Shown: piece by piece, positions 1 through 54,094 of the stretch | Position numbering within the stretch: the stretch's first letter is position 1 | Layout: each line of letters begins with the position of its first letter | Origin: Chlorobiaceae bacterium | Lineage (GTDB): Bacteria; Bacteroidota; Chlorobiia; Chlorobiales; Chlorobiaceae | Assembly: GCA_013334925.1 (NCBI GenBank) | Contig: JAAXWP010000010.1 | Location: 1 to 54,094, forward strand | Length of the DNA stretch: 54,094 nt | Direction: 5' to 3' | Position numbers and translations under genes: made by a program | Notes under the pieces: generated by a model | What the model saw: the letters and a program-made list of their open reading frames with translations, nothing else | Told to the model about the DNA's origin: nothing | Databases searched by the model: none

Positions 1-119
1 CGAATAACGAGACGATCAAGATCTTTGCAAGGAACACGCCGATCGAACCGGATGACGAGACACTTGACAAACTCGAAGAGCTGCTTGGACCGGACAATGT
101 CAGGATCACGGGGGAGTAG
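1..119 (+). CDS. C-terminal end of a truncated gene, probably DNA polymerase III alpha subunit
   Basis: An open frame enters from the left edge (codons start at base 3) and ends at TAG 117-119, giving 38 residues. The tail contains PDDETLDKLEELLGPDNVRI. DnaE proteins often end in a segment of the type 'x-L-x-x-L-x-x-L-L-G-x-x-x-V-x-L', the end of the OB-fold region, so this is most likely the last exit of dnaE. Only the tail is visible, so the call rests on that short resemblance. The stop codon is followed at once by a TGA-rich heptamer repeat. Confidence 0.45.
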   Translation, partial: NNETIKIFARNTPIEPDDETLDKLEELLGPDNVRITGE

Positions 120-195
120 GGATGAGTGATGAGTTATGAATGATGAGTGATGAGTGATGAGTGATGAATGCTGAGGATGAGGGATGAGGGATAGG
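119..195 (+). repeat. Degenerate TGATGAG heptamer array
   Basis: Irregular tandem copies of TGATGAG and variants (TGATGAG, TTATGAA, TGATGAA, GGATGAG) begin at the stop codon of the upstream gene. The 7-bp unit puts TGA in every forward frame. It is a decayed relative of the cleaner arrays at 44398-44481 and 53681-53939. Confidence 0.75.
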
Positions 196-235
196 CGAGA
201 TGGGAAAAACGTGACGAGTGGCGGGTGACTTGCTG

Positions 236-256
236 GGGGCACGGTGTACCGTATCC
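236..256. repeat. Imperfect palindrome following heptamer array
   Basis: GGGGCACGGTGTACCGTATCC is an imperfect inverted repeat (GG-CACGGT / ACCGT-TCC). A near-perfect version, arms GGGCACGGC and GCCGTGCCC, occurs at 44492-44511. Both lie just downstream of a TGATGAG/TGACAAG array, so the two elements seem to travel together. Confidence 0.6.
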
Positions 257-299
257 GATTTGGTGATGTGTGACGAGAAACTATTCTATTTTTCAATAG

Positions 300-531
300 G
301 AGGCTGTCTCAAAAGGGCCAACAGAGCCGCTTACTGACGCCAGTTCGTTCATTTTTTTTGTCATTCTGAGTCCGACACAGTCGGGCGAAGAATCCGGCAG
401 TATCTCGTAAGGCTTTATATATCTATCGCTTATGAAGCGGTCCTAAATATTCTGGATCCTTCACTTCATTCAGGATGACATTCAGGAACAAACGCAAAAT
501 ACATAGGTAAATACCTTCTCAGACAGCCGCT
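300..531. mobile_element. MITE-like element, copy 1
   Basis: The element starts with GAGGCTGTCTCAAAAG and ends with an imperfect inverted copy (CCTTCTCAGACAGCCGC). It is about 231 bp long with no coding capacity. Inside sits a second inverted repeat: TGTCATTCTGAG...GAAGAATCC on the left and GGATCCTTCACTTCATTCAGGATGACA-type sequence on the right, with a small CCGAC/GTCGG hairpin in the left arm. Closely similar copies lie at 2356-2588 and 25303-25533. I see no convincing target-site duplication. Confidence 0.75.
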
Positions 532-557
532 ATGCGGACAGTCCCACTTTTTTTCTT

Positions 558-641
558 TCTCATCCTGAGTCTGGCGCAGCCAGGCGCAGGATCCGGTTGA
601 GTCGCCGGAATACTGGATGCTTCACTTTGTTCAGCATGACA
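558..641. repeat. Inner-repeat fragment related to the MITE core
   Basis: TCATCCTGAGTC...AGGATCC...GGATGCTTCACTTTGTTCAGCATGACA-type sequence matches only the inner inverted repeat of the 231-bp element; the outer GAGGCTGTCTCA ends are missing. The small hairpin here is CTGGC/GCCAG instead of CCGAC/GTCGG, so pairing is kept although the bases differ. From 642 to 910 I see nothing further that I can name. Confidence 0.6.
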
Positions 642-910
642 GGAGAAAGTGGGAAGATGACGTTACTCGAGACGCGCAACACAGAACGGGTGATGCGTGA
701 ATAGTGACAGCTGACGGTGGACGGGATGCAGTGGCCGATCAGATGTCGCGTAAAAATGCTGCCCTTAAGGGAATCGGTGAGCCTTAATAAATCGACGACA
801 ATAAGTGGCCCCGTTTTCGTGAAAATGAATTTTTTCGTAAGTTTAACGCTTATGAACTGCATTGGCATAGAGTAGAATTTCTTCATCTTATCAACCTTTA
901 TTTCACCACT

Positions 911-1240
911 ATGAGCGGAAAATATTTCACTGCTACCGATCAGAATTTCAAGTCTTCGATCCTCGAAGCCGATAAAGTCGCACTGGTCGATTTCTGGGCA
1001 GCCTGGTGCGGTCCGTGCATGATGCTCGGCCCGGTCATTGACGAGCTTGCCGGCGAATACGAAGGCAAGGCGATCATCGCCAAGGTCAACGTTGACGAGA
1101 ACCCGAACACCGCAGCACAGTATGGTATCCGCAGCATTCCTACCATGCTCATCATCAAGAACGGCCAGGTTGTCGACCAGATGGTTGGTGCCATGCCCAA
1201 GAACATGATTGCCAAGAAAATCGACGAGCACATCGGTTGA
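911..1240 (+). CDS. trxA: Thioredoxin
   Basis: This 109-residue protein is a cytosolic thioredoxin, a small dithiol carrier that reduces protein disulfides and is recharged by thioredoxin reductase. The active site W32-C33-G34-P35-C36 and the conserved cis-proline P77 (in SIPT) are present. Length is typical of the family and there is no signal peptide. The start ATG fits homologues, although no strong Shine-Dalgarno sequence precedes it. A terminator follows, and its reductase trxB lies 86 bp downstream, so the pair can be co-regulated or separately transcribed. Confidence 0.97.
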   Translation: MSGKYFTATDQNFKSSILEADKVALVDFWAAWCGPCMMLGPVIDELAGEYEGKAIIAKVNVDENPNTAAQYGIRSIPTMLIIKNGQVVDQMVGAMPKNMIAKKIDEHIG

Positions 1241-1258
1241 TCTCACCGAACGTTATTG

Positions 1259-1290
1259 TATCCCGGCGATCATGCCGGGATATTTTTTTT
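1259..1290 (+). terminator. Intrinsic terminator after trxA
   Basis: Perfect 7-bp arms TCCCGGC (1261-1267) and GCCGGGA (1274-1280) around a 6-nt loop are followed by TATTTTTTTT. It sits between trxA and trxB, so it probably sets the trxA:trxB ratio or separates the two transcripts. Confidence 0.85.
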
Positions 1291-1326
1291 CTGCAATTCC
1301 AGTAACATATCGTAAAAGGCGGAACC

Positions 1327-2262
1327 ATGGAGAAAGAGATCAGGGACGTCGTCATTATCGGTACTGGCCCTGCCGGATACACTGCTGCCATCTATACCGG
1401 AAGGGCAAACCTCAAACCTTTGGTCATCGAGGGACATCAGCCGGGTGGTCAGCTCATGATAACCACGGATATCGAGAATTTTCCAGGTTTTCCCGAAGGC
1501 ATTCCCGGTCCTGAGCTCATGTCAAGGATGCGCCAGCAGGCGGAGCGCTTCAATACGGAATTCCTTTTTGGTTCGGTCGTCGAAGCTGATGTTTCCAGAA
1601 CGCCATTCTCCCTGACGCTCGACAATGGACAGGAGATTCTTGCCAGATCGCTCATTGTCGCTACGGGTGCAAACGCCAAGTGGCTCGGCATCGAGTCGGA
1701 AGCGATCTACCGCGGACGCGGTGTCTCCGCCTGTGCGACCTGTGATGGCTTCTTTTTCAAGAACTGCAGGGTGTTTGTCATCGGTGGTGGTGATACCGCA
1801 ATGGAAGAGGCTCTTTACCTGACCAAGTTCGCTTCTGAAGTTGTACTTGTCCATCGTCGTGAGGAGTTCAGAGCCTCGAAGATCATGAGTCTCCGTGCCA
1901 AGAAAAACGAGAAGATCACCACCATGCTCAACGAGGTGGTTGACGAAATCCTCGGTGATGGCATGAAAGTGACCGGCATTCGCCTGAAGAATGTCAAAAC
2001 CGGTGAACTGACCGAACATGCCTGTGACGGTGTTTTCATGGCTATCGGTCACGAACCTAACGCAAGCCTGTTCAAAGGGCAGCTTGATATGGACGATTAT
2101 GGCTATATCAATACCAGGCCCCACTCTACAGAGACCAGCGTCAAGGGGGTCTTTGCATGCGGTGATGTGCAGGACTACATCTATCGACAGGCGGTCACGG
2201 CAGTCGGCACGGGTTGCATGGCTGCGGTTGAAGCCGAGCGATACCTCGATAGCATCAGGTGA
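1327..2262 (+). CDS. trxB: Thioredoxin reductase (NADPH)
   Basis: The 311-residue flavoenzyme transfers electrons from NADPH through FAD to thioredoxin. Seen in the sequence: the N-terminal FAD motif GTGPAG near residues 13-18, the redox-active CATC (C136, C139), the nucleotide motif GGGDTA (153-158) and HRR (176-178), which in this family favours NADPH. The C-terminal FAD motif (GVFACGDVQD) is also present. The length is normal. An AAGGCGG ribosome site lies just before the ATG. It follows trxA, which is its natural substrate. Confidence 0.96.
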   Translation: MEKEIRDVVIIGTGPAGYTAAIYTGRANLKPLVIEGHQPGGQLMITTDIENFPGFPEGIPGPELMSRMRQQAERFNTEFLFGSVVEADVSRTPFSLTLDNGQEILARSLIVATGANAKWLGIESEAIYRGRGVSACATCDGFFFKNCRVFVIGGGDTAMEEALYLTKFASEVVLVHRREEFRASKIMSLRAKKNEKITTMLNEVVDEILGDGMKVTGIRLKNVKTGELTEHACDGVFMAIGHEPNASLFKGQLDMDDYGYINTRPHSTETSVKGVFACGDVQDYIYRQAVTAVGTGCMAAVEAERYLDSIR

Positions 2263-2286
2263 ACGGTATGCAGCGTTTTATCCGAG

Positions 2287-2320
2287 AGCACCGGCGTTTC
2301 GCAGCACCGGTGCTTTTTTT
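2287..2320 (+). terminator. Intrinsic terminator after trxB
   Basis: Arms AGCACCGG (2287-2294) and CCGGTGCT (2307-2314) form a perfect 8-bp stem with a 12-nt loop, followed by a run of seven T. Confidence 0.88.
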
Positions 2321-2355
2321 ATGGCAAGAGGACAATCATAACCCGTCACTGAATC

Positions 2356-2588
2356 GAGGCTGTCTCAGAAGCAGGAACAGCGCTGTTTATTGAAACTATT
2401 TCGTTGACCTTTTCTGTCATTCTGAGTCCGACACAGTCGGGCGAAGAATCTATCGACACCAATAAGGTGTTTATATTTATAGTAGTTATGAAGCATCCGT
2501 CCGATTTTCTGGATCCTTCACTCCGTTCAGGATGACAATCTGGTACAAACGAAAATACGATTGTTGATCCCTTTTGAGGCAGTCGCCT
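2356..2588. mobile_element. MITE-like element, copy 2
   Basis: Starts GAGGCTGTCTCAGAAG and ends CTTTTGAGGCAGTCGCC. The internal layout is the same as copy 1, including CCGACACAGTCGG and the inner TGTCATTCTGAG / CAGGATGACA arms. It fills the space between the trxB terminator and the convergent trpD-like gene. Confidence 0.8.
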
Positions 2589-2618
2589 ACAGGTCGATCA
2601 CAAACCCGTCATTCAGCT

Positions 2619-2648
2619 GGTCACTCGTTACTTGTCACTGATGACTCA
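2619..2648 (-). repeat. Short heptamer remnant at the end of the trpD-like gene
   Basis: Read on the minus strand, TGA of the trpD-like stop codon is followed by TCAGTGACAAGTAACGAGTGACC, a few decayed TGACAAG/TGACGAG units. The orientation matches that of the gene it follows, as at the other three sites. Confidence 0.55.
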
Positions 2649-3728
2649 GCACTCCGTCAGGGCATTGATACCCTGGTATTGACGCATTGCTTCGAACTTC
2701 TCCCAGGCGGCACCCCTGGCGAGGGCATCACGGGCCATATCGGATGCCTGCCGGTAGTCTGCTGCCATACCGGCGACATACAGGGCGGCGGCTGCGTTCA
2801 TGCTGAAGAAATCTGCCGCTGCGCCCTCTCTTTTTGCCTGAAGCACCTCCATGACGACGGCCGCATTGGCATCGGCGCTCTTCATGCTTGCAATCTCTTC
2901 AAATGGAGCTGTTTTCAGTCCGAAATCTTCCGGTGTCACTTCGTAGGTCGAGATTACTCCATTTCTCAACTCGACGACCCTGGTCGGGCCACAAAGTGAG
3001 AATTCATCCATGCCGAGGGATGGATCGAATCCCTCCGCCATACCATAAGGAGATAGTGCCGCCGGCATGCCGATTTCGCTGAGGATGTCGATCATCTGCA
3101 CAGCTATCTCCGGGCTGTATGCGCCGATGACCGCGCAATTGTTCTGTGCACAGGGGCGGGTGAGCGGTCCGAGGATGTTGAAGGCCGAGGTGAACCGCAT
3201 GCTGCCGATCAGCCGTGCCCAGCCGGACTTCAGGAAAGCTTCGCCGGGGAGGTAACATATTCCCGTTTCGCGGAGGCTGAGTGCCGCCTGTTCCAGGGGG
3301 TGGTCCAGGTTGATGCCCAGTGACTCGAATATGTCTGAAGCTCCCGAGACGCCGGTTACCAGACGTGCACCCTTCTTGGCTATCGGCAGACCGCATGCAG
3401 CCGCTATCAGGGCGGCGGGGCTTGAGCAGTTCAGGGTTTTCAGCTGGTCAGAACCCGTGCCGACGATGTCGCATACCGGTCCGGGAATATCGACGACAAT
3501 TTTGGCGGTGTCGTGCCGGTCAAGCGCATCCCATGCTCCCGAAAGCTCTTCGGTGGTGGGCTTCCTCATCAGGTGTGCAGCAAGGAATGCTCCCTGCTGA
3601 AGTTCAGGCTGCAGGTCGAGAATGACCTGCCTATAGGCATCGTAAGACTCCTGTCGACTCATGGTATAACCTGAAGCGATGGACGAAATCAATTTGCCGA
3701 ATGCCCGGAGTTCGTTTTCCTGTTTCAT
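2646..3728 (-). CDS. Divergent anthranilate phosphoribosyltransferase (TrpD) family protein
   Basis: The 360-residue protein shows the class III phosphoribosyltransferase fold pattern of TrpD. The PRPP loop is GTGSDQLKT in place of the usual GTGGDGxNT, followed by N-C-S-S, then KKGARLVTGVSGASD in place of KHGNRxxSSxxGSAD. The SGASDIFESLGIN stretch is well kept. Changes at the substrate-facing positions suggest a paralogue with another aromatic or base substrate rather than tryptophan-pathway TrpD, and no trp genes flank it. It starts 3 bp after the stop of an MDR dehydrogenase, so the two form an operon. Exact substrate unknown. Confidence 0.8.
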   Translation of the reverse strand: MKQENELRAFGKLISSIASGYTMSRQESYDAYRQVILDLQPELQQGAFLAAHLMRKPTTEELSGAWDALDRHDTAKIVVDIPGPVCDIVGTGSDQLKTLNCSSPAALIAAACGLPIAKKGARLVTGVSGASDIFESLGINLDHPLEQAALSLRETGICYLPGEAFLKSGWARLIGSMRFTSAFNILGPLTRPCAQNNCAVIGAYSPEIAVQMIDILSEIGMPAALSPYGMAEGFDPSLGMDEFSLCGPTRVVELRNGVISTYEVTPEDFGLKTAPFEEIASMKSADANAAVVMEVLQAKREGAAADFFSMNAAAALYVAGMAADYRQASDMARDALARGAAWEKFEAMRQYQGINALTEC

Positions 3729-3731
3729 CGG

Positions 3732-4757
3732 TTACTTCTGTTGTGTTCTCGTTCTCTGGAACGGCGAACTGGTGAGTGTTTTACTATCATGCATCACGAT
3801 AACGTGACGGAATCTTTTGCCTTCGAGGATCGAACCGATCATGGTTGGCACCTCCTCGATCTGAAGCTCGCGCTCAACGAGAAATCCGATATCGTTCCGA
3901 TAACGGTTGAGAAGCACGAGGGCGTCACGCATATCCTGCATGGTGCATCCGTACGAGCCGATCAGTTCGAGTTCCCGGTAATGCAGCTCATGAAAGATGA
4001 GTTCAGGATGTTCCGTGGTTCCGCCAAGGCCGCTGAACAGGCAGAACCTGCCGCCGGGAGCGAGCCGGTGGATACCGCAGGCAAGGGTGTCGGCAGGAGA
4101 GGCTGCGTTGAACACGACATCGAAGCTGCCTGATGTTATCCTTGCTTCTGCTTTGATGCCGTACCTTGCCCTGAATACAGCACTTTGGGCAAGTTTAGCT
4201 GTATTTGGATCGGTCAGTGAGACGCTTGCACCGCGATCGATGGCTGCAAGTGAGATGAGTATGCCAAGTGTTCCTGCGCCATAGACGAGCACCCGGTCGT
4301 TGCCGGTTGTTCTGCTCTGTTTTATGCCATGAATTGCGCAGGCAAGCGGCTCGGCAAGTGTGGCAACAGATGGCTTCAATCCTTTCGGCACTTTGAGGAG
4401 GCTGCTTTCGGGAACGTTCAGGATCTCCGCAAACCCTCCATCCCGGTGGAAGCCGATGATCTGCATTTCCGGGCACAGATTCTCGCGGCCGTTCCTGCAG
4501 GCGCTGCAACTCCCGCAGGCACTGCCGGGCCAGATCGTGTAGAGCTTTTCAGGATCTTCCTCGATATATCCGCAGATTTCGTGTCCGGGAATCCTTGGCA
4601 GTACCAGATCCCGATGGCCCGATTTCCACATCTTCGCATCGGTCCGGCAGATGGCAGTTGCCGCAACCCGTAAGGCAACTTCGTTCTCTGCTGGTGATGT
4701 ATGCTGCAGATCGACCAGATCGAACTGCTCTTTTCCGGCAAGCACCAGTGCTCTCAT
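3732..4757 (-). CDS. Zinc-dependent alcohol dehydrogenase-like MDR enzyme
   Basis: The 341-residue medium-chain dehydrogenase/reductase resembles threonine or sorbitol dehydrogenases. Seen: catalytic-zinc candidates C37 and H59-E60 in GHE, structural-zinc cysteines C81, C84, C87 and C95, and the NAD(P) loop GAGTLG at 160-165. It should oxidise or reduce a secondary alcohol with NAD(P). The tight coupling to the TrpD-like gene just downstream suggests both act on one pathway, possibly on an aromatic or ribosylated intermediate; this is inference. The 220 bp upstream (4758-4977) holds no gene that I can support and should carry its promoter. Confidence 0.85.
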   Translation of the reverse strand: MRALVLAGKEQFDLVDLQHTSPAENEVALRVAATAICRTDAKMWKSGHRDLVLPRIPGHEICGYIEEDPEKLYTIWPGSACGSCSACRNGRENLCPEMQIIGFHRDGGFAEILNVPESSLLKVPKGLKPSVATLAEPLACAIHGIKQSRTTGNDRVLVYGAGTLGILISLAAIDRGASVSLTDPNTAKLAQSAVFRARYGIKAEARITSGSFDVVFNAASPADTLACGIHRLAPGGRFCLFSGLGGTTEHPELIFHELHYRELELIGSYGCTMQDMRDALVLLNRYRNDIGFLVERELQIEEVPTMIGSILEGKRFRHVIVMHDSKTLTSSPFQRTRTQQK

Positions 4758-4977
4758 CCTGTTTCGGTTACCTTCGTGAAAGTTTCAAGTGCCAGTGATC
4801 TCTGGCGACCACCTATCTACATATTTCTGAAGGACTTTCGAAATATGTACATGGTTTTTTATGCGGTCAGGTGTGCTGTTGCAGTATTACTGCCGACATC
4901 CGATCGGTAGCGGATCTGGCAGGAGAGCAGCAGGGCGTCGAGGAGGGCTGGACAAGGAGCGTCGGTAAGGTAACTGC

Positions 4978-5385
4978 TTACCGGTTATCGTCTGGACGCA
5001 TCGCGTCGAAAAAGTTTTCGAGCACGAGATCGAAGCCGAAGGCAATGGGTATGCCTGGCAGTTCGTTTGCTGAAAACCAGCGCAGGCACTGGCCTTCATG
5101 CAGAGGGATCGATGCGGCATCGGCATCCATTTCCATGAAGAAGATGTGTTCGTAACGGTCTGGAAAATCGTACACTTTCAGGAGCGTGCAACGATTCACG
5201 TCGGTTTCGATCTCCTCCATCATCTCCCTCACGATGCACTCGAACGGTGTCTCATCCGGCTCGACATGCCCTCCCGGCAGGTCCCACATGTTCGGGTAGG
5301 GGATTTCCGATATGTCGTCACGCAGAAACAGCAGCACCTGGTTGTGACGGTTGCGGAAAATGATGCTCGATCCGGAACGTTTCAT
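4978..5385 (-). CDS. Nudix (MutT-like) hydrolase
   Basis: This 135-residue protein carries a Nudix box: G39-x5-E45-x7-R53-E54-x2-E57-E58, the Mg2+-binding core for hydrolysing nucleoside diphosphates linked to another moiety. The usual glycine after EE-x is a glutamate (E60), a mild deviation. The substrate cannot be read from the sequence. It begins 3 bp after the trmH stop, so it is translated from the same message. No signal peptide. Confidence 0.88.
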   Translation of the reverse strand: MKRSGSSIIFRNRHNQVLLFLRDDISEIPYPNMWDLPGGHVEPDETPFECIVREMMEEIETDVNRCTLLKVYDFPDRYEHIFFMEMDADAASIPLHEGQCLRWFSANELPGIPIAFGFDLVLENFFDAMRPDDNR

Positions 5386-5388
5386 GTC

Positions 5389-6114
5389 TTACTCCTTACC
5401 GGTCAGTCGATTGACGACTTCAAGAGGGATTGCGCCGTTTTCGTCCAGCAGGGGGTAGGGCTCTTTGCGTTCCTGCAGAAGGGACCCCAGGCGCGGATAG
5501 GTATACTCGAAAAGCAGACGCTCGAATACATCGTCAGGCAGCTGGCGTTTGTCATACATACCTGCGGCAGATCTCTGACGCTGCGCCTCGAACAGGATGA
5601 GCGCCGCAGCCACTGAAACATTGAGCGACTCCACCATGCCGGCCATGGGAATGTAGATGCAGTGGTCTGCCAGATTCAGCGCGTCCTGGGACGGCCCTTT
5701 CAGTTCTTCACCCACGATGATCGCGGTTGGTTTCGTATAATCCACGGATCTGAAATCGACCGAGTCAGGTCGATAGGTGGCGACCAGAATCTGCATGCCC
5801 GCATGTTTGAGCTTTTCACCGATCGGCACGATTGATTCTTCAAGTCCCAGCCTGACCCATCGGCTCGCTCCCGCGGCAGTATGCTGTTTGGTTTTGATGG
5901 ATGGGCGGTGAGAGACGGCATATACCTCGTTGATGCCGACAGCATCGCAACTCCGGATAATGGCGGCCAGGTTGTGGGGCTTGTTCACGTTATCCATGAC
6001 AAGCGTGAGGTCAGGCTGTCGCTGTTCTAGCAGACGACGTATTTTGTGGAATCGTTCCGGTGCGATCAATATCGACGTGTTTTTCTTGAAGTTATCAGGT
6101 TGTAAATACAACAC
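5389..6114 (-). CDS. trmH: tRNA (guanosine(18)-2'-O)-methyltransferase
   Basis: The 241-residue SPOUT-class enzyme methylates the ribose of G18 in the tRNA D-loop using SAM. Its three family motifs are visible: DNVNKPHNLAAIIRSCDAVG (with the conserved N and R), IVGEELKGPS, and IPMAGMVESLNVSVAAA forming the knot. The C-terminal extension (residues 185-241) is as in TrmH. The given start is a GTG at 6114; a TTG about 17 codons further in would match shorter homologues, so the N-terminus is uncertain. Forms a two-gene unit with the Nudix gene. Confidence 0.92.
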   Translation of the reverse strand: MLYLQPDNFKKNTSILIAPERFHKIRRLLEQRQPDLTLVMDNVNKPHNLAAIIRSCDAVGINEVYAVSHRPSIKTKQHTAAGASRWVRLGLEESIVPIGEKLKHAGMQILVATYRPDSVDFRSVDYTKPTAIIVGEELKGPSQDALNLADHCIYIPMAGMVESLNVSVAAALILFEAQRQRSAAGMYDKRQLPDDVFERLLFEYTYPRLGSLLQERKEPYPLLDENGAIPLEVVNRLTGKE

Positions 6115-6285
6115 AAGAAAACTTTTTTTTACGTAATGTTCAATTGATGTTCTCCAACAGGTTTCCCTGGCTCATTTCCGATCCGTTTTGCCGTCAGAGT
6201 CTCAGGGGCAGAACCTTCAGGCGGTTCCAGGTGTTCGTATTTCAAATGGGGTAACCCGCAGGCCGTATCAGAAGGCCATAGCAAC

Positions 6286-7371
6286 GTGATAGTTTCCATG
6301 CGTCTGCATCAGAAAAAACATCCACATCTCGAAAGGCTGCTCGAAACGGCCAAGCCAATAGACCTTGGTTCTTCATCGAAGGTGCTCATCCTGAGTGACC
6401 TGCATATGGGTAACGGTGGGCGACGTGATGAATTCAAAAGAAATGCCGATCTGGTCAGGTCGATGCTCGAGGAGTACTATCTTCCCGAGAAGTACAGTCT
6501 TGTGCTGAACGGAGACGTCGAGGAACTGTTCAAGTTTTCCATTGAGAGCATTACTGAACAGTGGAGACATATGTACGATCTGTTTCTTCGGTTCGAGAAG
6601 AACGGATTTTTCTGGAAGACTTATGGCAACCATGATGCCGATCTTTTCGAGGAACCAAACTATCGTCTGTCAGGGCATCTTCTCGAGGCTATCAAATTCA
6701 GTTATGGCGATGAAGTGATGCTCCTGTTCCATGGACATCAGGCATCGATTCTCCTTTGGGAAACCTATCCGATCGTCAGTCGGGTGGTTGTGCTGTTTTT
6801 GAGATATGTGGCCAAACCGATGGGGATCAGGAATTTTTCAACTGCATACAACAGCCGGCGCCGTTTTGCCATCGAACGCTCTATCTACGATTTTTCCAAC
6901 CAGGCCAAAATCGTATCCATCATCGGGCATACGCATCGCCCGCTTTTCGAGTCGCTTTCCAAAGTCGATCATCTGAATTACCGGATTGAGGATCTCTGCC
7001 GTGCATACCCGTCGGCCGCGCCTCAGGAGCGTTGCGGCATCAAGCAGGAGATTGCTGAACTCAAGACCATGCTCGATGCCTGTTTCACGGAGGGCAAGAA
7101 AATCGGTCTCAGGAGTGGTCGTTACAACAACATCTCCATTCCCAGCGTCTTCAATTCGGGTTGTTCCATCGGTAAGCGTGGTGTTACTGCAATCGAAATT
7201 GACGGCGATCGTATCCGTCTGGTCTACTGGTTCAAGAGGAAGCAGGGACGGAAGTTTGTCAGCGACCGGAACAGCGAACCGGAACAACTCGGGTCGTCTG
7301 GCTATTTCAGAATCGTCCTCAACGAAGACCATCTCGATTACGTGTTTTCCCGCCTCAACCTTCTTGCCTGA
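6286..7371 (+). CDS. Calcineurin-like metallophosphoesterase, paralogue A
   Basis: The 361-residue protein has the full metal-binding set of this family: SDLHMG (DxH), NGDVEE (GD), YGNHD, FHGHQA and IGHTHRP. It should bind two divalent metals and cleave phosphoesters. The substrate is unknown; the architecture, with a helical insertion (about residues 165-225) and a C-terminal FNSGCSIGKRGVTAIEI segment, recalls UDP-diacylglucosamine-hydrolase-like members. Start could be GTG 6286 or ATG 6298. It is followed by a clear paralogue, so this is a tandem duplication. No membrane segment. Confidence 0.88.
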   Translation: MIVSMRLHQKKHPHLERLLETAKPIDLGSSSKVLILSDLHMGNGGRRDEFKRNADLVRSMLEEYYLPEKYSLVLNGDVEELFKFSIESITEQWRHMYDLFLRFEKNGFFWKTYGNHDADLFEEPNYRLSGHLLEAIKFSYGDEVMLLFHGHQASILLWETYPIVSRVVVLFLRYVAKPMGIRNFSTAYNSRRRFAIERSIYDFSNQAKIVSIIGHTHRPLFESLSKVDHLNYRIEDLCRAYPSAAPQERCGIKQEIAELKTMLDACFTEGKKIGLRSGRYNNISIPSVFNSGCSIGKRGVTAIEIDGDRIRLVYWFKRKQGRKFVSDRNSEPEQLGSSGYFRIVLNEDHLDYVFSRLNLLA

Positions 7372-7682
7372 AGTGTTGCTGCTCTGCAGAACGTATCGCT
7401 GCAGCCACTTAAGGAATTTTTCATCGGTTCATTGCGACTAAAACTGTTAGCTGTTTTATTATAACAGGATAGCTGTTCGGTTTCGTCTGGCTTCATTCAG
7501 TATGCCCGGCCTTGCTCCGGGATTGTCTTGCGACGTGCGAGGTCAGGCGTACGCGTGCGAACAAGAGTTTTCCGTAAGTTCACACAGCCATATTCGCAGA
7601 TGTTATACCTTTGCCTGTACCCCGCGTACATACCGATCGTACGGGGGCGGCGATTCAACAGGTATTGCCATCCACGAATGAC
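7372..7682. other. Gap between the two phosphoesterase genes
   Basis: About 310 bp without a gene I can support. It contains small inverted repeats (CTGTT/AACAG near 7445-7470; CCCGG/CCGGG near 7503-7521) and probably the promoter of the second paralogue, but no element is clear enough to place. Confidence 0.4.
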
Positions 7683-8858
7683 ATGCGAACAGCGTCGCGA
7701 CGAAATTCAAGCCTTGACAGGCTGCTGCAGAGTTCACCGGTCGTTCAACTTGGTCAGGACGCTAAGGTTGTCATCTTCAGTGATCTTCACCTGGGAGACG
7801 GCAGCAGTCGGGACGAGTTCCTTCATAACAGTGATTTGTTCGGGCAAGTTCTCGAACGGCGTTACCTGGAGCGGCAGTATGGCCTGGTGCTCAACGGCGA
7901 TATCGAGGAGCTGATGAAGTTCAGTTGCCAGGGTATCGTCGATGCCTGGGGGTGGCTCTACGAACTCTTCATCAGCTTCGGAAGGGCAGGGGGGTTCTGG
8001 AAAATCTATGGCAACCATGACCAGGGTTTGCTCGAAGAGCGTGGCTACCCGCTTGCCCCATGGCTTCTCGAATCGCTCGTGTTCCGATATGGAGAGCAAT
8101 CCATTCTGCTGTTCCATGGTCATCAGGCATCCCCATTCCTGAACAGCGACGCATCGGTATTCAGCCAGGCCCTTCGTTATCTCCTCCGTTACATTGCCAA
8201 ACCGGCAGGCATACGCAACTACTCGGTTTCCCACGACAGCCGGAAACGTTACATGATCGAGCGCTCGGTCTATGAGTTTTCTACCCGTGAAGGTATCGTT
8301 TCGATCATTGGCCATACGCATCGGCCTCTTTTCGAATCCCTTTCGAAGATCGATTACCTTAACTACCGGATCGAAGAGCTTTGCCGTGCATATCCGTCAG
8401 CCAGCGACAGTCAGCGCAGCGTAATCGAGGAAGAGATAGACCATCTGAAAGAAGCGCTCGATGGTTGCTATCGCAAGGGGTACAGGAAAAGTCTCAGGAT
8501 CGGGAGATACGGAAATATTCCCATTCCCAGCATTTTCAATTCAGGTTGCGCCATCGGTAAACGGGGAATTACGGCCATCGAAATCGACAATGGGATGATC
8601 AGGCTCGTGTACTGGCAGAAAACGCGACCGGATCTGCGGAAAGTTGCAGGAATGGCGCTGGTCGAAGAGTTTGGGTCGAGCGGTTGTTACAGGATTGTGC
8701 TGAACGAAGATCGACTGGACTATATTTTCTCGCGTATCCGGCTGCTTTCGGGCAGGAGGATGAAAGTTGGACGGAAGTCAGATGAGCATCGCTCTTCGCA
8801 GCCGGGATCGATTTCTGATTACGAATATCAAGAAATGGGCTGCTTTCAGCAAATGTAG
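7683..8858 (+). CDS. Calcineurin-like metallophosphoesterase, paralogue B
   Basis: Same architecture as the preceding gene: FSDLHLGDG, NGDIEE, YGNHDQG, FHGHQAS, IGHTHRP and the FNSGCAIGKRGITAIEI block. The whole body aligns with paralogue A at high identity. The open frame extends up to a TTG at 7611, but ATG 7683 (MRTASRRNSSLDRLL) lines up with the N-terminus of paralogue A and is preferred, giving 391 residues. The C-terminus has about 35 extra, low-complexity residues not found in A. The duplicates have kept all metal ligands, so both are probably active. Confidence 0.87.
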   Translation: MRTASRRNSSLDRLLQSSPVVQLGQDAKVVIFSDLHLGDGSSRDEFLHNSDLFGQVLERRYLERQYGLVLNGDIEELMKFSCQGIVDAWGWLYELFISFGRAGGFWKIYGNHDQGLLEERGYPLAPWLLESLVFRYGEQSILLFHGHQASPFLNSDASVFSQALRYLLRYIAKPAGIRNYSVSHDSRKRYMIERSVYEFSTREGIVSIIGHTHRPLFESLSKIDYLNYRIEELCRAYPSASDSQRSVIEEEIDHLKEALDGCYRKGYRKSLRIGRYGNIPIPSIFNSGCAIGKRGITAIEIDNGMIRLVYWQKTRPDLRKVAGMALVEEFGSSGCYRIVLNEDRLDYIFSRIRLLSGRRMKVGRKSDEHRSSQPGSISDYEYQEMGCFQQM

Positions 8859-8954
8859 TACTCAGGCTGCAAAAGGTATCGGTCACTGGTTGAGCAAGGG
8901 TTATTACAAAGGGTATCTAATTGCCTGATAACTATTTAAAAAAAACAAGGTTAT

Positions 8955-9446
8955 ATGTTGAACAGGAAAATTTCGATGCCCAGAAGCAAGAGCATTGCAC
9001 TTGTCGCGCATGACAACAAGAAACGAGACCTGCTCGAGTGGGCAAGATACAACAGGACGCTTCTCGAACGACACCAGATTTTCGCTACAGGCACGACAGG
9101 AGAAACCCTCGTTCGGGAGCTCGGGCTTGATATCGTTCGCCTTCAGAGTGGACCGCTTGGTGGCGATCAGCAGATCGGTGCCGGCATCACGAACGGTGAG
9201 ATAGATTTTCTGATTTTTTTCTGGGATCCGCTTGAACCGCAGCCGCATGACCCGGATGTCAAGGCGCTTCTTCGAATGGCTGTTGTCTGGAACATACCGA
9301 TAGCCTGTAACCGCGCCACTGCCGATTTCATGGTGTCATCTCCACTGATGGAAGGGGAGTATGCCCGCCTGGTACCGGATTATGAAATTTATCGTTCAAG
9401 ACGCATCGAATACGGTTCCCTGATGCTGGGCAAACCAGCAGTATGA
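8955..9446 (+). CDS. mgsA: Methylglyoxal synthase
   Basis: The 163-residue enzyme converts dihydroxyacetone phosphate to methylglyoxal and phosphate, a glycolytic bypass that frees inorganic phosphate. Seen: phosphate-binding [21 protein letters not shown] with the catalytic aspartate, and [14 protein letters not shown]. Length fits the family. ATG 8955 and ATG 8976 are both possible starts, each with an AGG-type ribosome site. It converges on the parA-like gene only 19 bp away. A phosphate-releasing enzyme fits the phosphate and polyphosphate genes around it, though that link is inference. Confidence 0.95.
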
Positions 9447-9465
9447 AAAGATCGGGCAGGGAAGG

Positions 9466-10206
9466 TTATCCGATAGAGGCGATCAGCTCCCCCCAGAGCT
9501 GACGGTAAGCCTGGGCTGCGGATGACATGGGGCGGTGGGCGTTCACGGGTGCCCGGTACAGGCCCATTTTTTCGATCTCCGAATTATAGGGGATCGTCGA
9601 CTTCAGGAATCCGGGAGTTTCACTGAATTCATCGATGATTTCACGATGCATGGTTTTCCGGTGCTCCCCCATGGAAAAGAAGGCGCGTATTCTGCTTGTA
9701 TCGAGCTCGTTCTTTTCGAAAAACGAGAGCAGTTGCCAGTAGGTTCGGACTGAAAGGGTGGTGGGAATCATCGGCACGAGAATGATGTCCGAAGCAGCGA
9801 ATACGCTTTCGGAAAGTAGCGTGAGATTCGGCGGGCAGTCGAAAAAAAGAAACTCGTATGCTTCACCCAGGTCAGACAGATTTTTTTTCAGCCGTTTTCT
9901 GGGGTTTTTCTCTTCGGAGAGTTCAATGTCGAGATTTCGGTATGAAATGTCAGAGGGCAGGAGGTCAAGGTTTTCGAAATCGGTGGCCCGGATCTGGCGG
10001 TAGATTTTTTTGCTTCCTTTGAGAAATTTGTCGCTGTTGTATTTATCTGAGGCCGTGACTCTGAAATAGAATGAGCTGGCACCCTGTGGATCGAGATCGC
10101 AGAGGAGGGTTGGGGAGCTGTCTCGCGAAGCGAGCCACGAGAGATTCACGGCAGCGGCAGTTTTACCGACACCTCCCTTGATGCTGTACAATGCAATCGA
10201 TTTCAT
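9466..10206 (-). CDS. ParA/MinD-family ATPase
   Basis: The 246-residue protein opens with the deviant Walker A motif KGGVGKT, with signature lysine K10 and K15, followed by LLCDLDPQG (Walker A') and FFDCPPN (Walker B). Such ATPases form dynamic gradients on nucleoid or membrane and position plasmids, chromosomes or organelles. No ParB or centromere-like repeats are seen next to it. It is the last gene of a unit with a CHAD protein (12 bp upstream) and an LRR protein, downstream of ppk. I infer a role in positioning polyphosphate granules, in the manner of McdA for carboxysomes. Chromosome segregation remains an alternative. Confidence 0.9.
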
Positions 10207-10218
10207 GGCGATACCGGC

Positions 10219-11787
10219 TTATTCCAGGCTTGTTATGACATGGTCGAACAGCTCCCTGATCTGCTGATCGTCGAATTTCCTGAATGTTTCGGCGAACTGG
10301 TCGCGGGCCATTTCCTTCAGCCGGTCGAGAACTGCGACCAGAGCTCCGAGTGATGCGGCCAGGCGGGTGTTCTCCCCGTTCGGTACCATTGCCACTATAC
10401 GTTCGAGGATGAAGGTGATCTGTACCGAAAGATCGACGAACTCACCAAGATTGTCCTGGAGTGTTTTCAGATGTCCGACCAGCCTCGTGGTTTCACGCCT
10501 GGGGAGAATGGATGAGAAGAATTCGAGGAGATAGCGAAGTTTTTTGCAGTCGATCCGCAGTTCATGCAAATCGGCATCAGCTGCTTCCGTATCGATTTTT
10601 CGGCCACGTATGATCACCTTTTTCCATGCTTTTCTGATGGATTTCGCGGCAACGTTTCTGGTCGAAAGTCCGGAATCCGGAGCCTGTTCCTGATCGGGAA
10701 GTGCCGTTTCGGAAATGAACGCCTGAAAACCGTTCATGAATGTTCGATACTCTGTGCCTGCCAGATAGATGCTGAACTGCCGCAGCATGGTCGCTTTTTC
10801 TGTATCAAGGTCCTGGAAGAACCGGTCGAGCGAGAGATTACTCTGTTGTGGCAGCAGATTTGGATACTCCTCTTTTCTGAGCAGATACACATCACAATCA
10901 CGAAGCTGATTGGTGCGTTTGCCGAGATCACGCAGACCCGAAAGCAGCCAAGCAGTGCGGTCTGGGTCGAAAACACCCCTGAGTTGACGAAGTATCGAGC
11001 GACTTCGTCTGATGGCTACCCGATAATCGTGCAGGAACTCAGAGTCGATATCGTGGCGGATGCCATGTTCATTGGCTGCCATGATCGAGAAGGTGAATTG
11101 CAGAAGTCTTTTCACGCTTTCGTGGATCGTCGCGTCAGGATCGAGCTGAAGCCGGAGCTTTGAAGAGTAAGCGCCCGGTGCATATCCGCTGTTTTCGAAT
11201 ATCTGGAGAATCTTTTCCCGGAAACTGGTCACCCGATATGAATCGACCGGTTCAGGCAATGCCCTGAGCATCCGGGCAAGCTCTTTGTTGTATCCTTTAA
11301 GCGGGGTGACGGCATGAAAACGCGTGAACTCCTCCTGACCTTGATCTGCAGCTTTTCGAAAGCTTTCAGAGTCGAGCAGGGCGATGGTTTTCTGATTATC
11401 GCCGAGAATTTTCCAGGTGGAGATCGATACTTCTGTGCTGCATATTCGTGAAAATGCTCTCAGGTCACTGCACTCCAGAAGCAGCTCTCTTGCTTTTCCC
11501 TCGGGTATGGATGCAGCGAAAAATGATGCTGGGGACTCTTTGAAACCGCATTCTGCAAGAACCTTGCCGTGTTCAAGAGAGAGTATTTCAAGGCGTCCTT
11601 TTTTTCTTACAATGACCATGCCTTTCTGCCAGGCATCGTTGTCGAAGGTATCGTAAAACAGGTGCCGTTCTTTTCTCGACGAGACGGCTTTAAGGTTAAG
11701 ACTTCCTGCGAAATCGACGTTTTGCCTGCCGTTGATCGACTCCTGGTCGATCAGCCTGAAAAAGAGTGTGTCAGACAGGGCCTCCAT
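10219..11787 (-). CDS. CYTH-like/CHAD-domain protein
   Basis: The 522-residue protein has a C-terminal CHAD domain (about 220-515), a helical bundle rich in conserved basic residues: LHDYRVAIRRSRSILR near 250 and LHELRIDCKKLRYLLEF near 410. CHAD domains bind polyphosphate and target proteins to polyphosphate granules. The N-terminal 200 residues look like a degenerate CYTH (triphosphate tunnel) domain (FYDTFDNDAWQKGMVIVRKK). Its ATG overlaps the stop of the LRR gene by one base (TGATG), a sign of coupled translation. ppk lies upstream, so binding to the product of Ppk is likely. Confidence 0.88.
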   Translation of the reverse strand: MEALSDTLFFRLIDQESINGRQNVDFAGSLNLKAVSSRKERHLFYDTFDNDAWQKGMVIVRKKGRLEILSLEHGKVLAECGFKESPASFFAASIPEGKARELLLECSDLRAFSRICSTEVSISTWKILGDNQKTIALLDSESFRKAADQGQEEFTRFHAVTPLKGYNKELARMLRALPEPVDSYRVTSFREKILQIFENSGYAPGAYSSKLRLQLDPDATIHESVKRLLQFTFSIMAANEHGIRHDIDSEFLHDYRVAIRRSRSILRQLRGVFDPDRTAWLLSGLRDLGKRTNQLRDCDVYLLRKEEYPNLLPQQSNLSLDRFFQDLDTEKATMLRQFSIYLAGTEYRTFMNGFQAFISETALPDQEQAPDSGLSTRNVAAKSIRKAWKKVIIRGRKIDTEAADADLHELRIDCKKLRYLLEFFSSILPRRETTRLVGHLKTLQDNLGEFVDLSVQITFILERIVAMVPNGENTRLAASLGALVAVLDRLKEMARDQFAETFRKFDDQQIRELFDHVITSLE

Positions 11788-12563
11788 CAGACAGCTCTCT
11801 GGAATGACACAGGGGGGACAGATCTGTGTGAATACGTTCCGGTCTCCTTCTCGCCATTCAATGAAAGACGCGGGTTTCCTGAAAAATTGAAATGACCGCC
11901 GACCTTTTCAGGAGAGTACCTGAGTGTCATGAGAAGGTTTCGAGAGCAGTCATAGTTCCCGCGAACGTCGACAGGTCCATACCTCAGATTTTCGAGATGG
12001 TTGTCTGCGCACGAAAAGCTGCCGTCAATGATGTCAGGAGCGCCAACGAGTGACTGTAACAGATTACCGGAGCAGTCGAAATCGTGAGCGATTTCATCTG
12101 GCGCGCCTTCAAGCGTGAAGAGTCTGTTGCCGGAACAGTCGAACGAACCGCTGTCGATTGGTCCTCCATCGAGTGAGACCAGCAGATTGTCAGAACAGTC
12201 GAAACGGCCTTTGATCGTTTTCGGCGCGCCTTTCAGTGACCTGAGGAGATTGCCGGAACAGTCGAACGAACCCCGGATTTTCAACGGTGCACCAACGAGG
12301 CTGGTCAACCGGTTACCGTAGCAGATGAAATCGCCACCCACCATTTTCGGCGCACCATCGAGAGTGATGAGTTCATTGCCTGAACAGTCGAAGTTGCCTT
12401 TTACTTCGGGTGCTCCTTCAAGAGTGACGAGCAGGTTTCCTGAACAGTTGAACGAGCCCTCGACAAACTCCGGACACCCTTCGAGCGAAGTCAGCCCTTT
12501 GTTGGAACAGTCGATATCTCCTGTTCCGTCCACAATTCCCATGACCTCCCTGAATGTCGACAT
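11787..12563 (-). CDS. Repeat protein with 20-residue leucine-rich repeats
   Basis: The 258-residue protein is built almost wholly of about eleven 20-residue repeats with consensus [S/N]FDCSGNxLxSLxGAPxxIxG (residues about 15-235). The spacing of L, N and C is that of a leucine-rich repeat solenoid, probably a protein-interaction scaffold. There is no signal peptide or membrane segment. A short basic tail follows. It is the first gene of the LRR-CHAD-ParA unit and its stop overlaps the CHAD start. Upstream, 12564-12755 is a 192-bp gap after ppk that should hold its promoter. Role unknown; a scaffold on granules is my inference. Confidence 0.85.
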   Translation of the reverse strand: MSTFREVMGIVDGTGDIDCSNKGLTSLEGCPEFVEGSFNCSGNLLVTLEGAPEVKGNFDCSGNELITLDGAPKMVGGDFICYGNRLTSLVGAPLKIRGSFDCSGNLLRSLKGAPKTIKGRFDCSDNLLVSLDGGPIDSGSFDCSGNRLFTLEGAPDEIAHDFDCSGNLLQSLVGAPDIIDGSFSCADNHLENLRYGPVDVRGNYDCSRNLLMTLRYSPEKVGGHFNFSGNPRLSLNGEKETGTYSHRSVPPVSFQRAV

Positions 12564-12755
12564 AATGTATGATTCCTGTGCTTGGTGACCGGTTTTTGTT
12601 GAGCAGGTAATCCGGGGTTCCGGTCGTGATGTAATTTCTTCTTTCAGGAATTCAATATAGAGCGCTGCATGAACGTTTGTTACGGGTTTGCCTGATTGTA
12701 ACGGAGTGTTTACATGGGTGTAACAATCGGGTGTGTCTCCATGCTGCCGGAGCGA

Positions 12756-14936
12756 TCATTTGTTTTTGATGCCCGGCGGGTGCGTTTTACGGTGAGCGCG
12801 TTTCATGAGCCGCTCCTGGCTGCTGAATCCATCAGGTGCAGGAGAGATACGGGAACAGGTGCCATCCGGGTTGACGAGCCATGATTTGACGGTGTCACCC
12901 AGTTGCAGTTCAAGGTCTGCCCGCACTCTTCTGACCAGAGTCCGGTCAAAAACCGGGAACAGTGTTTCGACGCGTTCATCGAGGTTTCTTGGCATCATGT
13001 CTGCGCTTCCGAGATAGAGTTCCGGGTTGCCTCCATTGGCGAAATAGAAGGCCCTGCTGTGTTCAAGAAAACGTCCGATGATGCTGACTGCGCGAATGTT
13101 TTCGCTGACTCCGGGAATTCCGGGTTTCAGGCAGCAGATACCCCGTACCACGAGATCGATTCGCACTCCTGCACCTGAGGCTCTGTAGAGCGCGCTTATG
13201 GTTTCCCGGTCCACGAGCGAGTTCATTTTCATGATGATGCGCCCACATTTTTCTTTCCGCTGCCAGTCAATCTCACGATCGATCATGTCGATGATACGCT
13301 TCCTTGTATTGATGGGGGAAACAAGCAAATGAAGGTAGCCGGTATGTTTCGAGTAACCCGTGAGTGCGTTGAACAGTTCCGAGACCTCTTCTCCAAGCTG
13401 TTCGTTTGCCGTGAACAGCGTGTAATCGGTATAGAGTCTGCCGGTCGCAGGATTGTAGTTACCGGTGCCCAGGTGCAGATATCGTTTCAATCCGGCAGTT
13501 TCCCTGCGGACGATCATGGTCAGTTTTGCATGGGTTTTCAGGCCGGGGAGCCCGTAGACCACATGTGCGCCGACATCTTCGAGTGCCCTGGCCCACACGA
13601 TATTGTTTTCTTCATCGAACCGGGCTTTCAGTTCGACCAGTACGGCGACCTGTTTGCCAAGTTCCGCTGCTTTTATCAGCGCTCTGACGATGGGGGAGTT
13701 GCTTCCGACCCGATACAGGGTCTGTTTGATCGACAGGACATCGGGGTCATCTGCCGCCCGTTCGATGAAATCGACAACAGGGTTGAATGCGTCATAAGGA
13801 TGATAGAGCAGGCAATCACGTGTACGGATTATGCTGAACGGATCTTTACGGAATCCGTCTCCTAATGGTTTGGCGGGAATGTACGGTTCATCTTTCAGGT
13901 CAGGTCGCTCGATTCTGAGCAGTTCCATCAGGCAGCCAAGACCAAGAGCCCCTTCGATTTCATAAACGTTTCGTGCTTCGATTTCGAGATTCTTGACGAG
14001 CAGCTCCCTTACGAATGGCGGCATCATCGGATTGATGTCGAGCCTGACCACATCGCCATACCTGCGTGAACGGACCCCTTTTTCGATCGTTTTGAGCAGA
14101 TCTCCAGCTTCGTCCTCCTCGATTTCGATGTCGGCATCACGAATGATCCTGAAACGGTGGGACTGAACGATCTTCATGTTCGGGAACAAGTGATCGAGGT
14201 TGTTTTCGATCAGCTCTTCGATCCAGAGAAGCCGAACCTCGTGAGCGCAGTTATCGAGTCCTTCGATGTCATTGAGTCTGACCAGCCTCGGCAGACTGTC
14301 AGGTACCTTGACGCGCGCGAATCTGGTCGTCAGTGCCTCTTCAGCTTCGAGCTCGACGGCAAGGTTTAACGACAGATTGGACATGAATGGAAATGGATGT
14401 CCGGTATCGAATGCCAGTGGAGTGAGCACCGGAAAGATCTCTTTTCTGAAATAAGCGTTCAGCGCGTCTCTTTCGCTTCCGGTAAGTGATGCAAAACCAA
14501 CGAAAACAATCCCCTCCTTTTCGAGCCCGGGCAGGATGTCATCGTACAGACATTGATGGCGTTCTTCCAGCTGGCCCAAAACCCTTGACCTGATCTGCCC
14601 GAGCTGCTGCGCGGGTGTGAACCCATCAACGGTTTGTTTCCTGATGCCGGCATGATACTGGGTTTCCAGACCCGACACGCGAATCATGAAGAACTCGTCG
14701 AGATTGGAACTGAAAATGGCGATGAATTTGGCCCGTTCGAGTAATGGATGAAGGCCGGGAGAAACAGCTTCATCAAGTACTCTCTGGTTGAAGTGAAGCC
14801 AGCTCAGTTCACGATTGATGTAGAGATCGGGCGCTCCAAAATCATCGTGCCTCTCCTTGCCGTTTCGCTGGAATTCTACCGGCATTCCAGTCTGCTGCTC
14901 TCCATCGGCAAGCGATGAATTCATGAAATCGTTCAT
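12756..14936 (-). CDS. ppk1: Polyphosphate kinase 1
   Basis: The 726-residue enzyme reversibly makes polyphosphate from ATP. The N-terminal domain begins [18 protein letters not shown] (about 40-57). The catalytic histidine that is phosphorylated lies in GLKTHAK (H469), and the second conserved histidine in FLEHSR (H626). [11 protein letters not shown] (486-496) and [17 protein letters not shown] (641-657) are typical. Length is standard, with a short basic tail. It precedes the LRR-CHAD-ParA unit on the same strand, and the phosphate-uptake locus lies 2 kb away. Confidence 0.96.
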
Positions 14937-15174
14937 AATTCAGGGCATCGGGGTTTCTGGTTCGACATGGTCCCTGATGTCCAGACTGGCAGCATCCGGA
15001 ATCGATACCGGGCTTTCAGGCACTTCATTGATTCCATGAACGATGGTTCGATTGTTAGTTTCATGCGTAGCAGAAACTTAGCCAATATGTGCCAGTCGGA
15101 ATGTTACGTGCTTGTGAAATCTCGGCCCGTGTGGAGCTCCAGAGGTGTCTGAAGCTCCGTCATCGGTTCAAGGC
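14937..15174. other. Gap upstream of ppk1
   Basis: 238 bp between the HAD gene stop and the ppk1 start, both on the minus strand. I see no gene, and none of the TATAGAT/TTCC Pho-type elements found in front of the phosphate-uptake genes. It should contain the ppk1 promoter. Confidence 0.4.
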
Positions 15175-15855
15175 TCAACAGAAAGAGGAGAGGAAACTGA
15201 CGATTTCGTCAGGGGTGGCGGCCAGGGAAGCGGCGCCTGTGGCAAGAAGTTCCTCTTCGGGGCGGAACCCCCAGAGTACACCGAATGGATACATTCCGGC
15301 TGCATTGGCGGTTTTCATGTCGGTACCGCTGTCTCCGACATAGAGTATCGAATCCGGTTCCACTTCAAGCATCCCGGCAACTTTCAGGGCGCCCTGAGGG
15401 TCGGGTTTATGGGCAATGCCTTCATGGTGACCCATCACGACATCGAAATGCCATCCTGAAAGCTGATGTGTCGCGCAGAGTCTGGTGAAATCGTCCGGTT
15501 TGTTCGACAGGATGGCTTTTTTCAGACCAAGCCGATCGATCGCATCGAGCAGATGGTCTATCCCTTCATAGGCTTTGGTATGATCGTTCCAGTGAATTGC
15601 ATAGGTCGCTTTCATCTCGCCGAGAAGCGAGGCGATGATCTCTTCGGTGCGAGCGTTTTCCGGGAGGGCGTTTCTGACCAGCTCTTCCATGCCGAAGCCG
15701 ACCAGCTTGCGGCACTCTTCCAGTGTATGGGTCGGGTAGCCGTGTCTGGCGAGGACTGAATTGAGACTATAGGCGATATCTTCCAGCGTGTCGAGCAGTG
15801 TCCCGTCAAGATCGAACAGTACCGCTCTGAATAGTCCAGAGTTCTGCAGGCTCAT
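15175..15855 (-). CDS. HAD-family phosphatase, phosphoglycolate phosphatase-like
   Basis: The 226-residue protein has the HAD motifs: nucleophile DLDGTLLDT (motif I, near residue 15), LSNKPDD (motif II), the lysine in HKPDPQGAL (motif III) and YVGDSGTDMKTA (motif IV). The helical cap and length match Gph-type enzymes, which hydrolyse 2-phosphoglycolate, but other small phosphoesters or pyrophosphate are possible. It begins 6 bp after the stop of a methyltransferase gene and is probably co-transcribed with it. Confidence 0.88.
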   Translation of the reverse strand: MSLQNSGLFRAVLFDLDGTLLDTLEDIAYSLNSVLARHGYPTHTLEECRKLVGFGMEELVRNALPENARTEEIIASLLGEMKATYAIHWNDHTKAYEGIDHLLDAIDRLGLKKAILSNKPDDFTRLCATHQLSGWHFDVVMGHHEGIAHKPDPQGALKVAGMLEVEPDSILYVGDSGTDMKTANAAGMYPFGVLWGFRPEEELLATGAASLAATPDEIVSFLSSFC

Positions 15856-15861
15856 GAGTGA

Positions 15862-16521
15862 TTATATCTGTGGTTTGGTTGCCGTGACCAGAAATACGGG
15901 ATAGTATGCCCGTTGACCGGCCCGGTTCTTTTTTTCGATCATATGCGCCGTGATGAACGATACATTCGTGAATCCGGCCGATTCAATGAGATTTTTCAGC
16001 TCATCACGGTCAAATCCATGGTGCACCTTTTCGGTCACGTCATCATGGAACATGCCATCCTCGGTATCCAGATCTGCTATGGCGAGCGTGCCTCCCGGGG
16101 CCATATGACCGTAAAGCTGAGCGATGAACGATCTGGTATCCGGAATATGGTGCAGGGTCATGCTGCTGAAGACGAAATCGAATGAACCTTCGATCCGGGA
16201 GGCCGCATCGGGTTGGGTCAGGTCCAGAAAGAGCGGAGAGATATTCGGGATGTTGCCGGCGGCGATCTTTTCGCTGAGCACCCTGAGCATCTCACGAGAT
16301 GTGTCGACGGCGGTCAGAGAGCCGCATCCGGGAGCTACCCGAAGCGTTACCAGTCCTGTACCGCATCCGAACTCGAGTGCCTTTTCAGGGCGCGAAACCG
16401 GCATATGGGCGAGGATTGCCCTGGAAACAGCGTCGGCGAGCGCCGCACGAACGGCGTTAGCGTCCCACTCTGAGGCCTTGCTGTCGAATCGCTGTGAATC
16501 GGTCCAGTTATTGTCTGACAT
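15862..16521 (-). CDS. Class I SAM-dependent methyltransferase
   Basis: The 219-residue protein carries the SAM-binding motif I ALEFGCGTG (about 48-56), an acidic motif II residue in LTAVDTS, and FVFSSMTLHHI as motif IV/post-I, the pattern of UbiE/Methyltransf_11-like enzymes acting on small molecules. The substrate cannot be told. Upstream of the HAD phosphatase with a 6-bp spacer. The region 16522-16825 separates it from the divergent porin gene. Confidence 0.85.
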   Translation of the reverse strand: MSDNNWTDSQRFDSKASEWDANAVRAALADAVSRAILAHMPVSRPEKALEFGCGTGLVTLRVAPGCGSLTAVDTSREMLRVLSEKIAAGNIPNISPLFLDLTQPDAASRIEGSFDFVFSSMTLHHIPDTRSFIAQLYGHMAPGGTLAIADLDTEDGMFHDDVTEKVHHGFDRDELKNLIESAGFTNVSFITAHMIEKKNRAGQRAYYPVFLVTATKPQI

Positions 16522-16704
16522 GATATCGGATAAAATTTTGGTTCATGCAAGCTCGCCAAATATACGGTTCAAATCGACAAGGTACGCAACGTCATCAATC
16601 CAAACCGGGCATGAATTTACTGAAAATGTTCAGCCGGACTCTCCGAAAAGCGCGTGCAGGAGGTTCATCAGATGCCGACAGCTTTGTTTGCGGTTTGTTT
16701 GCAG

Positions 16705-16740
16705 TTCCTCCATGATTCCTTAACAGATCGGGGTATAGAT
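16705..16740 (+). promoter_or_regulatory. Putative Pho-type promoter of the porin gene
   Basis: TTCCTCC at 16705 and TTCCTTA at 16716 are spaced exactly 11 bp, and a TATAGAT box lies at 16734-16740, 18 bp from the start of the second repeat. The same geometry is found before pstS2 (19095-19130) and, more weakly, before pstC. Direct repeats of 7 bp with 4-bp spacers are the architecture of PhoB boxes, though the bases differ from the E. coli consensus. Confidence 0.6.
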
Positions 16741-16825
16741 TGGCTTTCGAAACACGGGCCGTTCCGGCAGACGTGAAACAGGCAGTGTCGCCAGTCGATA
16801 CAACACCAACAAAACACACTTCAAC

Positions 16826-17989
16826 ATGAAAAAAGCAATGTTTTTCGTCGCGCTTGCATCCGCTCTGGGATTCAACACGGCGCAAGCAGTCGAACTTAAC
16901 TGGAAAGGCGATGTCCGTTACCGTTACGAGTCAGGAATGAAAGATGACAATGACTCTGCTACCGATGATCACAGCCGCGATCGTCACCGCATGCGCGTCA
17001 GATTAGGCGTTTACCCATGGATCAACGAAGAACTCTCCGCTGGTCTGCAGGTCTCGACCGGTGGCGATGGTTTGGAAACGACTTCCCGGAACGAAACATT
17101 CGACGACCTGTTCAAGGCTGACCAGGTGTATTTCAACGAAGCATTCATCGACTATCATCCGACCTTTTTCAAAGGTGATGTCAATCTTCTTCTCGGTAAA
17201 CGGGATGTATCCAGGACTCTTATCGTCGAGAAAGACCTTGTTTGGGATAGCGACCTTACCTTCGAGGGTGCAACTCTGCAATATGGAAAAGATGGTGAAG
17301 GCAAGGAGAAGGATGGCATCAGTGGTGCCGTTGGCTACTATGCCATAGATGAAAACAACATGTCATCGACGGTCAGGGAGCAGGACCCATACCTGATTGC
17401 GGCAACGGTGTCATACAAAGGGGACGTGAGCGATTTCAGCTATCGTGTCGGTACCGGTTACTACAATTTCGTTCACCTGGAAAATCTTGACGTCCAGGGG
17501 TCTTCAGACAAGCCGAGCCGTGCGCAGTTGGCTACCGGCAAGGACTTTGATGTGGTCGAGTTCTTCGGCAGCCTCGGTGGTGATATTACCGAAACTCTTC
17601 CCTGGAAGCTCTATGGCCAGTATGCGTTCAACACTGCAGCACACAATTCGTCCGAGAAATTGAACATCCTGAACTCGGAAAGGGATGCGTATCTGCTTGG
17701 CCTGCAGATTGGCAACGCAAAGGCGCCCGGTCAGTGGTTGCTCAGTGGCGAATATGTCAGCATCGAACGTGATTCGGTGGCTCCCATAACCGATTCCGAT
17801 CGCAACGGCGGCAGCTTCACCAACCTCGAGGGCTTCAAGCTTTCGGCAGTCTACCATGTCGTGCAGAATATGACCCTCGGGTTGACCTACTACAATTTCG
17901 ACTGGAAAGACAAGGCCCTGGTGTCGTCCGTAGCAGATCGAGACGATCGGCAGCATCTTCTTCAGGCCGATGTGGTCGTGAAGTTCTGA
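16826..17989 (+). CDS. Outer-membrane porin-like beta-barrel protein
   Basis: The 387-residue protein has a signal peptide (MKKAMFFVALASALGFNTAQA, cleavage after A21) and then alternating short amphipathic strands and charged, Gly/Asp-rich turns, ending in phenylalanine (DVVVKF), the usual C-terminal mark of outer-membrane barrels. It resembles the 'putative porin' group rather than classical trimeric porins. It precedes three pstS genes and shares their promoter signature, so it is probably a phosphate-starvation porin, analogous in role but not clearly in sequence to OprP/PhoE. Selectivity is inferred only from context. Confidence 0.85.
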   Translation: MKKAMFFVALASALGFNTAQAVELNWKGDVRYRYESGMKDDNDSATDDHSRDRHRMRVRLGVYPWINEELSAGLQVSTGGDGLETTSRNETFDDLFKADQVYFNEAFIDYHPTFFKGDVNLLLGKRDVSRTLIVEKDLVWDSDLTFEGATLQYGKDGEGKEKDGISGAVGYYAIDENNMSSTVREQDPYLIAATVSYKGDVSDFSYRVGTGYYNFVHLENLDVQGSSDKPSRAQLATGKDFDVVEFFGSLGGDITETLPWKLYGQYAFNTAAHNSSEKLNILNSERDAYLLGLQIGNAKAPGQWLLSGEYVSIERDSVAPITDSDRNGGSFTNLEGFKLSAVYHVVQNMTLGLTYYNFDWKDKALVSSVADRDDRQHLLQADVVVKF

Positions 17990-18047
17990 TATCAGTTTGT
18001 GACGTTCTGGTGTGTGTGTCTGTTCTTTTGGTTCCGGTCAGGAATGT

Positions 18048-18104
18048 GGTGCCTGGCCGGGTTGTTGGCGGGTCGCCCGGAGAGGTGCCGGGCGGCTTGT
18101 TATG
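18048..18104 (+). other. GC-rich stem-loop region between porin and pstS1
   Basis: The 180-bp spacer holds several GC-rich inverted repeats (for example CCCGG and CCGGG flanking AGAGGTG near 18076-18092). There is no T-run after them, so they may attenuate or stabilise the transcript rather than end it. Confidence 0.4.
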
Positions 18105-18170
18105 GGGATATGCTCATCAGGCAGTGCGTAAGTTTTTGTTTCTCTAAATCTTAACCTTGACCATAGACTC

Positions 18171-18992
18171 ATGAAACTGTTCAGAAAAATTTTTCTCGGC
18201 GCTGCGGTATTCGGCCTGATGGCCTCTGCCGATGCATCGGCAGCAGCTAACAAGCTGGTCCTCGATGGCTCGACGACTGTCGGCCCGATTGCGAAGGCCT
18301 TTGCCGCGCACTTCACGAAAACCACCGGTGTCCCGGTCACGGTAAGCGAATCGGGCTCCGGCAATGGTGCCAAAAGCCTGATCAACAAGACCTGTGACAT
18401 CGCCGACATGTCCCGACCTATGAAGGACAATGAGGTGGCGGCAGCTCGAAGCAAAGGAGTGACTCCTGTAGAGCATGTGGTCGCACTTGATGGCCTCGCC
18501 ATCATCGTGCATCCATCGAACCGGGTCAATTCCCTGTCCAGAGCGCAGATCCGGGGTATCTACATGGGGCGCTATACCAACTGGAGCCAGGTTGGCGGAC
18601 CGAACGCTCCGATTGTGATCATCCAGCGTGAATCGAACAGCGGCACACAGGACTCCTTCAAGGAGCTGGTGATGGGCAAAGACAATCCGATCTCGAAACG
18701 TGCAGAGACGCAGGCCAGCAACGGGGCCATCAAGAGCCGCGTCGCATCGACTCCGAATGCTGTCGGTTTTGTTGGACTCGGCTTCGTTGACAACTCGATC
18801 AAGGCTCTGCTGGTCGATGGTGTGGATCCTGATGCCCGTACGGTCAAAAACGGCACCTATCCGTTACACAGGGCGCTGTTCATGTATACCAATGGCCAGC
18901 CTTCAGGAGTTGTCAAGCAGTTCATCGATCTGCCGAAGACTCCGGAGGGCAAGCGGATCATCAGCGAGACCGGGTTTGTGAACTATTACTGA
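18171..18992 (+). CDS. pstS: Phosphate-binding protein, paralogue 1
   Basis: The 273-residue periplasmic protein captures phosphate for the PstCAB transporter. Signal peptide about 1-25 (MKLFRKIFLGAAVFGLMASADASA) without a lipobox cysteine, so it is probably soluble in the periplasm. Ligand-site motifs are present: DGSTTVGPIAKAF, SESGSGNGAKSL, CDIADMSRPMKD and RESNSGTQDSFKEL. It is the first of three tandem paralogues. A promoter-like TTTCTCT-N4-CTTAACC pattern lies close to the ATG but no good -10 box is placed, so read-through from the porin gene is possible. Confidence 0.95.
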   Translation: MKLFRKIFLGAAVFGLMASADASAAANKLVLDGSTTVGPIAKAFAAHFTKTTGVPVTVSESGSGNGAKSLINKTCDIADMSRPMKDNEVAAARSKGVTPVEHVVALDGLAIIVHPSNRVNSLSRAQIRGIYMGRYTNWSQVGGPNAPIVIIQRESNSGTQDSFKELVMGKDNPISKRAETQASNGAIKSRVASTPNAVGFVGLGFVDNSIKALLVDGVDPDARTVKNGTYPLHRALFMYTNGQPSGVVKQFIDLPKTPEGKRIISETGFVNYY

Positions 18993-19020
18993 TATCCTGG
19001 TTCGAGTGTGTTCATTTATG

Positions 19021-19058
19021 CGGCTGTCTCAGAAGCAATACTGAGACAGCCGTTTTTT
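19021..19058 (+). terminator. Terminator after pstS1 built from the MITE-end sequence
   Basis: Perfect 12-bp arms CGGCTGTCTCAG (19021-19032) and CTGAGACAGCCG (19041-19052), 8-nt loop, then six T. The arms are the same sequence as the outer inverted repeats of the 231-bp elements (GGCTGTCTCA / TGAGACAGCC), as if an element had lost its whole core and been kept as a terminator. Confidence 0.85.
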
Positions 19059-19094
19059 GTCAGTGCCGGATGAGTGTTTGCAGAATCGTTACAT

Positions 19095-19130
19095 TTCCTC
19101 AACAATTCCTCAATAATTCCGGGTATAGAT
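19095..19130 (+). promoter_or_regulatory. Putative Pho-type promoter of pstS2
   Basis: TTCCTCA at 19095, TTCCTCA at 19106 and TTCC at 19117 are phased at exactly 11 bp, and TATAGAT lies at 19124-19130. This is the cleanest example of the three. It also shows that translation of pstS2 must begin downstream, in favour of ATG 19214. Confidence 0.68.
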
Positions 19131-19213
19131 TTACAGCCATGAACACGATGGTTCACCATGACCATCATGCTCATTACGAACAGCATTCAATCAAGCAGCA
19201 AATACGACCCATA

Positions 19214-20044
19214 ATGGAAGCAAGGAAATTGTTCAGGAAAATTCTTTTAAGTGCCGCAGTCTTTGGTCTTATGGCCTCCGGAGAAGCTTCGGCAGCCGGC
19301 AACAAACTGGTGCTCGATGGTTCCACGACCGTCGGCCCGATTGCCAAGGCGTTTGCAGCACAGTTCACCAAAACGAATGGCGTCGAAGTTACCGTGAGTG
19401 AATCGGGTTCGGGTAATGGAGCGAAAAGTCTCATCAACGGCACCTGTGATATCGCCGATATGTCGCGCCCCATGAAGGATGCAGAATTGAGTGCAGCCAA
19501 GATCAAGGGGGTCAACCCGGTCAAAAACATCGTTGCGCTCGATGGCCTTGCCATGATCGTGCATCCGTCGAACCGGGTACGTAATCTTTCAAGGGCACAG
19601 ATCCGGGGTATCTACACCGGTGCCTATACCAACTGGAGCCAGATTGGCGGACCGAACGCTCCGATCGTCATGATCCAGCGCGAATCGAACAGCGGTACTC
19701 AGGACGCTTTCAAGGAGCTGGTGCTGAAAGATGGTGATACCGTGTCAAGCAGGGCGGAGACGCAGGCGAGCAATGGGGCCGTCAAGAGCCGTGTGGCGAC
19801 AACTCCTACCGCTATCGGTTTCGTCGGACTCGGATTTGCCGGTCGTTCGGTCAAATCCGTGGCTGTCGATGGTGTCCTTCCATCTGCTGGTGCAGTCAGG
19901 AATGGCTCCTATCCGCTGCATCGTCAGCTCTATATGTATACAAACGGTCAACCGGCAGGAAACGTGAAGAAATTCGTCGATATGCCGAAAAGCCCCATTG
20001 GCAAACGAATCATCAGTGAGACCGGATTCGTGAACTATTACTGA
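19214..20044 (+). CDS. pstS: Phosphate-binding protein, paralogue 2
   Basis: 276 residues from ATG 19214, chosen because the signal peptide MEARKLFRKILLSAAVFGLMASGEASA then matches that of paralogue 1 and because the promoter lies at 19095-19130. The frame itself stays open up to 19070. The same ligand motifs are present (DGSTTVGPIAKAF, SESGSGNGAKSL, RESNSGTQDAFKEL). A long leader of about 75 nt precedes the start. With its own promoter it can be induced separately from paralogue 1. Mature sequence is very close to paralogue 1, indicating a recent duplication. Confidence 0.94.
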   Translation: MEARKLFRKILLSAAVFGLMASGEASAAGNKLVLDGSTTVGPIAKAFAAQFTKTNGVEVTVSESGSGNGAKSLINGTCDIADMSRPMKDAELSAAKIKGVNPVKNIVALDGLAMIVHPSNRVRNLSRAQIRGIYTGAYTNWSQIGGPNAPIVMIQRESNSGTQDAFKELVLKDGDTVSSRAETQASNGAVKSRVATTPTAIGFVGLGFAGRSVKSVAVDGVLPSAGAVRNGSYPLHRQLYMYTNGQPAGNVKKFVDMPKSPIGKRIISETGFVNYY

Positions 20045-20187
20045 TCTTCATCCCGTCAGAGAACAGTCGAAGCCTGTCAGGAGCGCATCCGGCAGGCTTC
20101 ACCCTTATCCGTCAGGCTCCTGTTTTTGAAATTGGCGACCCATCGTGTAACTTTGGGGTCACAAAATTCAATACAAGACAGGGTCCC

Positions 20188-21009
20188 ATGGCTAAGTTTC
20201 GGGTTACATCGCTGGTTGTTTCAGCAATTTTTCTCCTGGTTTCCGGAGGCCCTGCCGAAGCGAAGAACGGTATTGTCATCGATGGTTCGACGACCGTTGG
20301 CCCTTTGGCAAAATCCTTCGCAGCCTACTTCACAAGGTCCAGAGGCATATCGGTCACGGTCAGTGAGTCAGGAAGCGGCAATGGTGCCAAAAGCCTGATT
20401 AACGGTACCTGCGATATCGCAACCATGTCCAGGTCGATGAAGCCTGAAGAGCTTGCCGCGGCAAGGTCAAAGGGAATCGAACCGGTTGCCGGCGTGGTCG
20501 CTCTCGATGGTCTCGCCATGGTCGTCAATCCTGCCAATCCGGTTCATTCGCTCACCAAGCAGCAAATCGCCGCAATCTACAAAGGGTCGGTGACCAACTG
20601 GCGTCAGGTCGGTGGGCCTAACGCCAGGATTCTCATCGTCCAGCGAGAATCGAACAGTGGCACCCAGGAGACATTCAAGGAACTGGTTGTCGGCAAAAAA
20701 GTGCATATCGCAGCCAGCGCAGAAACACAGGCCAGCAACGGTGCGGTCAAGAACCGGATCTCTCTGACGAAGGGGGCTATCGGATTCGTCGGACTTGGTT
20801 TTATCGATTCGACGGTCAAGAAGATCGCTGTCGATGGTGTTCTTCCAAGCCCTGAAACGGTCAGGAATGGAACCTATCCGCTTTCTCGGCCGTTGTTCAT
20901 GGTGACCGCCGGAACGCCGAAAGGCAGGGTCCAGGAGTTCATCAATCTGTCGGCAACACCTGTCGGCAAGCGCATGATCAAGGAACTCGGATTTGTTGGA
21001 ACCCGTTAA
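20188..21009 (+). CDS. pstS: Phosphate-binding protein, paralogue 3
   Basis: 273 residues with signal peptide MAKFRVTSLVVSAIFLLVSGGPAEA and the same binding motifs (DGSTTVGPLAKSF, SESGSGNGAKSL, CDIATMSRSMK, RESNSGTQETFKEL). It is more divergent than paralogues 1 and 2, both in the signal peptide and the second lobe, so it is the older copy of the set. It lies 143 bp after paralogue 2 and before the pstC promoter. The three may differ in affinity, which cannot be read from sequence. Confidence 0.94.
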   Translation: MAKFRVTSLVVSAIFLLVSGGPAEAKNGIVIDGSTTVGPLAKSFAAYFTRSRGISVTVSESGSGNGAKSLINGTCDIATMSRSMKPEELAAARSKGIEPVAGVVALDGLAMVVNPANPVHSLTKQQIAAIYKGSVTNWRQVGGPNARILIVQRESNSGTQETFKELVVGKKVHIAASAETQASNGAVKNRISLTKGAIGFVGLGFIDSTVKKIAVDGVLPSPETVRNGTYPLSRPLFMVTAGTPKGRVQEFINLSATPVGKRMIKELGFVGTR

Positions 21010-21090
21010 AATATAAGGGGTTGGATTAGTTCAGGTTTTGTTCAGGGCTACATGTCTCCCGATTGTTTCCATAATTGTAACAATTGCGCC

Positions 21091-21121
21091 GTTGTTTTCT
21101 TGAAGCAGCAGGTATAGATTT
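21091..21121 (+). promoter_or_regulatory. Putative Pho-type promoter of pstC
   Basis: TATAGATTT at 21113-21121 matches the box found before the porin and pstS2 genes. Upstream, TTTTCTT (about 21095) stands at the same 18-bp distance, but a second TTCC repeat 11 bp further up is weak. It lies 35 bp before the pstC ATG. Confidence 0.5.
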
Positions 21122-21147
21122 GTGTCCACTGAGAAGTAGTATCAATC

Positions 21148-22344
21148 ATGCAGGCGTCGAGTCTGCAAAACTGCAATGTCATGAATGGTGATGGAAACGC
21201 AACTGAAGGCAGGTCGTCGGCTTTTGTGGTCAGTGCCCGGAAACGAAAACTTCAGCAGATCACCAGAACAGCGGGCGAATCGACCCTCTTTCTGATAGCA
21301 GCGTTTGTCGCTGTCATCGTCCTCTTCATCTTCTACTTTGTCGCCCGCGACGCCGTACCCTTCTTCGAGATCCGGGGTTTCAGGGAGTTTTTTACCGACA
21401 CCAGGTGGTACCCGGCTGACGAACCACCGGTTTTCGGCGCGTTATCCATTATTTATGGAAGTCTCATGGTGACGGTCGGCTCGGCGCTCATTGCCATTCC
21501 GATGGGAGTTGCTGCGGCAATATGTCTGTCCGATGTCCTGCCCTTTTCCGTACGTCAGTATGTCAAACCGGTAATCGAAATGCTTGCCGCCATTCCATCG
21601 GTTGCATTCGGATTTTTCGCTCTCGTTATTTTTGCACCGATGCTCCAGAATCACGGAGGATCTATTCTCATGTGGAGCTGGTGGATCATGGCCACTCCTC
21701 TGATACTCCTGATGATCGTTGTCGGCGCAGAGCTGGTGAGTTCACGCATCGAGGACGATCGTCGTCGGAAAGTGGCTCAACGGGTACTCCTGGTCGTGAT
21801 GGGGGCACTGGCACTGCTGATTCTCATTCTTGTCGGCTTCAGGCTTCGATCCATAGAGATCATGACCGGCACCAATGCTCTCAACGTTTCGATCATTCTG
21901 AGCTTCATGGCTCTGCCCACTATCGTCAGTGTCGCCGAGGATGCTCTCCAGGCTGTAGGCCGTGACCTCAGGGAAGGGAGTTACGCACTCGGTGCCACAA
22001 GGGCTGAAACCATCATAAAAACCATTCTTCCTGCAGCCAGCAGCGGCATCCTTGCCGGTGTGATTCTCGGCATCATGCGGGCACTCGGCGAGACCATGGT
22101 TGTGTGGATGGCATCCGGTAACTCAGCACATATTCCCGAGCCCTGGTACAACTATCTCGATTCGGTCCGCACCCTGACCGCCACCATCGCCGGCGATATG
22201 GGAGAGGCGGATCAGGTTACGGGTTCAGCCCGATTCCATGTGCTTTTCGCCATGGGCCTGTTGCTGCTGGTCATCAGCTTTGTCAGCAATTTCATCAGCG
22301 AACGGATCGTCGTGCGCCAGAGAAAGATTCTTTCCGGCCAGTAA
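21148..22344 (+). CDS. pstC: Phosphate ABC transporter permease PstC
   Basis: This 398-residue inner-membrane permease, with PstA, forms the channel for phosphate. It has an N-terminal cytosolic extension of about 45 residues, then membrane segments. The ABC-coupling EAA loop is EDALQAVGRDLREGSYALGATRAETIIKTILPAASSGILAG (about 264-304). It is longer than the usual PstC of about 310 residues because of the N-terminal tail and an additional segment around residues 165-245. ATG 21181 is an alternative start. The pstA gene follows 46 bp later. Confidence 0.95.
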   Translation: MQASSLQNCNVMNGDGNATEGRSSAFVVSARKRKLQQITRTAGESTLFLIAAFVAVIVLFIFYFVARDAVPFFEIRGFREFFTDTRWYPADEPPVFGALSIIYGSLMVTVGSALIAIPMGVAAAICLSDVLPFSVRQYVKPVIEMLAAIPSVAFGFFALVIFAPMLQNHGGSILMWSWWIMATPLILLMIVVGAELVSSRIEDDRRRKVAQRVLLVVMGALALLILILVGFRLRSIEIMTGTNALNVSIILSFMALPTIVSVAEDALQAVGRDLREGSYALGATRAETIIKTILPAASSGILAGVILGIMRALGETMVVWMASGNSAHIPEPWYNYLDSVRTLTATIAGDMGEADQVTGSARFHVLFAMGLLLLVISFVSNFISERIVVRQRKILSGQ

Positions 22345-22390
22345 CCATAGCTGCGAAAAAGACCTGTTTACTTCAACGAAATCTTCGTGT

Positions 22391-23737
22391 ATGAATCTCG
22401 GGACCAGAAAGCTTCTTGACCGCTCCTTTACCGCCCTGGGTATCAGTTCCATTGTGATCATGGGTCTGATGCTGCTGGTCGTTCTCGTGCCGATCGTCAG
22501 TAACGGTATCGGTGCCATCGTCTTCAAGTCGACCATCGAGCATCGCAAGATGCTGTACCATGAATTTAACCGCGGAGATAAAGCCGATCTGCAGCGGGAA
22601 ATCGCAAGCTCTGACGCCAGCCGGAAGGAGATCTACCGGATGCTCGACACCTTCGACGCCGAGCTGTCGAAAATGGATGAGACTCGTCAGCAGGAGTATC
22701 GTGAGAAGTTCGAACAGGTTAAAAACTCGCTTCGCGCCCTGCTCGGGCCGATTCCCGGTGACGAAGAGCCTGCTCTGGCCCGTCTGAAATATGGCCAGAC
22801 TCGCTGGGAAAAGGCCGAAGAGAAGCTCCATGAGCTGCTGTTCGAAAAAAAGTGGGATTATTCGAACCCGGACGAGATGGCCAAGGAGTACGAAGTGAGT
22901 CGCTCGGCTTCATTCGAGGGGACGTCGCTTGTCAGGCTGTTTCCGTATGTCGAAAAGAATATCGATCGACTGTTGCAGCCCGAGTGGACCTTTTACTGGG
23001 GATTCATTACCGACAGTTCTGTCGATGCCCATTTCTTTGGCGGTATCTGGCCGGAAATCCAGGGTACCCTGTTTCTGGCTGTCGGGGCGATGCTCTTCGC
23101 CTTTCCGCTCGGAGTTATCGGTGCGATCTACTTCACGGAATATGCACGTGACGGATTTCTAACCAGCCTGCTTCGTAGCGCAAACAGCACCCTTGCCGGT
23201 GTGCCGAGCATTGTTTTCGGCCTGTTCGGTCTGACCTTTTTCATCAACACGCTCAAGGTTTCAGAATCCAAAAGCGTGCTTGCCGGATCGCTCACGCTGG
23301 CCATCATGATTCTGCCGACCATTATCCGCTCCTCCGAGGAGGCGATCCTGGCTGTTCCCAAGACTTACAAGGAGGCGTCACTCGGACTTGGATCGACCAA
23401 ATGGAACACGATCATCAAGGTCATTCTGCCTGCGGCACTTCCCGGCATTCTTACCGGTGGTGTGCTCAGTCTTGGAAGAGCAGCGGGTGAGACGGCTCCC
23501 ATCATTTTCACGGCTGCGGTCAGCGTCGGTTCTGCTATCGGTCTTGCCGATGTGCTGTCGTCGCCGACACCGGCGCTTTCCTGGAATATCTACAACCTGG
23601 CAAGCGAACATGAAGCCGCTGCCGAAATCCGCCATGTACAGTATGGCATGGTGCTTGCACTCATGACGATCGTGACATTGCTCAATATGTCGGCAATCGT
23701 TCTGAGGGCGCGAATTTCCAAAAAATTAAAAGGGTGA
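22391..23737 (+). CDS. pstA: Phosphate ABC transporter permease PstA with large extracytoplasmic insertion
   Basis: 448 residues from ATG 22391, chosen because the upstream extension of the frame overlaps pstC out of frame and is not membrane-like. One membrane segment (about 18-45) is followed by about 150 residues of highly charged, helix-prone sequence (46-200), then the permease core from about 220. The EAA loop is EAILAVPKTYKEASLGLGSTKWNTIIKVILPAALPG (about 317-352). Normal PstA proteins are about 280-300 residues, so the insertion is notable. It should lie on the periplasmic side, next to PstS. Confidence 0.94.
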   Translation: MNLGTRKLLDRSFTALGISSIVIMGLMLLVVLVPIVSNGIGAIVFKSTIEHRKMLYHEFNRGDKADLQREIASSDASRKEIYRMLDTFDAELSKMDETRQQEYREKFEQVKNSLRALLGPIPGDEEPALARLKYGQTRWEKAEEKLHELLFEKKWDYSNPDEMAKEYEVSRSASFEGTSLVRLFPYVEKNIDRLLQPEWTFYWGFITDSSVDAHFFGGIWPEIQGTLFLAVGAMLFAFPLGVIGAIYFTEYARDGFLTSLLRSANSTLAGVPSIVFGLFGLTFFINTLKVSESKSVLAGSLTLAIMILPTIIRSSEEAILAVPKTYKEASLGLGSTKWNTIIKVILPAALPGILTGGVLSLGRAAGETAPIIFTAAVSVGSAIGLADVLSSPTPALSWNIYNLASEHEAAAEIRHVQYGMVLALMTIVTLLNMSAIVLRARISKKLKG

Positions 23738-23743
23738 TTTTTC

Positions 23744-24589
23744 ATGACAGCGTCTGCTGAAGCCACTGCCTCGAAAACCGTATCGGTAAGGGACATCTAT
23801 CTGCCTCCGGAACGCAAGAAAGTAGCCGGTGGCGGTGTGCCGCATGTATCGGCAAAGAACTTTTCCATCTATTACGGTGAATTCGAAGCCGTCAAGAAAG
23901 TCAGTGCGGACATTCCGTCGAAATACGTTACGGCCATCATAGGACCGAGCGGCTGCGGCAAGAGCACCTTTCTCCGTTCAATCAATCGAATGAACGATCT
24001 CATTCCGAACAGTCATACGACCGGGTCGCTCATGTTCGATGGACAGGATGTCTACAGCAAATTTACGGATGAAGTGTTGCTGAGGAAGAAAATCGGCATG
24101 GTGTTCCAGAAGCCGAATCCCTTCCCGAAATCGATTTTCGACAACATTGCCTATGGTCCGAGACTGCACGGTATCAGGGACAGGAAGACCCTGGCGGATA
24201 TCGTTGAAAAGAGCCTTCGCAAAGCGGCGTTATGGGACGAGGTCTGCGACCGTCTCGACAAGAATGCCCTGGGCATGTCCGGAGGACAGCAGCAGAGACT
24301 CTGTTTTGCCCGTACTCTTGCGGTAGAACCGGAAATTCTGCTGCTCGATGAACCGACATCCGCACTCGATCCGAGGGCAACGGCCAAAATCGAAGATCTT
24401 ATCCAGGAGCTTCGCGGAAGTTACACGATCATGATCGTGACGCATAACATGCAGCAGGCATCGAGGGTTTCGGATAACACGATGTTCTTCTATGAAGGAA
24501 CGCTGGTCGAGTTCGCACCTACCGCGCAACTGTTCACGAACCCGAAGAACTCCATGACCGAAGATTACATTACGGGAAGATTCAGCTAA
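23744..24589 (+). CDS. pstB: Phosphate ABC transporter ATPase PstB
   Basis: This 281-residue ATPase powers phosphate import. Walker [10 protein letters not shown] at 67-75, Q-loop in [13 protein letters not shown], signature [10 protein letters not shown], Walker [13 protein letters not shown] and the switch histidine in VTHNMQQA are all present. About 30 extra residues precede the usual start. It begins 6 bp after pstA with an AGGGTG ribosome site. Also part of the phosphate sensor complex with PhoU in organisms with PhoR/PhoB; those regulators are not in the window. Confidence 0.97.
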
Positions 24590-24607
24590 CGTAACCAGAT
24601 CACATAC

Positions 24608-25294
24608 ATGTCGGAAAGACCCGTACACGAATACATCAAGGAGCTGTCGGTAGTTCTTGTTCATCTGTCGGAAAAGGTGCTGCAGAATTTTGACGACTCC
24701 TTCAGGGCTGTCAGGCATCAGGACATTCAGCTTGCCAAGCAGGTCAGAAAGGTCGACGACGAGATCAACGTCGCCGAGGTCCATCTCGAGGAGCAGTGCC
24801 TGGCATTCCTTGCGCTTCAGCAGCCGGTTGCCCGCGACCTGAGGACTATCGTCACCATCGTCAAGATCAACGATGATCTGGAACGCATTGGCGATCTTGC
24901 CGTTCATATCATCGAACGCATGCCGGACCTCGGTTCCGAGGTGATGGACCGGTATGATTTCGACAAGATGGGACAGGTGGCTGCGTCGATGGTCAGAAAG
25001 TCGATCGAGGCTTTCGTGAATCGCGACAAGCATCTTGCCGATGAGGTCTGCAAATCCGACGAACAGGTCGATACCATGCATCGTCTGGTGTTCAGGAAGG
25101 TGGCTGAGGCTATGAAAAGGGATGGTTCAAGCACCGAACAGCTGCTCGCCGTGCTGAGCGTCTCCCGTTATGTCGAGCGCATGGCAGACCATGCCACGAG
25201 GATTGCCCAGGAGGTTATCTACCTGGTGACCGGTGAGATCGTGCGTCACAGCGAAGACTCTTTCGAAAAACTGATCCAGTCCCTTCGTGACTGA
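24608..25294 (+). CDS. phoU: Phosphate signalling protein PhoU
   Basis: The 228-residue cytosolic protein consists of two repeated three-helix bundles, each with the PhoU pattern (E/DxxxD...R): ARDLRTIVTIVKINDDLERIGDLAVHI and LLAVLSVSRYVERMADHATRIAQEVIYLVTG. PhoU damps PstSCAB activity and signals phosphate sufficiency. It lies 18 bp after pstB and closes the pst operon. A 231-bp repeat element follows directly. Confidence 0.96.
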   Translation: MSERPVHEYIKELSVVLVHLSEKVLQNFDDSFRAVRHQDIQLAKQVRKVDDEINVAEVHLEEQCLAFLALQQPVARDLRTIVTIVKINDDLERIGDLAVHIIERMPDLGSEVMDRYDFDKMGQVAASMVRKSIEAFVNRDKHLADEVCKSDEQVDTMHRLVFRKVAEAMKRDGSSTEQLLAVLSVSRYVERMADHATRIAQEVIYLVTGEIVRHSEDSFEKLIQSLRD

Positions 25295-25302
25295 ATTATC
25301 GA

Positions 25303-25533
25303 GAGGCTGTCTCAAAAGCAGGAGCAGCGCCGTTTTTTGAAATCATTTCGTTGATCTTTTCTGTCATTCTGAGACCTGCGCAGTCGGGCGAAGAATCCAT
25401 CGGCACCTAATAACGTATTATAATTATATCAGTTATTAGATTCCTTTCCGGTTTTCTGGATCCTTCACTCCGTTCAGGATGACAATCAGGTACAAACGAA
25501 AATACGGCTGTGAATCCCTTCTGAGATAGCCTC
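25303..25533. mobile_element. MITE-like element, copy 3
   Basis: Starts GAGGCTGTCTCAAAAG and ends CTTCTGAGATAGCCTC, followed by seven T. The inner arms TGTCATTCTGAG and CAGGATGACA are kept; the small left-arm hairpin is altered. It lies 8 bp after the phoU stop and splits phoU from the second PhoU-like gene. Its outer stem plus the T-run could act as a terminator. Confidence 0.8.
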
Positions 25534-25551
25534 TTTTTTTGCCCGCATCGC

Positions 25552-25579
25552 TTGATATAACCCATGCTGCGGATTAAAT
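25552..25579 (+). promoter_or_regulatory. Possible sigma70-type promoter of the PhoU-like gene
   Basis: TTGATA (25552-25557), a 16-bp spacer and TTAAAT (25574-25579) fit a housekeeping promoter. A hairpin GTCCC/GGGAC (about 25602-25616) lies in the leader before the ATG at 25661. No TATAGAT box is present here, so this gene may not be under the same control as pst. Confidence 0.35.
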
Positions 25580-25660
25580 TAAGAGCTCTTTCACAGCTCG
25601 CTGTCCCAACTGGGGACGCGGTCACAACTATCCAAAATTTCAGCAACGAGCTTCATCACT

Positions 25661-26389
25661 ATGGCACTGTTCGGCAAGAAATCCGGCGATTCTTCGAAAT
25701 CCACCGCTATTCCAAAGGCGTTCACCATTCAGATTGATCCGTCGAAGTTCAATCTCGCCACCAAGCCGGCAGGCCCTATCAATGAACAGCTCGAAACCCT
25801 GAAGCAGAAACTCACCAAGCTCTCTTCGAACGTCGAGAACAACCTCATGCTGGTGGTCAGGGCATCGACGAAGAAAAATCGTGACCTTGCAGCATCCGCA
25901 TTCACTTTCGATGAGCAGTACATCCAGAAGGGCAAGTTCGAGGTCGAATACATGACCCTGGCATACTCGAATTTCCAGAAGCTTTCGGATGCGGACCAGA
26001 AGACGGTGCTCGATGCACGCATGATCCTGAAAGAGCTCGAAAGGCTTGCACAGTTCGCACTCAACATCGCCGACAAGACCGAGTACATCCAGCTGGCAAA
26101 CATCCAGGAGCTTCACAAGGACGAATATGGCCTGAAGCCGATGGGAGACATTACGGCCGAAATGATCAAGAAGGCTGTCGAGGCTTTCGTCAGCGGCAAC
26201 TCCAAGCACGCATCAGAGACTCTTGACATGATGAAGGAGATCGACGGGCTGTACAACGCTGCCGTGCAGAAGCTGAGAAGCGAAGTCAACGACCAGAACA
26301 TCACCAACTTTACCGGTATTCTTTCCGTGGTCGAGCACGTGAAAGCATCTGCCGAGATCGCCTGCGTCATCGCCCGCAACTTCTGCTGA
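25661..26389 (+). CDS. PhoU-like protein
   Basis: The 242-residue protein is helical and has PhoU-like repeats: DARMILKELERLAQFALNIADKTEYI (about 124-150) and a second arm VNDQNITNFTGILSVVEHVKASAEIACVIARNFC at the end. The first 45 residues are a basic, low-complexity extension not seen in PhoU. It is a distant paralogue of the phoU located upstream, and the RNFC end is characteristic of PhoU-domain proteins. A regulatory role in phosphate or polyphosphate balance is inferred. A strong terminator follows. Confidence 0.82.
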   Translation: MALFGKKSGDSSKSTAIPKAFTIQIDPSKFNLATKPAGPINEQLETLKQKLTKLSSNVENNLMLVVRASTKKNRDLAASAFTFDEQYIQKGKFEVEYMTLAYSNFQKLSDADQKTVLDARMILKELERLAQFALNIADKTEYIQLANIQELHKDEYGLKPMGDITAEMIKKAVEAFVSGNSKHASETLDMMKEIDGLYNAAVQKLRSEVNDQNITNFTGILSVVEHVKASAEIACVIARNFC

Positions 26390-26415
26390 CGACAGGTGCT
26401 TGAGCATAGAGAGTG

Positions 26416-26442
26416 AGGCGGGCTTGTCCCGCCTTTTTTTTT
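26416..26442 (+). terminator. Intrinsic terminator of the phosphate locus
   Basis: Arms AGGCGGG (26416-26422) and CCCGCCT (26428-26434) around a 5-nt loop, followed by nine T. Confidence 0.9.
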
Positions 26443-26520
26443 GCTGTTATCCGGTACGCCGGAATTACGATATTTGTCCTGGGAACGCTATTTTATGTCA
26501 GAATGTCATGAACAAATACG

Positions 26521-27624
26521 ATGAATCCCCCGAAGACAAAGCATAGCCCGATCTCTGTCACCAGGCGAAGCGTGATCGCTGCAAGCCTGATTGTTGCCGT
26601 TGCAGCTCTTTTATGGGTCTTCCAGCGTGGAACGCTCATGAAGCAGGAACCCAGGACCCGCGATTTTGCGGTCAGGATTCCGGTGAACGTAGCAGCGCCT
26701 GAAACGGGTGTTGTTCGGGACAGCGTGGCTGTTGTCGGGCTTGTGGATGCATGGCGTGACGTTGATATCCTTTCCGAAACCACCGGTATCGTCAGATCGG
26801 TCTCTTCCGAAGTCGGTGAGCGCAAGTCGGCTGGTCAGACGCTGCTGAAAGTGGACGACGAGGTTGCCGCATCCGCTCTGCGAAAAGCGAAGATCGGCCA
26901 GGCTCTTGCCAGGAGGGACTTCGAACGCTACAGCAATCTCCAGCGGGAAGGTGCCGTTGCGGTCTCGAGTTGTGAAGCGATGAAGCTCAAACTCGAGGAT
27001 GCCGAAGCCGATCTGGTGGCGGCGCAACGTCGATACAGCGATACCGCCGTAAAGGCGCCCATTGCCGGTACCGTGACCGCACGTACCGTCGAGGTGGGAG
27101 AGCTGGTGCAGCCAGGCATGAAGGTTGCGAATATGGTCGATCTCTCCAGGATCAGAATCAAGTCATCCGTTCCAGAAAAGCAGGTTGCCATGATTTCAGC
27201 CGGCATGACGGTACGTGTGACCACCGATGTCTGGCCGGGGAGGGTGTTCCAGGCTATCGTGAGTTCCGTGAGTGCCAAATCATCCCGCGATCATACCTAC
27301 CTGGTCGAGTCTGTCATGGACAATCCCCATGGAACGCCTTTTAAATCCGGTATGTTTGCACGAACGGTGTTTCTTGGCAGTAAGGCGCGAAATTCGCTGC
27401 TCATTCCAAGGCAGGCGCTTGTCGGTAGCGTCAGAAATCCTGAGGTTTTTGTGATCGCCGGGGGTGTTGCCCACAGGGTCAGGATTGTTGCCGGCGCTGA
27501 AAGCGGCAGCCGCCTCGAAGTGCTGAAGGGCCTCGATACCGGAGATCTTGTTGTCGTCAGCGGTCAGAACGAGCTTGAAGAGGGCTCGCCCGTGACCGTC
27601 AAGAGACAGGAAGCGGGACGGTGA
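26521..27624 (+). CDS. RND efflux membrane-fusion (adaptor) protein
   Basis: The 367-residue protein has one N-terminal membrane segment (about 20-37), then the adaptor order: beta-barrel/lipoyl half (GIVRSVSSEVGERKSAGQTLLKVDD), a coiled-coil hairpin (about 125-165), the second lipoyl half (VKAPIAGTVTARTVEVGELVQPG) and a C-terminal membrane-proximal domain. It links an inner-membrane RND pump to an outer-membrane channel. The RND gene follows with overlapping start. No TolC-like gene or regulator is adjacent. Substrate is unknown. Confidence 0.92.
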   Translation: MNPPKTKHSPISVTRRSVIAASLIVAVAALLWVFQRGTLMKQEPRTRDFAVRIPVNVAAPETGVVRDSVAVVGLVDAWRDVDILSETTGIVRSVSSEVGERKSAGQTLLKVDDEVAASALRKAKIGQALARRDFERYSNLQREGAVAVSSCEAMKLKLEDAEADLVAAQRRYSDTAVKAPIAGTVTARTVEVGELVQPGMKVANMVDLSRIRIKSSVPEKQVAMISAGMTVRVTTDVWPGRVFQAIVSSVSAKSSRDHTYLVESVMDNPHGTPFKSGMFARTVFLGSKARNSLLIPRQALVGSVRNPEVFVIAGGVAHRVRIVAGAESGSRLEVLKGLDTGDLVVVSGQNELEEGSPVTVKRQEAGR

Positions 27625-30600
27625 GCATGACGCTGACCGGTCTGGCCATCAAGCGACCGACGCTGGTTGTCGTGCTTTTCTCGATTCTCGGGATCCTCGG
27701 CTTTTTCAGCTATCGGCAGCTTCAGTATGAACTCCTGCCAAAAATGAGCACGCCCTATGTGACCATTACGACGGTCTATTCAGGCGCATCGCCGGAGGAG
27801 ATCGAGTCGACGGTCACCAAACCGGTCGAAGAGGCCGTTTCGGCCATAGAGAAAATTTCGGCCATCAACTCCTCATCGAGAGAGGGTGTTTCACTCGTCA
27901 CGATCGAGTTCGCCAACAATGCCGATATCGATCTCGCACTGCAGGATGTACAGCGCAAAATAAACGAATCAAGTGATCGACTGCCCGACGGAATCAAGAC
28001 GCCCGTTGTTTCCCGGTTTGCCATCGATGAACTGCCCGTACTCAGATTGGGGGCCACCTCCAACCTTTCGGACACCGAGTTCTATCTGCTGCTTAAAAAT
28101 CAGATCAAGCCCGCGCTGTCGAATATCAGCGGTGTTGGTCAGGTTGGTATCCAGGGGGGACGTGAGCGGGAGATCCGGGTGAACATTGACCTCGAGCGGC
28201 TCGAGAGTCTCGGTATGACGGTGGGTGATCTGCTCGATGCGGTCAGAAAGGCGAATCTTGACTTTCCGACCGGTTCTGTGGACGCGGGTGACCGGAAATA
28301 TGTCGTCCGGCTCGCAGGCAAGTTCACCAGCCTCGATGAGCTTCGCAATCTCGTCGTTCGGGACACGGCCCAGGGTGGAGCCGTCTATCTGCAGGATGTC
28401 GCCGAAGTCCAGGATACCTTCCGGGAGATCAGGACCATCTCCCGGATCAATGGTCGCAATGCCGTAGGAATCCTGATCGTCAAGCAGAACGATGCAAATA
28501 CCGTCGAAGTCAGCCGTCTGGTTCGTGACAAACTTACCCGGCTTGAGCAGCTCTATCGTGCCCAGGGGCTCAAATTCGACATCGCGCAGGATGCGTCGAC
28601 CTTTACGCTCGATGCGGTTACCGCTGTGCAGCACGACCTCTTTCTGGCGGTTTTTCTGGTCGCGCTCGTCATGTTGCTTTTCCTGCACAGCCTGCGCAAT
28701 TCGGTTATCGTCATGGTTTCGATTCCGACATCACTGGTGACCACCTTCATCGGCATGTACCTGTTCGGATTTTCGCTCAACCTCATGACCCTGCTGGCGT
28801 TGTCGCTGGTGGTTGGTGTGCTGGTCGACGATTCGATCGTGGTGCTGGAGAACATCTACCGTCATCTCGAGCGTGGCGAAGCACCGCGGGATGCCGCCCT
28901 GAACGGTCGTAACGAGATCGGGTTCACGGCGCTGGCAATCACGCTGGTCGATGTCGTCGTCTTTCTGCCCCTCTCACTCATCAGTGGACTGGTCGGGGAT
29001 ATTCTTCGGGAGTTTTCCGTGGTGATGGTCGTTTCGACCCTGGTAAGCCTGTTTGTCTCTTTCACGGTAACGCCGCTGCTCGCTTCCAGATTTTCAAAAG
29101 TCGAACGTCTCGATTCCGGGACACCGGGAGGTCACATAGCCCTTTCGTTTGAGCGTGGCTACAATACGGCACGTGACTGGTATCTCTGGCTGCTCGAATG
29201 GAGTCTTGCCAACCCGAAAAAGGTCGTCGCCATCTCCTCGATCCTTCTTATTTCCTCATTCGCCCTGGTCTTTTCCGGCAGGATCGGCGGTGAGTTCATC
29301 GAGGTCTCCGATCGTGGTGATTTCTCGGTCATGCTCGAACTGGAACCGGGAACGAGCATCGACGAGACCAACCGTTTCGTGCGTCAGGTCGAGCGAAAGC
29401 TGCAGGTCTATCCAGAGGTTGACAAGATCATGGTTACGGTTGGAACCTCGAATGAAGGTTTTCTGGGCCAGAGCTCCGATCACGTCGCTGAGCTCAACGT
29501 TCGCCTGATGCCCAAGGAACAGCGGCGCCGATCGACTGACGCGGTGATGCAGTTGATTCGACGTGATCTTGCCGGTGTGCCGGGGCTCAAGGCGAGCATC
29601 AACCCTATAGGCATTTTCGGTACGGCAAATGAAACGCCCGTCACGGTTATTGTGAGTGGCCCGGAACGTGACCGTGTCGATCGTGTTGCGCGAGCACTCG
29701 AAGACAGCCTTCGAACCATTCCCGGTACGGCAGATGTAAGGTTGAGTTCGCAGGTGGGTACGCCCGAAATGCGTGTTGAGATCGATCGGGAGCAGATGGC
29801 AGCGTTCGGGCTTTCCATGGCTGACGTCGGTTCGATCATGAGGGTCGCTTATGATGGGGATGATTCGGGCAAATATCGCGAAAATGGCGAGGAGTATGAC
29901 ATCAGGCTTCTTCTGGATGAGCGTTATCGCCAGCAGACAGAGGGACTCTCGGACATCTCGTTTCGAGCATCTCATGGTGACCTGGTACGTCTGGGGCAGT
30001 TTTCCCGTATCGAGCAGGGGCGGGGATATGCGCTTCTACAGCGAAGGAATCGCAACGACGCGGTCTGGGTAAAGGCTCAGCTGGTCGGACGTCCTGTTGG
30101 GGAGGTTGGGCGCGATGTCGAAAGGGTGATCTCGAATCTGAAACGAAAAGGGATCATGCCTCCCAGCGTGACCCATGTCTACGAAGCCGATCTTAAACGA
30201 CAGGGGGAGTCGAACACCAGCCTGCTCTATGCGTTTCTCGTGGCCATCATGTTCGTCTACCTCATCATGGTAGCCCTGTACGACTCCTGGATATGGCCGG
30301 GTGTCGTGATGTTCTCCATTCCGCTCGCCATCATCGGGGCGCTCTGGGCGCTGGCTCTTTCTGGTAAATCGCTGAGCATCTTCACCATTCTCGGTATCAT
30401 CATGCTTATCGGTCTGGTCGGAAAGAACGCCATTCTCCTCGTCGACTTCATCAACAAGTTCAGAAGCGAGGGGATGGAGATGAGCGCGGCGATCATCGAA
30501 TCCGGCCGGGAACGGCTGCGTCCCATTCTGATGACGACATTCACGATTGTATTCGGTCTCGTTCCTATCGCCCTGTCCGGAAGCTCCGGTTCTGAATGGA

Positions 30601-30767
30601 AGTCCGGACTGGCCATCGCTCTCATCGGCGGGTTGTCGAGTTCGATGTTTCTGACGCTTCTGGTGATACCGGTGGTGTATGTCTGGTTCGACCGCATCAG
30701 GCAACGCATGATGGATCTTCCCTCATACCTGAAACGCCGTTTCGTGCGTAATTCGTCTCAGGGTTAG
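27621..30767 (+). CDS. RND-family efflux permease (AcrB/MdtB type)
   Basis: This 1048-residue inner-membrane proton-driven pump shows the RND pattern: a first membrane helix (about 8-30), a large periplasmic domain, a membrane block with LVDDSIVVLENIYRHLERG carrying the paired aspartates of the proton relay, a second periplasmic domain and a second membrane block ending VVYVWFDRIRQR. Length is standard for the HAE group exporting hydrophobic compounds. GTG 27621 overlaps the stop of the adaptor gene (GTGA); ATG 27627 is the other possible start. Confidence 0.95.
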   Translation: MSMTLTGLAIKRPTLVVVLFSILGILGFFSYRQLQYELLPKMSTPYVTITTVYSGASPEEIESTVTKPVEEAVSAIEKISAINSSSREGVSLVTIEFANNADIDLALQDVQRKINESSDRLPDGIKTPVVSRFAIDELPVLRLGATSNLSDTEFYLLLKNQIKPALSNISGVGQVGIQGGREREIRVNIDLERLESLGMTVGDLLDAVRKANLDFPTGSVDAGDRKYVVRLAGKFTSLDELRNLVVRDTAQGGAVYLQDVAEVQDTFREIRTISRINGRNAVGILIVKQNDANTVEVSRLVRDKLTRLEQLYRAQGLKFDIAQDASTFTLDAVTAVQHDLFLAVFLVALVMLLFLHSLRNSVIVMVSIPTSLVTTFIGMYLFGFSLNLMTLLALSLVVGVLVDDSIVVLENIYRHLERGEAPRDAALNGRNEIGFTALAITLVDVVVFLPLSLISGLVGDILREFSVVMVVSTLVSLFVSFTVTPLLASRFSKVERLDSGTPGGHIALSFERGYNTARDWYLWLLEWSLANPKKVVAISSILLISSFALVFSGRIGGEFIEVSDRGDFSVMLELEPGTSIDETNRFVRQVERKLQVYPEVDKIMVTVGTSNEGFLGQSSDHVAELNVRLMPKEQRRRSTDAVMQLIRRDLAGVPGLKASINPIGIFGTANETPVTVIVSGPERDRVDRVARALEDSLRTIPGTADVRLSSQVGTPEMRVEIDREQMAAFGLSMADVGSIMRVAYDGDDSGKYRENGEEYDIRLLLDERYRQQTEGLSDISFRASHGDLVRLGQFSRIEQGRGYALLQRRNRNDAVWVKAQLVGRPVGEVGRDVERVISNLKRKGIMPPSVTHVYEADLKRQGESNTSLLYAFLVAIMFVYLIMVALYDSWIWPGVVMFSIPLAIIGALWALALSGKSLSIFTILGIIMLIGLVGKNAILLVDFINKFRSEGMEMSAAIIESGRERLRPILMTTFTIVFGLVPIALSGSSGSEWKSGLAIALIGGLSSSMFLTLLVIPVVYVWFDRIRQRMMDLPSYLKRRFVRNSSQG

Positions 30768-30825
30768 GCGGATATCCCCGGGATCTCTTATCTTAACTGA
30801 CAAATCCCTGAAGTCAATTACCGTC

Positions 30826-31215
30826 ATGAATCGTTTTTTACAGCAGAGCCAGACCCTGCTGATCAGCAGGATTGTGCTCGCTTTTTCCTGGATCTATCAG
30901 GGCATTGTGCCCAAGATCGTCTGCAAAAGCCCTGGTGAGGTGAATCTGATCGAACCGGTTGCGCCCATTTATCAGGTCGCCTGTTCACTGATCACCTGGA
31001 TGGGGTACGGAGAGATCGTTTTCGGAATTCTGCTTCTTGTCGCCGGCAAGTGGGTATTCAGGATGAATGTTCTCGTCCTGCTCCTGTTGCTCGGGTGGGT
31101 GGCTTTCGTGGAGCCCTCAATGTTCACGCTGCCGTTCAACCCGCTTACCCTGAACCTGGCGCTCATCGGACTTTCACTGATCGCTCTGAACGATCTGAAG
31201 AAAGAGGCCCTTTGA
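30826..31215 (+). CDS. DoxX-like small membrane protein
   Basis: The 129-residue protein has four predicted membrane helices (about 12-32, 48-75, 77-95, 100-122) and the R-I-V-L-x-F-x-W-I-Y-Q-G-I-V-P-K start seen in the DoxX-like group. Function is not known for this subgroup; relatives are linked to thiol or quinone chemistry. It is 20 bp upstream of a large polytopic membrane protein and likely co-transcribed. Confidence 0.75.
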   Translation: MNRFLQQSQTLLISRIVLAFSWIYQGIVPKIVCKSPGEVNLIEPVAPIYQVACSLITWMGYGEIVFGILLLVAGKWVFRMNVLVLLLLLGWVAFVEPSMFTLPFNPLTLNLALIGLSLIALNDLKKEAL

Positions 31216-31235
31216 TCGAAAACCGACACCATCGT

Positions 31236-32534
31236 ATGAACGAACGAACAGCTGCATATACTCTGCGGGATATTTCGAGAAACTTTCTCACCTTTTCGGT
31301 CATCGTCATCATGATGGCGGTGTTCGCAGGTGCGTTCAGCGTTTTCACCGATAACGCATTCCTGAAAAAAATCCACCCCTACCTTTTTTTTACGGGCTTC
31401 GGTAACTCGGCCATCCTGCTGCTGAACCGATACCTGACGGCATCCATCTATCCCGAGCTCAGCATCGAGCCTGGTCGACAGCGGAATTACCTGATTGCTG
31501 TGAGCGTTTCGCTGCTGCTGGTTTCGATCGCGGTGCTTTTTGAACAGCCACTTTTCAAAGCCGCGGCAGGCCTGCTCATGATGGTGGTTGTCGCTCAACC
31601 TCTTCTGGAGATTCTCACGAAGCTGCCGCTCTCAAGGATCTGGGGAAACGTGTCGGGCCGCTACTATATTTTTGATGTCATCTTCCTGCTTAATGCCAAT
31701 CTCGGCCTCTGTACGCTGGGTCTCAAGGAGGCGTTTCCCGACAACGGCATCATTCCGTTCTTCGTCACCCAGTCGGCCTATTTCCTTGGATCGTCATTCC
31801 CCCTGAGCATCAGCGTCATGGGCTTTCTCTATACCTATGCATGGAGCAAAACCCCGAAAAAGGAGCTCGCCAGGAAGCTGTTCAGTCTCTGGTTCTACAT
31901 CTTTGTCGGTGGGGTGCTTTTTTTCCTGGTGGTCATCCTGATCGGACAGTATCTCGGCATGATGCTCATCAGCCATCTGCTCACGTTTGGTGTCATAGCC
32001 CTGCTTTTCACCTTCGCCTGGTTCCTGCATAACTATTTCAAACGGAATTTCGCTCATCCGGCTCTGGCGTTTCTGCTTGGAGGCCTGGCGTTTCTCTTTG
32101 CCACCAGCGCCTATGGCATCATGAACATCTATTATGCAAAAGGGATCCTGTTCGGCAGCTATCCTCCCATACGTGGCGACAAGATGTGGATCTACCATTC
32201 GCATACCCATGCGGCTCTGCTCGGCTGGATCACGCTCTCCTTCACCGGCATGATCTACATCGTCATACCGGCCATCCAGAAAGCCGGTTCGCTTGAGCTG
32301 CTGCAGTCAGGAGATCCTCTTGAACAGCTGCTTGACCGTTCGACCATGTCAAAAGCCTTCGTGCAGCTTTCCGTGCTGCTTCTCTCAGCATCGACCATCA
32401 TTCTCAGCCTCTATACCGGTGAATCGTTTGCGCTCGGTATGGGTGGCGTGGTCTACGGTATTGCCATCTACTTCCTGAGGCGGAACCTGATGCGGGACTC
32501 CGCAATCCGCATGTGGGAAGGGTTCGACAAGTGA
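31236..32534 (+). CDS. Polytopic membrane protein, heme-copper-oxidase/NnrS-like
   Basis: 432 residues from ATG 31236, chosen because the sequence upstream in this frame is not membrane-like and overlaps the DoxX gene. About 12 hydrophobic helices are visible. The segment MWIYHSHTHAALLGWITLSFTGMIYIVIP (about 322-350) resembles the histidine-bearing helices of heme-copper oxidase subunit I or NnrS-type proteins, but I cannot place a full set of heme and copper ligands. It may bind heme or copper, or act in NO or respiratory stress. Enzymatic function is unproven. Confidence 0.7.
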   Translation: MNERTAAYTLRDISRNFLTFSVIVIMMAVFAGAFSVFTDNAFLKKIHPYLFFTGFGNSAILLLNRYLTASIYPELSIEPGRQRNYLIAVSVSLLLVSIAVLFEQPLFKAAAGLLMMVVVAQPLLEILTKLPLSRIWGNVSGRYYIFDVIFLLNANLGLCTLGLKEAFPDNGIIPFFVTQSAYFLGSSFPLSISVMGFLYTYAWSKTPKKELARKLFSLWFYIFVGGVLFFLVVILIGQYLGMMLISHLLTFGVIALLFTFAWFLHNYFKRNFAHPALAFLLGGLAFLFATSAYGIMNIYYAKGILFGSYPPIRGDKMWIYHSHTHAALLGWITLSFTGMIYIVIPAIQKAGSLELLQSGDPLEQLLDRSTMSKAFVQLSVLLLSASTIILSLYTGESFALGMGGVVYGIAIYFLRRNLMRDSAIRMWEGFDK

Positions 32535-32607
32535 CGACAAAATTATATCTTGAAGATGACGGGAGCCCTCATTTCCGACTGAATACGATGCACAGGCCGA
32601 CAAACTT

Positions 32608-33474
32608 ATGGGAAATGCAGCAACACCTCTGGTCAGCGTTACCATTCCGCTGTACAACAACGAACGCTTCATAGCCGAAACGATCGAATCGGTATTGTGC
32701 CAGACCATGCCCGATTTCGAGCTTCTGATCTACGACGACCACTCTTCGGACCGCTCACTCGAGATTGCCCGTTCGTATACGGACAACCGTATACGCATAT
32801 TTACCAGCGACAGGAATCTCGGGCCGGAAGGCAACTGGAACCGGGCGGTCAGTCAGGTGAGGGGACGTTATGTCAAGCTGCTCTGCGCGGACGACATCCT
32901 GTATCCCGAATGCCTCGAAAAGCAGGTGGGGATATTTGCCGATACATGCTCGGCCGGTGTCAGCCTGATATCATGCCAGCGGACCATCATCGATCCGGAG
33001 GGCAAGACACTGATCAGAAAGGTCAACTTCATCGATGGCGGACGGAAAGAGCCCTCCGACCTGGTGCGGAAAATGGTGCGTATGGGTACCAACATCATCG
33101 GCGAGCCGGTGTGCGGCCTCTATCCGGCTGCGCTCATCGGCAAGACGCGGGGGTACAATGCCAGGATTCCGTATACGGTCGATCTCGATTTCTGGATGCA
33201 ACTCCTCCGGCTCGGTGATCTCTGGATGATCGACGAACCGCTCTGTGCCTTCAGGATATCCAGCGAATCCTGGTCGTCCAGAATAGGGGAGATGCGCCAT
33301 CAGCAATTTCTCGAATTCATGCAGGAGGTGGCCGGGATTCCTCAGTTCAGGGTTAACGATCTCGACCTGTTTATCGGGCGCTTCAACTCGGCTGTTCAGT
33401 CAATGACCAGCCTGATGGGATTCCGTCTGTTTGCCGGATCGCCTGACGAGCAAAGCCTTGCGGAAATGCGTTGA
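32608..33474 (+). CDS. Family 2 glycosyltransferase
   Basis: The 288-residue GT-A enzyme has [24 protein letters not shown] at the nucleotide-sugar site, YDDHSSDRS, and the DxD-type motif [10 protein letters not shown] (about 89-98). It transfers a sugar from an activated donor to a surface glycan or lipid. No other glycan genes adjoin it, so the acceptor is unknown. No signal peptide or clear membrane segment. Confidence 0.87.
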
Positions 33475-33537
33475 AATGGAGCTGAAGAGTTCGCTCGCCT
33501 GATGGGGCGTGATCGAAAGCAAAACAGGAGGCAGATC

Positions 33538-34296
33538 ATGAGACTTCATGAAAAAATTGCTGTCGTCACCGGTGCGGCTGGCGGCATCGGAAGCGCTACT
33601 GCTCGTTGTTTCGCCCGGGAGGGAGCCGGTGTTATCCTCGTCGATATCGACGCTGAAGGTGCCCGAAGGACGCTCAATCAGATCGAGCACGATGGAGGGA
33701 CGGGAATTGTTGTGACTGCCGACCTGAGCGAGGAGGCACAGGTCACGGCTCTTTTTGCAGAGGTTCAGCGGCGACAGGGCGCTCTCGACATCCTGGTCAA
33801 CATTGCCGGTGGTGACGTCGAACCTGCCGCTTCGGTCGAAGAGATCGACGTGGAACGGATGTCAAGAAACCTGGACATGAACCTCAAATCGTGCATTCTC
33901 TGCTGCCGCGAGGCCGTGAAGATCATGAAACCCCGGCGCTATGGACGGATCGTCAACATGAGCTCTCTGGTCTGGAGGGGCAGTCCGGCACAATTCACCT
34001 ATGCGGCTTCGAAGGGAGGGATTCTCTCATTTACCCGCTCCATCGCCATGGCACTTGGCAGCTTCAATATCACGGCCAACGCACTCGCGCCTGCCCTTGT
34101 CGAGGTCGATGCCTTTGTCCGGGCGCTTGGACCCGAACGATGGAAAGCCATGGCAGAAGCTACGGCGGCGCGTTATCCCCTCGGCCGTATCGCCACGCCA
34201 GACGATGTGGCCAAAGCAGCACTTTTCCTGGCATCGGACGACGCCTCGTTCATCACCGGCCAGATTCTCGAAATTTCCGGCGGTGCAAGGCTCTGA
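33538..34296 (+). CDS. Short-chain dehydrogenase/reductase
   Basis: 252 residues from ATG 33538, chosen because an AGGAGG ribosome site lies at 33525-33530 and the N-terminus then matches the family. Coenzyme motif TGAAGGIG (about 11-18), NIAGG, and the catalytic S-Y-K set in NMSSLVWRGSPAQFTYAASKGG are present. It is similar to FabG-like 3-oxoacyl reductases, which use NAD(P)H, but the substrate is open. The C-terminal IGRIATPDDVAKAALFLASDDASFITGQILEISGG block is typical. Confidence 0.9.
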   Translation: MRLHEKIAVVTGAAGGIGSATARCFAREGAGVILVDIDAEGARRTLNQIEHDGGTGIVVTADLSEEAQVTALFAEVQRRQGALDILVNIAGGDVEPAASVEEIDVERMSRNLDMNLKSCILCCREAVKIMKPRRYGRIVNMSSLVWRGSPAQFTYAASKGGILSFTRSIAMALGSFNITANALAPALVEVDAFVRALGPERWKAMAEATAARYPLGRIATPDDVAKAALFLASDDASFITGQILEISGGARL

Positions 34297-34329
34297 CGGA
34301 TTTTCCTCACCATTTTCCGGGGAGCGCTG

Positions 34330-34704
34330 ATGTTCTATCGGATAGCGGCTGATATTCTGGTCATCGTTCACCTCGCCTTTATTCTCTTCGTCATATTCGG
34401 AGGCATTGCGGTATTGCGTGACCAGAGGTGGGCGCTGCTGCACCTTCCAGCCGTCATCTGGGGCATAATCATTGAAATCATGGGCTGGATTTGCCCGCTC
34501 ACGCCATTTGAAAACCGGTTGCGCAAGATGGGTGGAGAACAAGCCTATTCAGGTGATTTCATCGATCACTACCTGCTTCCGGTCATCTATCCAGCAGGGT
34601 TGACGAGGTATACGCAGTACGTGCTTGCGACGATTGTACTTGCAGTCAACGCCATTATTTACGGATATTACCTGTACAGGGGAAGAAAGACCGGGACCTG
34701 TTGA
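34330..34704 (+). CDS. DUF2784-type membrane protein
   Basis: The 124-residue protein has membrane helices at about 5-28, 35-55, 75-90 (weak) and 93-115, with the conserved ADxLVxxHLAFILFVxxGG start and the WxCPLTPFEN motif of the DUF2784 family. Its function is unknown. It sits 33 bp downstream of the SDR gene and 28 bp before the Nif11-like gene, so these may form an operon. Confidence 0.8.
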   Translation: MFYRIAADILVIVHLAFILFVIFGGIAVLRDQRWALLHLPAVIWGIIIEIMGWICPLTPFENRLRKMGGEQAYSGDFIDHYLLPVIYPAGLTRYTQYVLATIVLAVNAIIYGYYLYRGRKTGTC

Positions 34705-34720
34705 CCAGTAACCATCATCA

Positions 34721-34727
34721 AAGGAGG
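34721..34727 (+). promoter_or_regulatory. Strong ribosome-binding site of the Nif11-like gene
   Basis: AAGGAGG five bases before the ATG is close to the full Shine-Dalgarno complement and supports this as a real, well-translated small gene. Confidence 0.7.
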
Positions 34728-34732
34728 CCGTC

Positions 34733-34996
34733 ATGACATCAGTATCAGCAAGGGCGTTCATCGCCAAGATGATCGACGAGGAGGGGTTCAGGAGACAGCT
34801 GGTTGAAGAATTGTCCAGAAAGCGGATGGAACTCATCAGGGATGCGGGATTCGATTTCAGCGAAGAGGAGCTCGAACAGGTCAAAGCCGACTTTCCGCCC
34901 GGAGCTTTCGGACATGAAGCCGCCTGGTTCCTGAATGTGCCTGCCGATCGTCCGTCTCAAAGCGGTCATTGCTGCAGCAGCGGCCTCTGGCACTGA
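34733..34996 (+). CDS. Nif11-like peptide, possible RiPP precursor
   Basis: The 87-residue protein begins SVSARAFIAKMIDEEGFRRQLVEELSRKRMELIRDAGFDFSEEELEQVKADFP, the two-helix layout and F-D-F-S/T-E-E-E-L motif of the Nif11 leader family. The tail of about 30 residues (GHEAAWFLNVPADRPSQSGHCCSSGLWH) has a CC pair, serines and Trp, like a core peptide. There is no Gly-Gly at the end of the leader and no modification enzyme next door. The call to Nif11 family is fairly good; a modified peptide product is inference. Confidence 0.7.
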   Translation: MTSVSARAFIAKMIDEEGFRRQLVEELSRKRMELIRDAGFDFSEEELEQVKADFPPGAFGHEAAWFLNVPADRPSQSGHCCSSGLWH

Positions 34997-35246
34997 GATG
35001 CAGTATCGATGATCGGATCGAGTGGCACACACAGGAGTGCCATGATGGAACGAGTACACCCGATGCATGGTTTAACCATGTGTTAGCGTATGGCACCTCT
35101 GAAAACCTGTTTCGTGATCAGATAACTTTGCAGGACGGTATTTGACCTCATCCTGTTCTTTATGTCCACTTCGCTTCCTGTGGATCGTCCGTTCTGTTTC
35201 AGAATCGCTCACGACACTTTTCAGGGGTGCTCGGTAAACAAATCCT
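34997..35246. other. Gap with two palindromes before the first P-type ATPase
   Basis: 250 bp without a supported gene. It contains TGGCAC/GTGCCA arms (about 35022-35042) and the 15-bp palindrome CATGGTTTAACCATG (about 35068-35082). These may be operators or an mRNA structure after the Nif11-like gene; there is no T-run. Confidence 0.45.
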
Positions 35247-37928
35247 GTGAACATGTCTACACGAGCGTCTGCACACACTGAAGCACCCGATGCGCTTTTC
35301 CCTGTACTCGGATCTTCACCTGAAGGTCTGAGCAATGAAGAGGCTGCCTCCAGACTCCTGAAATATGGACCGAACCAGCTCAGGGCAACTGAAGGTACCA
35401 GTCCATGGCAATTGCTGTTGAGCCAGTTCAGGAATATTCTGATCCTGACGCTCCTCCTGGCTACGGTACTGTCTGCTTTTTTAGGTCATGCTGTCGAAGC
35501 GATCGCTATCGCGGTCATTGTCCTGCTTGCTGTCCTGCTTGGTTTCGTACAGGAGTTCCGGGCAGAAAAGGCCATCGAAGCTTTGAAAAAAATGGCCGCA
35601 CCAAACGCCAGGGTCATACGGGGTGGTGCCGAACAGCTCGTTCCGGCCTCATCGATTGTTCCGGGCGATATCGTGCTTATTGCCGCAGGTGACCGTATCC
35701 CTGCCGATGGCCGCCTCATCGAGGCGGTCAATCTCAGGATCGAAGAGGCCTCTCTGACTGGGGAGTCATTACCGGCCGAGAAGGATGCGACCGTCGTTTT
35801 TCCGGCATCTGCTCCTGTCGGGGACAGGAAAAATATGGTGTTTGCCGGTACAACCGCAGGGTATGGACGAGGCCGGGCTGTCATTACGGCAACAGGCATG
35901 GATACCGAGTTTGGGCGAATCGCCGGGATGCTCCAGACGGTAGATACCGGAAGGACACCGCTTCAGAAAAATCTCGACGAAGTGGGGAAGTCTCTTGCCA
36001 GGGCGGCTCTCGTGATTGTCATCGTCATTGTCGGGCTTGGTTTGATGCGCGGTCAGCCTTTCGTTGAGATCCTCGTTTTCGGTATAGCGCTAGCCGTGGC
36101 GGTCGTTCCTGAAGCTCTGCCTGCCGTGGTTACCATCTCGCTCGCTCTCGGTGTACAACGTATGGCCAGACGCAATGCCCTGATGCGTCGACTTCCTGCA
36201 GTAGAGACTTTGGGCAGCACGACGGTGATCTGTTCAGACAAAACCGGTACGCTCACCCGGGATGAAATGACGGTACGCGTGCTGTATGCTGACGGAGTGA
36301 CGGTGCAGGTATCCGGTTCAGGTTATCGCCCTGAAGGCGGGTTCGTGTTACCGGACGGAGCAACAGAGCTGACGCCGCTCTTTATGCGGCTGCTTGAGTC
36401 AGGGGCGCTCTGTAACGACGCCCGACTCGAACATGACAAATCTGGAGACTGGACGATTGGAGGCGATTCCACCGAGGCGGCTATGCTTGTTGCTGCAAGA
36501 AAAGCCGGGATCGATCAGGCGCTCCTGAAAGAGCGGTACCCTCGCATTTCCGAAGAGCCGTTTTCTTCGGAAACCAAGCGCATGGTGACCGTACACCGGG
36601 ATGGCGAGTCGGTTTTTTCCATTGTCAAGGGCGCTCCTGAAGTGCTTCTTCCTGCGAGCAGCTTCTTTCTGACAAACGATGGCCAGAGGGCGCTCGACCA
36701 GGGTGTCGTTCAGCAGATCATGGGGGCAGCCGAGACGATGGGTAGTGACGCCCTGAGGGTTCTCGCTGTCGCTGTGCGTGAAGGTGTCTCAGACACAGAC
36801 GCCACCGAGGGGCTGCTGTTTCTCGGGCTTGTCGGTATGATCGATCCGCCGAGAACGGAAGCGAAAGAGGCGGTTGGTCGCTGTATCGAAGCAGGAATCC
36901 GACCGGTCATGATCACCGGAGATCATCCGGTGACTGCTCGAGCCATAGCTGCCGAACTGGGGATTCTGCGTCAGGGCCGGGTTGCGACGGGAGCGGAACT
37001 GCAGGATATTGACGATGCGGCACTTCGCAATATGGTCGCTGATATCGACGTTTTTGCCAGGGTGGCCCCGGAGCACAAGCTTCGTATCGTGGAGGCGCTG
37101 CAGGCTACGGGACAGGTGGTTGCAATGACCGGTGACGGTGTCAACGATGCCCCAGCCCTCAAGAGGGCAGATATCGGCATTTCCATGGGCATTACAGGGA
37201 CAGATGTATCTCGTGAAGCTTCGGCAATGACGCTCACCGACGACAATTTCTCGACGATCGTTTCCGCAGTCGAAGAGGGAAGAGGTATCTACGACAACAT
37301 CAGGAAGTATCTCACCTACCTGCTCTCATCGAACATCGGCGAGCTCGGTCTCATGGCCGGTGCGACCCTCATGGGCATCCCGCTTCCGCTCAGTGCGGTG
37401 CAGATTCTCTATGTCAACCTTGCGACCGATGGTCTACCGGCGCTTGCGCTTGCCGTCGATCCCGCAGATCCGGGGATCATGAAGCGCCTGCCAAACGATC
37501 CGAAGAAGGGCATTTTCACGAAGCCGGTTCTTGCCCTCATGCTCGTTGGCGGCATCTGGTCGACCATCGTCAACCTGGTGCTGTTCGAGTGGGCCCGACA
37601 CTCCGGTCGTTCACTTCGGGAAGCCATGACCATGACCTTTGTCTCTCTGGTGTTGATTCAGTTTTTCAAGGCTTACAACTTCCGTTCGGATACGATGCCT
37701 GTTGTTTTCCGGCCGTTCACCAACCACTGGCTGAATCTTGCGGTAGCCTGGGAGCTTGTCATGCTGTTGGCTATCATCTATGTGCCGGCTCTTACAGGTC
37801 CGTTCACTACGTTCAGTATGCCGCTGGATGACTGGCTGATCGTGCTGGCCGGAGCATTTACCATTGTTCCTGTAATCGAATTGCTCAAATGGTCTATACG
37901 ACATGGAAAGTTTGGGTTGAAAGCCTAA
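35247..37928 (+). CDS. P-type cation ATPase (Ca2+-ATPase type, P2)
   Basis: This 893-residue pump has the P-type order: actuator TGES at 171-174, PEALP in helix M4 at 288-292, phosphorylated aspartate in DKTGTLT (D331), nucleotide-site KGAPE, and the hinge [28 protein letters not shown]-type M4 motifs and length fit Ca2+ or Mn2+ transport, less likely Na+. The C-terminal part has six more membrane helices. Start is GTG 35247 or ATG 35253. The upstream leader contains palindromes. A second P-type ATPase lies 2.2 kb downstream, of a different subtype. Confidence 0.93.
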
Positions 37929-37964
37929 AATTGTCGTAACTTGCGGAGTTTACGGCTTCGATAC

Positions 37965-38011
37965 CCACCACCTCTGGCGCTGCCGTGAAGCAGACGCTGA
38001 AGGTGGTGGGA
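37965..38011 (+). promoter_or_regulatory. Large stem-loop just before the amino-acid permease gene
   Basis: Perfect 10-bp arms CCCACCACCT (37965-37974) and AGGTGGTGGG (38002-38011) enclose a second imperfect stem (GCGCTGC / GCAGaCGC). It ends 28 bases before the permease start and has no T-run. It could be the end of the ATPase transcript or a leader structure controlling the permease. Confidence 0.6.
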
Positions 38012-38039
38012 ACAGCAACAAACCAATCCGCACATACCC

Positions 38040-39527
38040 GTGAAAAACAGCTTCAGGAAAAAGCCCCTGGCCCTGCTGCTCGACGAGATGAAAGGGGAGC
38101 ACCGCCTGCACCGGGTGCTCGGACCTGTCGCCCTGACGAGCCTCGGAGTAGGAGCCATCATCGGAACCGGCATTTTCGTGCTTATCGGCGTGGCCGCCCA
38201 TGACAAGGCGGGACCGGCCGTCATGCTCTCGTTCGCGCTGGCTGGTCTTGCCTGCGTTTTCGCTGCACTCTGTTATGCCGAGTTCGCCTCCATGGCGCCA
38301 GTGGCCGGTTCGGCATACACCTATGCCTATGCAACCCTCGGCGAACTGTTCGCCTGGATCATCGGCTGGGATCTCATTCTCGAGTACGCCGTGGCATCTG
38401 CAACCGTTGCTCATGGGTGGTCCCACTACTTTCAGGATTTCATAGGCATTTTCGGCTATCACATGCCAGCCCTCCTGGCGCGTGCCCCTCTCGATTTCGA
38501 CCCGGATACCGGTTTGCTTTCCACGACCGGCGCTTTCTTCGACCTTCCAGCCGTGCTGATTGCACTTGCCGTGACCGTAGTATTGGTGAAAGGCATCCGC
38601 GAGAGCGCCAGATTCAATACCGCCATGGTGATCGTGAAGGTCGCGATTGTCCTGCTGGTCATCGTGCTGGGGGCTATGTACGTGAACCCGGCCAACTGGC
38701 AGCCGTTCGCGCCGTTTGGCTATTCGGGTTTCAGCATGTTCGGGAAGACCATTCTCGGAGAGACCGGTCCCGCAGGTGCCCCGGTAGGTGTACTGGCCGG
38801 AGCGGCCATGATCTTTTTCGCCTATATCGGATTCGACTCGGTATCGACCCATGCAGAAGAGGCGAGGAATCCTCAACGGGACGTGCCGATCGGACTCATT
38901 GCGTCCCTGATCATCTGCACCGTGCTCTACATCGCCGTGGCCGCAGTCATCACCGGCATGATCCCATACGATCGGATCAACATCGATGCTCCGGTCTCCG
39001 ATGCCTTCAGGCAGGTCGGGCTTGGCTGGGCCCAGTTTCTCGTTTCGCTGGGTGCGATAACCGGCATCACCTCGGTGCTTCTGGTCATGATGCTAAGCCA
39101 GCCAAGGGTATTTCTTGCCATGGCACGTGACGGATTGCTTCCAAAAAGCTTCTTTGGCGCGATCCACGAACGTTACAGGACTCCCTGGAAGTCGACCATA
39201 CTGACCGGCTTATTCGTTGCCCTGCTGGGCGCGTTTCTGCCACTCAGACTCCTTGCCGAACTCGTCAACATCGGCACACTCTTCGCATTTGTGATCGTCT
39301 GCACAGCCGTTCTGATCATGCGCAGGACCCATCCCGAAGCCGAGCGCCCCTTCAGGGCTCCACTGGTGCCATTCGTGCCAGTAGCCGGAATCCTGACCTG
39401 CCTTCTGCTCATGTTTTCGCTTCCGGCTGAAAACTGGTGGCGACTGATTGTCTGGCTGGCCATCGGGTTCTGTATCTACTTCTTTTATGGGCGTCACCAC
39501 AGCATTCTGACGAAGCATCAGGAGTGA
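38040..39527 (+). CDS. APC-family amino-acid permease
   Basis: The 495-residue protein has about 12-13 membrane helices and the APC hallmark GVGAIIGTGIFVLIG in helix 1 (about 36-50), AYTYAYATLGE, and FFAYIGFDSVSTHAEEARNPQRDVPIG in the loop after helix 6. It resembles the cationic amino-acid transporter group (YfnA-like). The substrate is not evident. The start is GTG 38040. A strong inverted repeat precedes it. It lies between two P-type ATPases, which may be coincidence. Confidence 0.9.
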   Translation: MKNSFRKKPLALLLDEMKGEHRLHRVLGPVALTSLGVGAIIGTGIFVLIGVAAHDKAGPAVMLSFALAGLACVFAALCYAEFASMAPVAGSAYTYAYATLGELFAWIIGWDLILEYAVASATVAHGWSHYFQDFIGIFGYHMPALLARAPLDFDPDTGLLSTTGAFFDLPAVLIALAVTVVLVKGIRESARFNTAMVIVKVAIVLLVIVLGAMYVNPANWQPFAPFGYSGFSMFGKTILGETGPAGAPVGVLAGAAMIFFAYIGFDSVSTHAEEARNPQRDVPIGLIASLIICTVLYIAVAAVITGMIPYDRINIDAPVSDAFRQVGLGWAQFLVSLGAITGITSVLLVMMLSQPRVFLAMARDGLLPKSFFGAIHERYRTPWKSTILTGLFVALLGAFLPLRLLAELVNIGTLFAFVIVCTAVLIMRRTHPEAERPFRAPLVPFVPVAGILTCLLLMFSLPAENWWRLIVWLAIGFCIYFFYGRHHSILTKHQE

Positions 39528-39546
39528 CCCGCGGGGAGATTGGTTT

Positions 39547-39582
39547 GACTTATAGGACCACATGGGACTTATGGGACACATG
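39547..39582. repeat. Two direct copies of a 17-bp repeat
   Basis: GACTTATAGGACCACATG (39547) and GACTTATGGGACACATG (39566) stand 19 bp apart, followed by further decayed ATGGGAC/CATAAGAC copies. It is a local tandem repeat at the end of the permease gene, unlike the heptamer and 9-bp arrays. Confidence 0.6.
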
Positions 39583-39691
39583 GAATCCATAAGACATGCC
39601 GGAACGAATACGACCCATGACGCCAGGCCGCAAAAAAAGCGAAATGCCGCTGGAATGGCGTTCAGGCGTCAACTTTTTGTTATATTTAAAT

Positions 39692-39708
39692 TTATGGCCT
39701 TGCCATAA
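39692..39708. promoter_or_regulatory. Perfect inverted repeat in the leader of the 79-residue gene
   Basis: TTATGGC and GCCATAA form 7-bp arms around CTT. The AT-rich stretch TTGTTATATTTAAATTTA lies just upstream and could contain a promoter. The inverted repeat is either an operator or a leader hairpin in front of a gene with a strong ribosome site (GGAGG). Confidence 0.45.
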
Positions 39709-39746
39709 CAGTATCCTAATCGAGCAATTCAACGGAGGAAATTCAT

Positions 39747-39986
39747 ATGCAGACCATTTACGCTGACGGAATCGCCAACATGAGCCTGATCGACGGCGTT
39801 ATCCGCATCGACCTGATCAACATCACCCAGGTCGACCAGGAAAAAACCAACGTCTCTTCGGTCGGTACCCTTGCCATGTCGGTGCCCGCCCTGCTGCGTA
39901 CCCATGATCAGCTTTCCAAAATGATCAACAAAATGGTCGATGACGGTATCCTCACCAAGAATGACCAGCCAGCAGGTTCCAACTGA
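39747..39986 (+). CDS. Small soluble protein of unknown function
   Basis: The 79-residue protein has the layout IYADGIANMSLIDGVIRIDLINI (likely beta strands) and then VPALLRTHDQLSKMINKMVDDGILTK (likely an amphipathic helix). It has no cysteines, signal peptide or membrane segment. A strong GGAGG site, a defined leader hairpin and a strong terminator downstream indicate a real monocistronic gene. I do not recognise it with confidence; the strand-then-helix pattern recalls short DUF3467-like proteins only loosely. Confidence 0.75.
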   Translation: MQTIYADGIANMSLIDGVIRIDLINITQVDQEKTNVSSVGTLAMSVPALLRTHDQLSKMINKMVDDGILTKNDQPAGSN

Positions 39987-40053
39987 TTCTGCGCTGAACT
40001 TCAACGGTGACGGGCCTCCCCTGACCGTCACGACATCATCGGTAGAGCGGATG

Positions 40054-40093
40054 AACCCCTGCATTTTCCAAATAGCAGGGGTTTTGCTTTTTT
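40054..40093 (+). terminator. Intrinsic terminator after the 79-residue gene
   Basis: Arms AACCCCTGC (40054-40062) and GCAGGGGTT (40075-40083) with a 12-nt loop, followed by TTTTGCTTTTTTT. An extra GTGACGG/CCGTCAC stem (40007-40013, 40025-40031) precedes it. Confidence 0.9.
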
Positions 40094-40119
40094 ACAGATA
40101 GATTGGATGATATTCCGGG

Positions 40120-40141
40120 GGGATGTGCCCAGGCACATCCC
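40120..40141. promoter_or_regulatory. Perfect 10-bp-arm palindrome before the second P-type ATPase
   Basis: GGGATGTGCC (40120-40129) and GGCACATCCC (40132-40141) flank a 2-bp spacer. It lies just after the preceding terminator and 24 bp before the GTG start. A two-base loop is tight for an RNA hairpin, so a dimeric repressor or activator site is as likely. Confidence 0.6.
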
Positions 40142-40165
40142 TGCAACCCTGACAGGAGTACGATC

Positions 40166-42715
40166 GTGCAGGATGCAGACAAACTCCACACCGGCCTTAC
40201 CTCGGACGAGGTGATGGCGAGACTGAAGCGTGACGGCTGGAACGAGCTTCCCACTTCGCGGAAGCGTTCGGTATTGGCCATGCTCTTCGATGTCGTCCGT
40301 GAGCCGATGTTCCTGATGCTGATCGCCTGTGGCCTGATCTATCTGGTGCTGGGAAGTATCGAGGACGCCCTTATGCTTCTCGGTTTCGTGGTAGTCATCA
40401 TCGGTATCACGCTCTACCAGGAGGGACGGACGGAGCGTGCGCTCGAAGCCCTCAGGGACCTGTCGAGCCCCAGGGCTCTGGTGATCCGGGATGGAGGTCA
40501 GCAACGCATTCCGGGACGGGAGGTGGTCAGGGATGATATTCTGCTCGTAGCCGAAGGTGATCGGGTACCCGCCGATGCCGTGCTGCTGTCGTCAAGTGGG
40601 CTCAGTACGGACGAGTCCCTTCTCACAGGCGAGTCGTTTCCTGTCAGGAAGGCCGTCAGAATGGATCTGGCATCTCCCGCTGCACCTGGAGGTGACGATC
40701 TGCCCTGGATCTATTCTGGTACCCTTGTCGTCAAAGGCCAGGGGATCGCCCGCGTGCTGCAGACAGGACCACGTACCGAAATAGGACGCATCGGCAAGGC
40801 GCTCGGCACCCTCCAGCCCGAAGAGAGTCTCCTTCAGCGACAGATGCGGAACCTTGTCCGTACGGTGAGCCTGTACAGTCTTCTGCTTTGCGTAGTTGTG
40901 GCTGTAGCCTACGGATTGACCAGACAGGACTGGCTGAACGGGCTTCTTGCCGGCCTGACACTTGCCATGGCCACCCTGCCGGAGGAGTTTCCGATGGTGC
41001 TGGTCATTTTTCTCGCTCTGGGGGCGTGGCGACTCTCCAGATATCAGGTGCTGACCCGGCGGATTCCGGCGGTGGAGATGCTCGGTGCCGCATCGGTGCT
41101 TTGCGTCGACAAGACCGGTACGCTCACCGAGAACCGGATGCGTGTGCGTCGCATTCACGCTGGCGGATTGGTGCACGATCTCGAAACACTGCCCGACAGC
41201 CTCCCCGAGGCCCTGCATGAAACCGTCGAGTTCGCGATTCTCGCCAGTCCGCCAGATCCTTTTGACCCGATGGAGAAAGCCATGCGTGAGCTTGGTGAAA
41301 CCGCCCTCTCCAACACGGAACACCTTCATCGCGACTGGATTCTCGAACGTGAATACCCGTTGACTGAAGGTATGCTCGCAACAGCTTACGTCTGGCGCTC
41401 GACAACGGGTGAGGGGCATGTGATAGCCGCCAAGGGAGCTCCTGAAGCCATAGCTGATCTCTGTCACTTCGATGCCGGTCAGAATGAGCTGCTGCAGAGT
41501 GCCATCGATGCGCTTGCGAGCGATGGCATGCGTGTCATTGGTGTTGCGCGGGCTTCATTCGGGCCGGACCCTCTTCCTGAGGAGCTTCATGATTACGTAT
41601 TTGCCTTCATCGGACTGCTTGGCCTGGAAGACCCGGTCAGAAAGGGTGTTCCAGAAGCTCTCAGGGAGTGCCAGGAGGCGGGCATACGCATGATCATGAT
41701 GACCGGGGACTATCCGGCGACAGCACGGCGTATTGGTGAAGAGATCGGGCTGCGCGGGTTCGAACGTATCGTTACGGGGGCAGATGTTTCCCGGATGAGC
41801 CGGGAGGAGATGCTTGAAGCTGCAGGAAAAACATCCATCTTCGCTCGCATGCAGCCCGGTCAGAAGCTGGGTATCGTGGAAGCTCTCAAATCTCTTCGTG
41901 AGGTCGTGGCCATGACCGGCGATGGCGTCAATGACGCCCCGGCCCTCAAAGCCGCACATATCGGCATTGCCATGGGTGGGCGTGGAACCGATGTCGCCAG
42001 GGAGGCCGCCTCGATCGTTCTGGTCGACGACCATTTCGAGTCGATCGTTCGTGCCGTGAGAATGGGGCGGCGTATCTACGACAATCTGAGGAAAGCGTTC
42101 GTGTTCATTCTGTCGGTGCATCTGCCGATTGCCGGCATGTCACTGCTGCCGGTACTCCTGAACTGGCCGCTTGCCCTTTTGCCCGCCCATATCCTGTTCC
42201 TTGAGCTGCTCATCGACCCCTCGTGCAGCGTCGTTTTCGAGATGGAGCGTGACGAACAGCAGGTCATGAAGCGCCCGCCGCGCAGGATCGACGAACCGCT
42301 GATGGGGCGTCAGGTAGTGCTTCGTGCGGTTTTCCAGGGTCTTGCCATATTTCTGTCGGTGTTCGCCGTTTATGCGCTCATGCTGTCAAACGGCTATGGC
42401 GAGGGTACAGCCCGCATGATCGCCTTCGCCGGGATCGTTGCAGGGAACATCGGTCTTATCTTCGCGAACCGATCCTGGAACGAGTCGATGTTCCGTGCCC
42501 TCAGGGTGCCCAACCCCGCCTTGTGGTGGGTCTCAGCGGGCGCAATCCTGTTTTTTGTGCTGGTGACGGCTGTTCCGTTCATGCGAGAGCTTTTCAGGTT
42601 CGATGCACCCGAGTGGCGGGATCTGCCTCCCGGGATGCTGCTGGTCGTCACCTGTTTCCTGGTCCCGGACTTCGTCAAGTCACGTCTGTTCAGGACACTT
42701 CTGGGTATCGTATGA
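40166..42715 (+). CDS. P-type cation ATPase with PEEFP motif
   Basis: 849 residues from GTG 40166, chosen for the AGGAG site eight bases upstream; the frame extends further up to 40103 across the palindrome. Seen: TGES, PEEFP in M4 (272-276), phosphorylated D315 in DKTGTLT, KGAPE, and [18 protein letters not shown]. The PEEFP version occurs in P2-like pumps of bacteria whose ion is not settled (Ca2+, Mg2+, K+ or Na+ have all been suggested). It differs from the PEALP pump upstream, so the two are unlikely to be redundant. Confidence 0.92.
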   Translation: MQDADKLHTGLTSDEVMARLKRDGWNELPTSRKRSVLAMLFDVVREPMFLMLIACGLIYLVLGSIEDALMLLGFVVVIIGITLYQEGRTERALEALRDLSSPRALVIRDGGQQRIPGREVVRDDILLVAEGDRVPADAVLLSSSGLSTDESLLTGESFPVRKAVRMDLASPAAPGGDDLPWIYSGTLVVKGQGIARVLQTGPRTEIGRIGKALGTLQPEESLLQRQMRNLVRTVSLYSLLLCVVVAVAYGLTRQDWLNGLLAGLTLAMATLPEEFPMVLVIFLALGAWRLSRYQVLTRRIPAVEMLGAASVLCVDKTGTLTENRMRVRRIHAGGLVHDLETLPDSLPEALHETVEFAILASPPDPFDPMEKAMRELGETALSNTEHLHRDWILEREYPLTEGMLATAYVWRSTTGEGHVIAAKGAPEAIADLCHFDAGQNELLQSAIDALASDGMRVIGVARASFGPDPLPEELHDYVFAFIGLLGLEDPVRKGVPEALRECQEAGIRMIMMTGDYPATARRIGEEIGLRGFERIVTGADVSRMSREEMLEAAGKTSIFARMQPGQKLGIVEALKSLREVVAMTGDGVNDAPALKAAHIGIAMGGRGTDVAREAASIVLVDDHFESIVRAVRMGRRIYDNLRKAFVFILSVHLPIAGMSLLPVLLNWPLALLPAHILFLELLIDPSCSVVFEMERDEQQVMKRPPRRIDEPLMGRQVVLRAVFQGLAIFLSVFAVYALMLSNGYGEGTARMIAFAGIVAGNIGLIFANRSWNESMFRALRVPNPALWWVSAGAILFFVLVTAVPFMRELFRFDAPEWRDLPPGMLLVVTCFLVPDFVKSRLFRTLLGIV

Positions 42716-42819
42716 TGTTGCGGTCGTATCCGGTTTCCGTCAATCTTCGAAAAGTCTATATTTGAGACGTCAGGCAGCATACTGCCGTTGCAGTTACCGA
42801 ATAACCGATCCCACTACTC

Positions 42820-44400
42820 ATGACCGAATCGACGCCCCCTTGCCCGTATCGTCAGCAGGTGCCGCTGTCAACTGTCGGCTATTATGCAATCGGCGGCGAG
42901 GCGCGCTGGCTTGCAGAGCCCCGCAACGTACGGGAACTGGCGGCGCTGCTTGCATGGTGTCGAAGCCGGGAGTTGCCGGTTATCGTGACCGGGAAGGGGA
43001 GCAATATGCTTTTTTCGGATGAGGAGTTCCCCGGTGTGGTCGTCTCTACGGCGTCGATGCAGCGTATATGGCAGGTTTCATCGAAGCGATTTTTCTGCGA
43101 GGCGGGTGTCGAGAACAGCGAGGTTGCAACCCGTCTGCGTGAAGCGGGCCTGAGTGGAGGCGAGTGGCTGTACCGTCTGCCGGGCATGATCGGTGCTACC
43201 GTCCGCATGAATGGACGTTGCTATGGCAAGGAGGTGTCGGAGGTGACCGCAGGCCTTGTCACCGTCACGCTGGACGGCACGGTGCGATGGCGCAGCAAAG
43301 AGGAGGTGTTCAGAGGCTACAAACACACGAGCCTCATGGATGGCCGTGAGATCGTCGCCGGTGTGCTGCTCGAGTTTTCGGATGCCAGACCTGAGGAGCA
43401 GATCAGGAGTGTCATGCAGGAGTATGAGCTGGACCGAAACGCCAAACACCAGTTCGACTATCCGAGTTGCGGGTCGACCTTCAAGAACAGCTATGCCGCA
43501 GGGAAGCCAAGCGGCCAGATTTTCGAGTCGCTCGGTTTCAAGGGACGGCGTGAAGGCGGTGCAAAGGTGAGTGACCACCATGCGAATTTCATTTTCAACA
43601 CCGGTGGCGCCAAAGCTGTGGATGTGCTTCACCTTGCCGCCGCCATGCGCACGGCTGCCAGGGAAGATGCCGGAGCCGAACTCGAACTCGAGCTGCAGTG
43701 TGCGGGTCTGTTCGATGCTGCGCTCCTCGAGGAGTGCGGTATTCCCGCAGTTCCCGACAACGATCGTCCCGGATATGCCTGGGCAGGGCTTCTGAAGTTT
43801 GATGATTCCGTTCAGGATGCGTTGCCCCATGTGCTTCTGGATGGGGAGCTGCTGGATTATTCAGGGGCTGACGCCGGGTTTCCCGAGAATATCCGCGTGA
43901 GGGTCGAACAGCTCGAGTCCCTCGACGAGGCCATGAATCAGCCGGAACGGCCGTTTCTGCGCTGGACCACCACTGCGAACAGGTCTCCCTTTTCCCTGCG
44001 TCCTGAGCCGTCTGACAGTGATTTTACCGACCGTTTGTGGGAGTACAGCGTGTCTGAACTGTTCATCGGTGGAAAAGAGGGGTATCTGGAGTTTGAGATG
44101 ACGCAGGAAGGGAAATGGGTCGCCATCCGTTTCGATGCCCCACGACTAAGGGCGGAAGGCCATGAACCGCCGTCAGCGCCTTTATGGACGGGTATGGTCA
44201 ACCCGTTTGCGGAAGAGAGTTCATTCGGGATGGAGCTTTCCTACAGCCTCATGGAGCCGTTCATTCAGGATGGGCTGCTCTCCATGCAGTGCTGTGCGAG
44301 CCTTGGCAACGCCCAGTATGGCCTGTTTCCGTGGTGGGACGATGCCGGAAAGCCGGATTTCCATCAGCCGGATCGATTCTGCCCGGTAGTGCTGGTGTGA
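42820..44400 (+). CDS. MurB-type UDP-N-acetylenolpyruvoylglucosamine reductase with C-terminal extension
   Basis: Residues about 1-290 of this 526-residue protein are MurB: FAD site VTGKGSNMLFSDEEFPGVVV, LPGMIGATVRMNGRCYG (usually IPGxxGGAxxMNAGxxG), catalytic serine in PSCGSTFKNS, SGQIFESLGFKGRREGGAKVS and a final acidic LELELQ. MurB reduces enolpyruvyl-UDP-GlcNAc in peptidoglycan synthesis. Residues about 310-526 form a separate domain with YSVSELFIGGKEGYLEFEM and FGMELSYSLMEPFIQDG that resembles family 9 carbohydrate-binding or DOMON-like beta-sandwiches. Changes in the GxxGG region leave it open whether this is the main MurB or a paralogue. Confidence 0.85.
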   Translation: MTESTPPCPYRQQVPLSTVGYYAIGGEARWLAEPRNVRELAALLAWCRSRELPVIVTGKGSNMLFSDEEFPGVVVSTASMQRIWQVSSKRFFCEAGVENSEVATRLREAGLSGGEWLYRLPGMIGATVRMNGRCYGKEVSEVTAGLVTVTLDGTVRWRSKEEVFRGYKHTSLMDGREIVAGVLLEFSDARPEEQIRSVMQEYELDRNAKHQFDYPSCGSTFKNSYAAGKPSGQIFESLGFKGRREGGAKVSDHHANFIFNTGGAKAVDVLHLAAAMRTAAREDAGAELELELQCAGLFDAALLEECGIPAVPDNDRPGYAWAGLLKFDDSVQDALPHVLLDGELLDYSGADAGFPENIRVRVEQLESLDEAMNQPERPFLRWTTTANRSPFSLRPEPSDSDFTDRLWEYSVSELFIGGKEGYLEFEMTQEGKWVAIRFDAPRLRAEGHEPPSAPLWTGMVNPFAEESSFGMELSYSLMEPFIQDGLLSMQCCASLGNAQYGLFPWWDDAGKPDFHQPDRFCPVVLV

Positions 44401-44481
44401 CAAGTGACAAGTGACAAGTGACAAGTGACAAGTGACAAGTGACAAGTGACAAGTGATGAGTGATGAGTGATGAGTGACGGG
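44398..44481 (+). repeat. TGACAAG/TGATGAG heptamer array
   Basis: Eight copies of TGACAAG, three of TGATGAG and one TGACGGG follow each other without slip. The first TGA is the stop codon of the murB-like gene itself. A 7-bp unit starting with TGA places a stop in all three forward frames; the reverse strand stays open. Confidence 0.95.
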
Positions 44482-44491
44482 AAAACAGTAG

Positions 44492-44511
44492 GGGCACGGC
44501 GTGCCGTGCCC
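44492..44511. repeat. GC-rich palindrome next to heptamer array
   Basis: Arms GGGCACGGC and GCCGTGCCC (9 bp) with spacer GT, preceded by AGTAG. A decayed copy lies at 236-256, again following a heptamer array. The sequence type resembles REP-like dispersed palindromes. Confidence 0.8.
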
Positions 44512-44542
44512 GAACGAGTGACAGCTGATGGACTGAGTGGAC

Positions 44543-44571
44543 AAAAAAAGAGGCAGCTTAAAGCCGCCTCT
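44543..44571 (-). terminator. Intrinsic terminator of the Flx/Hdr operon
   Basis: On the minus strand, arms AGAGGCGGCTT and AAGCTGCCTCT (one mismatch) are followed by seven T. It lies about 90 bp after the flxA stop, beyond the 9-bp repeat array. Confidence 0.8.
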
Positions 44572-44587
44572 CACTGTCAGTTAGTGT

Positions 44588-44638
44588 GTCCATCCTGTCC
44601 ATAACGTCCATAGCGTCCATTCAGTCCATTCTGTCCAC
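44588..44638. repeat. Six-unit GTCCATNNN array, 9-bp period
   Basis: GTCCAT occurs at 44588, 44597, 44606, 44615 and 44624, then GTCCAC at 44633, each 9 bp apart with three variable bases between. It lies between the flxA stop and the terminator. A 9-bp period preserves reading frame, unlike the heptamer arrays. Confidence 0.85.
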
Positions 44639-44659
44639 AGAATCTTCTCTTTTCTTCCC

Positions 44660-45526
44660 TCAAAGATCCTGCTGCGGCATGGCCTGCACCTCGGATGCGG
44701 TGAATACCGGCCCCTCCTTGCAGATGTAGACCGATCCCACGTTGCAGCGTCCGCACTTGCCGATTCCGCATTTCATGCGATTCTCGAGCGTGGTGTAGAC
44801 ATTATCGGCACTGAACCCGAGCTTTTCGAGCGCATTCAGGGTGAACTTGATCATGATCGGCGGTCCGCAGAGCACAGCTATGGTGTTGTCCGGCGATGGC
44901 GCGACCTTTTCGAGCACTGACGGCACAAAGCCGACGTGATCCTGCCAGTCGGGGGTCTCACCTCCCGGATCGACGGTAAGCACCAGGTTGACGTCGTCGC
45001 GTTGTTTCCACTCGTCGAGTTCGTTCTTGTAGACGAGATCTGCCACGGTTCTCGCACCATAGACAATCGTGACGTCACGGTACCTGTCACGCCGGTCGAG
45101 GCACGACCAGATGACGCTCCTCGTTGGCGGCAGGGCGATGCCTCCTGCGATGAAGAGCAGATTTTTGCCTTCGAACTCCTCGATGGGGAATCGGTTGCCG
45201 TATGGCCCCCTGAAGGTCACGATATCGCCCGCATCTACCGCAGCCAGGGTAGAGGTCACTCGACCCGACTGGCGGAAGGTGCATTCGATATAGTCTTTCC
45301 GGGTCTCCGGGCTGGCGACGCAGAAGGTACTTTCACCCTCACCGAAAATACCGTACAGGCCGAACATGCCGGTCTGGTAGTGGTTTCTGAAGAACTCATG
45401 GTGCTCCTGGTTCAGGAACTCGAGTTTGAGGGTCCTTACGCCAGGGGCCTCTTCCCGCTTTGATACGACCCGCATTGGAAACGGGCTGTAAAGCGTGCTG
45501 CAATAATGGTATCGGTCGTGTGTCAC
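44660..45526 (-). CDS. flxA: FAD/NAD-binding oxidoreductase with [2Fe-2S] cluster, FlxA-like
   Basis: 288 residues from GTG 45526, which overlaps the flxB stop as GTGA; the frame extends upstream but only inside flxB. The protein is of the HydG/ferredoxin-NADP reductase type: FAD segment GRVTSTLAAVDAGDIVTFRGPYGNRFP, LLFIAGGIALPP for NAD(P), CGPPIMI, and at the end four cysteines C253, C258, C261 and C269, the pattern of dihydroorotate dehydrogenase-type [2Fe-2S] proteins. In FlxABCD-HdrABC complexes FlxA oxidises NADH. It is the last gene of the operon. Confidence 0.9.
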   Translation of the reverse strand: MTHDRYHYCSTLYSPFPMRVVSKREEAPGVRTLKLEFLNQEHHEFFRNHYQTGMFGLYGIFGEGESTFCVASPETRKDYIECTFRQSGRVTSTLAAVDAGDIVTFRGPYGNRFPIEEFEGKNLLFIAGGIALPPTRSVIWSCLDRRDRYRDVTIVYGARTVADLVYKNELDEWKQRDDVNLVLTVDPGGETPDWQDHVGFVPSVLEKVAPSPDNTIAVLCGPPIMIKFTLNALEKLGFSADNVYTTLENRMKCGIGKCGRCNVGSVYICKEGPVFTASEVQAMPQQDL

Positions 45527-46536
45527 TTCGCTGTGTTGGTGATCTCTTGCAAGGTTTCGGTAATACCCATGTCCACCGGGCACTGGCGGGTGCACCGGCC
45601 GCAGCCGCTGCAGCTGTTCACGCCGAACTTGCCGCGATAGTAGTTGAATTTGTGCATGATACGCTGACGCCACCGCATCGACTGGGTGTTCCTCGGATTG
45701 TGTCCGGAGGTGTGCATGGTGAACATCGCGAACGAGCAGCTGTCCCAGTTCTTGCGACGGATGCCGCTATAGGTGTCGCCTTCGTCCTGGATATCGAAGC
45801 AGTGACAGGTCGGGCACAGGAAGGTGCAGCTGCCGCAACCGATGCAACGCTGGGAGATCTCTTTCCAGAAGTGGCTTTCGAAGTTCGCCGGGTCAGCCAG
45901 CCATGTCATCGCCTTTTCGACATCGAATTTTACGGGCACATTGGCCAGGGATGCGGTCTCGGCGGCATCTTCCTGAAGCATCGGAACGACGGTCTCCAGC
46001 AGAGCTTTGCCGCGATCGGTCAGGGTGACCATCTGCCAGCCTCGTCCGTCCTTCAACGGATGCAGCATGATGTCGGAGCCCTTCGGGTTATCGGGACCAA
46101 GATTCACCGAGGTGCACATGCAGAAAGGATCGGCTTTCGTGCAGGCGATGGTTACGATCACCGAATTTTCCCGGCGTTTGAACCAGTACTGGTCTTTATA
46201 GTCCCACCCGAACAGCGGATCGTCGATGTCGAGCCCGGCCGCGTCACAGGGACGCACGCCGAAAAAGACCCGCTTGTCGTCGGGAGGCAGCATCTCCTCG
46301 GTGTCGATCTGCTGCTTTTTGATCTCATACCTGACCAGCGGTTCGGTCTGAGGGAAGAAATGATCCTTGATGGTCCGTTCGGGAAGCACCAGGTCGAGTG
46401 CCATGTCTGCGGCAGAGGCAACTTCGTCAAAACTCGTCAGATTATTGCTCCGTGAAGGCGCAATGACCCGGTATCCTGCCGAACGCCAGGCGGATAGACA
46501 GTCGTCCAGTCTGCTGTTAAGGAGTATTCTGGTCAT
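45523..46536 (-). CDS. flxB: Iron-sulfur protein, FlxB/HydB-like
   Basis: 337 residues from ATG 46536, chosen because earlier parts of the frame lie inside flxC and are not conserved in character. Two [4Fe-4S] sites are visible: C231-x2-C-x2-C-x3-C241 in RCIGCGSCTFLCPTC and C309-x2-C-x2-C-x3-C319 in SCSGCGRCTRQCP. The protein resembles the beta subunit of sulfhydrogenases and anaerobic sulfite reductase A. It relays electrons between FlxA and HdrA in the proposed complex. Confidence 0.88.
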   Translation of the reverse strand: MTRILLNSRLDDCLSAWRSAGYRVIAPSRSNNLTSFDEVASAADMALDLVLPERTIKDHFFPQTEPLVRYEIKKQQIDTEEMLPPDDKRVFFGVRPCDAAGLDIDDPLFGWDYKDQYWFKRRENSVIVTIACTKADPFCMCTSVNLGPDNPKGSDIMLHPLKDGRGWQMVTLTDRGKALLETVVPMLQEDAAETASLANVPVKFDVEKAMTWLADPANFESHFWKEISQRCIGCGSCTFLCPTCHCFDIQDEGDTYSGIRRKNWDSCSFAMFTMHTSGHNPRNTQSMRWRQRIMHKFNYYRGKFGVNSCSGCGRCTRQCPVDMGITETLQEITNTAK

Positions 46537-46550
46537 ACAGCTCAGTAGGC

Positions 46551-47381
46551 TTATAAAATGAATGTCTCGGGGTCGTCCTGCCTGAAGGTGGCAAGCACGG
46601 GTTTCTGGTCGGCGCTTTCGCCGGGAAAGTGGCCGAAGATATCCAGCGTTTCCTTCGACATGCGATGGTTGATCAGCCGAAGCGGGATATTGACGGGGCA
46701 GGCGCGATCGCATCCGCCACAGGCTACGCAGCGTCCGGCCAGGTGGAACGCGCGAACGATGTTCCATTCGAAATTGCCGAGCGTATGTGACGAGGTGTTG
46801 ATCCATTGGGGCTGGTTGACGTCGACAATGCAGCGACGGCAGTAGCACATCGGGCAGACCTGGCGGCAGGCGTAGCATTTGATGCACTTGGCGAACTGCT
46901 CTTTCCAGTAGTCGAAGCGTTCGACGGCGCTCATCTGTTCGAGCCTGTCGGCTTCGCGCTGCAGCTCGGGAGAGAGCCCCGAGCTCCTGAGGGACTCCAT
47001 GAGCGGAGCGTAATCGGCGGCTTTGCGTCCCGGCAGGGGAGTTGTCTGCTCTCCTTCGATGTTGAAGCCAAGAATCACGACCTGATCCGGGTTCACCTGA
47101 GCTTCGGCCGAAAGAATGTTCACACTCCTGATGCCGTCGGGTTTGAGGAAAACCGCAACGTTCTTTCCATCACTGAGCAAGCCTTCGGATATGAGATAGG
47201 CCGACAGGTTTGCCACGCAGTACGAGTCGAGGACAAGTCGGCTGACCTCTTCAGCAGAGCGGACGAATACCGGACGGCGACGGTCGGGAGTCGAACCTCC
47301 TCCATAACCGATCACCAGCTTGACGGCACCCGACGAGAGCAGTTCAGCGGCTTCGTTTCTGTATTGTTCCTGAATTCCCAT
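46551..47381 (-). CDS. flxC: Iron-sulfur protein, FlxC-like
   Basis: 276 residues from ATG 47381 (MGIQEQYRNEAAELL), preferred over an upstream start that would overlap flxD. Cysteines C166, C169, C172, C176 form one cluster site, with further C179, C181 and C184 right behind it (CIKCYACRQVCPMCYCRRC), and C218, C221, C224, C228 form a second. The extra cysteines are noteworthy. The N-terminal 130 residues resemble F420-type or 4Fe-4S dehydrogenase beta domains. Gap to flxB is 14 bp. Confidence 0.85.
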   Translation of the reverse strand: MGIQEQYRNEAAELLSSGAVKLVIGYGGGSTPDRRRPVFVRSAEEVSRLVLDSYCVANLSAYLISEGLLSDGKNVAVFLKPDGIRSVNILSAEAQVNPDQVVILGFNIEGEQTTPLPGRKAADYAPLMESLRSSGLSPELQREADRLEQMSAVERFDYWKEQFAKCIKCYACRQVCPMCYCRRCIVDVNQPQWINTSSHTLGNFEWNIVRAFHLAGRCVACGGCDRACPVNIPLRLINHRMSKETLDIFGHFPGESADQKPVLATFRQDDPETFIL

Positions 47382-47391
47382 TGATGATTCC

Positions 47392-47841
47392 TTAATACGT
47401 AGACTGGGTTTCGATAACTTTCTGCAGCTCCTGGTACTGTTCAAACGGCCCGAGCGCACGGATTTCATCCGTGATGCCGTTGATCAGTTCCGCAAACTTT
47501 GCACCTTCGGCAGCGCTGATCCATGAGAACTTGATCCGCTCTTCGGGGATTCCCGTGAATGAGAGCAGTGCCCGGAATACCGTCCATCTCCTGCGGGCAT
47601 GGTAGTTGCCCTGGGCGAAATGGCAGTCGCCCGGATGGCAGCCGCTGACGAGCACTCCGTCCGCACCTTTCTGAAGGGCTTTCAGAATGAACATCGGACT
47701 GATGCGACCGGTGCAGGGAAGACGTACGATCCTGACGTTCGGTGCATATTTCATGCGGCTGGTGCCGGCAAGGTCTGCGCCTGCGTAGGTACAGTACGTG
47801 CAGACAAAGGCTACGATTTTGGGTTCGAATGGTTCGCTCAT
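47392..47841 (-). CDS. flxD: MvhD-like iron-sulfur adaptor, FlxD
   Basis: The 149-residue protein matches MvhD, the adaptor that joins a hydrogenase or dehydrogenase to HdrA. CTYCTYAGADLAG near residue 14, RLPCTGRISP and GCHPGDCHF supply the cysteines for a [2Fe-2S]-type cluster. There is no separate hydrogenase subunit in the neighbourhood, so the electron donor here should be FlxABC (NADH). It lies 10 bp before flxC and 57 bp after hdrA. Confidence 0.92.
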   Translation of the reverse strand: MSEPFEPKIVAFVCTYCTYAGADLAGTSRMKYAPNVRIVRLPCTGRISPMFILKALQKGADGVLVSGCHPGDCHFAQGNYHARRRWTVFRALLSFTGIPEERIKFSWISAAEGAKFAELINGITDEIRALGPFEQYQELQKVIETQSTY

Positions 47842-47898
47842 CGGCTCTACTTCAGTCGATTGGTTGATTACAGGTGTTTCTATTCCGGTCAGTCAATC

Positions 47899-49869
47899 TC
47901 AGAGGCCCATCACCTCGGCGAAAATCTGCTTTTCGGTGAATCCGGCAAGATCGATGCTGTTCGAACGGCAGAAGCTCACACAGGTGCCACACCCCTGACA
48001 CAGGCCGGGATTGACGCTCGCCACCCGCTTGATCAGGTTGCCATTCCTGTCGGTGATGTCTCTGCGATCGATGGCGTTGTAAGGGCAGGCGATCACGCAC
48101 CCCCAGCAACCGGCACAGGTGGAGTCGCTGACCGAAGCGACCACCGGTTCGCGCTCCAGCTGCTCCTTGCTGAACAGGCCGAGTACCTTTGCCGCGGCTG
48201 CTGAAGCCTGGGCGACCGAGTCCGGGATATCTTTCGGGGACTGGCACGCACCGGCGAGGTAGATGCCTGCCGTGGCGGTTTCAACCGGGCGAAGTTTCAG
48301 GTGTGCTTCGTTGTAGAAGCCGTACTCGTCGTAGCCGATGCCGATCCGCTTGGCGAACTCCTTGGCGTCGGGCTGGGGTATCATGGCTGTAGCCAGCACC
48401 ACCATGTCTGCCTCGACCTCCACCGGTTTGCCGAGCAGGGTGTCGACACCGCGCACGATGAGTTTGCCGTTTTCCTCGTAAAGCTTGCTGACACGTCCGC
48501 GGATGTATCCAGCCTGGTCCTCTTCAATCGCGCGACGGGTGAACTCGTCGTAGCCTTTGCCTGCGGCCCGTATGTCCATGTAGAAGATCCGGGTTTTGCC
48601 GTGGTGAACCTTGTGCGCATAGAGCATGGCATGTTTGGCGGTGTACATGCAGCAGATCTTCGAGCAGTATTTCACGCCCTTTGCCGCGTCGCGCGATCCT
48701 GCGCACTGGAGGAAGACGATCGTCTCCGGCTCCTTGCCGTCGGATGGACGCAGAATCTTTCCGGCGGTCGGGCCGCTTGCCGAGGCGAGACGCTCGAAAT
48801 GAAGGCCGGTGATCACATCCTTGTATCGGCCATAACCGTATTCACCGTAGAGTGCGGTGTTCTGTACCTGAAACCCTGTCGCCACCACGATGGCGCCGAC
48901 TTCGAGGCTGACCATCCTGTCCTGCTGTTCGAAATCGATGCTGTCGATCTGGCAGGTTTTCTGGCAGATTTTGCACTTGCCGTTCTTGAAGTAGGTGCAT
49001 CGGTCGCGATCGATAACCGGAACGTTCGGCACCGCTTGCGCGAACGGGGTATAGATGGCGGTCCGGTTGCCGAGACCGCATTCGAAATCGCTGGGGATTT
49101 TCTTGACCGGGCACTTCTGGATGCAGTCTCCGCAGCCGGTACAGGTCTCCATCTTGACATAGCGGGCTTTCTGGCGGACCTTTACCGTGAAGTTACCGAT
49201 ATATCCATCGACCTCTTCGACCTCCGAGTAGGTCATGACGGTGATATTCGGGTGCTGAACAGCCTCGACCATTCGTGGCGTGAGGATACACTGCGAGCAG
49301 TCAAGAGTCGGGAAGGTCTCGGAAAGCTGCGCCATATGGCCGCCGATGGATGGTTCCCGTTCAACCAGGATCACTTCGCGACCTGCCGAGGCGATGTCGA
49401 GTGCCGCCTGGATGCCTGCAACGCCGCCGCCGATTACCATCGCCCGCCGGGTGACTGGTACCGATATGGGCTGAAGATTGTTGTTCCGCTTGACCTTTTC
49501 GACGAGTGATCTGGTAATCTCGATCGCCTTGTCGGTGGCCTGGATCTTGTCGGTATGCACCCATGAACACTGTTCGCGGATATTGGCCAGTTCGAGCATG
49601 TATGGATTCAGACCGGCTTCGGCACACGCCTTGCGGAAGGTCTGTTCGTGCATCCTCGGAGAGCATGCAGCGACGACTACACCGGTAAGATTGTTCTCAC
49701 GTATGGCTTTTTTGACGGTCTCCTGCCCGGGGTCTGAACAGAAATACTTGTATTCGGAAGAGAACGCGACTCCCGGATGTTCGGATATGGTCGTAACCAG
49801 TTTACCGGTGTCGACCATCGAAGCTATATTTTCACCGCAGTGACAGACGAATACTCCTATTTTTGCCAT
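47899..49869 (-). CDS. hdrA: Heterodisulfide reductase subunit A-like, FAD and multi-FeS protein
   Basis: This 656-residue protein is HdrA-type. FAD motif GGGVAG (147-152), C191 and C194 in LDCSQC, [4Fe-4S] at C243-C253 (CTGCGDCIQKC), a second cysteine set C291, C299, C302, C306, a KYCSKICCMYTAKHA motif, and two C-terminal ferredoxin clusters C585-C595 and C624-C634. HdrA carries the bifurcating flavin in MvhAGD-HdrABC and FlxABCD-HdrABC. Here it is followed by flxDCBA, so it should pass NADH electrons partly to ferredoxin and partly to a disulfide via HdrCB. Qmo/sulfur-type functions are alternatives. Confidence 0.92.
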   Translation of the reverse strand: MAKIGVFVCHCGENIASMVDTGKLVTTISEHPGVAFSSEYKYFCSDPGQETVKKAIRENNLTGVVVAACSPRMHEQTFRKACAEAGLNPYMLELANIREQCSWVHTDKIQATDKAIEITRSLVEKVKRNNNLQPISVPVTRRAMVIGGGVAGIQAALDIASAGREVILVEREPSIGGHMAQLSETFPTLDCSQCILTPRMVEAVQHPNITVMTYSEVEEVDGYIGNFTVKVRQKARYVKMETCTGCGDCIQKCPVKKIPSDFECGLGNRTAIYTPFAQAVPNVPVIDRDRCTYFKNGKCKICQKTCQIDSIDFEQQDRMVSLEVGAIVVATGFQVQNTALYGEYGYGRYKDVITGLHFERLASASGPTAGKILRPSDGKEPETIVFLQCAGSRDAAKGVKYCSKICCMYTAKHAMLYAHKVHHGKTRIFYMDIRAAGKGYDEFTRRAIEEDQAGYIRGRVSKLYEENGKLIVRGVDTLLGKPVEVEADMVVLATAMIPQPDAKEFAKRIGIGYDEYGFYNEAHLKLRPVETATAGIYLAGACQSPKDIPDSVAQASAAAAKVLGLFSKEQLEREPVVASVSDSTCAGCWGCVIACPYNAIDRRDITDRNGNLIKRVASVNPGLCQGCGTCVSFCRSNSIDLAGFTEKQIFAEVMGL

Positions 49870-50148
49870 CCTGATGCCTTCGATTTATGGTGTTTCCTAA
49901 CCCGGTTGCCATACTCGTTCCGGATTTCGGCAGAATATCAGACAATCCACTCCTCGGGCTGCTGAACGATACATGATCCAGCAGCATAAAGCTTACGGTT
50001 CCTGATGCCCGCTCATGCCGTGAGCGGTTCGGTACTTGGTGGAGCTGTCGTGACGTGCCTTGCCATCACGACAACCTTGCGCAGTGCGCCGTTAACCGGA
50101 AACCTTAAATGTACGAATGAATAATGCTCTTTCCATGGACATGGCCGT
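49870..50148 (-). other. Structured spacer between hdrCB and hdrA
   Basis: 279 bp without a gene, rich in perfect inverted repeats: GCTGCTG/CAGCAGC (about 49959-49985), CCGCTCA/TGAGCGG (50008-50026) and GTCGTGA/TCACGAC (50047-50072). None is followed by a T-run on the minus strand. They may stabilise or cut the hdrCB message, or mark a separate promoter for hdrA-flx. Confidence 0.55.
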
Positions 50149-51654
50149 TTAAAGGTTTCTGACCATGTCCGTTGCAGGTACGAAGTGCTTGTCGAGCGCG
50201 ACCTCTTCGGCACTCGCGCCGCAGGCCATGGCTACCAGGTCCGAGATATAAAAGACCGGCATCACCCCTGCGTCGCTGTAACGCTTGCGCATACCCTCCT
50301 GGCGCATATCGAGATTGGTGTGGCAGAGCGGACAGGCCACGACAAAAGCGCCAGCGCCGTTTACCGAAGCATTTTTCGAGATGCGATAGGTCAGATCCTC
50401 GATCATCTCCTGCTGGGCCATCGTCAGACCGGCACCGCAGCACTCCACCTTGTAGGCCCAGTCCACCGGTTTTGCGCCGAGCGCTTCGATAACCTTCTCC
50501 ATCTTGGTCGGGTTTTCCGGGTCATCATAACCCATGGCTTCGAAGGGCCTTACCAGCAGGCAGCCGTAATAGCAGGCAATCGGCAACTCCTTGAGGGGTT
50601 TGGTCACCCTCGACTTGAGCTGTTCGGTTCCGAACCCTTCCAGCAGCTGCATGACACCGATGAATTGCGCCCGACAGGTTGTCTCGGTGCCGGTAACGCT
50701 TTCCAGATCGGCGCGAAGCTCTTCGGATTCAATGAGGGCTTTCCGGGCGGTCACCTGGCGATTCAGACATGCTGCACAGGGGGCGAGCACGTAATCCATG
50801 CCCTGAGCGTCGGCAAGCGCTTGGTTTCTTGCCGGAAGCAGCATGGCAAGCTTGTGGTTGGTCGCGTGTGCTGAGCTGGCACCACAGCAGTTCCAGTCCT
50901 CGATCTCCTTGAGCCTGATGCCAAGACGATCGCACATTTTCCGGATGGAGATGTCATAATCTTTGGCGGTTCCGGAGAGCGAGCAGCCCGGATAGTAGCC
51001 GATCGTCATGCCCGACTCGATCTTTACCGTTGCATCCGGACGGAAGGTTCGTCTGACCGGTTTGCGACGCTCGGTGTGCGACTGGGACTCCTGCTCGGAG
51101 ATCCTGAAAATCTTCTCGATCTGCTCTTTAGCCTGGACGCTCTCTTTCGAGGTCAGTGCCGAAACGGGGTGAATTTTGCCCTGTTTGATCATTTTCATGC
51201 CCGCGCTCGCGTCCTGCATGAAGGTGCGGGTTCGAAGCTTGTAGCTGTTGACCAGTGCAAGCTCCTGGAGACGTCCGGTTTTCCGTACGGTGTTCAGGAA
51301 TGCGCTGTGGAAAGCCGTGACGAACTTTTTTGAACGGGTCTGAGCGGCATCGCTGTCGTTTTTCAGCGACATCTCCCGCAGAGCGTCCATCGTACCGGCG
51401 ATCTCGAGATTCTGGGGGCACCTCGACGTGCAGGTCATGCAGCCGATGCAGTACCAGAGCGAATCGCTTTTCATGGCGTCATCGACATAGCCGGCCTGAA
51501 CCATGCGCATGATCCTGGCGGGAGGATTGTCCATGAAGCCGCCGGCAGGGCAGCCTGCGGTGCATTTTCCGCACTGGTAACAGCAGGCGTAGTTATTGCC
51601 GGTCACTTTTTCGAGCTGCTGCTTCAAAGAATCTGGACGTATAGAGTGCTCCAT
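50149..51654 (-). CDS. hdrCB: Fused heterodisulfide reductase subunits C and B
   Basis: 501 residues from ATG 51654. The N-terminal HdrC part has two [4Fe-4S] sites, C25-x2-C28-x2-C31-x3-C35 and C69-x2-C72-x2-C75-x3-C79. The C-terminal HdrB part (from about residue 215) has two CCG domains: GYYPGCS...WNCCGASS...LAPCAAC and CYYGC...VECCGAGL...ACPLCH, which hold the noncubane cluster that cleaves disulfides. A fusion, or D-type HdrD-like order C then B, in a bacterium without coenzymes M and B means the disulfide partner is unknown. First gene of the operon. Confidence 0.9.
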   Translation of the reverse strand: MEHSIRPDSLKQQLEKVTGNNYACCYQCGKCTAGCPAGGFMDNPPARIMRMVQAGYVDDAMKSDSLWYCIGCMTCTSRCPQNLEIAGTMDALREMSLKNDSDAAQTRSKKFVTAFHSAFLNTVRKTGRLQELALVNSYKLRTRTFMQDASAGMKMIKQGKIHPVSALTSKESVQAKEQIEKIFRISEQESQSHTERRKPVRRTFRPDATVKIESGMTIGYYPGCSLSGTAKDYDISIRKMCDRLGIRLKEIEDWNCCGASSAHATNHKLAMLLPARNQALADAQGMDYVLAPCAACLNRQVTARKALIESEELRADLESVTGTETTCRAQFIGVMQLLEGFGTEQLKSRVTKPLKELPIACYYGCLLVRPFEAMGYDDPENPTKMEKVIEALGAKPVDWAYKVECCGAGLTMAQQEMIEDLTYRISKNASVNGAGAFVVACPLCHTNLDMRQEGMRKRYSDAGVMPVFYISDLVAMACGASAEEVALDKHFVPATDMVRNL

Positions 51655-51863
51655 CGATACGATGTTTGCCTGTTGTATATTCTGGATTATAGCGTGCGGG
51701 TGATCAGCCTGGGAAAGAGGTTTAATTTTAATAAAAAATACCGTAATGTCCAATTAAGCCCTTTAATTTTTGTTTTCCGGGTCATACCCGATTCCCCATC
51801 CCCAGCGCAGTGCTGTTCTTTATCAATATAGTTCATTGCAACTACTAACAAGGAACGAATCTT
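51655..51863. promoter_or_regulatory. Divergent promoter region of hdrCB and mscL
   Basis: 209 bp of AT-rich sequence (TTTAATTTTAATAAAAAAT around 51720-51740; TTTAATTTTTG near 51760) between divergent genes. It should contain both promoters, but I cannot assign -35/-10 elements reliably. Confidence 0.4.
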
Positions 51864-52316
51864 ATGCTGAAAGAGTTCAGGGAGTTCGCTCTCAAGGGAA
51901 ACGTGGTCGATATGGCTGTCGGCATCATTATTGGCGGAGCCTTCGGCGCCGTGGTAAACACGCTGGTTTCCGACATTCTCATGCCGCCGATCGGCCTTCT
52001 TCTTCATGGCGTCGACTTCACCAATCTGTTCCTCGTGATCAAGGAGGGGGTGAAAACTGCCCCGTATGCCACTCTCGCCGAAGCCAAGGCGGCAGGAGCG
52101 GTAACCCTCAACTACGGCCTGTTCCTCAACGCAGTCATCGGTTTCCTGATCGTCGCTTTTTCGGTGTACCTGCTGGTTCGTGCCGTCAACCGTCTTCGCA
52201 GCTCTAAGCCTGAACCTGCAGCTCCTGCCGCACCTCCAATGAAGGAGTGCCCTTACTGCTACAGCGTGGTTCCGGCAAAGGCGGTTCGCTGTCCGGCCTG
52301 TACGTCGCAACTTTGA
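51864..52316 (+). CDS. mscL: Large-conductance mechanosensitive channel with C-terminal zinc ribbon
   Basis: The 150-residue inner-membrane channel opens under membrane tension and saves the cell from osmotic downshock. Helix 1 (GNVVDMAVGIIIGGAFGAVVNTLVSDILMPP, 12-42) has the glycine/alanine packing of the MscL pore, and helix 2 spans about 83-108. After a Pro/Ala linker the C-terminus carries CPYC-x10-CPAC, a small zinc-ribbon (about 129-146) in place of the usual charged helix bundle. A GGAAC-type ribosome site precedes it. Confidence 0.95.
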   Translation: MLKEFREFALKGNVVDMAVGIIIGGAFGAVVNTLVSDILMPPIGLLLHGVDFTNLFLVIKEGVKTAPYATLAEAKAAGAVTLNYGLFLNAVIGFLIVAFSVYLLVRAVNRLRSSKPEPAAPAAPPMKECPYCYSVVPAKAVRCPACTSQL

Positions 52317-52352
52317 GGAACTTCAAAAAGGCAGGGGATCTCAACAAAAAAG

Positions 52353-52385
52353 TCTCCATGGTATGGAGATACAGCTCTTTTTGTT
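52353..52385. terminator. Hairpin with flanking A and T runs after mscL
   Basis: TCTCCAT (52353-52359) and ATGGAGA (52363-52369) enclose GGT. The A-run before and T-run after make it usable in both directions, though on the plus strand the T-run starts nine bases after the stem. Confidence 0.5.
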
Positions 52386-52455
52386 TATGATACGTTTTGT
52401 CTGATTTCGGTCAGGCACAACAACATATAGTAAAACGATTTTCCGGATACCTGCC

Positions 52456-53667
52456 ATGTTCGATGAGATAGAGTTTGACAAGATCAAACGACTTCCAAAA
52501 TATGTATTTGCAGCTGTCAACGAGCTGAAAATGGCCGAACGCAGGGCGGGCGAGGATGTCATCGACTTTTCGATGGGCAATCCTGACGGCCCCACCCCCC
52601 AGCATATCATCGATAAACTGGTCGAGAGCGTCAACAAACCGAAAACCCACGGATATTCCGTATCCAAGGGCATTTACAAGCTCCGTGGCGCCGTAGGGAA
52701 CTGGTACCGGAACAAGTACAATGTTGATCTGGATCTCGACCGGGAGGTTGTGGTGACCATGGGCTCTAAGGAGGGGTACGCCCACCTCGTACAGGCGATC
52801 ACCAATCCCGGCGATCTGGCCATAGTGCCCGATCCTTGCTACCCGATACACTCGCAGGCATTCATCCTCGCCGGTGGTAACGTGCATCGCATGAAGCTCG
52901 AGATGAACGACGATTACACACTCGACGAAGAGGGCTTTTTCAGCAAAATCGAGACGGCATTACGTGAATCTTCGCCTAAACCGAAGTATCTGGTGGTGAA
53001 TTTCCCGAACAATCCGACCACGGCGACCGTAGAATTGCCTTTTTACGAGCGTCTTGTGGATCTGGCCCGTCGGGAGCGGTTCTACATCATCAGTGATATC
53101 GCCTATGCCGAAATCACCTTTGACGGTTACGTGACTCCGTCGATTCTCCAGGTTCCGGGAGCCAAGGATGTTGCAGTTGAAAGTTACACGCTCTCCAAAA
53201 CCTACAACATGGCCGGCTGGCGTGTAGGTTTCATGGTTGGCAACGCCAAGCTTGTCGGCGCACTCGAAAAGATCAAGAGCTGGCTCGATTATGGCACCTT
53301 CACACCGATTCAGGTCGCCTCCACCATTGCTCTGACTGAAGATCAGTCCTGTGTGAATGAAATCCGCGAAATCTATCGCAAGCGCCGGGATGTGCTCATT
53401 TCGAGCTTCGCGAATGCCGGATGGGGCATTGTATCTCCCCGTGCATCGATGTTCGTCTGGGCGCGCATTCCCGAAGCCATGCGTGATATGGGCAGCCTGG
53501 AGTTCAGCAAGAAGCTGCTGGTTGAAGGCAAGGTGGCCGTCAGCCCGGGTATCGGCTTCGGCGCCTATGGTGACGAATATGTGCGTGTGGCCATGATCGA
53601 GAACGAGGAGCGTATCCGGCAGGCGGCAAGGAATATCAGGAAGTTCCTGAAGAATAACGGCTGCTGA
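52456..53667 (+). CDS. alaC: PLP-dependent aminotransferase, AlaC-like (alanine/pyruvate)
   Basis: The 403-residue class I aminotransferase has the AlaC-like start RLPKYVFAAVNELKMAERRAGEDVIDFSMGNPDG and THGYSVSKGIYKLRGAV. The PLP lysine is K248 in SYTLSKTYNMAGWR; N186 (NFPNNPT), D214 and Y217 contact the cofactor. It should interconvert pyruvate and alanine with glutamate, though other aminotransferases of this subgroup have wider substrate use. It carries no signal peptide. The stop is followed within ten bases by a 37-unit heptamer array. Confidence 0.93.
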   Translation: MFDEIEFDKIKRLPKYVFAAVNELKMAERRAGEDVIDFSMGNPDGPTPQHIIDKLVESVNKPKTHGYSVSKGIYKLRGAVGNWYRNKYNVDLDLDREVVVTMGSKEGYAHLVQAITNPGDLAIVPDPCYPIHSQAFILAGGNVHRMKLEMNDDYTLDEEGFFSKIETALRESSPKPKYLVVNFPNNPTTATVELPFYERLVDLARRERFYIISDIAYAEITFDGYVTPSILQVPGAKDVAVESYTLSKTYNMAGWRVGFMVGNAKLVGALEKIKSWLDYGTFTPIQVASTIALTEDQSCVNEIREIYRKRRDVLISSFANAGWGIVSPRASMFVWARIPEAMRDMGSLEFSKKLLVEGKVAVSPGIGFGAYGDEYVRVAMIENEERIRQAARNIRKFLKNNGC

Positions 53668-53680
53668 GGGAAGTTGTGAG

Positions 53681-53939
53681 TGACAAGTGACGAGTGACGA
53701 GTGACAAGTGACAAGTGACGAGTGACAAGTGACGAGTGACAAGTGACAAGTGACGAGTGACAAGTGACAAGTGACAAGTGACGAGTGACAAGTGACAAGT
53801 GACAAGTGACGAGTGACGAGTGACGAGTGACAAGTGACAAGTGACGAGTGACGAGTGACAAGTGACAAGTGACAAGTGACGAGTGACAAGTGACGAGTGA
53901 CGAGTGACAAGTGACGAGTGACGAGTGACGAGTGACGAG
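53681..53939 (+). repeat. 37-unit TGACAAG/TGACGAG heptamer array
   Basis: 37 complete, in-phase 7-bp units, each TGACAAG or TGACGAG in mixed order. It starts 13 bp after the alaC stop. On the plus strand all three frames contain regular TGA stops; the minus strand is open, which gives artefact proteins of SLVTCH/SLVTRH heptapeptides. About 27 bp after the array a probable insertion sequence begins. Confidence 0.95.
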
Positions 53940-53966
53940 TAAGAAAGACGAGAAAGAAAAAGAGGC

Positions 53967-54094
53967 GAGAGTCTGTAAGATAAAGTGTGTAAACGGTCAT
54001 AGTTTCCTATCATGTAACAAGGAGCAAAACTATGGCCAGAAAGAAAGAGAAGATTCCGGACATCCAGAGCGAGCTGATCGAGCAGCTCATTCGG
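53967..54094 (+). mobile_element. Left end of a probable IS256-family insertion sequence
   Basis: GAGAGTCTGTAAGATAAAG followed by TGTGTAAACGGTCA is the style of IS256-family ends, which commonly carry AAAGTGTGTAAA-type sequence. The transposase start follows 65 bp later. The right end and any target duplication lie outside the window. Confidence 0.45.
54032..54094 (+). CDS. N-terminus of a truncated gene, probable transposase
   Basis: ATG 54032 has an AAGGAG site eight bases upstream and opens MARKKEKIPDIQSELIEQLIR before the window ends. The basic start and LIEQLI helix are like IS256/mutator-type transposases. With 21 residues the call is tentative. Confidence 0.45.
   Translation, partial: MARKKEKIPDIQSELIEQLIR

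Follow-up and report, generated by a model that had tools for sequence, protein, structure and literature searches.

Organisation of the locus

The window, by which we mean the whole stretch of 54,094 nucleotides analysed here, stems from the genome of a green sulfur bacterium of the family Chlorobiaceae. Six genes with intact reading frames lie on its minus strand in the order hdrCB (fused), hdrA, flxD, flxC, flxB and flxA, with the following refined boundaries:

hdrCB, 50149..51654, minus strand: HdrC and HdrB fused, 501 aa
hdrA, 47899..49869, minus strand: FAD-containing, presumed bifurcating subunit, 656 aa
flxD (mvhD-like), 47392..47841, minus strand: [2Fe-2S] subunit, predicted electron relay to HdrA, 149 aa
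flxC, 46551..47381, minus strand: adaptor subunit with two [4Fe-4S] motifs and three extra cysteines, 276 aa
flxB, 45523..46536, minus strand: iron–sulfur subunit, sulfhydrogenase beta-like, 337 aa
flxA, 44660..45526, minus strand: NAD(P)H/FAD/[2Fe-2S] subunit, 288 aa, GTG start

FlxA, B, C and D are encoded together and colinearly with HdrA, B and C (HdrC and HdrB as one protein), the Pfam and NCBIfam matches agree with the name of each of the six genes, and the full set of predicted iron–sulfur cysteines is present across the locus. The gene order on a single strand and the retention of the cluster motifs, both proposed when the sequence was first read, are borne out. So is a start/stop overlap: flxB and flxA share four base pairs (GTGA), in which the TGA of the former and the GTG of the latter overlap, an arrangement kept in nine of nine relatives inspected. 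The short spacers of the original prediction apply to this 4-bp overlap and to hdrA–flxD, flxD–flxC and flxC–flxB (57, 10 and 14 bp, respectively), but not to the hdrCB–hdrA gap of 279 bp. The arrangement is not due to chance, since this six-gene order is found again in dozens of relatives' genomes and across many distant phyla. The hydrogenase genes mvhA and mvhG were not found in the locus, which has only the MvhD-like gene, followed by flxC, flxB and flxA. The flanking genes (encoding a P-type ATPase, a MurB-like protein, MscL and an aminotransferase) are often conserved neighbours and give no functional clue.

The FlxABCD module

FlxA matches PF00175 and PF10418, which represent NAD(P)-binding and [2Fe-2S] domains, and the gamma subunit of sulfhydrogenase 1 (9nez_C, 1.2e-52); its cysteines C246, C251, C254 and C262 are invariant. 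Whether such a protein prefers NADH or NADPH cannot be read reliably from its sequence, and NADH is the presumed donor. FlxB resembles PF17179 (1.2e-31) and the beta subunit of the same sulfhydrogenase (9nez_B, 1.2e-38), while FlxD matches the FlpD family (PF02662, 3.6e-52) and, at E about 1e-45, MvhD chains from Hdr complexes, 9sw2_D and 5odc_D among them. FlxC corresponds to the Fe-S domain of FdhB in the Hdr-formate dehydrogenase complexes 9t1s, 8rvu and 7bkb. Its extra cysteines (C180, C182 and C185 in the numbering of the cysteine comparison) had been regarded as unusual, a view that has to be abandoned; the FlxC cysteines are invariant in 54 loci of the family and in 34 Flx loci elsewhere, and the same extra cysteines occur in FdhB of the solved complexes.

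HdrA belongs to the Flx-linked clade

The hdrA product matches chain 5odc_A from end to end (E 2.6e-207) and is of the full-length type, with an N-terminal domain, an FAD site and ferredoxin domains both inserted and at the C terminus. It scores 795 bits against NF040770 (HdrA2), below the cut-off of 1100 of a model that spans a fused MvhD as well. Its ligand cysteines are conserved, and K412, which aligns with Lys409 of 5odc_A, is invariant in 103 relatives.

The genome does carry a Qmo locus, and an HdrA grouping with QmoA-type proteins was the case that the original prediction itself had named as refuting. The QmoA (413 aa) and QmoB of this genome are nevertheless different proteins encoded on contig C97, and this QmoA is devoid of both the N-terminal and the C-terminal portion of HdrA, although both systems contain HdrA-related flavoproteins. 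Phylogenetic analysis, from which two C97 ORFs that are not kin of HdrA (one coding for 658 aa, the other antisense) were left out, places the HdrA of the window inside the Flx-linked clade and rejects a joint clade with QmoA (p-AU 6.57e-06), with the caveat that the Qmo sequences form long branches. The tree rules out a QmoA-type HdrA, and a role of the locus in sulfite/APS chemistry is extremely improbable.

A different objection concerns bifurcation itself. In green sulfur bacteria light already supplies reduced ferredoxin (PMC5972617), so that the need for a bifurcating ferredoxin reductase is not obvious, and Flx-Hdr might operate as a plain NADH:disulfide (or NADH:ferredoxin) oxidoreductase with its ancestral subunits retained. 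If the ferredoxin branch had been lost, one would expect its cysteines to be relaxed; all HdrA cluster ligands are invariant, as is K412, which argues against the non-bifurcating enzyme and leads us to judge it distinctly unlikely.

A lineage-wide fusion of HdrC and HdrB

HdrCB matches PF02754 and Fer4 and comprises an HdrC half (approximately residues 1-190) with two [4Fe-4S] clusters and an HdrB half (approximately 216-501) with the two CCG motifs of noncubane clusters. Taken separately, the halves match the respective chains, HdrC and HdrB, in solved Hdr structures. In the predicted structure (pLDDT 87) the HdrB half superimposes well on solved HdrB (TM 0.89-0.91) and the HdrC half more weakly on its counterpart (TM 0.48-0.57). 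All 18 ligand cysteines are invariant, including C224/256/257/293/296 and C365/405/406/441/444 of the HdrB half. HdrDE likewise combines HdrC and HdrB in one chain; a gene for the membrane cytochrome HdrE was, however, not found beside hdrCB, whose neighbours are hdrA, mscL and the aminotransferase gene, and here hdrA and the flx genes follow.

The fusion extends throughout the Chlorobiaceae. Beyond the Chlorobiaceae this gene order is widespread with separate hdrC and hdrB genes, and a fused HdrCB within a full Flx cluster of this type was encountered in one doubtful MAG only. The description of the fusion as unusual is consequently apt for the Flx family overall but not within the Chlorobiaceae, where it is the rule. 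The Bacteroidota loci, which form the clade nearest to the Chlorobiaceae in the HdrA tree, illustrate the difference: Bacteroides cellulosilyticus and Dysgonomonas have the same gene order with separate hdrC and hdrB, at about 37-38% identity for HdrCB and 65-66% for HdrA.

Relationship to known complexes

The subunits and the kind of gene cluster are those of FlxABCD-HdrABC from anaerobes including Desulfovibrio vulgaris (Ramos et al. 2015, as cited in PMC5296606 and PMC6315080), and the window HdrA sits in the corresponding Flx-linked clade. The Chlorobiaceae, by contrast, are phototrophic hosts that make HdrC and HdrB as a single protein, and some of their lineages keep the complex without DsrC. 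The methanogen complexes HdrABC-MvhAGD and HdrABC-FdhAB (5odc, 7bkb, 8rvu and 9t1s) contain homologues of HdrA, HdrB, HdrC, MvhD and the FdhB-type adaptor domain; the locus differs from them in its donor module (the sulfhydrogenase-like FlxAB, presumably oxidising NADH, in place of a hydrogenase or formate dehydrogenase) and in that CoM-S-S-CoB is not the presumed substrate. The complex is of an already known kind, with an HdrCB fusion that runs through the lineage. In the open-access literature we found no description of Flx-Hdr from green sulfur bacteria; Ramos 2015, Ferreira 2023 and Pereira 2011 may mention it.

Distribution and the role of DsrC

The complex is a core trait of the Chlorobiaceae: flxC occurs in all 65 good-quality genomes of the family, compared with 49 of the 65 for DsrC. 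A DsrC-like disulfide had been put forward as a candidate acceptor, and a dsrC gene was indeed located elsewhere in the genome of the window, adjoining dsrAB and encoding both C-terminal cysteines. DsrC interacts with FlxABCD-HdrABC in D. vulgaris (as cited in PMC10504309), and the complex might by analogy work chiefly with DsrC, exchanging electrons between NADH plus ferredoxin and the disulfide or trisulfide form of DsrC that arises in sulfur oxidation. This account is unlikely. Fourteen family genomes, each at least 94% complete and Chlorobium ferrooxidans DSM 13031 among them, have neither dsrC nor a dsrA above the cut-off but retain the complete six-gene set, its motifs intact; one further genome, in which dsrA is partial and apparently cut by the assembly, was set aside. 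DsrC therefore cannot be the obligatory partner, and its candidacy as a universal partner is ruled out by distribution.

Candidate disulfide acceptors

Since dsr-free species retain the complex, a general thiol/disulfide is the likeliest acceptor. The suggestion of a cellular low-molecular-weight thiol gains support from the bacillithiol gene bshC, which co-occurs in 84 of 86 cases; being almost universal, it makes N-methyl-bacillithiol disulfide a fair but unproven candidate and the best among small molecules, although universal co-occurrence within one family is weak evidence. The alternative is a protein disulfide, either thioredoxin-like or, in genomes that have it, DsrC. Low-molecular-weight disulfides, at about -220 mV, are too low in potential to draw electrons from NADH to ferredoxin under standard-state conditions, so that the reverse direction would be favoured. 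Bacillithiol mutants of Chlorobaculum tepidum grow only about 20% more slowly (PMC6282198), and the thiol would accordingly not be the sole substrate if the complex is essential. We propose only tentatively, and consider unlikely, that Flx-HdrCB exchanges electrons with N-methyl-bacillithiol, a general bacterial thiol of the cell itself, rather than with DsrC or CoM/CoB, bifurcating or confurcating in a phototroph.

The complex might alternatively feed the reductive TCA cycle, with the thiol formed at HdrCB driving an SdhABE/thiol:fumarate-reductase-like enzyme and the ferredoxin arm serving oxoglutarate and pyruvate synthase, much as in a similar model published together with co-expression data for the symbionts of the tubeworms Riftia and Escarpia (PMC6315080; PMC11636981). 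The genome possesses sdhA-sdhB-sdhE with an HdrB-like third subunit bearing two CCG motifs, and a second HdrB-like match is present in nearly every genome of the family. SdhE is, on the other hand, of a type usually regarded as acting on quinone, its best models (a quinol:fumarate reductase anchor and HdrB) both fall below cut-off, and the Flx-Hdr genes are not clustered with those of the cycle here; the scenario is unlikely.

Proposed mechanism

The identification of a FlxABCD-HdrABC locus is upheld by family matches, relatives of solved structure, invariant cysteines and the HdrA tree. We consider it likely that the locus encodes a soluble NADH:ferredoxin,disulfide oxidoreductase of this type that acts as a core device for redox balance in green sulfur bacteria. 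The assembled complex would probably exchange electrons among NADH, ferredoxin and a disulfide along a predicted path whose ligand cysteines are invariant in the family and in distant loci. NADH would deliver hydride to the FAD of FlxA, from where electrons would travel via its [2Fe-2S] cluster, the FlxB clusters, the FdhB-like adaptor FlxC and the [2Fe-2S] cluster of FlxD to the FAD of HdrA. This flavin would split electron pairs, one electron passing through the HdrA ferredoxin domains to ferredoxin. The second would cross the HdrC half and reach the two noncubane clusters in the HdrB half, the site at which the disulfide would be reduced. As the reaction is probably reversible, it could generate NADH from reduced ferredoxin and thiol in the light, when ferredoxin is strongly reduced, and re-reduce ferredoxin at the expense of NADH and disulfide in the dark. 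In favour of the proposal, a profile search of the genome found no PF01512 (NuoF/RnfC/HydB) proteins; against it, a TIGR01316 (Nfn/GltA-like) protein offers an NADPH-linked alternative route.

Implications

The physiological disulfide of bacterial HdrABC homologues is a long-standing question, for which the Chlorobiaceae provide a natural experiment: near relatives all keep the complex, whether or not they have the Dsr pathway. Chlorobaculum tepidum, a model organism with genetics (PMC6282198), and the dsr-free Chlorobium ferrooxidans are a pair suited to deciding the need for DsrC. The question arises as to why a light-driven ferredoxin reducer whose genome has no NuoF- or RnfC-type proteins retains a presumably bifurcating complex. 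Were the N-methyl-bacillithiol reading true, a thiol-tied bifurcating or confurcating complex would link the thiol redox state of the cell to NADH and ferredoxin.

Locus organisation and subunit composition

The six-gene cluster encoding the putative FlxABCD-HdrABC complex was confirmed, with all genes intact, on contig C43; the genome, 2.73 Mb in size, also carries dsrAB, dsrC and Qmo.

44660-51654, minus strand: hdrCB, hdrA, flxD, flxC, flxB and flxA, six intact genes
45526, minus strand: GTG start of flxA, overlapping the flxB stop codon (GTGA)
42820-44400: MurB-like protein, extended at its C-terminus by about 230 residues
44397-44478 and 53679-53940: 7-bp repeat arrays (GTGACAA / AGTGACA), 12 and 37 copies

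The flxB/flxA overlap is common to all nine relatives inspected. The short spacers of the original prediction hold for three gaps (57, 10 and 14 bp) but not for hdrCB-hdrA, where 279 bp intervene. One repeat array lies downstream of flxA and the other just past the upstream aminotransferase gene; the related loci that were searched contain no such array. The MurB-like extension has no Pfam match at 1e-10.

HdrA aligns end to end with the methanogen HdrA of solved structure (5odc_A; E 2.6e-207). The HdrB half of HdrCB corresponds to solved HdrB by sequence and predicted fold (TM 0.89-0.91, normalised by target length), and the HdrC half, which resembles HdrC in sequence, agrees with it less well in predicted fold (TM 0.48-0.57). 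FlxD matches MvhD, and FlxA and FlxB match the gamma and beta subunits of sulfhydrogenase 1, respectively. FlxC has its counterpart in the FdhB iron-sulfur domain of Hdr-formate dehydrogenase complexes. The match takes in the C-P-x-C-x-C-x-x-C stretch, so the extra cysteines are not unusual, contrary to the original supposition.

Among the Chlorobiaceae loci, and likewise in as many as 34 Flx loci from other phyla, the predicted cluster cysteines of all six proteins are invariant, with the exceptions of HdrA C194 and FlxD C68. Both positions are in-frame TGA codons in five Syntrophomonas- or Syntrophomonadaceae-type loci (L120, L124, L125, L126 and L132), probably denoting selenocysteine in both proteins; in L163 and L166 TGA occurs at FlxD residue 68. 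HdrA K412, which lines up with Lys409 in 5odc_A, does not vary among 103 relatives and presumably acts near the flavin.

Descent of the locus and the HdrC-HdrB fusion

In the HdrA tree the window protein groups first with Chlorobiaceae and then with Bacteroidota Flx-linked HdrA, as expected of a Flx-type rather than a Qmo-type protein. A clade uniting it with QmoA of its own genome was rejected (p-AU 6.57e-06), although the Qmo sequences form long branches. The window's closest named relatives are Chlorobiaceae, the HdrCB of the nearest MAG being 85% identical; loci of Chlorobium ferrooxidans DSM 13031 and Chlorobium sp. N1 are among the matches, and the family assignment rests on these neighbours. 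Fused hdrCB is absent from the sampled sister families of the order, and the flanking aminotransferase and MurB-like genes, the latter downstream of flxA, are kept across most of the family, which together suggest presence at the base of the Chlorobiaceae followed by vertical descent.

Within the family HdrC and HdrB share one reading frame; where Flx genes occur in other phyla, the two halves are separated by a stop codon at a point between about residues 183 and 215 of the query. In the single-contig genome G052 a frameshift divides the two halves (L064, about 10283), owing either to a sequencing error or to a secondary split. Contig L118, from a MAG labelled Phycisphaerae, carries the full cluster with fused HdrCB, sister to the Chlorobiaceae, possibly through transfer or misbinning. 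Fused HdrC-HdrB proteins of another type (about 480-513 residues) occur in Chloroflexi and Acetothermia (L145, L160, L161, L162, L164, L167 and L168), in several loci near HdrA-like genes.

Candidate electron acceptors

The search for dsrC and thiol-biosynthesis genes recovered both. DsrC (PF04358) is present in the window's genome, in keeping with the proposed DsrC-like disulfide, and in 62 of 86 Chlorobiaceae genomes; among the 65 of good quality 49 have DsrC and all have FlxC. Fourteen genomes with a completeness of 94% or more (G189, G149, G221, G165, G141, G201, G161, G213, G083, G249, G245, G292, G094 and G217), including C. ferrooxidans DSM 13031 (G221), lack DsrC, and DsrA above the cut-off, yet keep all six genes; they show no more than a weak DsrA match (80-100 bits), of a kind that recurs in genomes having dsrA. 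Dsr sulfur dissimilation therefore cannot account for retention of the complex across the family, and DsrC is not an obligatory partner.

BshC of bacillithiol synthesis occurs in 84 of the 86 genomes, and N-methyl-bacillithiol has been reported from all Chlorobiaceae examined (PMC6282198). This distribution is weakly consistent with a low-molecular-weight disulfide as acceptor, since thiol and complex are both universal.

Redox context and proposed electron path

The genome encodes no PF01512 protein (NuoF, RnfC, HydB), leaving Flx as the evident candidate for NADH-ferredoxin coupling; a Nfn/GltA-like protein (TIGR01316) offers a further, NADPH-linked route. Elsewhere lies an operon for a SdhABE-type fumarate reductase:

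L084:8580-12222 (contig C83 of the same genome): sdhA-sdhB-sdhE

Its third subunit resembles HdrB and carries two CCG motifs, and such an enzyme belongs to the ingredient list of a tubeworm-symbiont model (PMC6315080, PMC11636981).

On the predicted path, electrons from NADH would pass through FlxA, FlxB, FlxC and FlxD to the HdrA flavin and there split, one branch reaching ferredoxin and the other a disulfide via HdrCB. The direction may depend on the acceptor: a disulfide at -220 mV would favour NADH formation from reduced ferredoxin and thiol in the light, and a higher-potential protein disulfide would permit true bifurcation.

The original interpretation is thus largely correct, save for the FlxC cysteines and with DsrC now seen as a non-obligatory partner. 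Our search of the open literature found no account of Flx-Hdr in green sulfur bacteria. Their locus is a further example of the known Flx-Hdr family, and the fused HdrCB is a lineage-specific trait on a complex of an already known kind.
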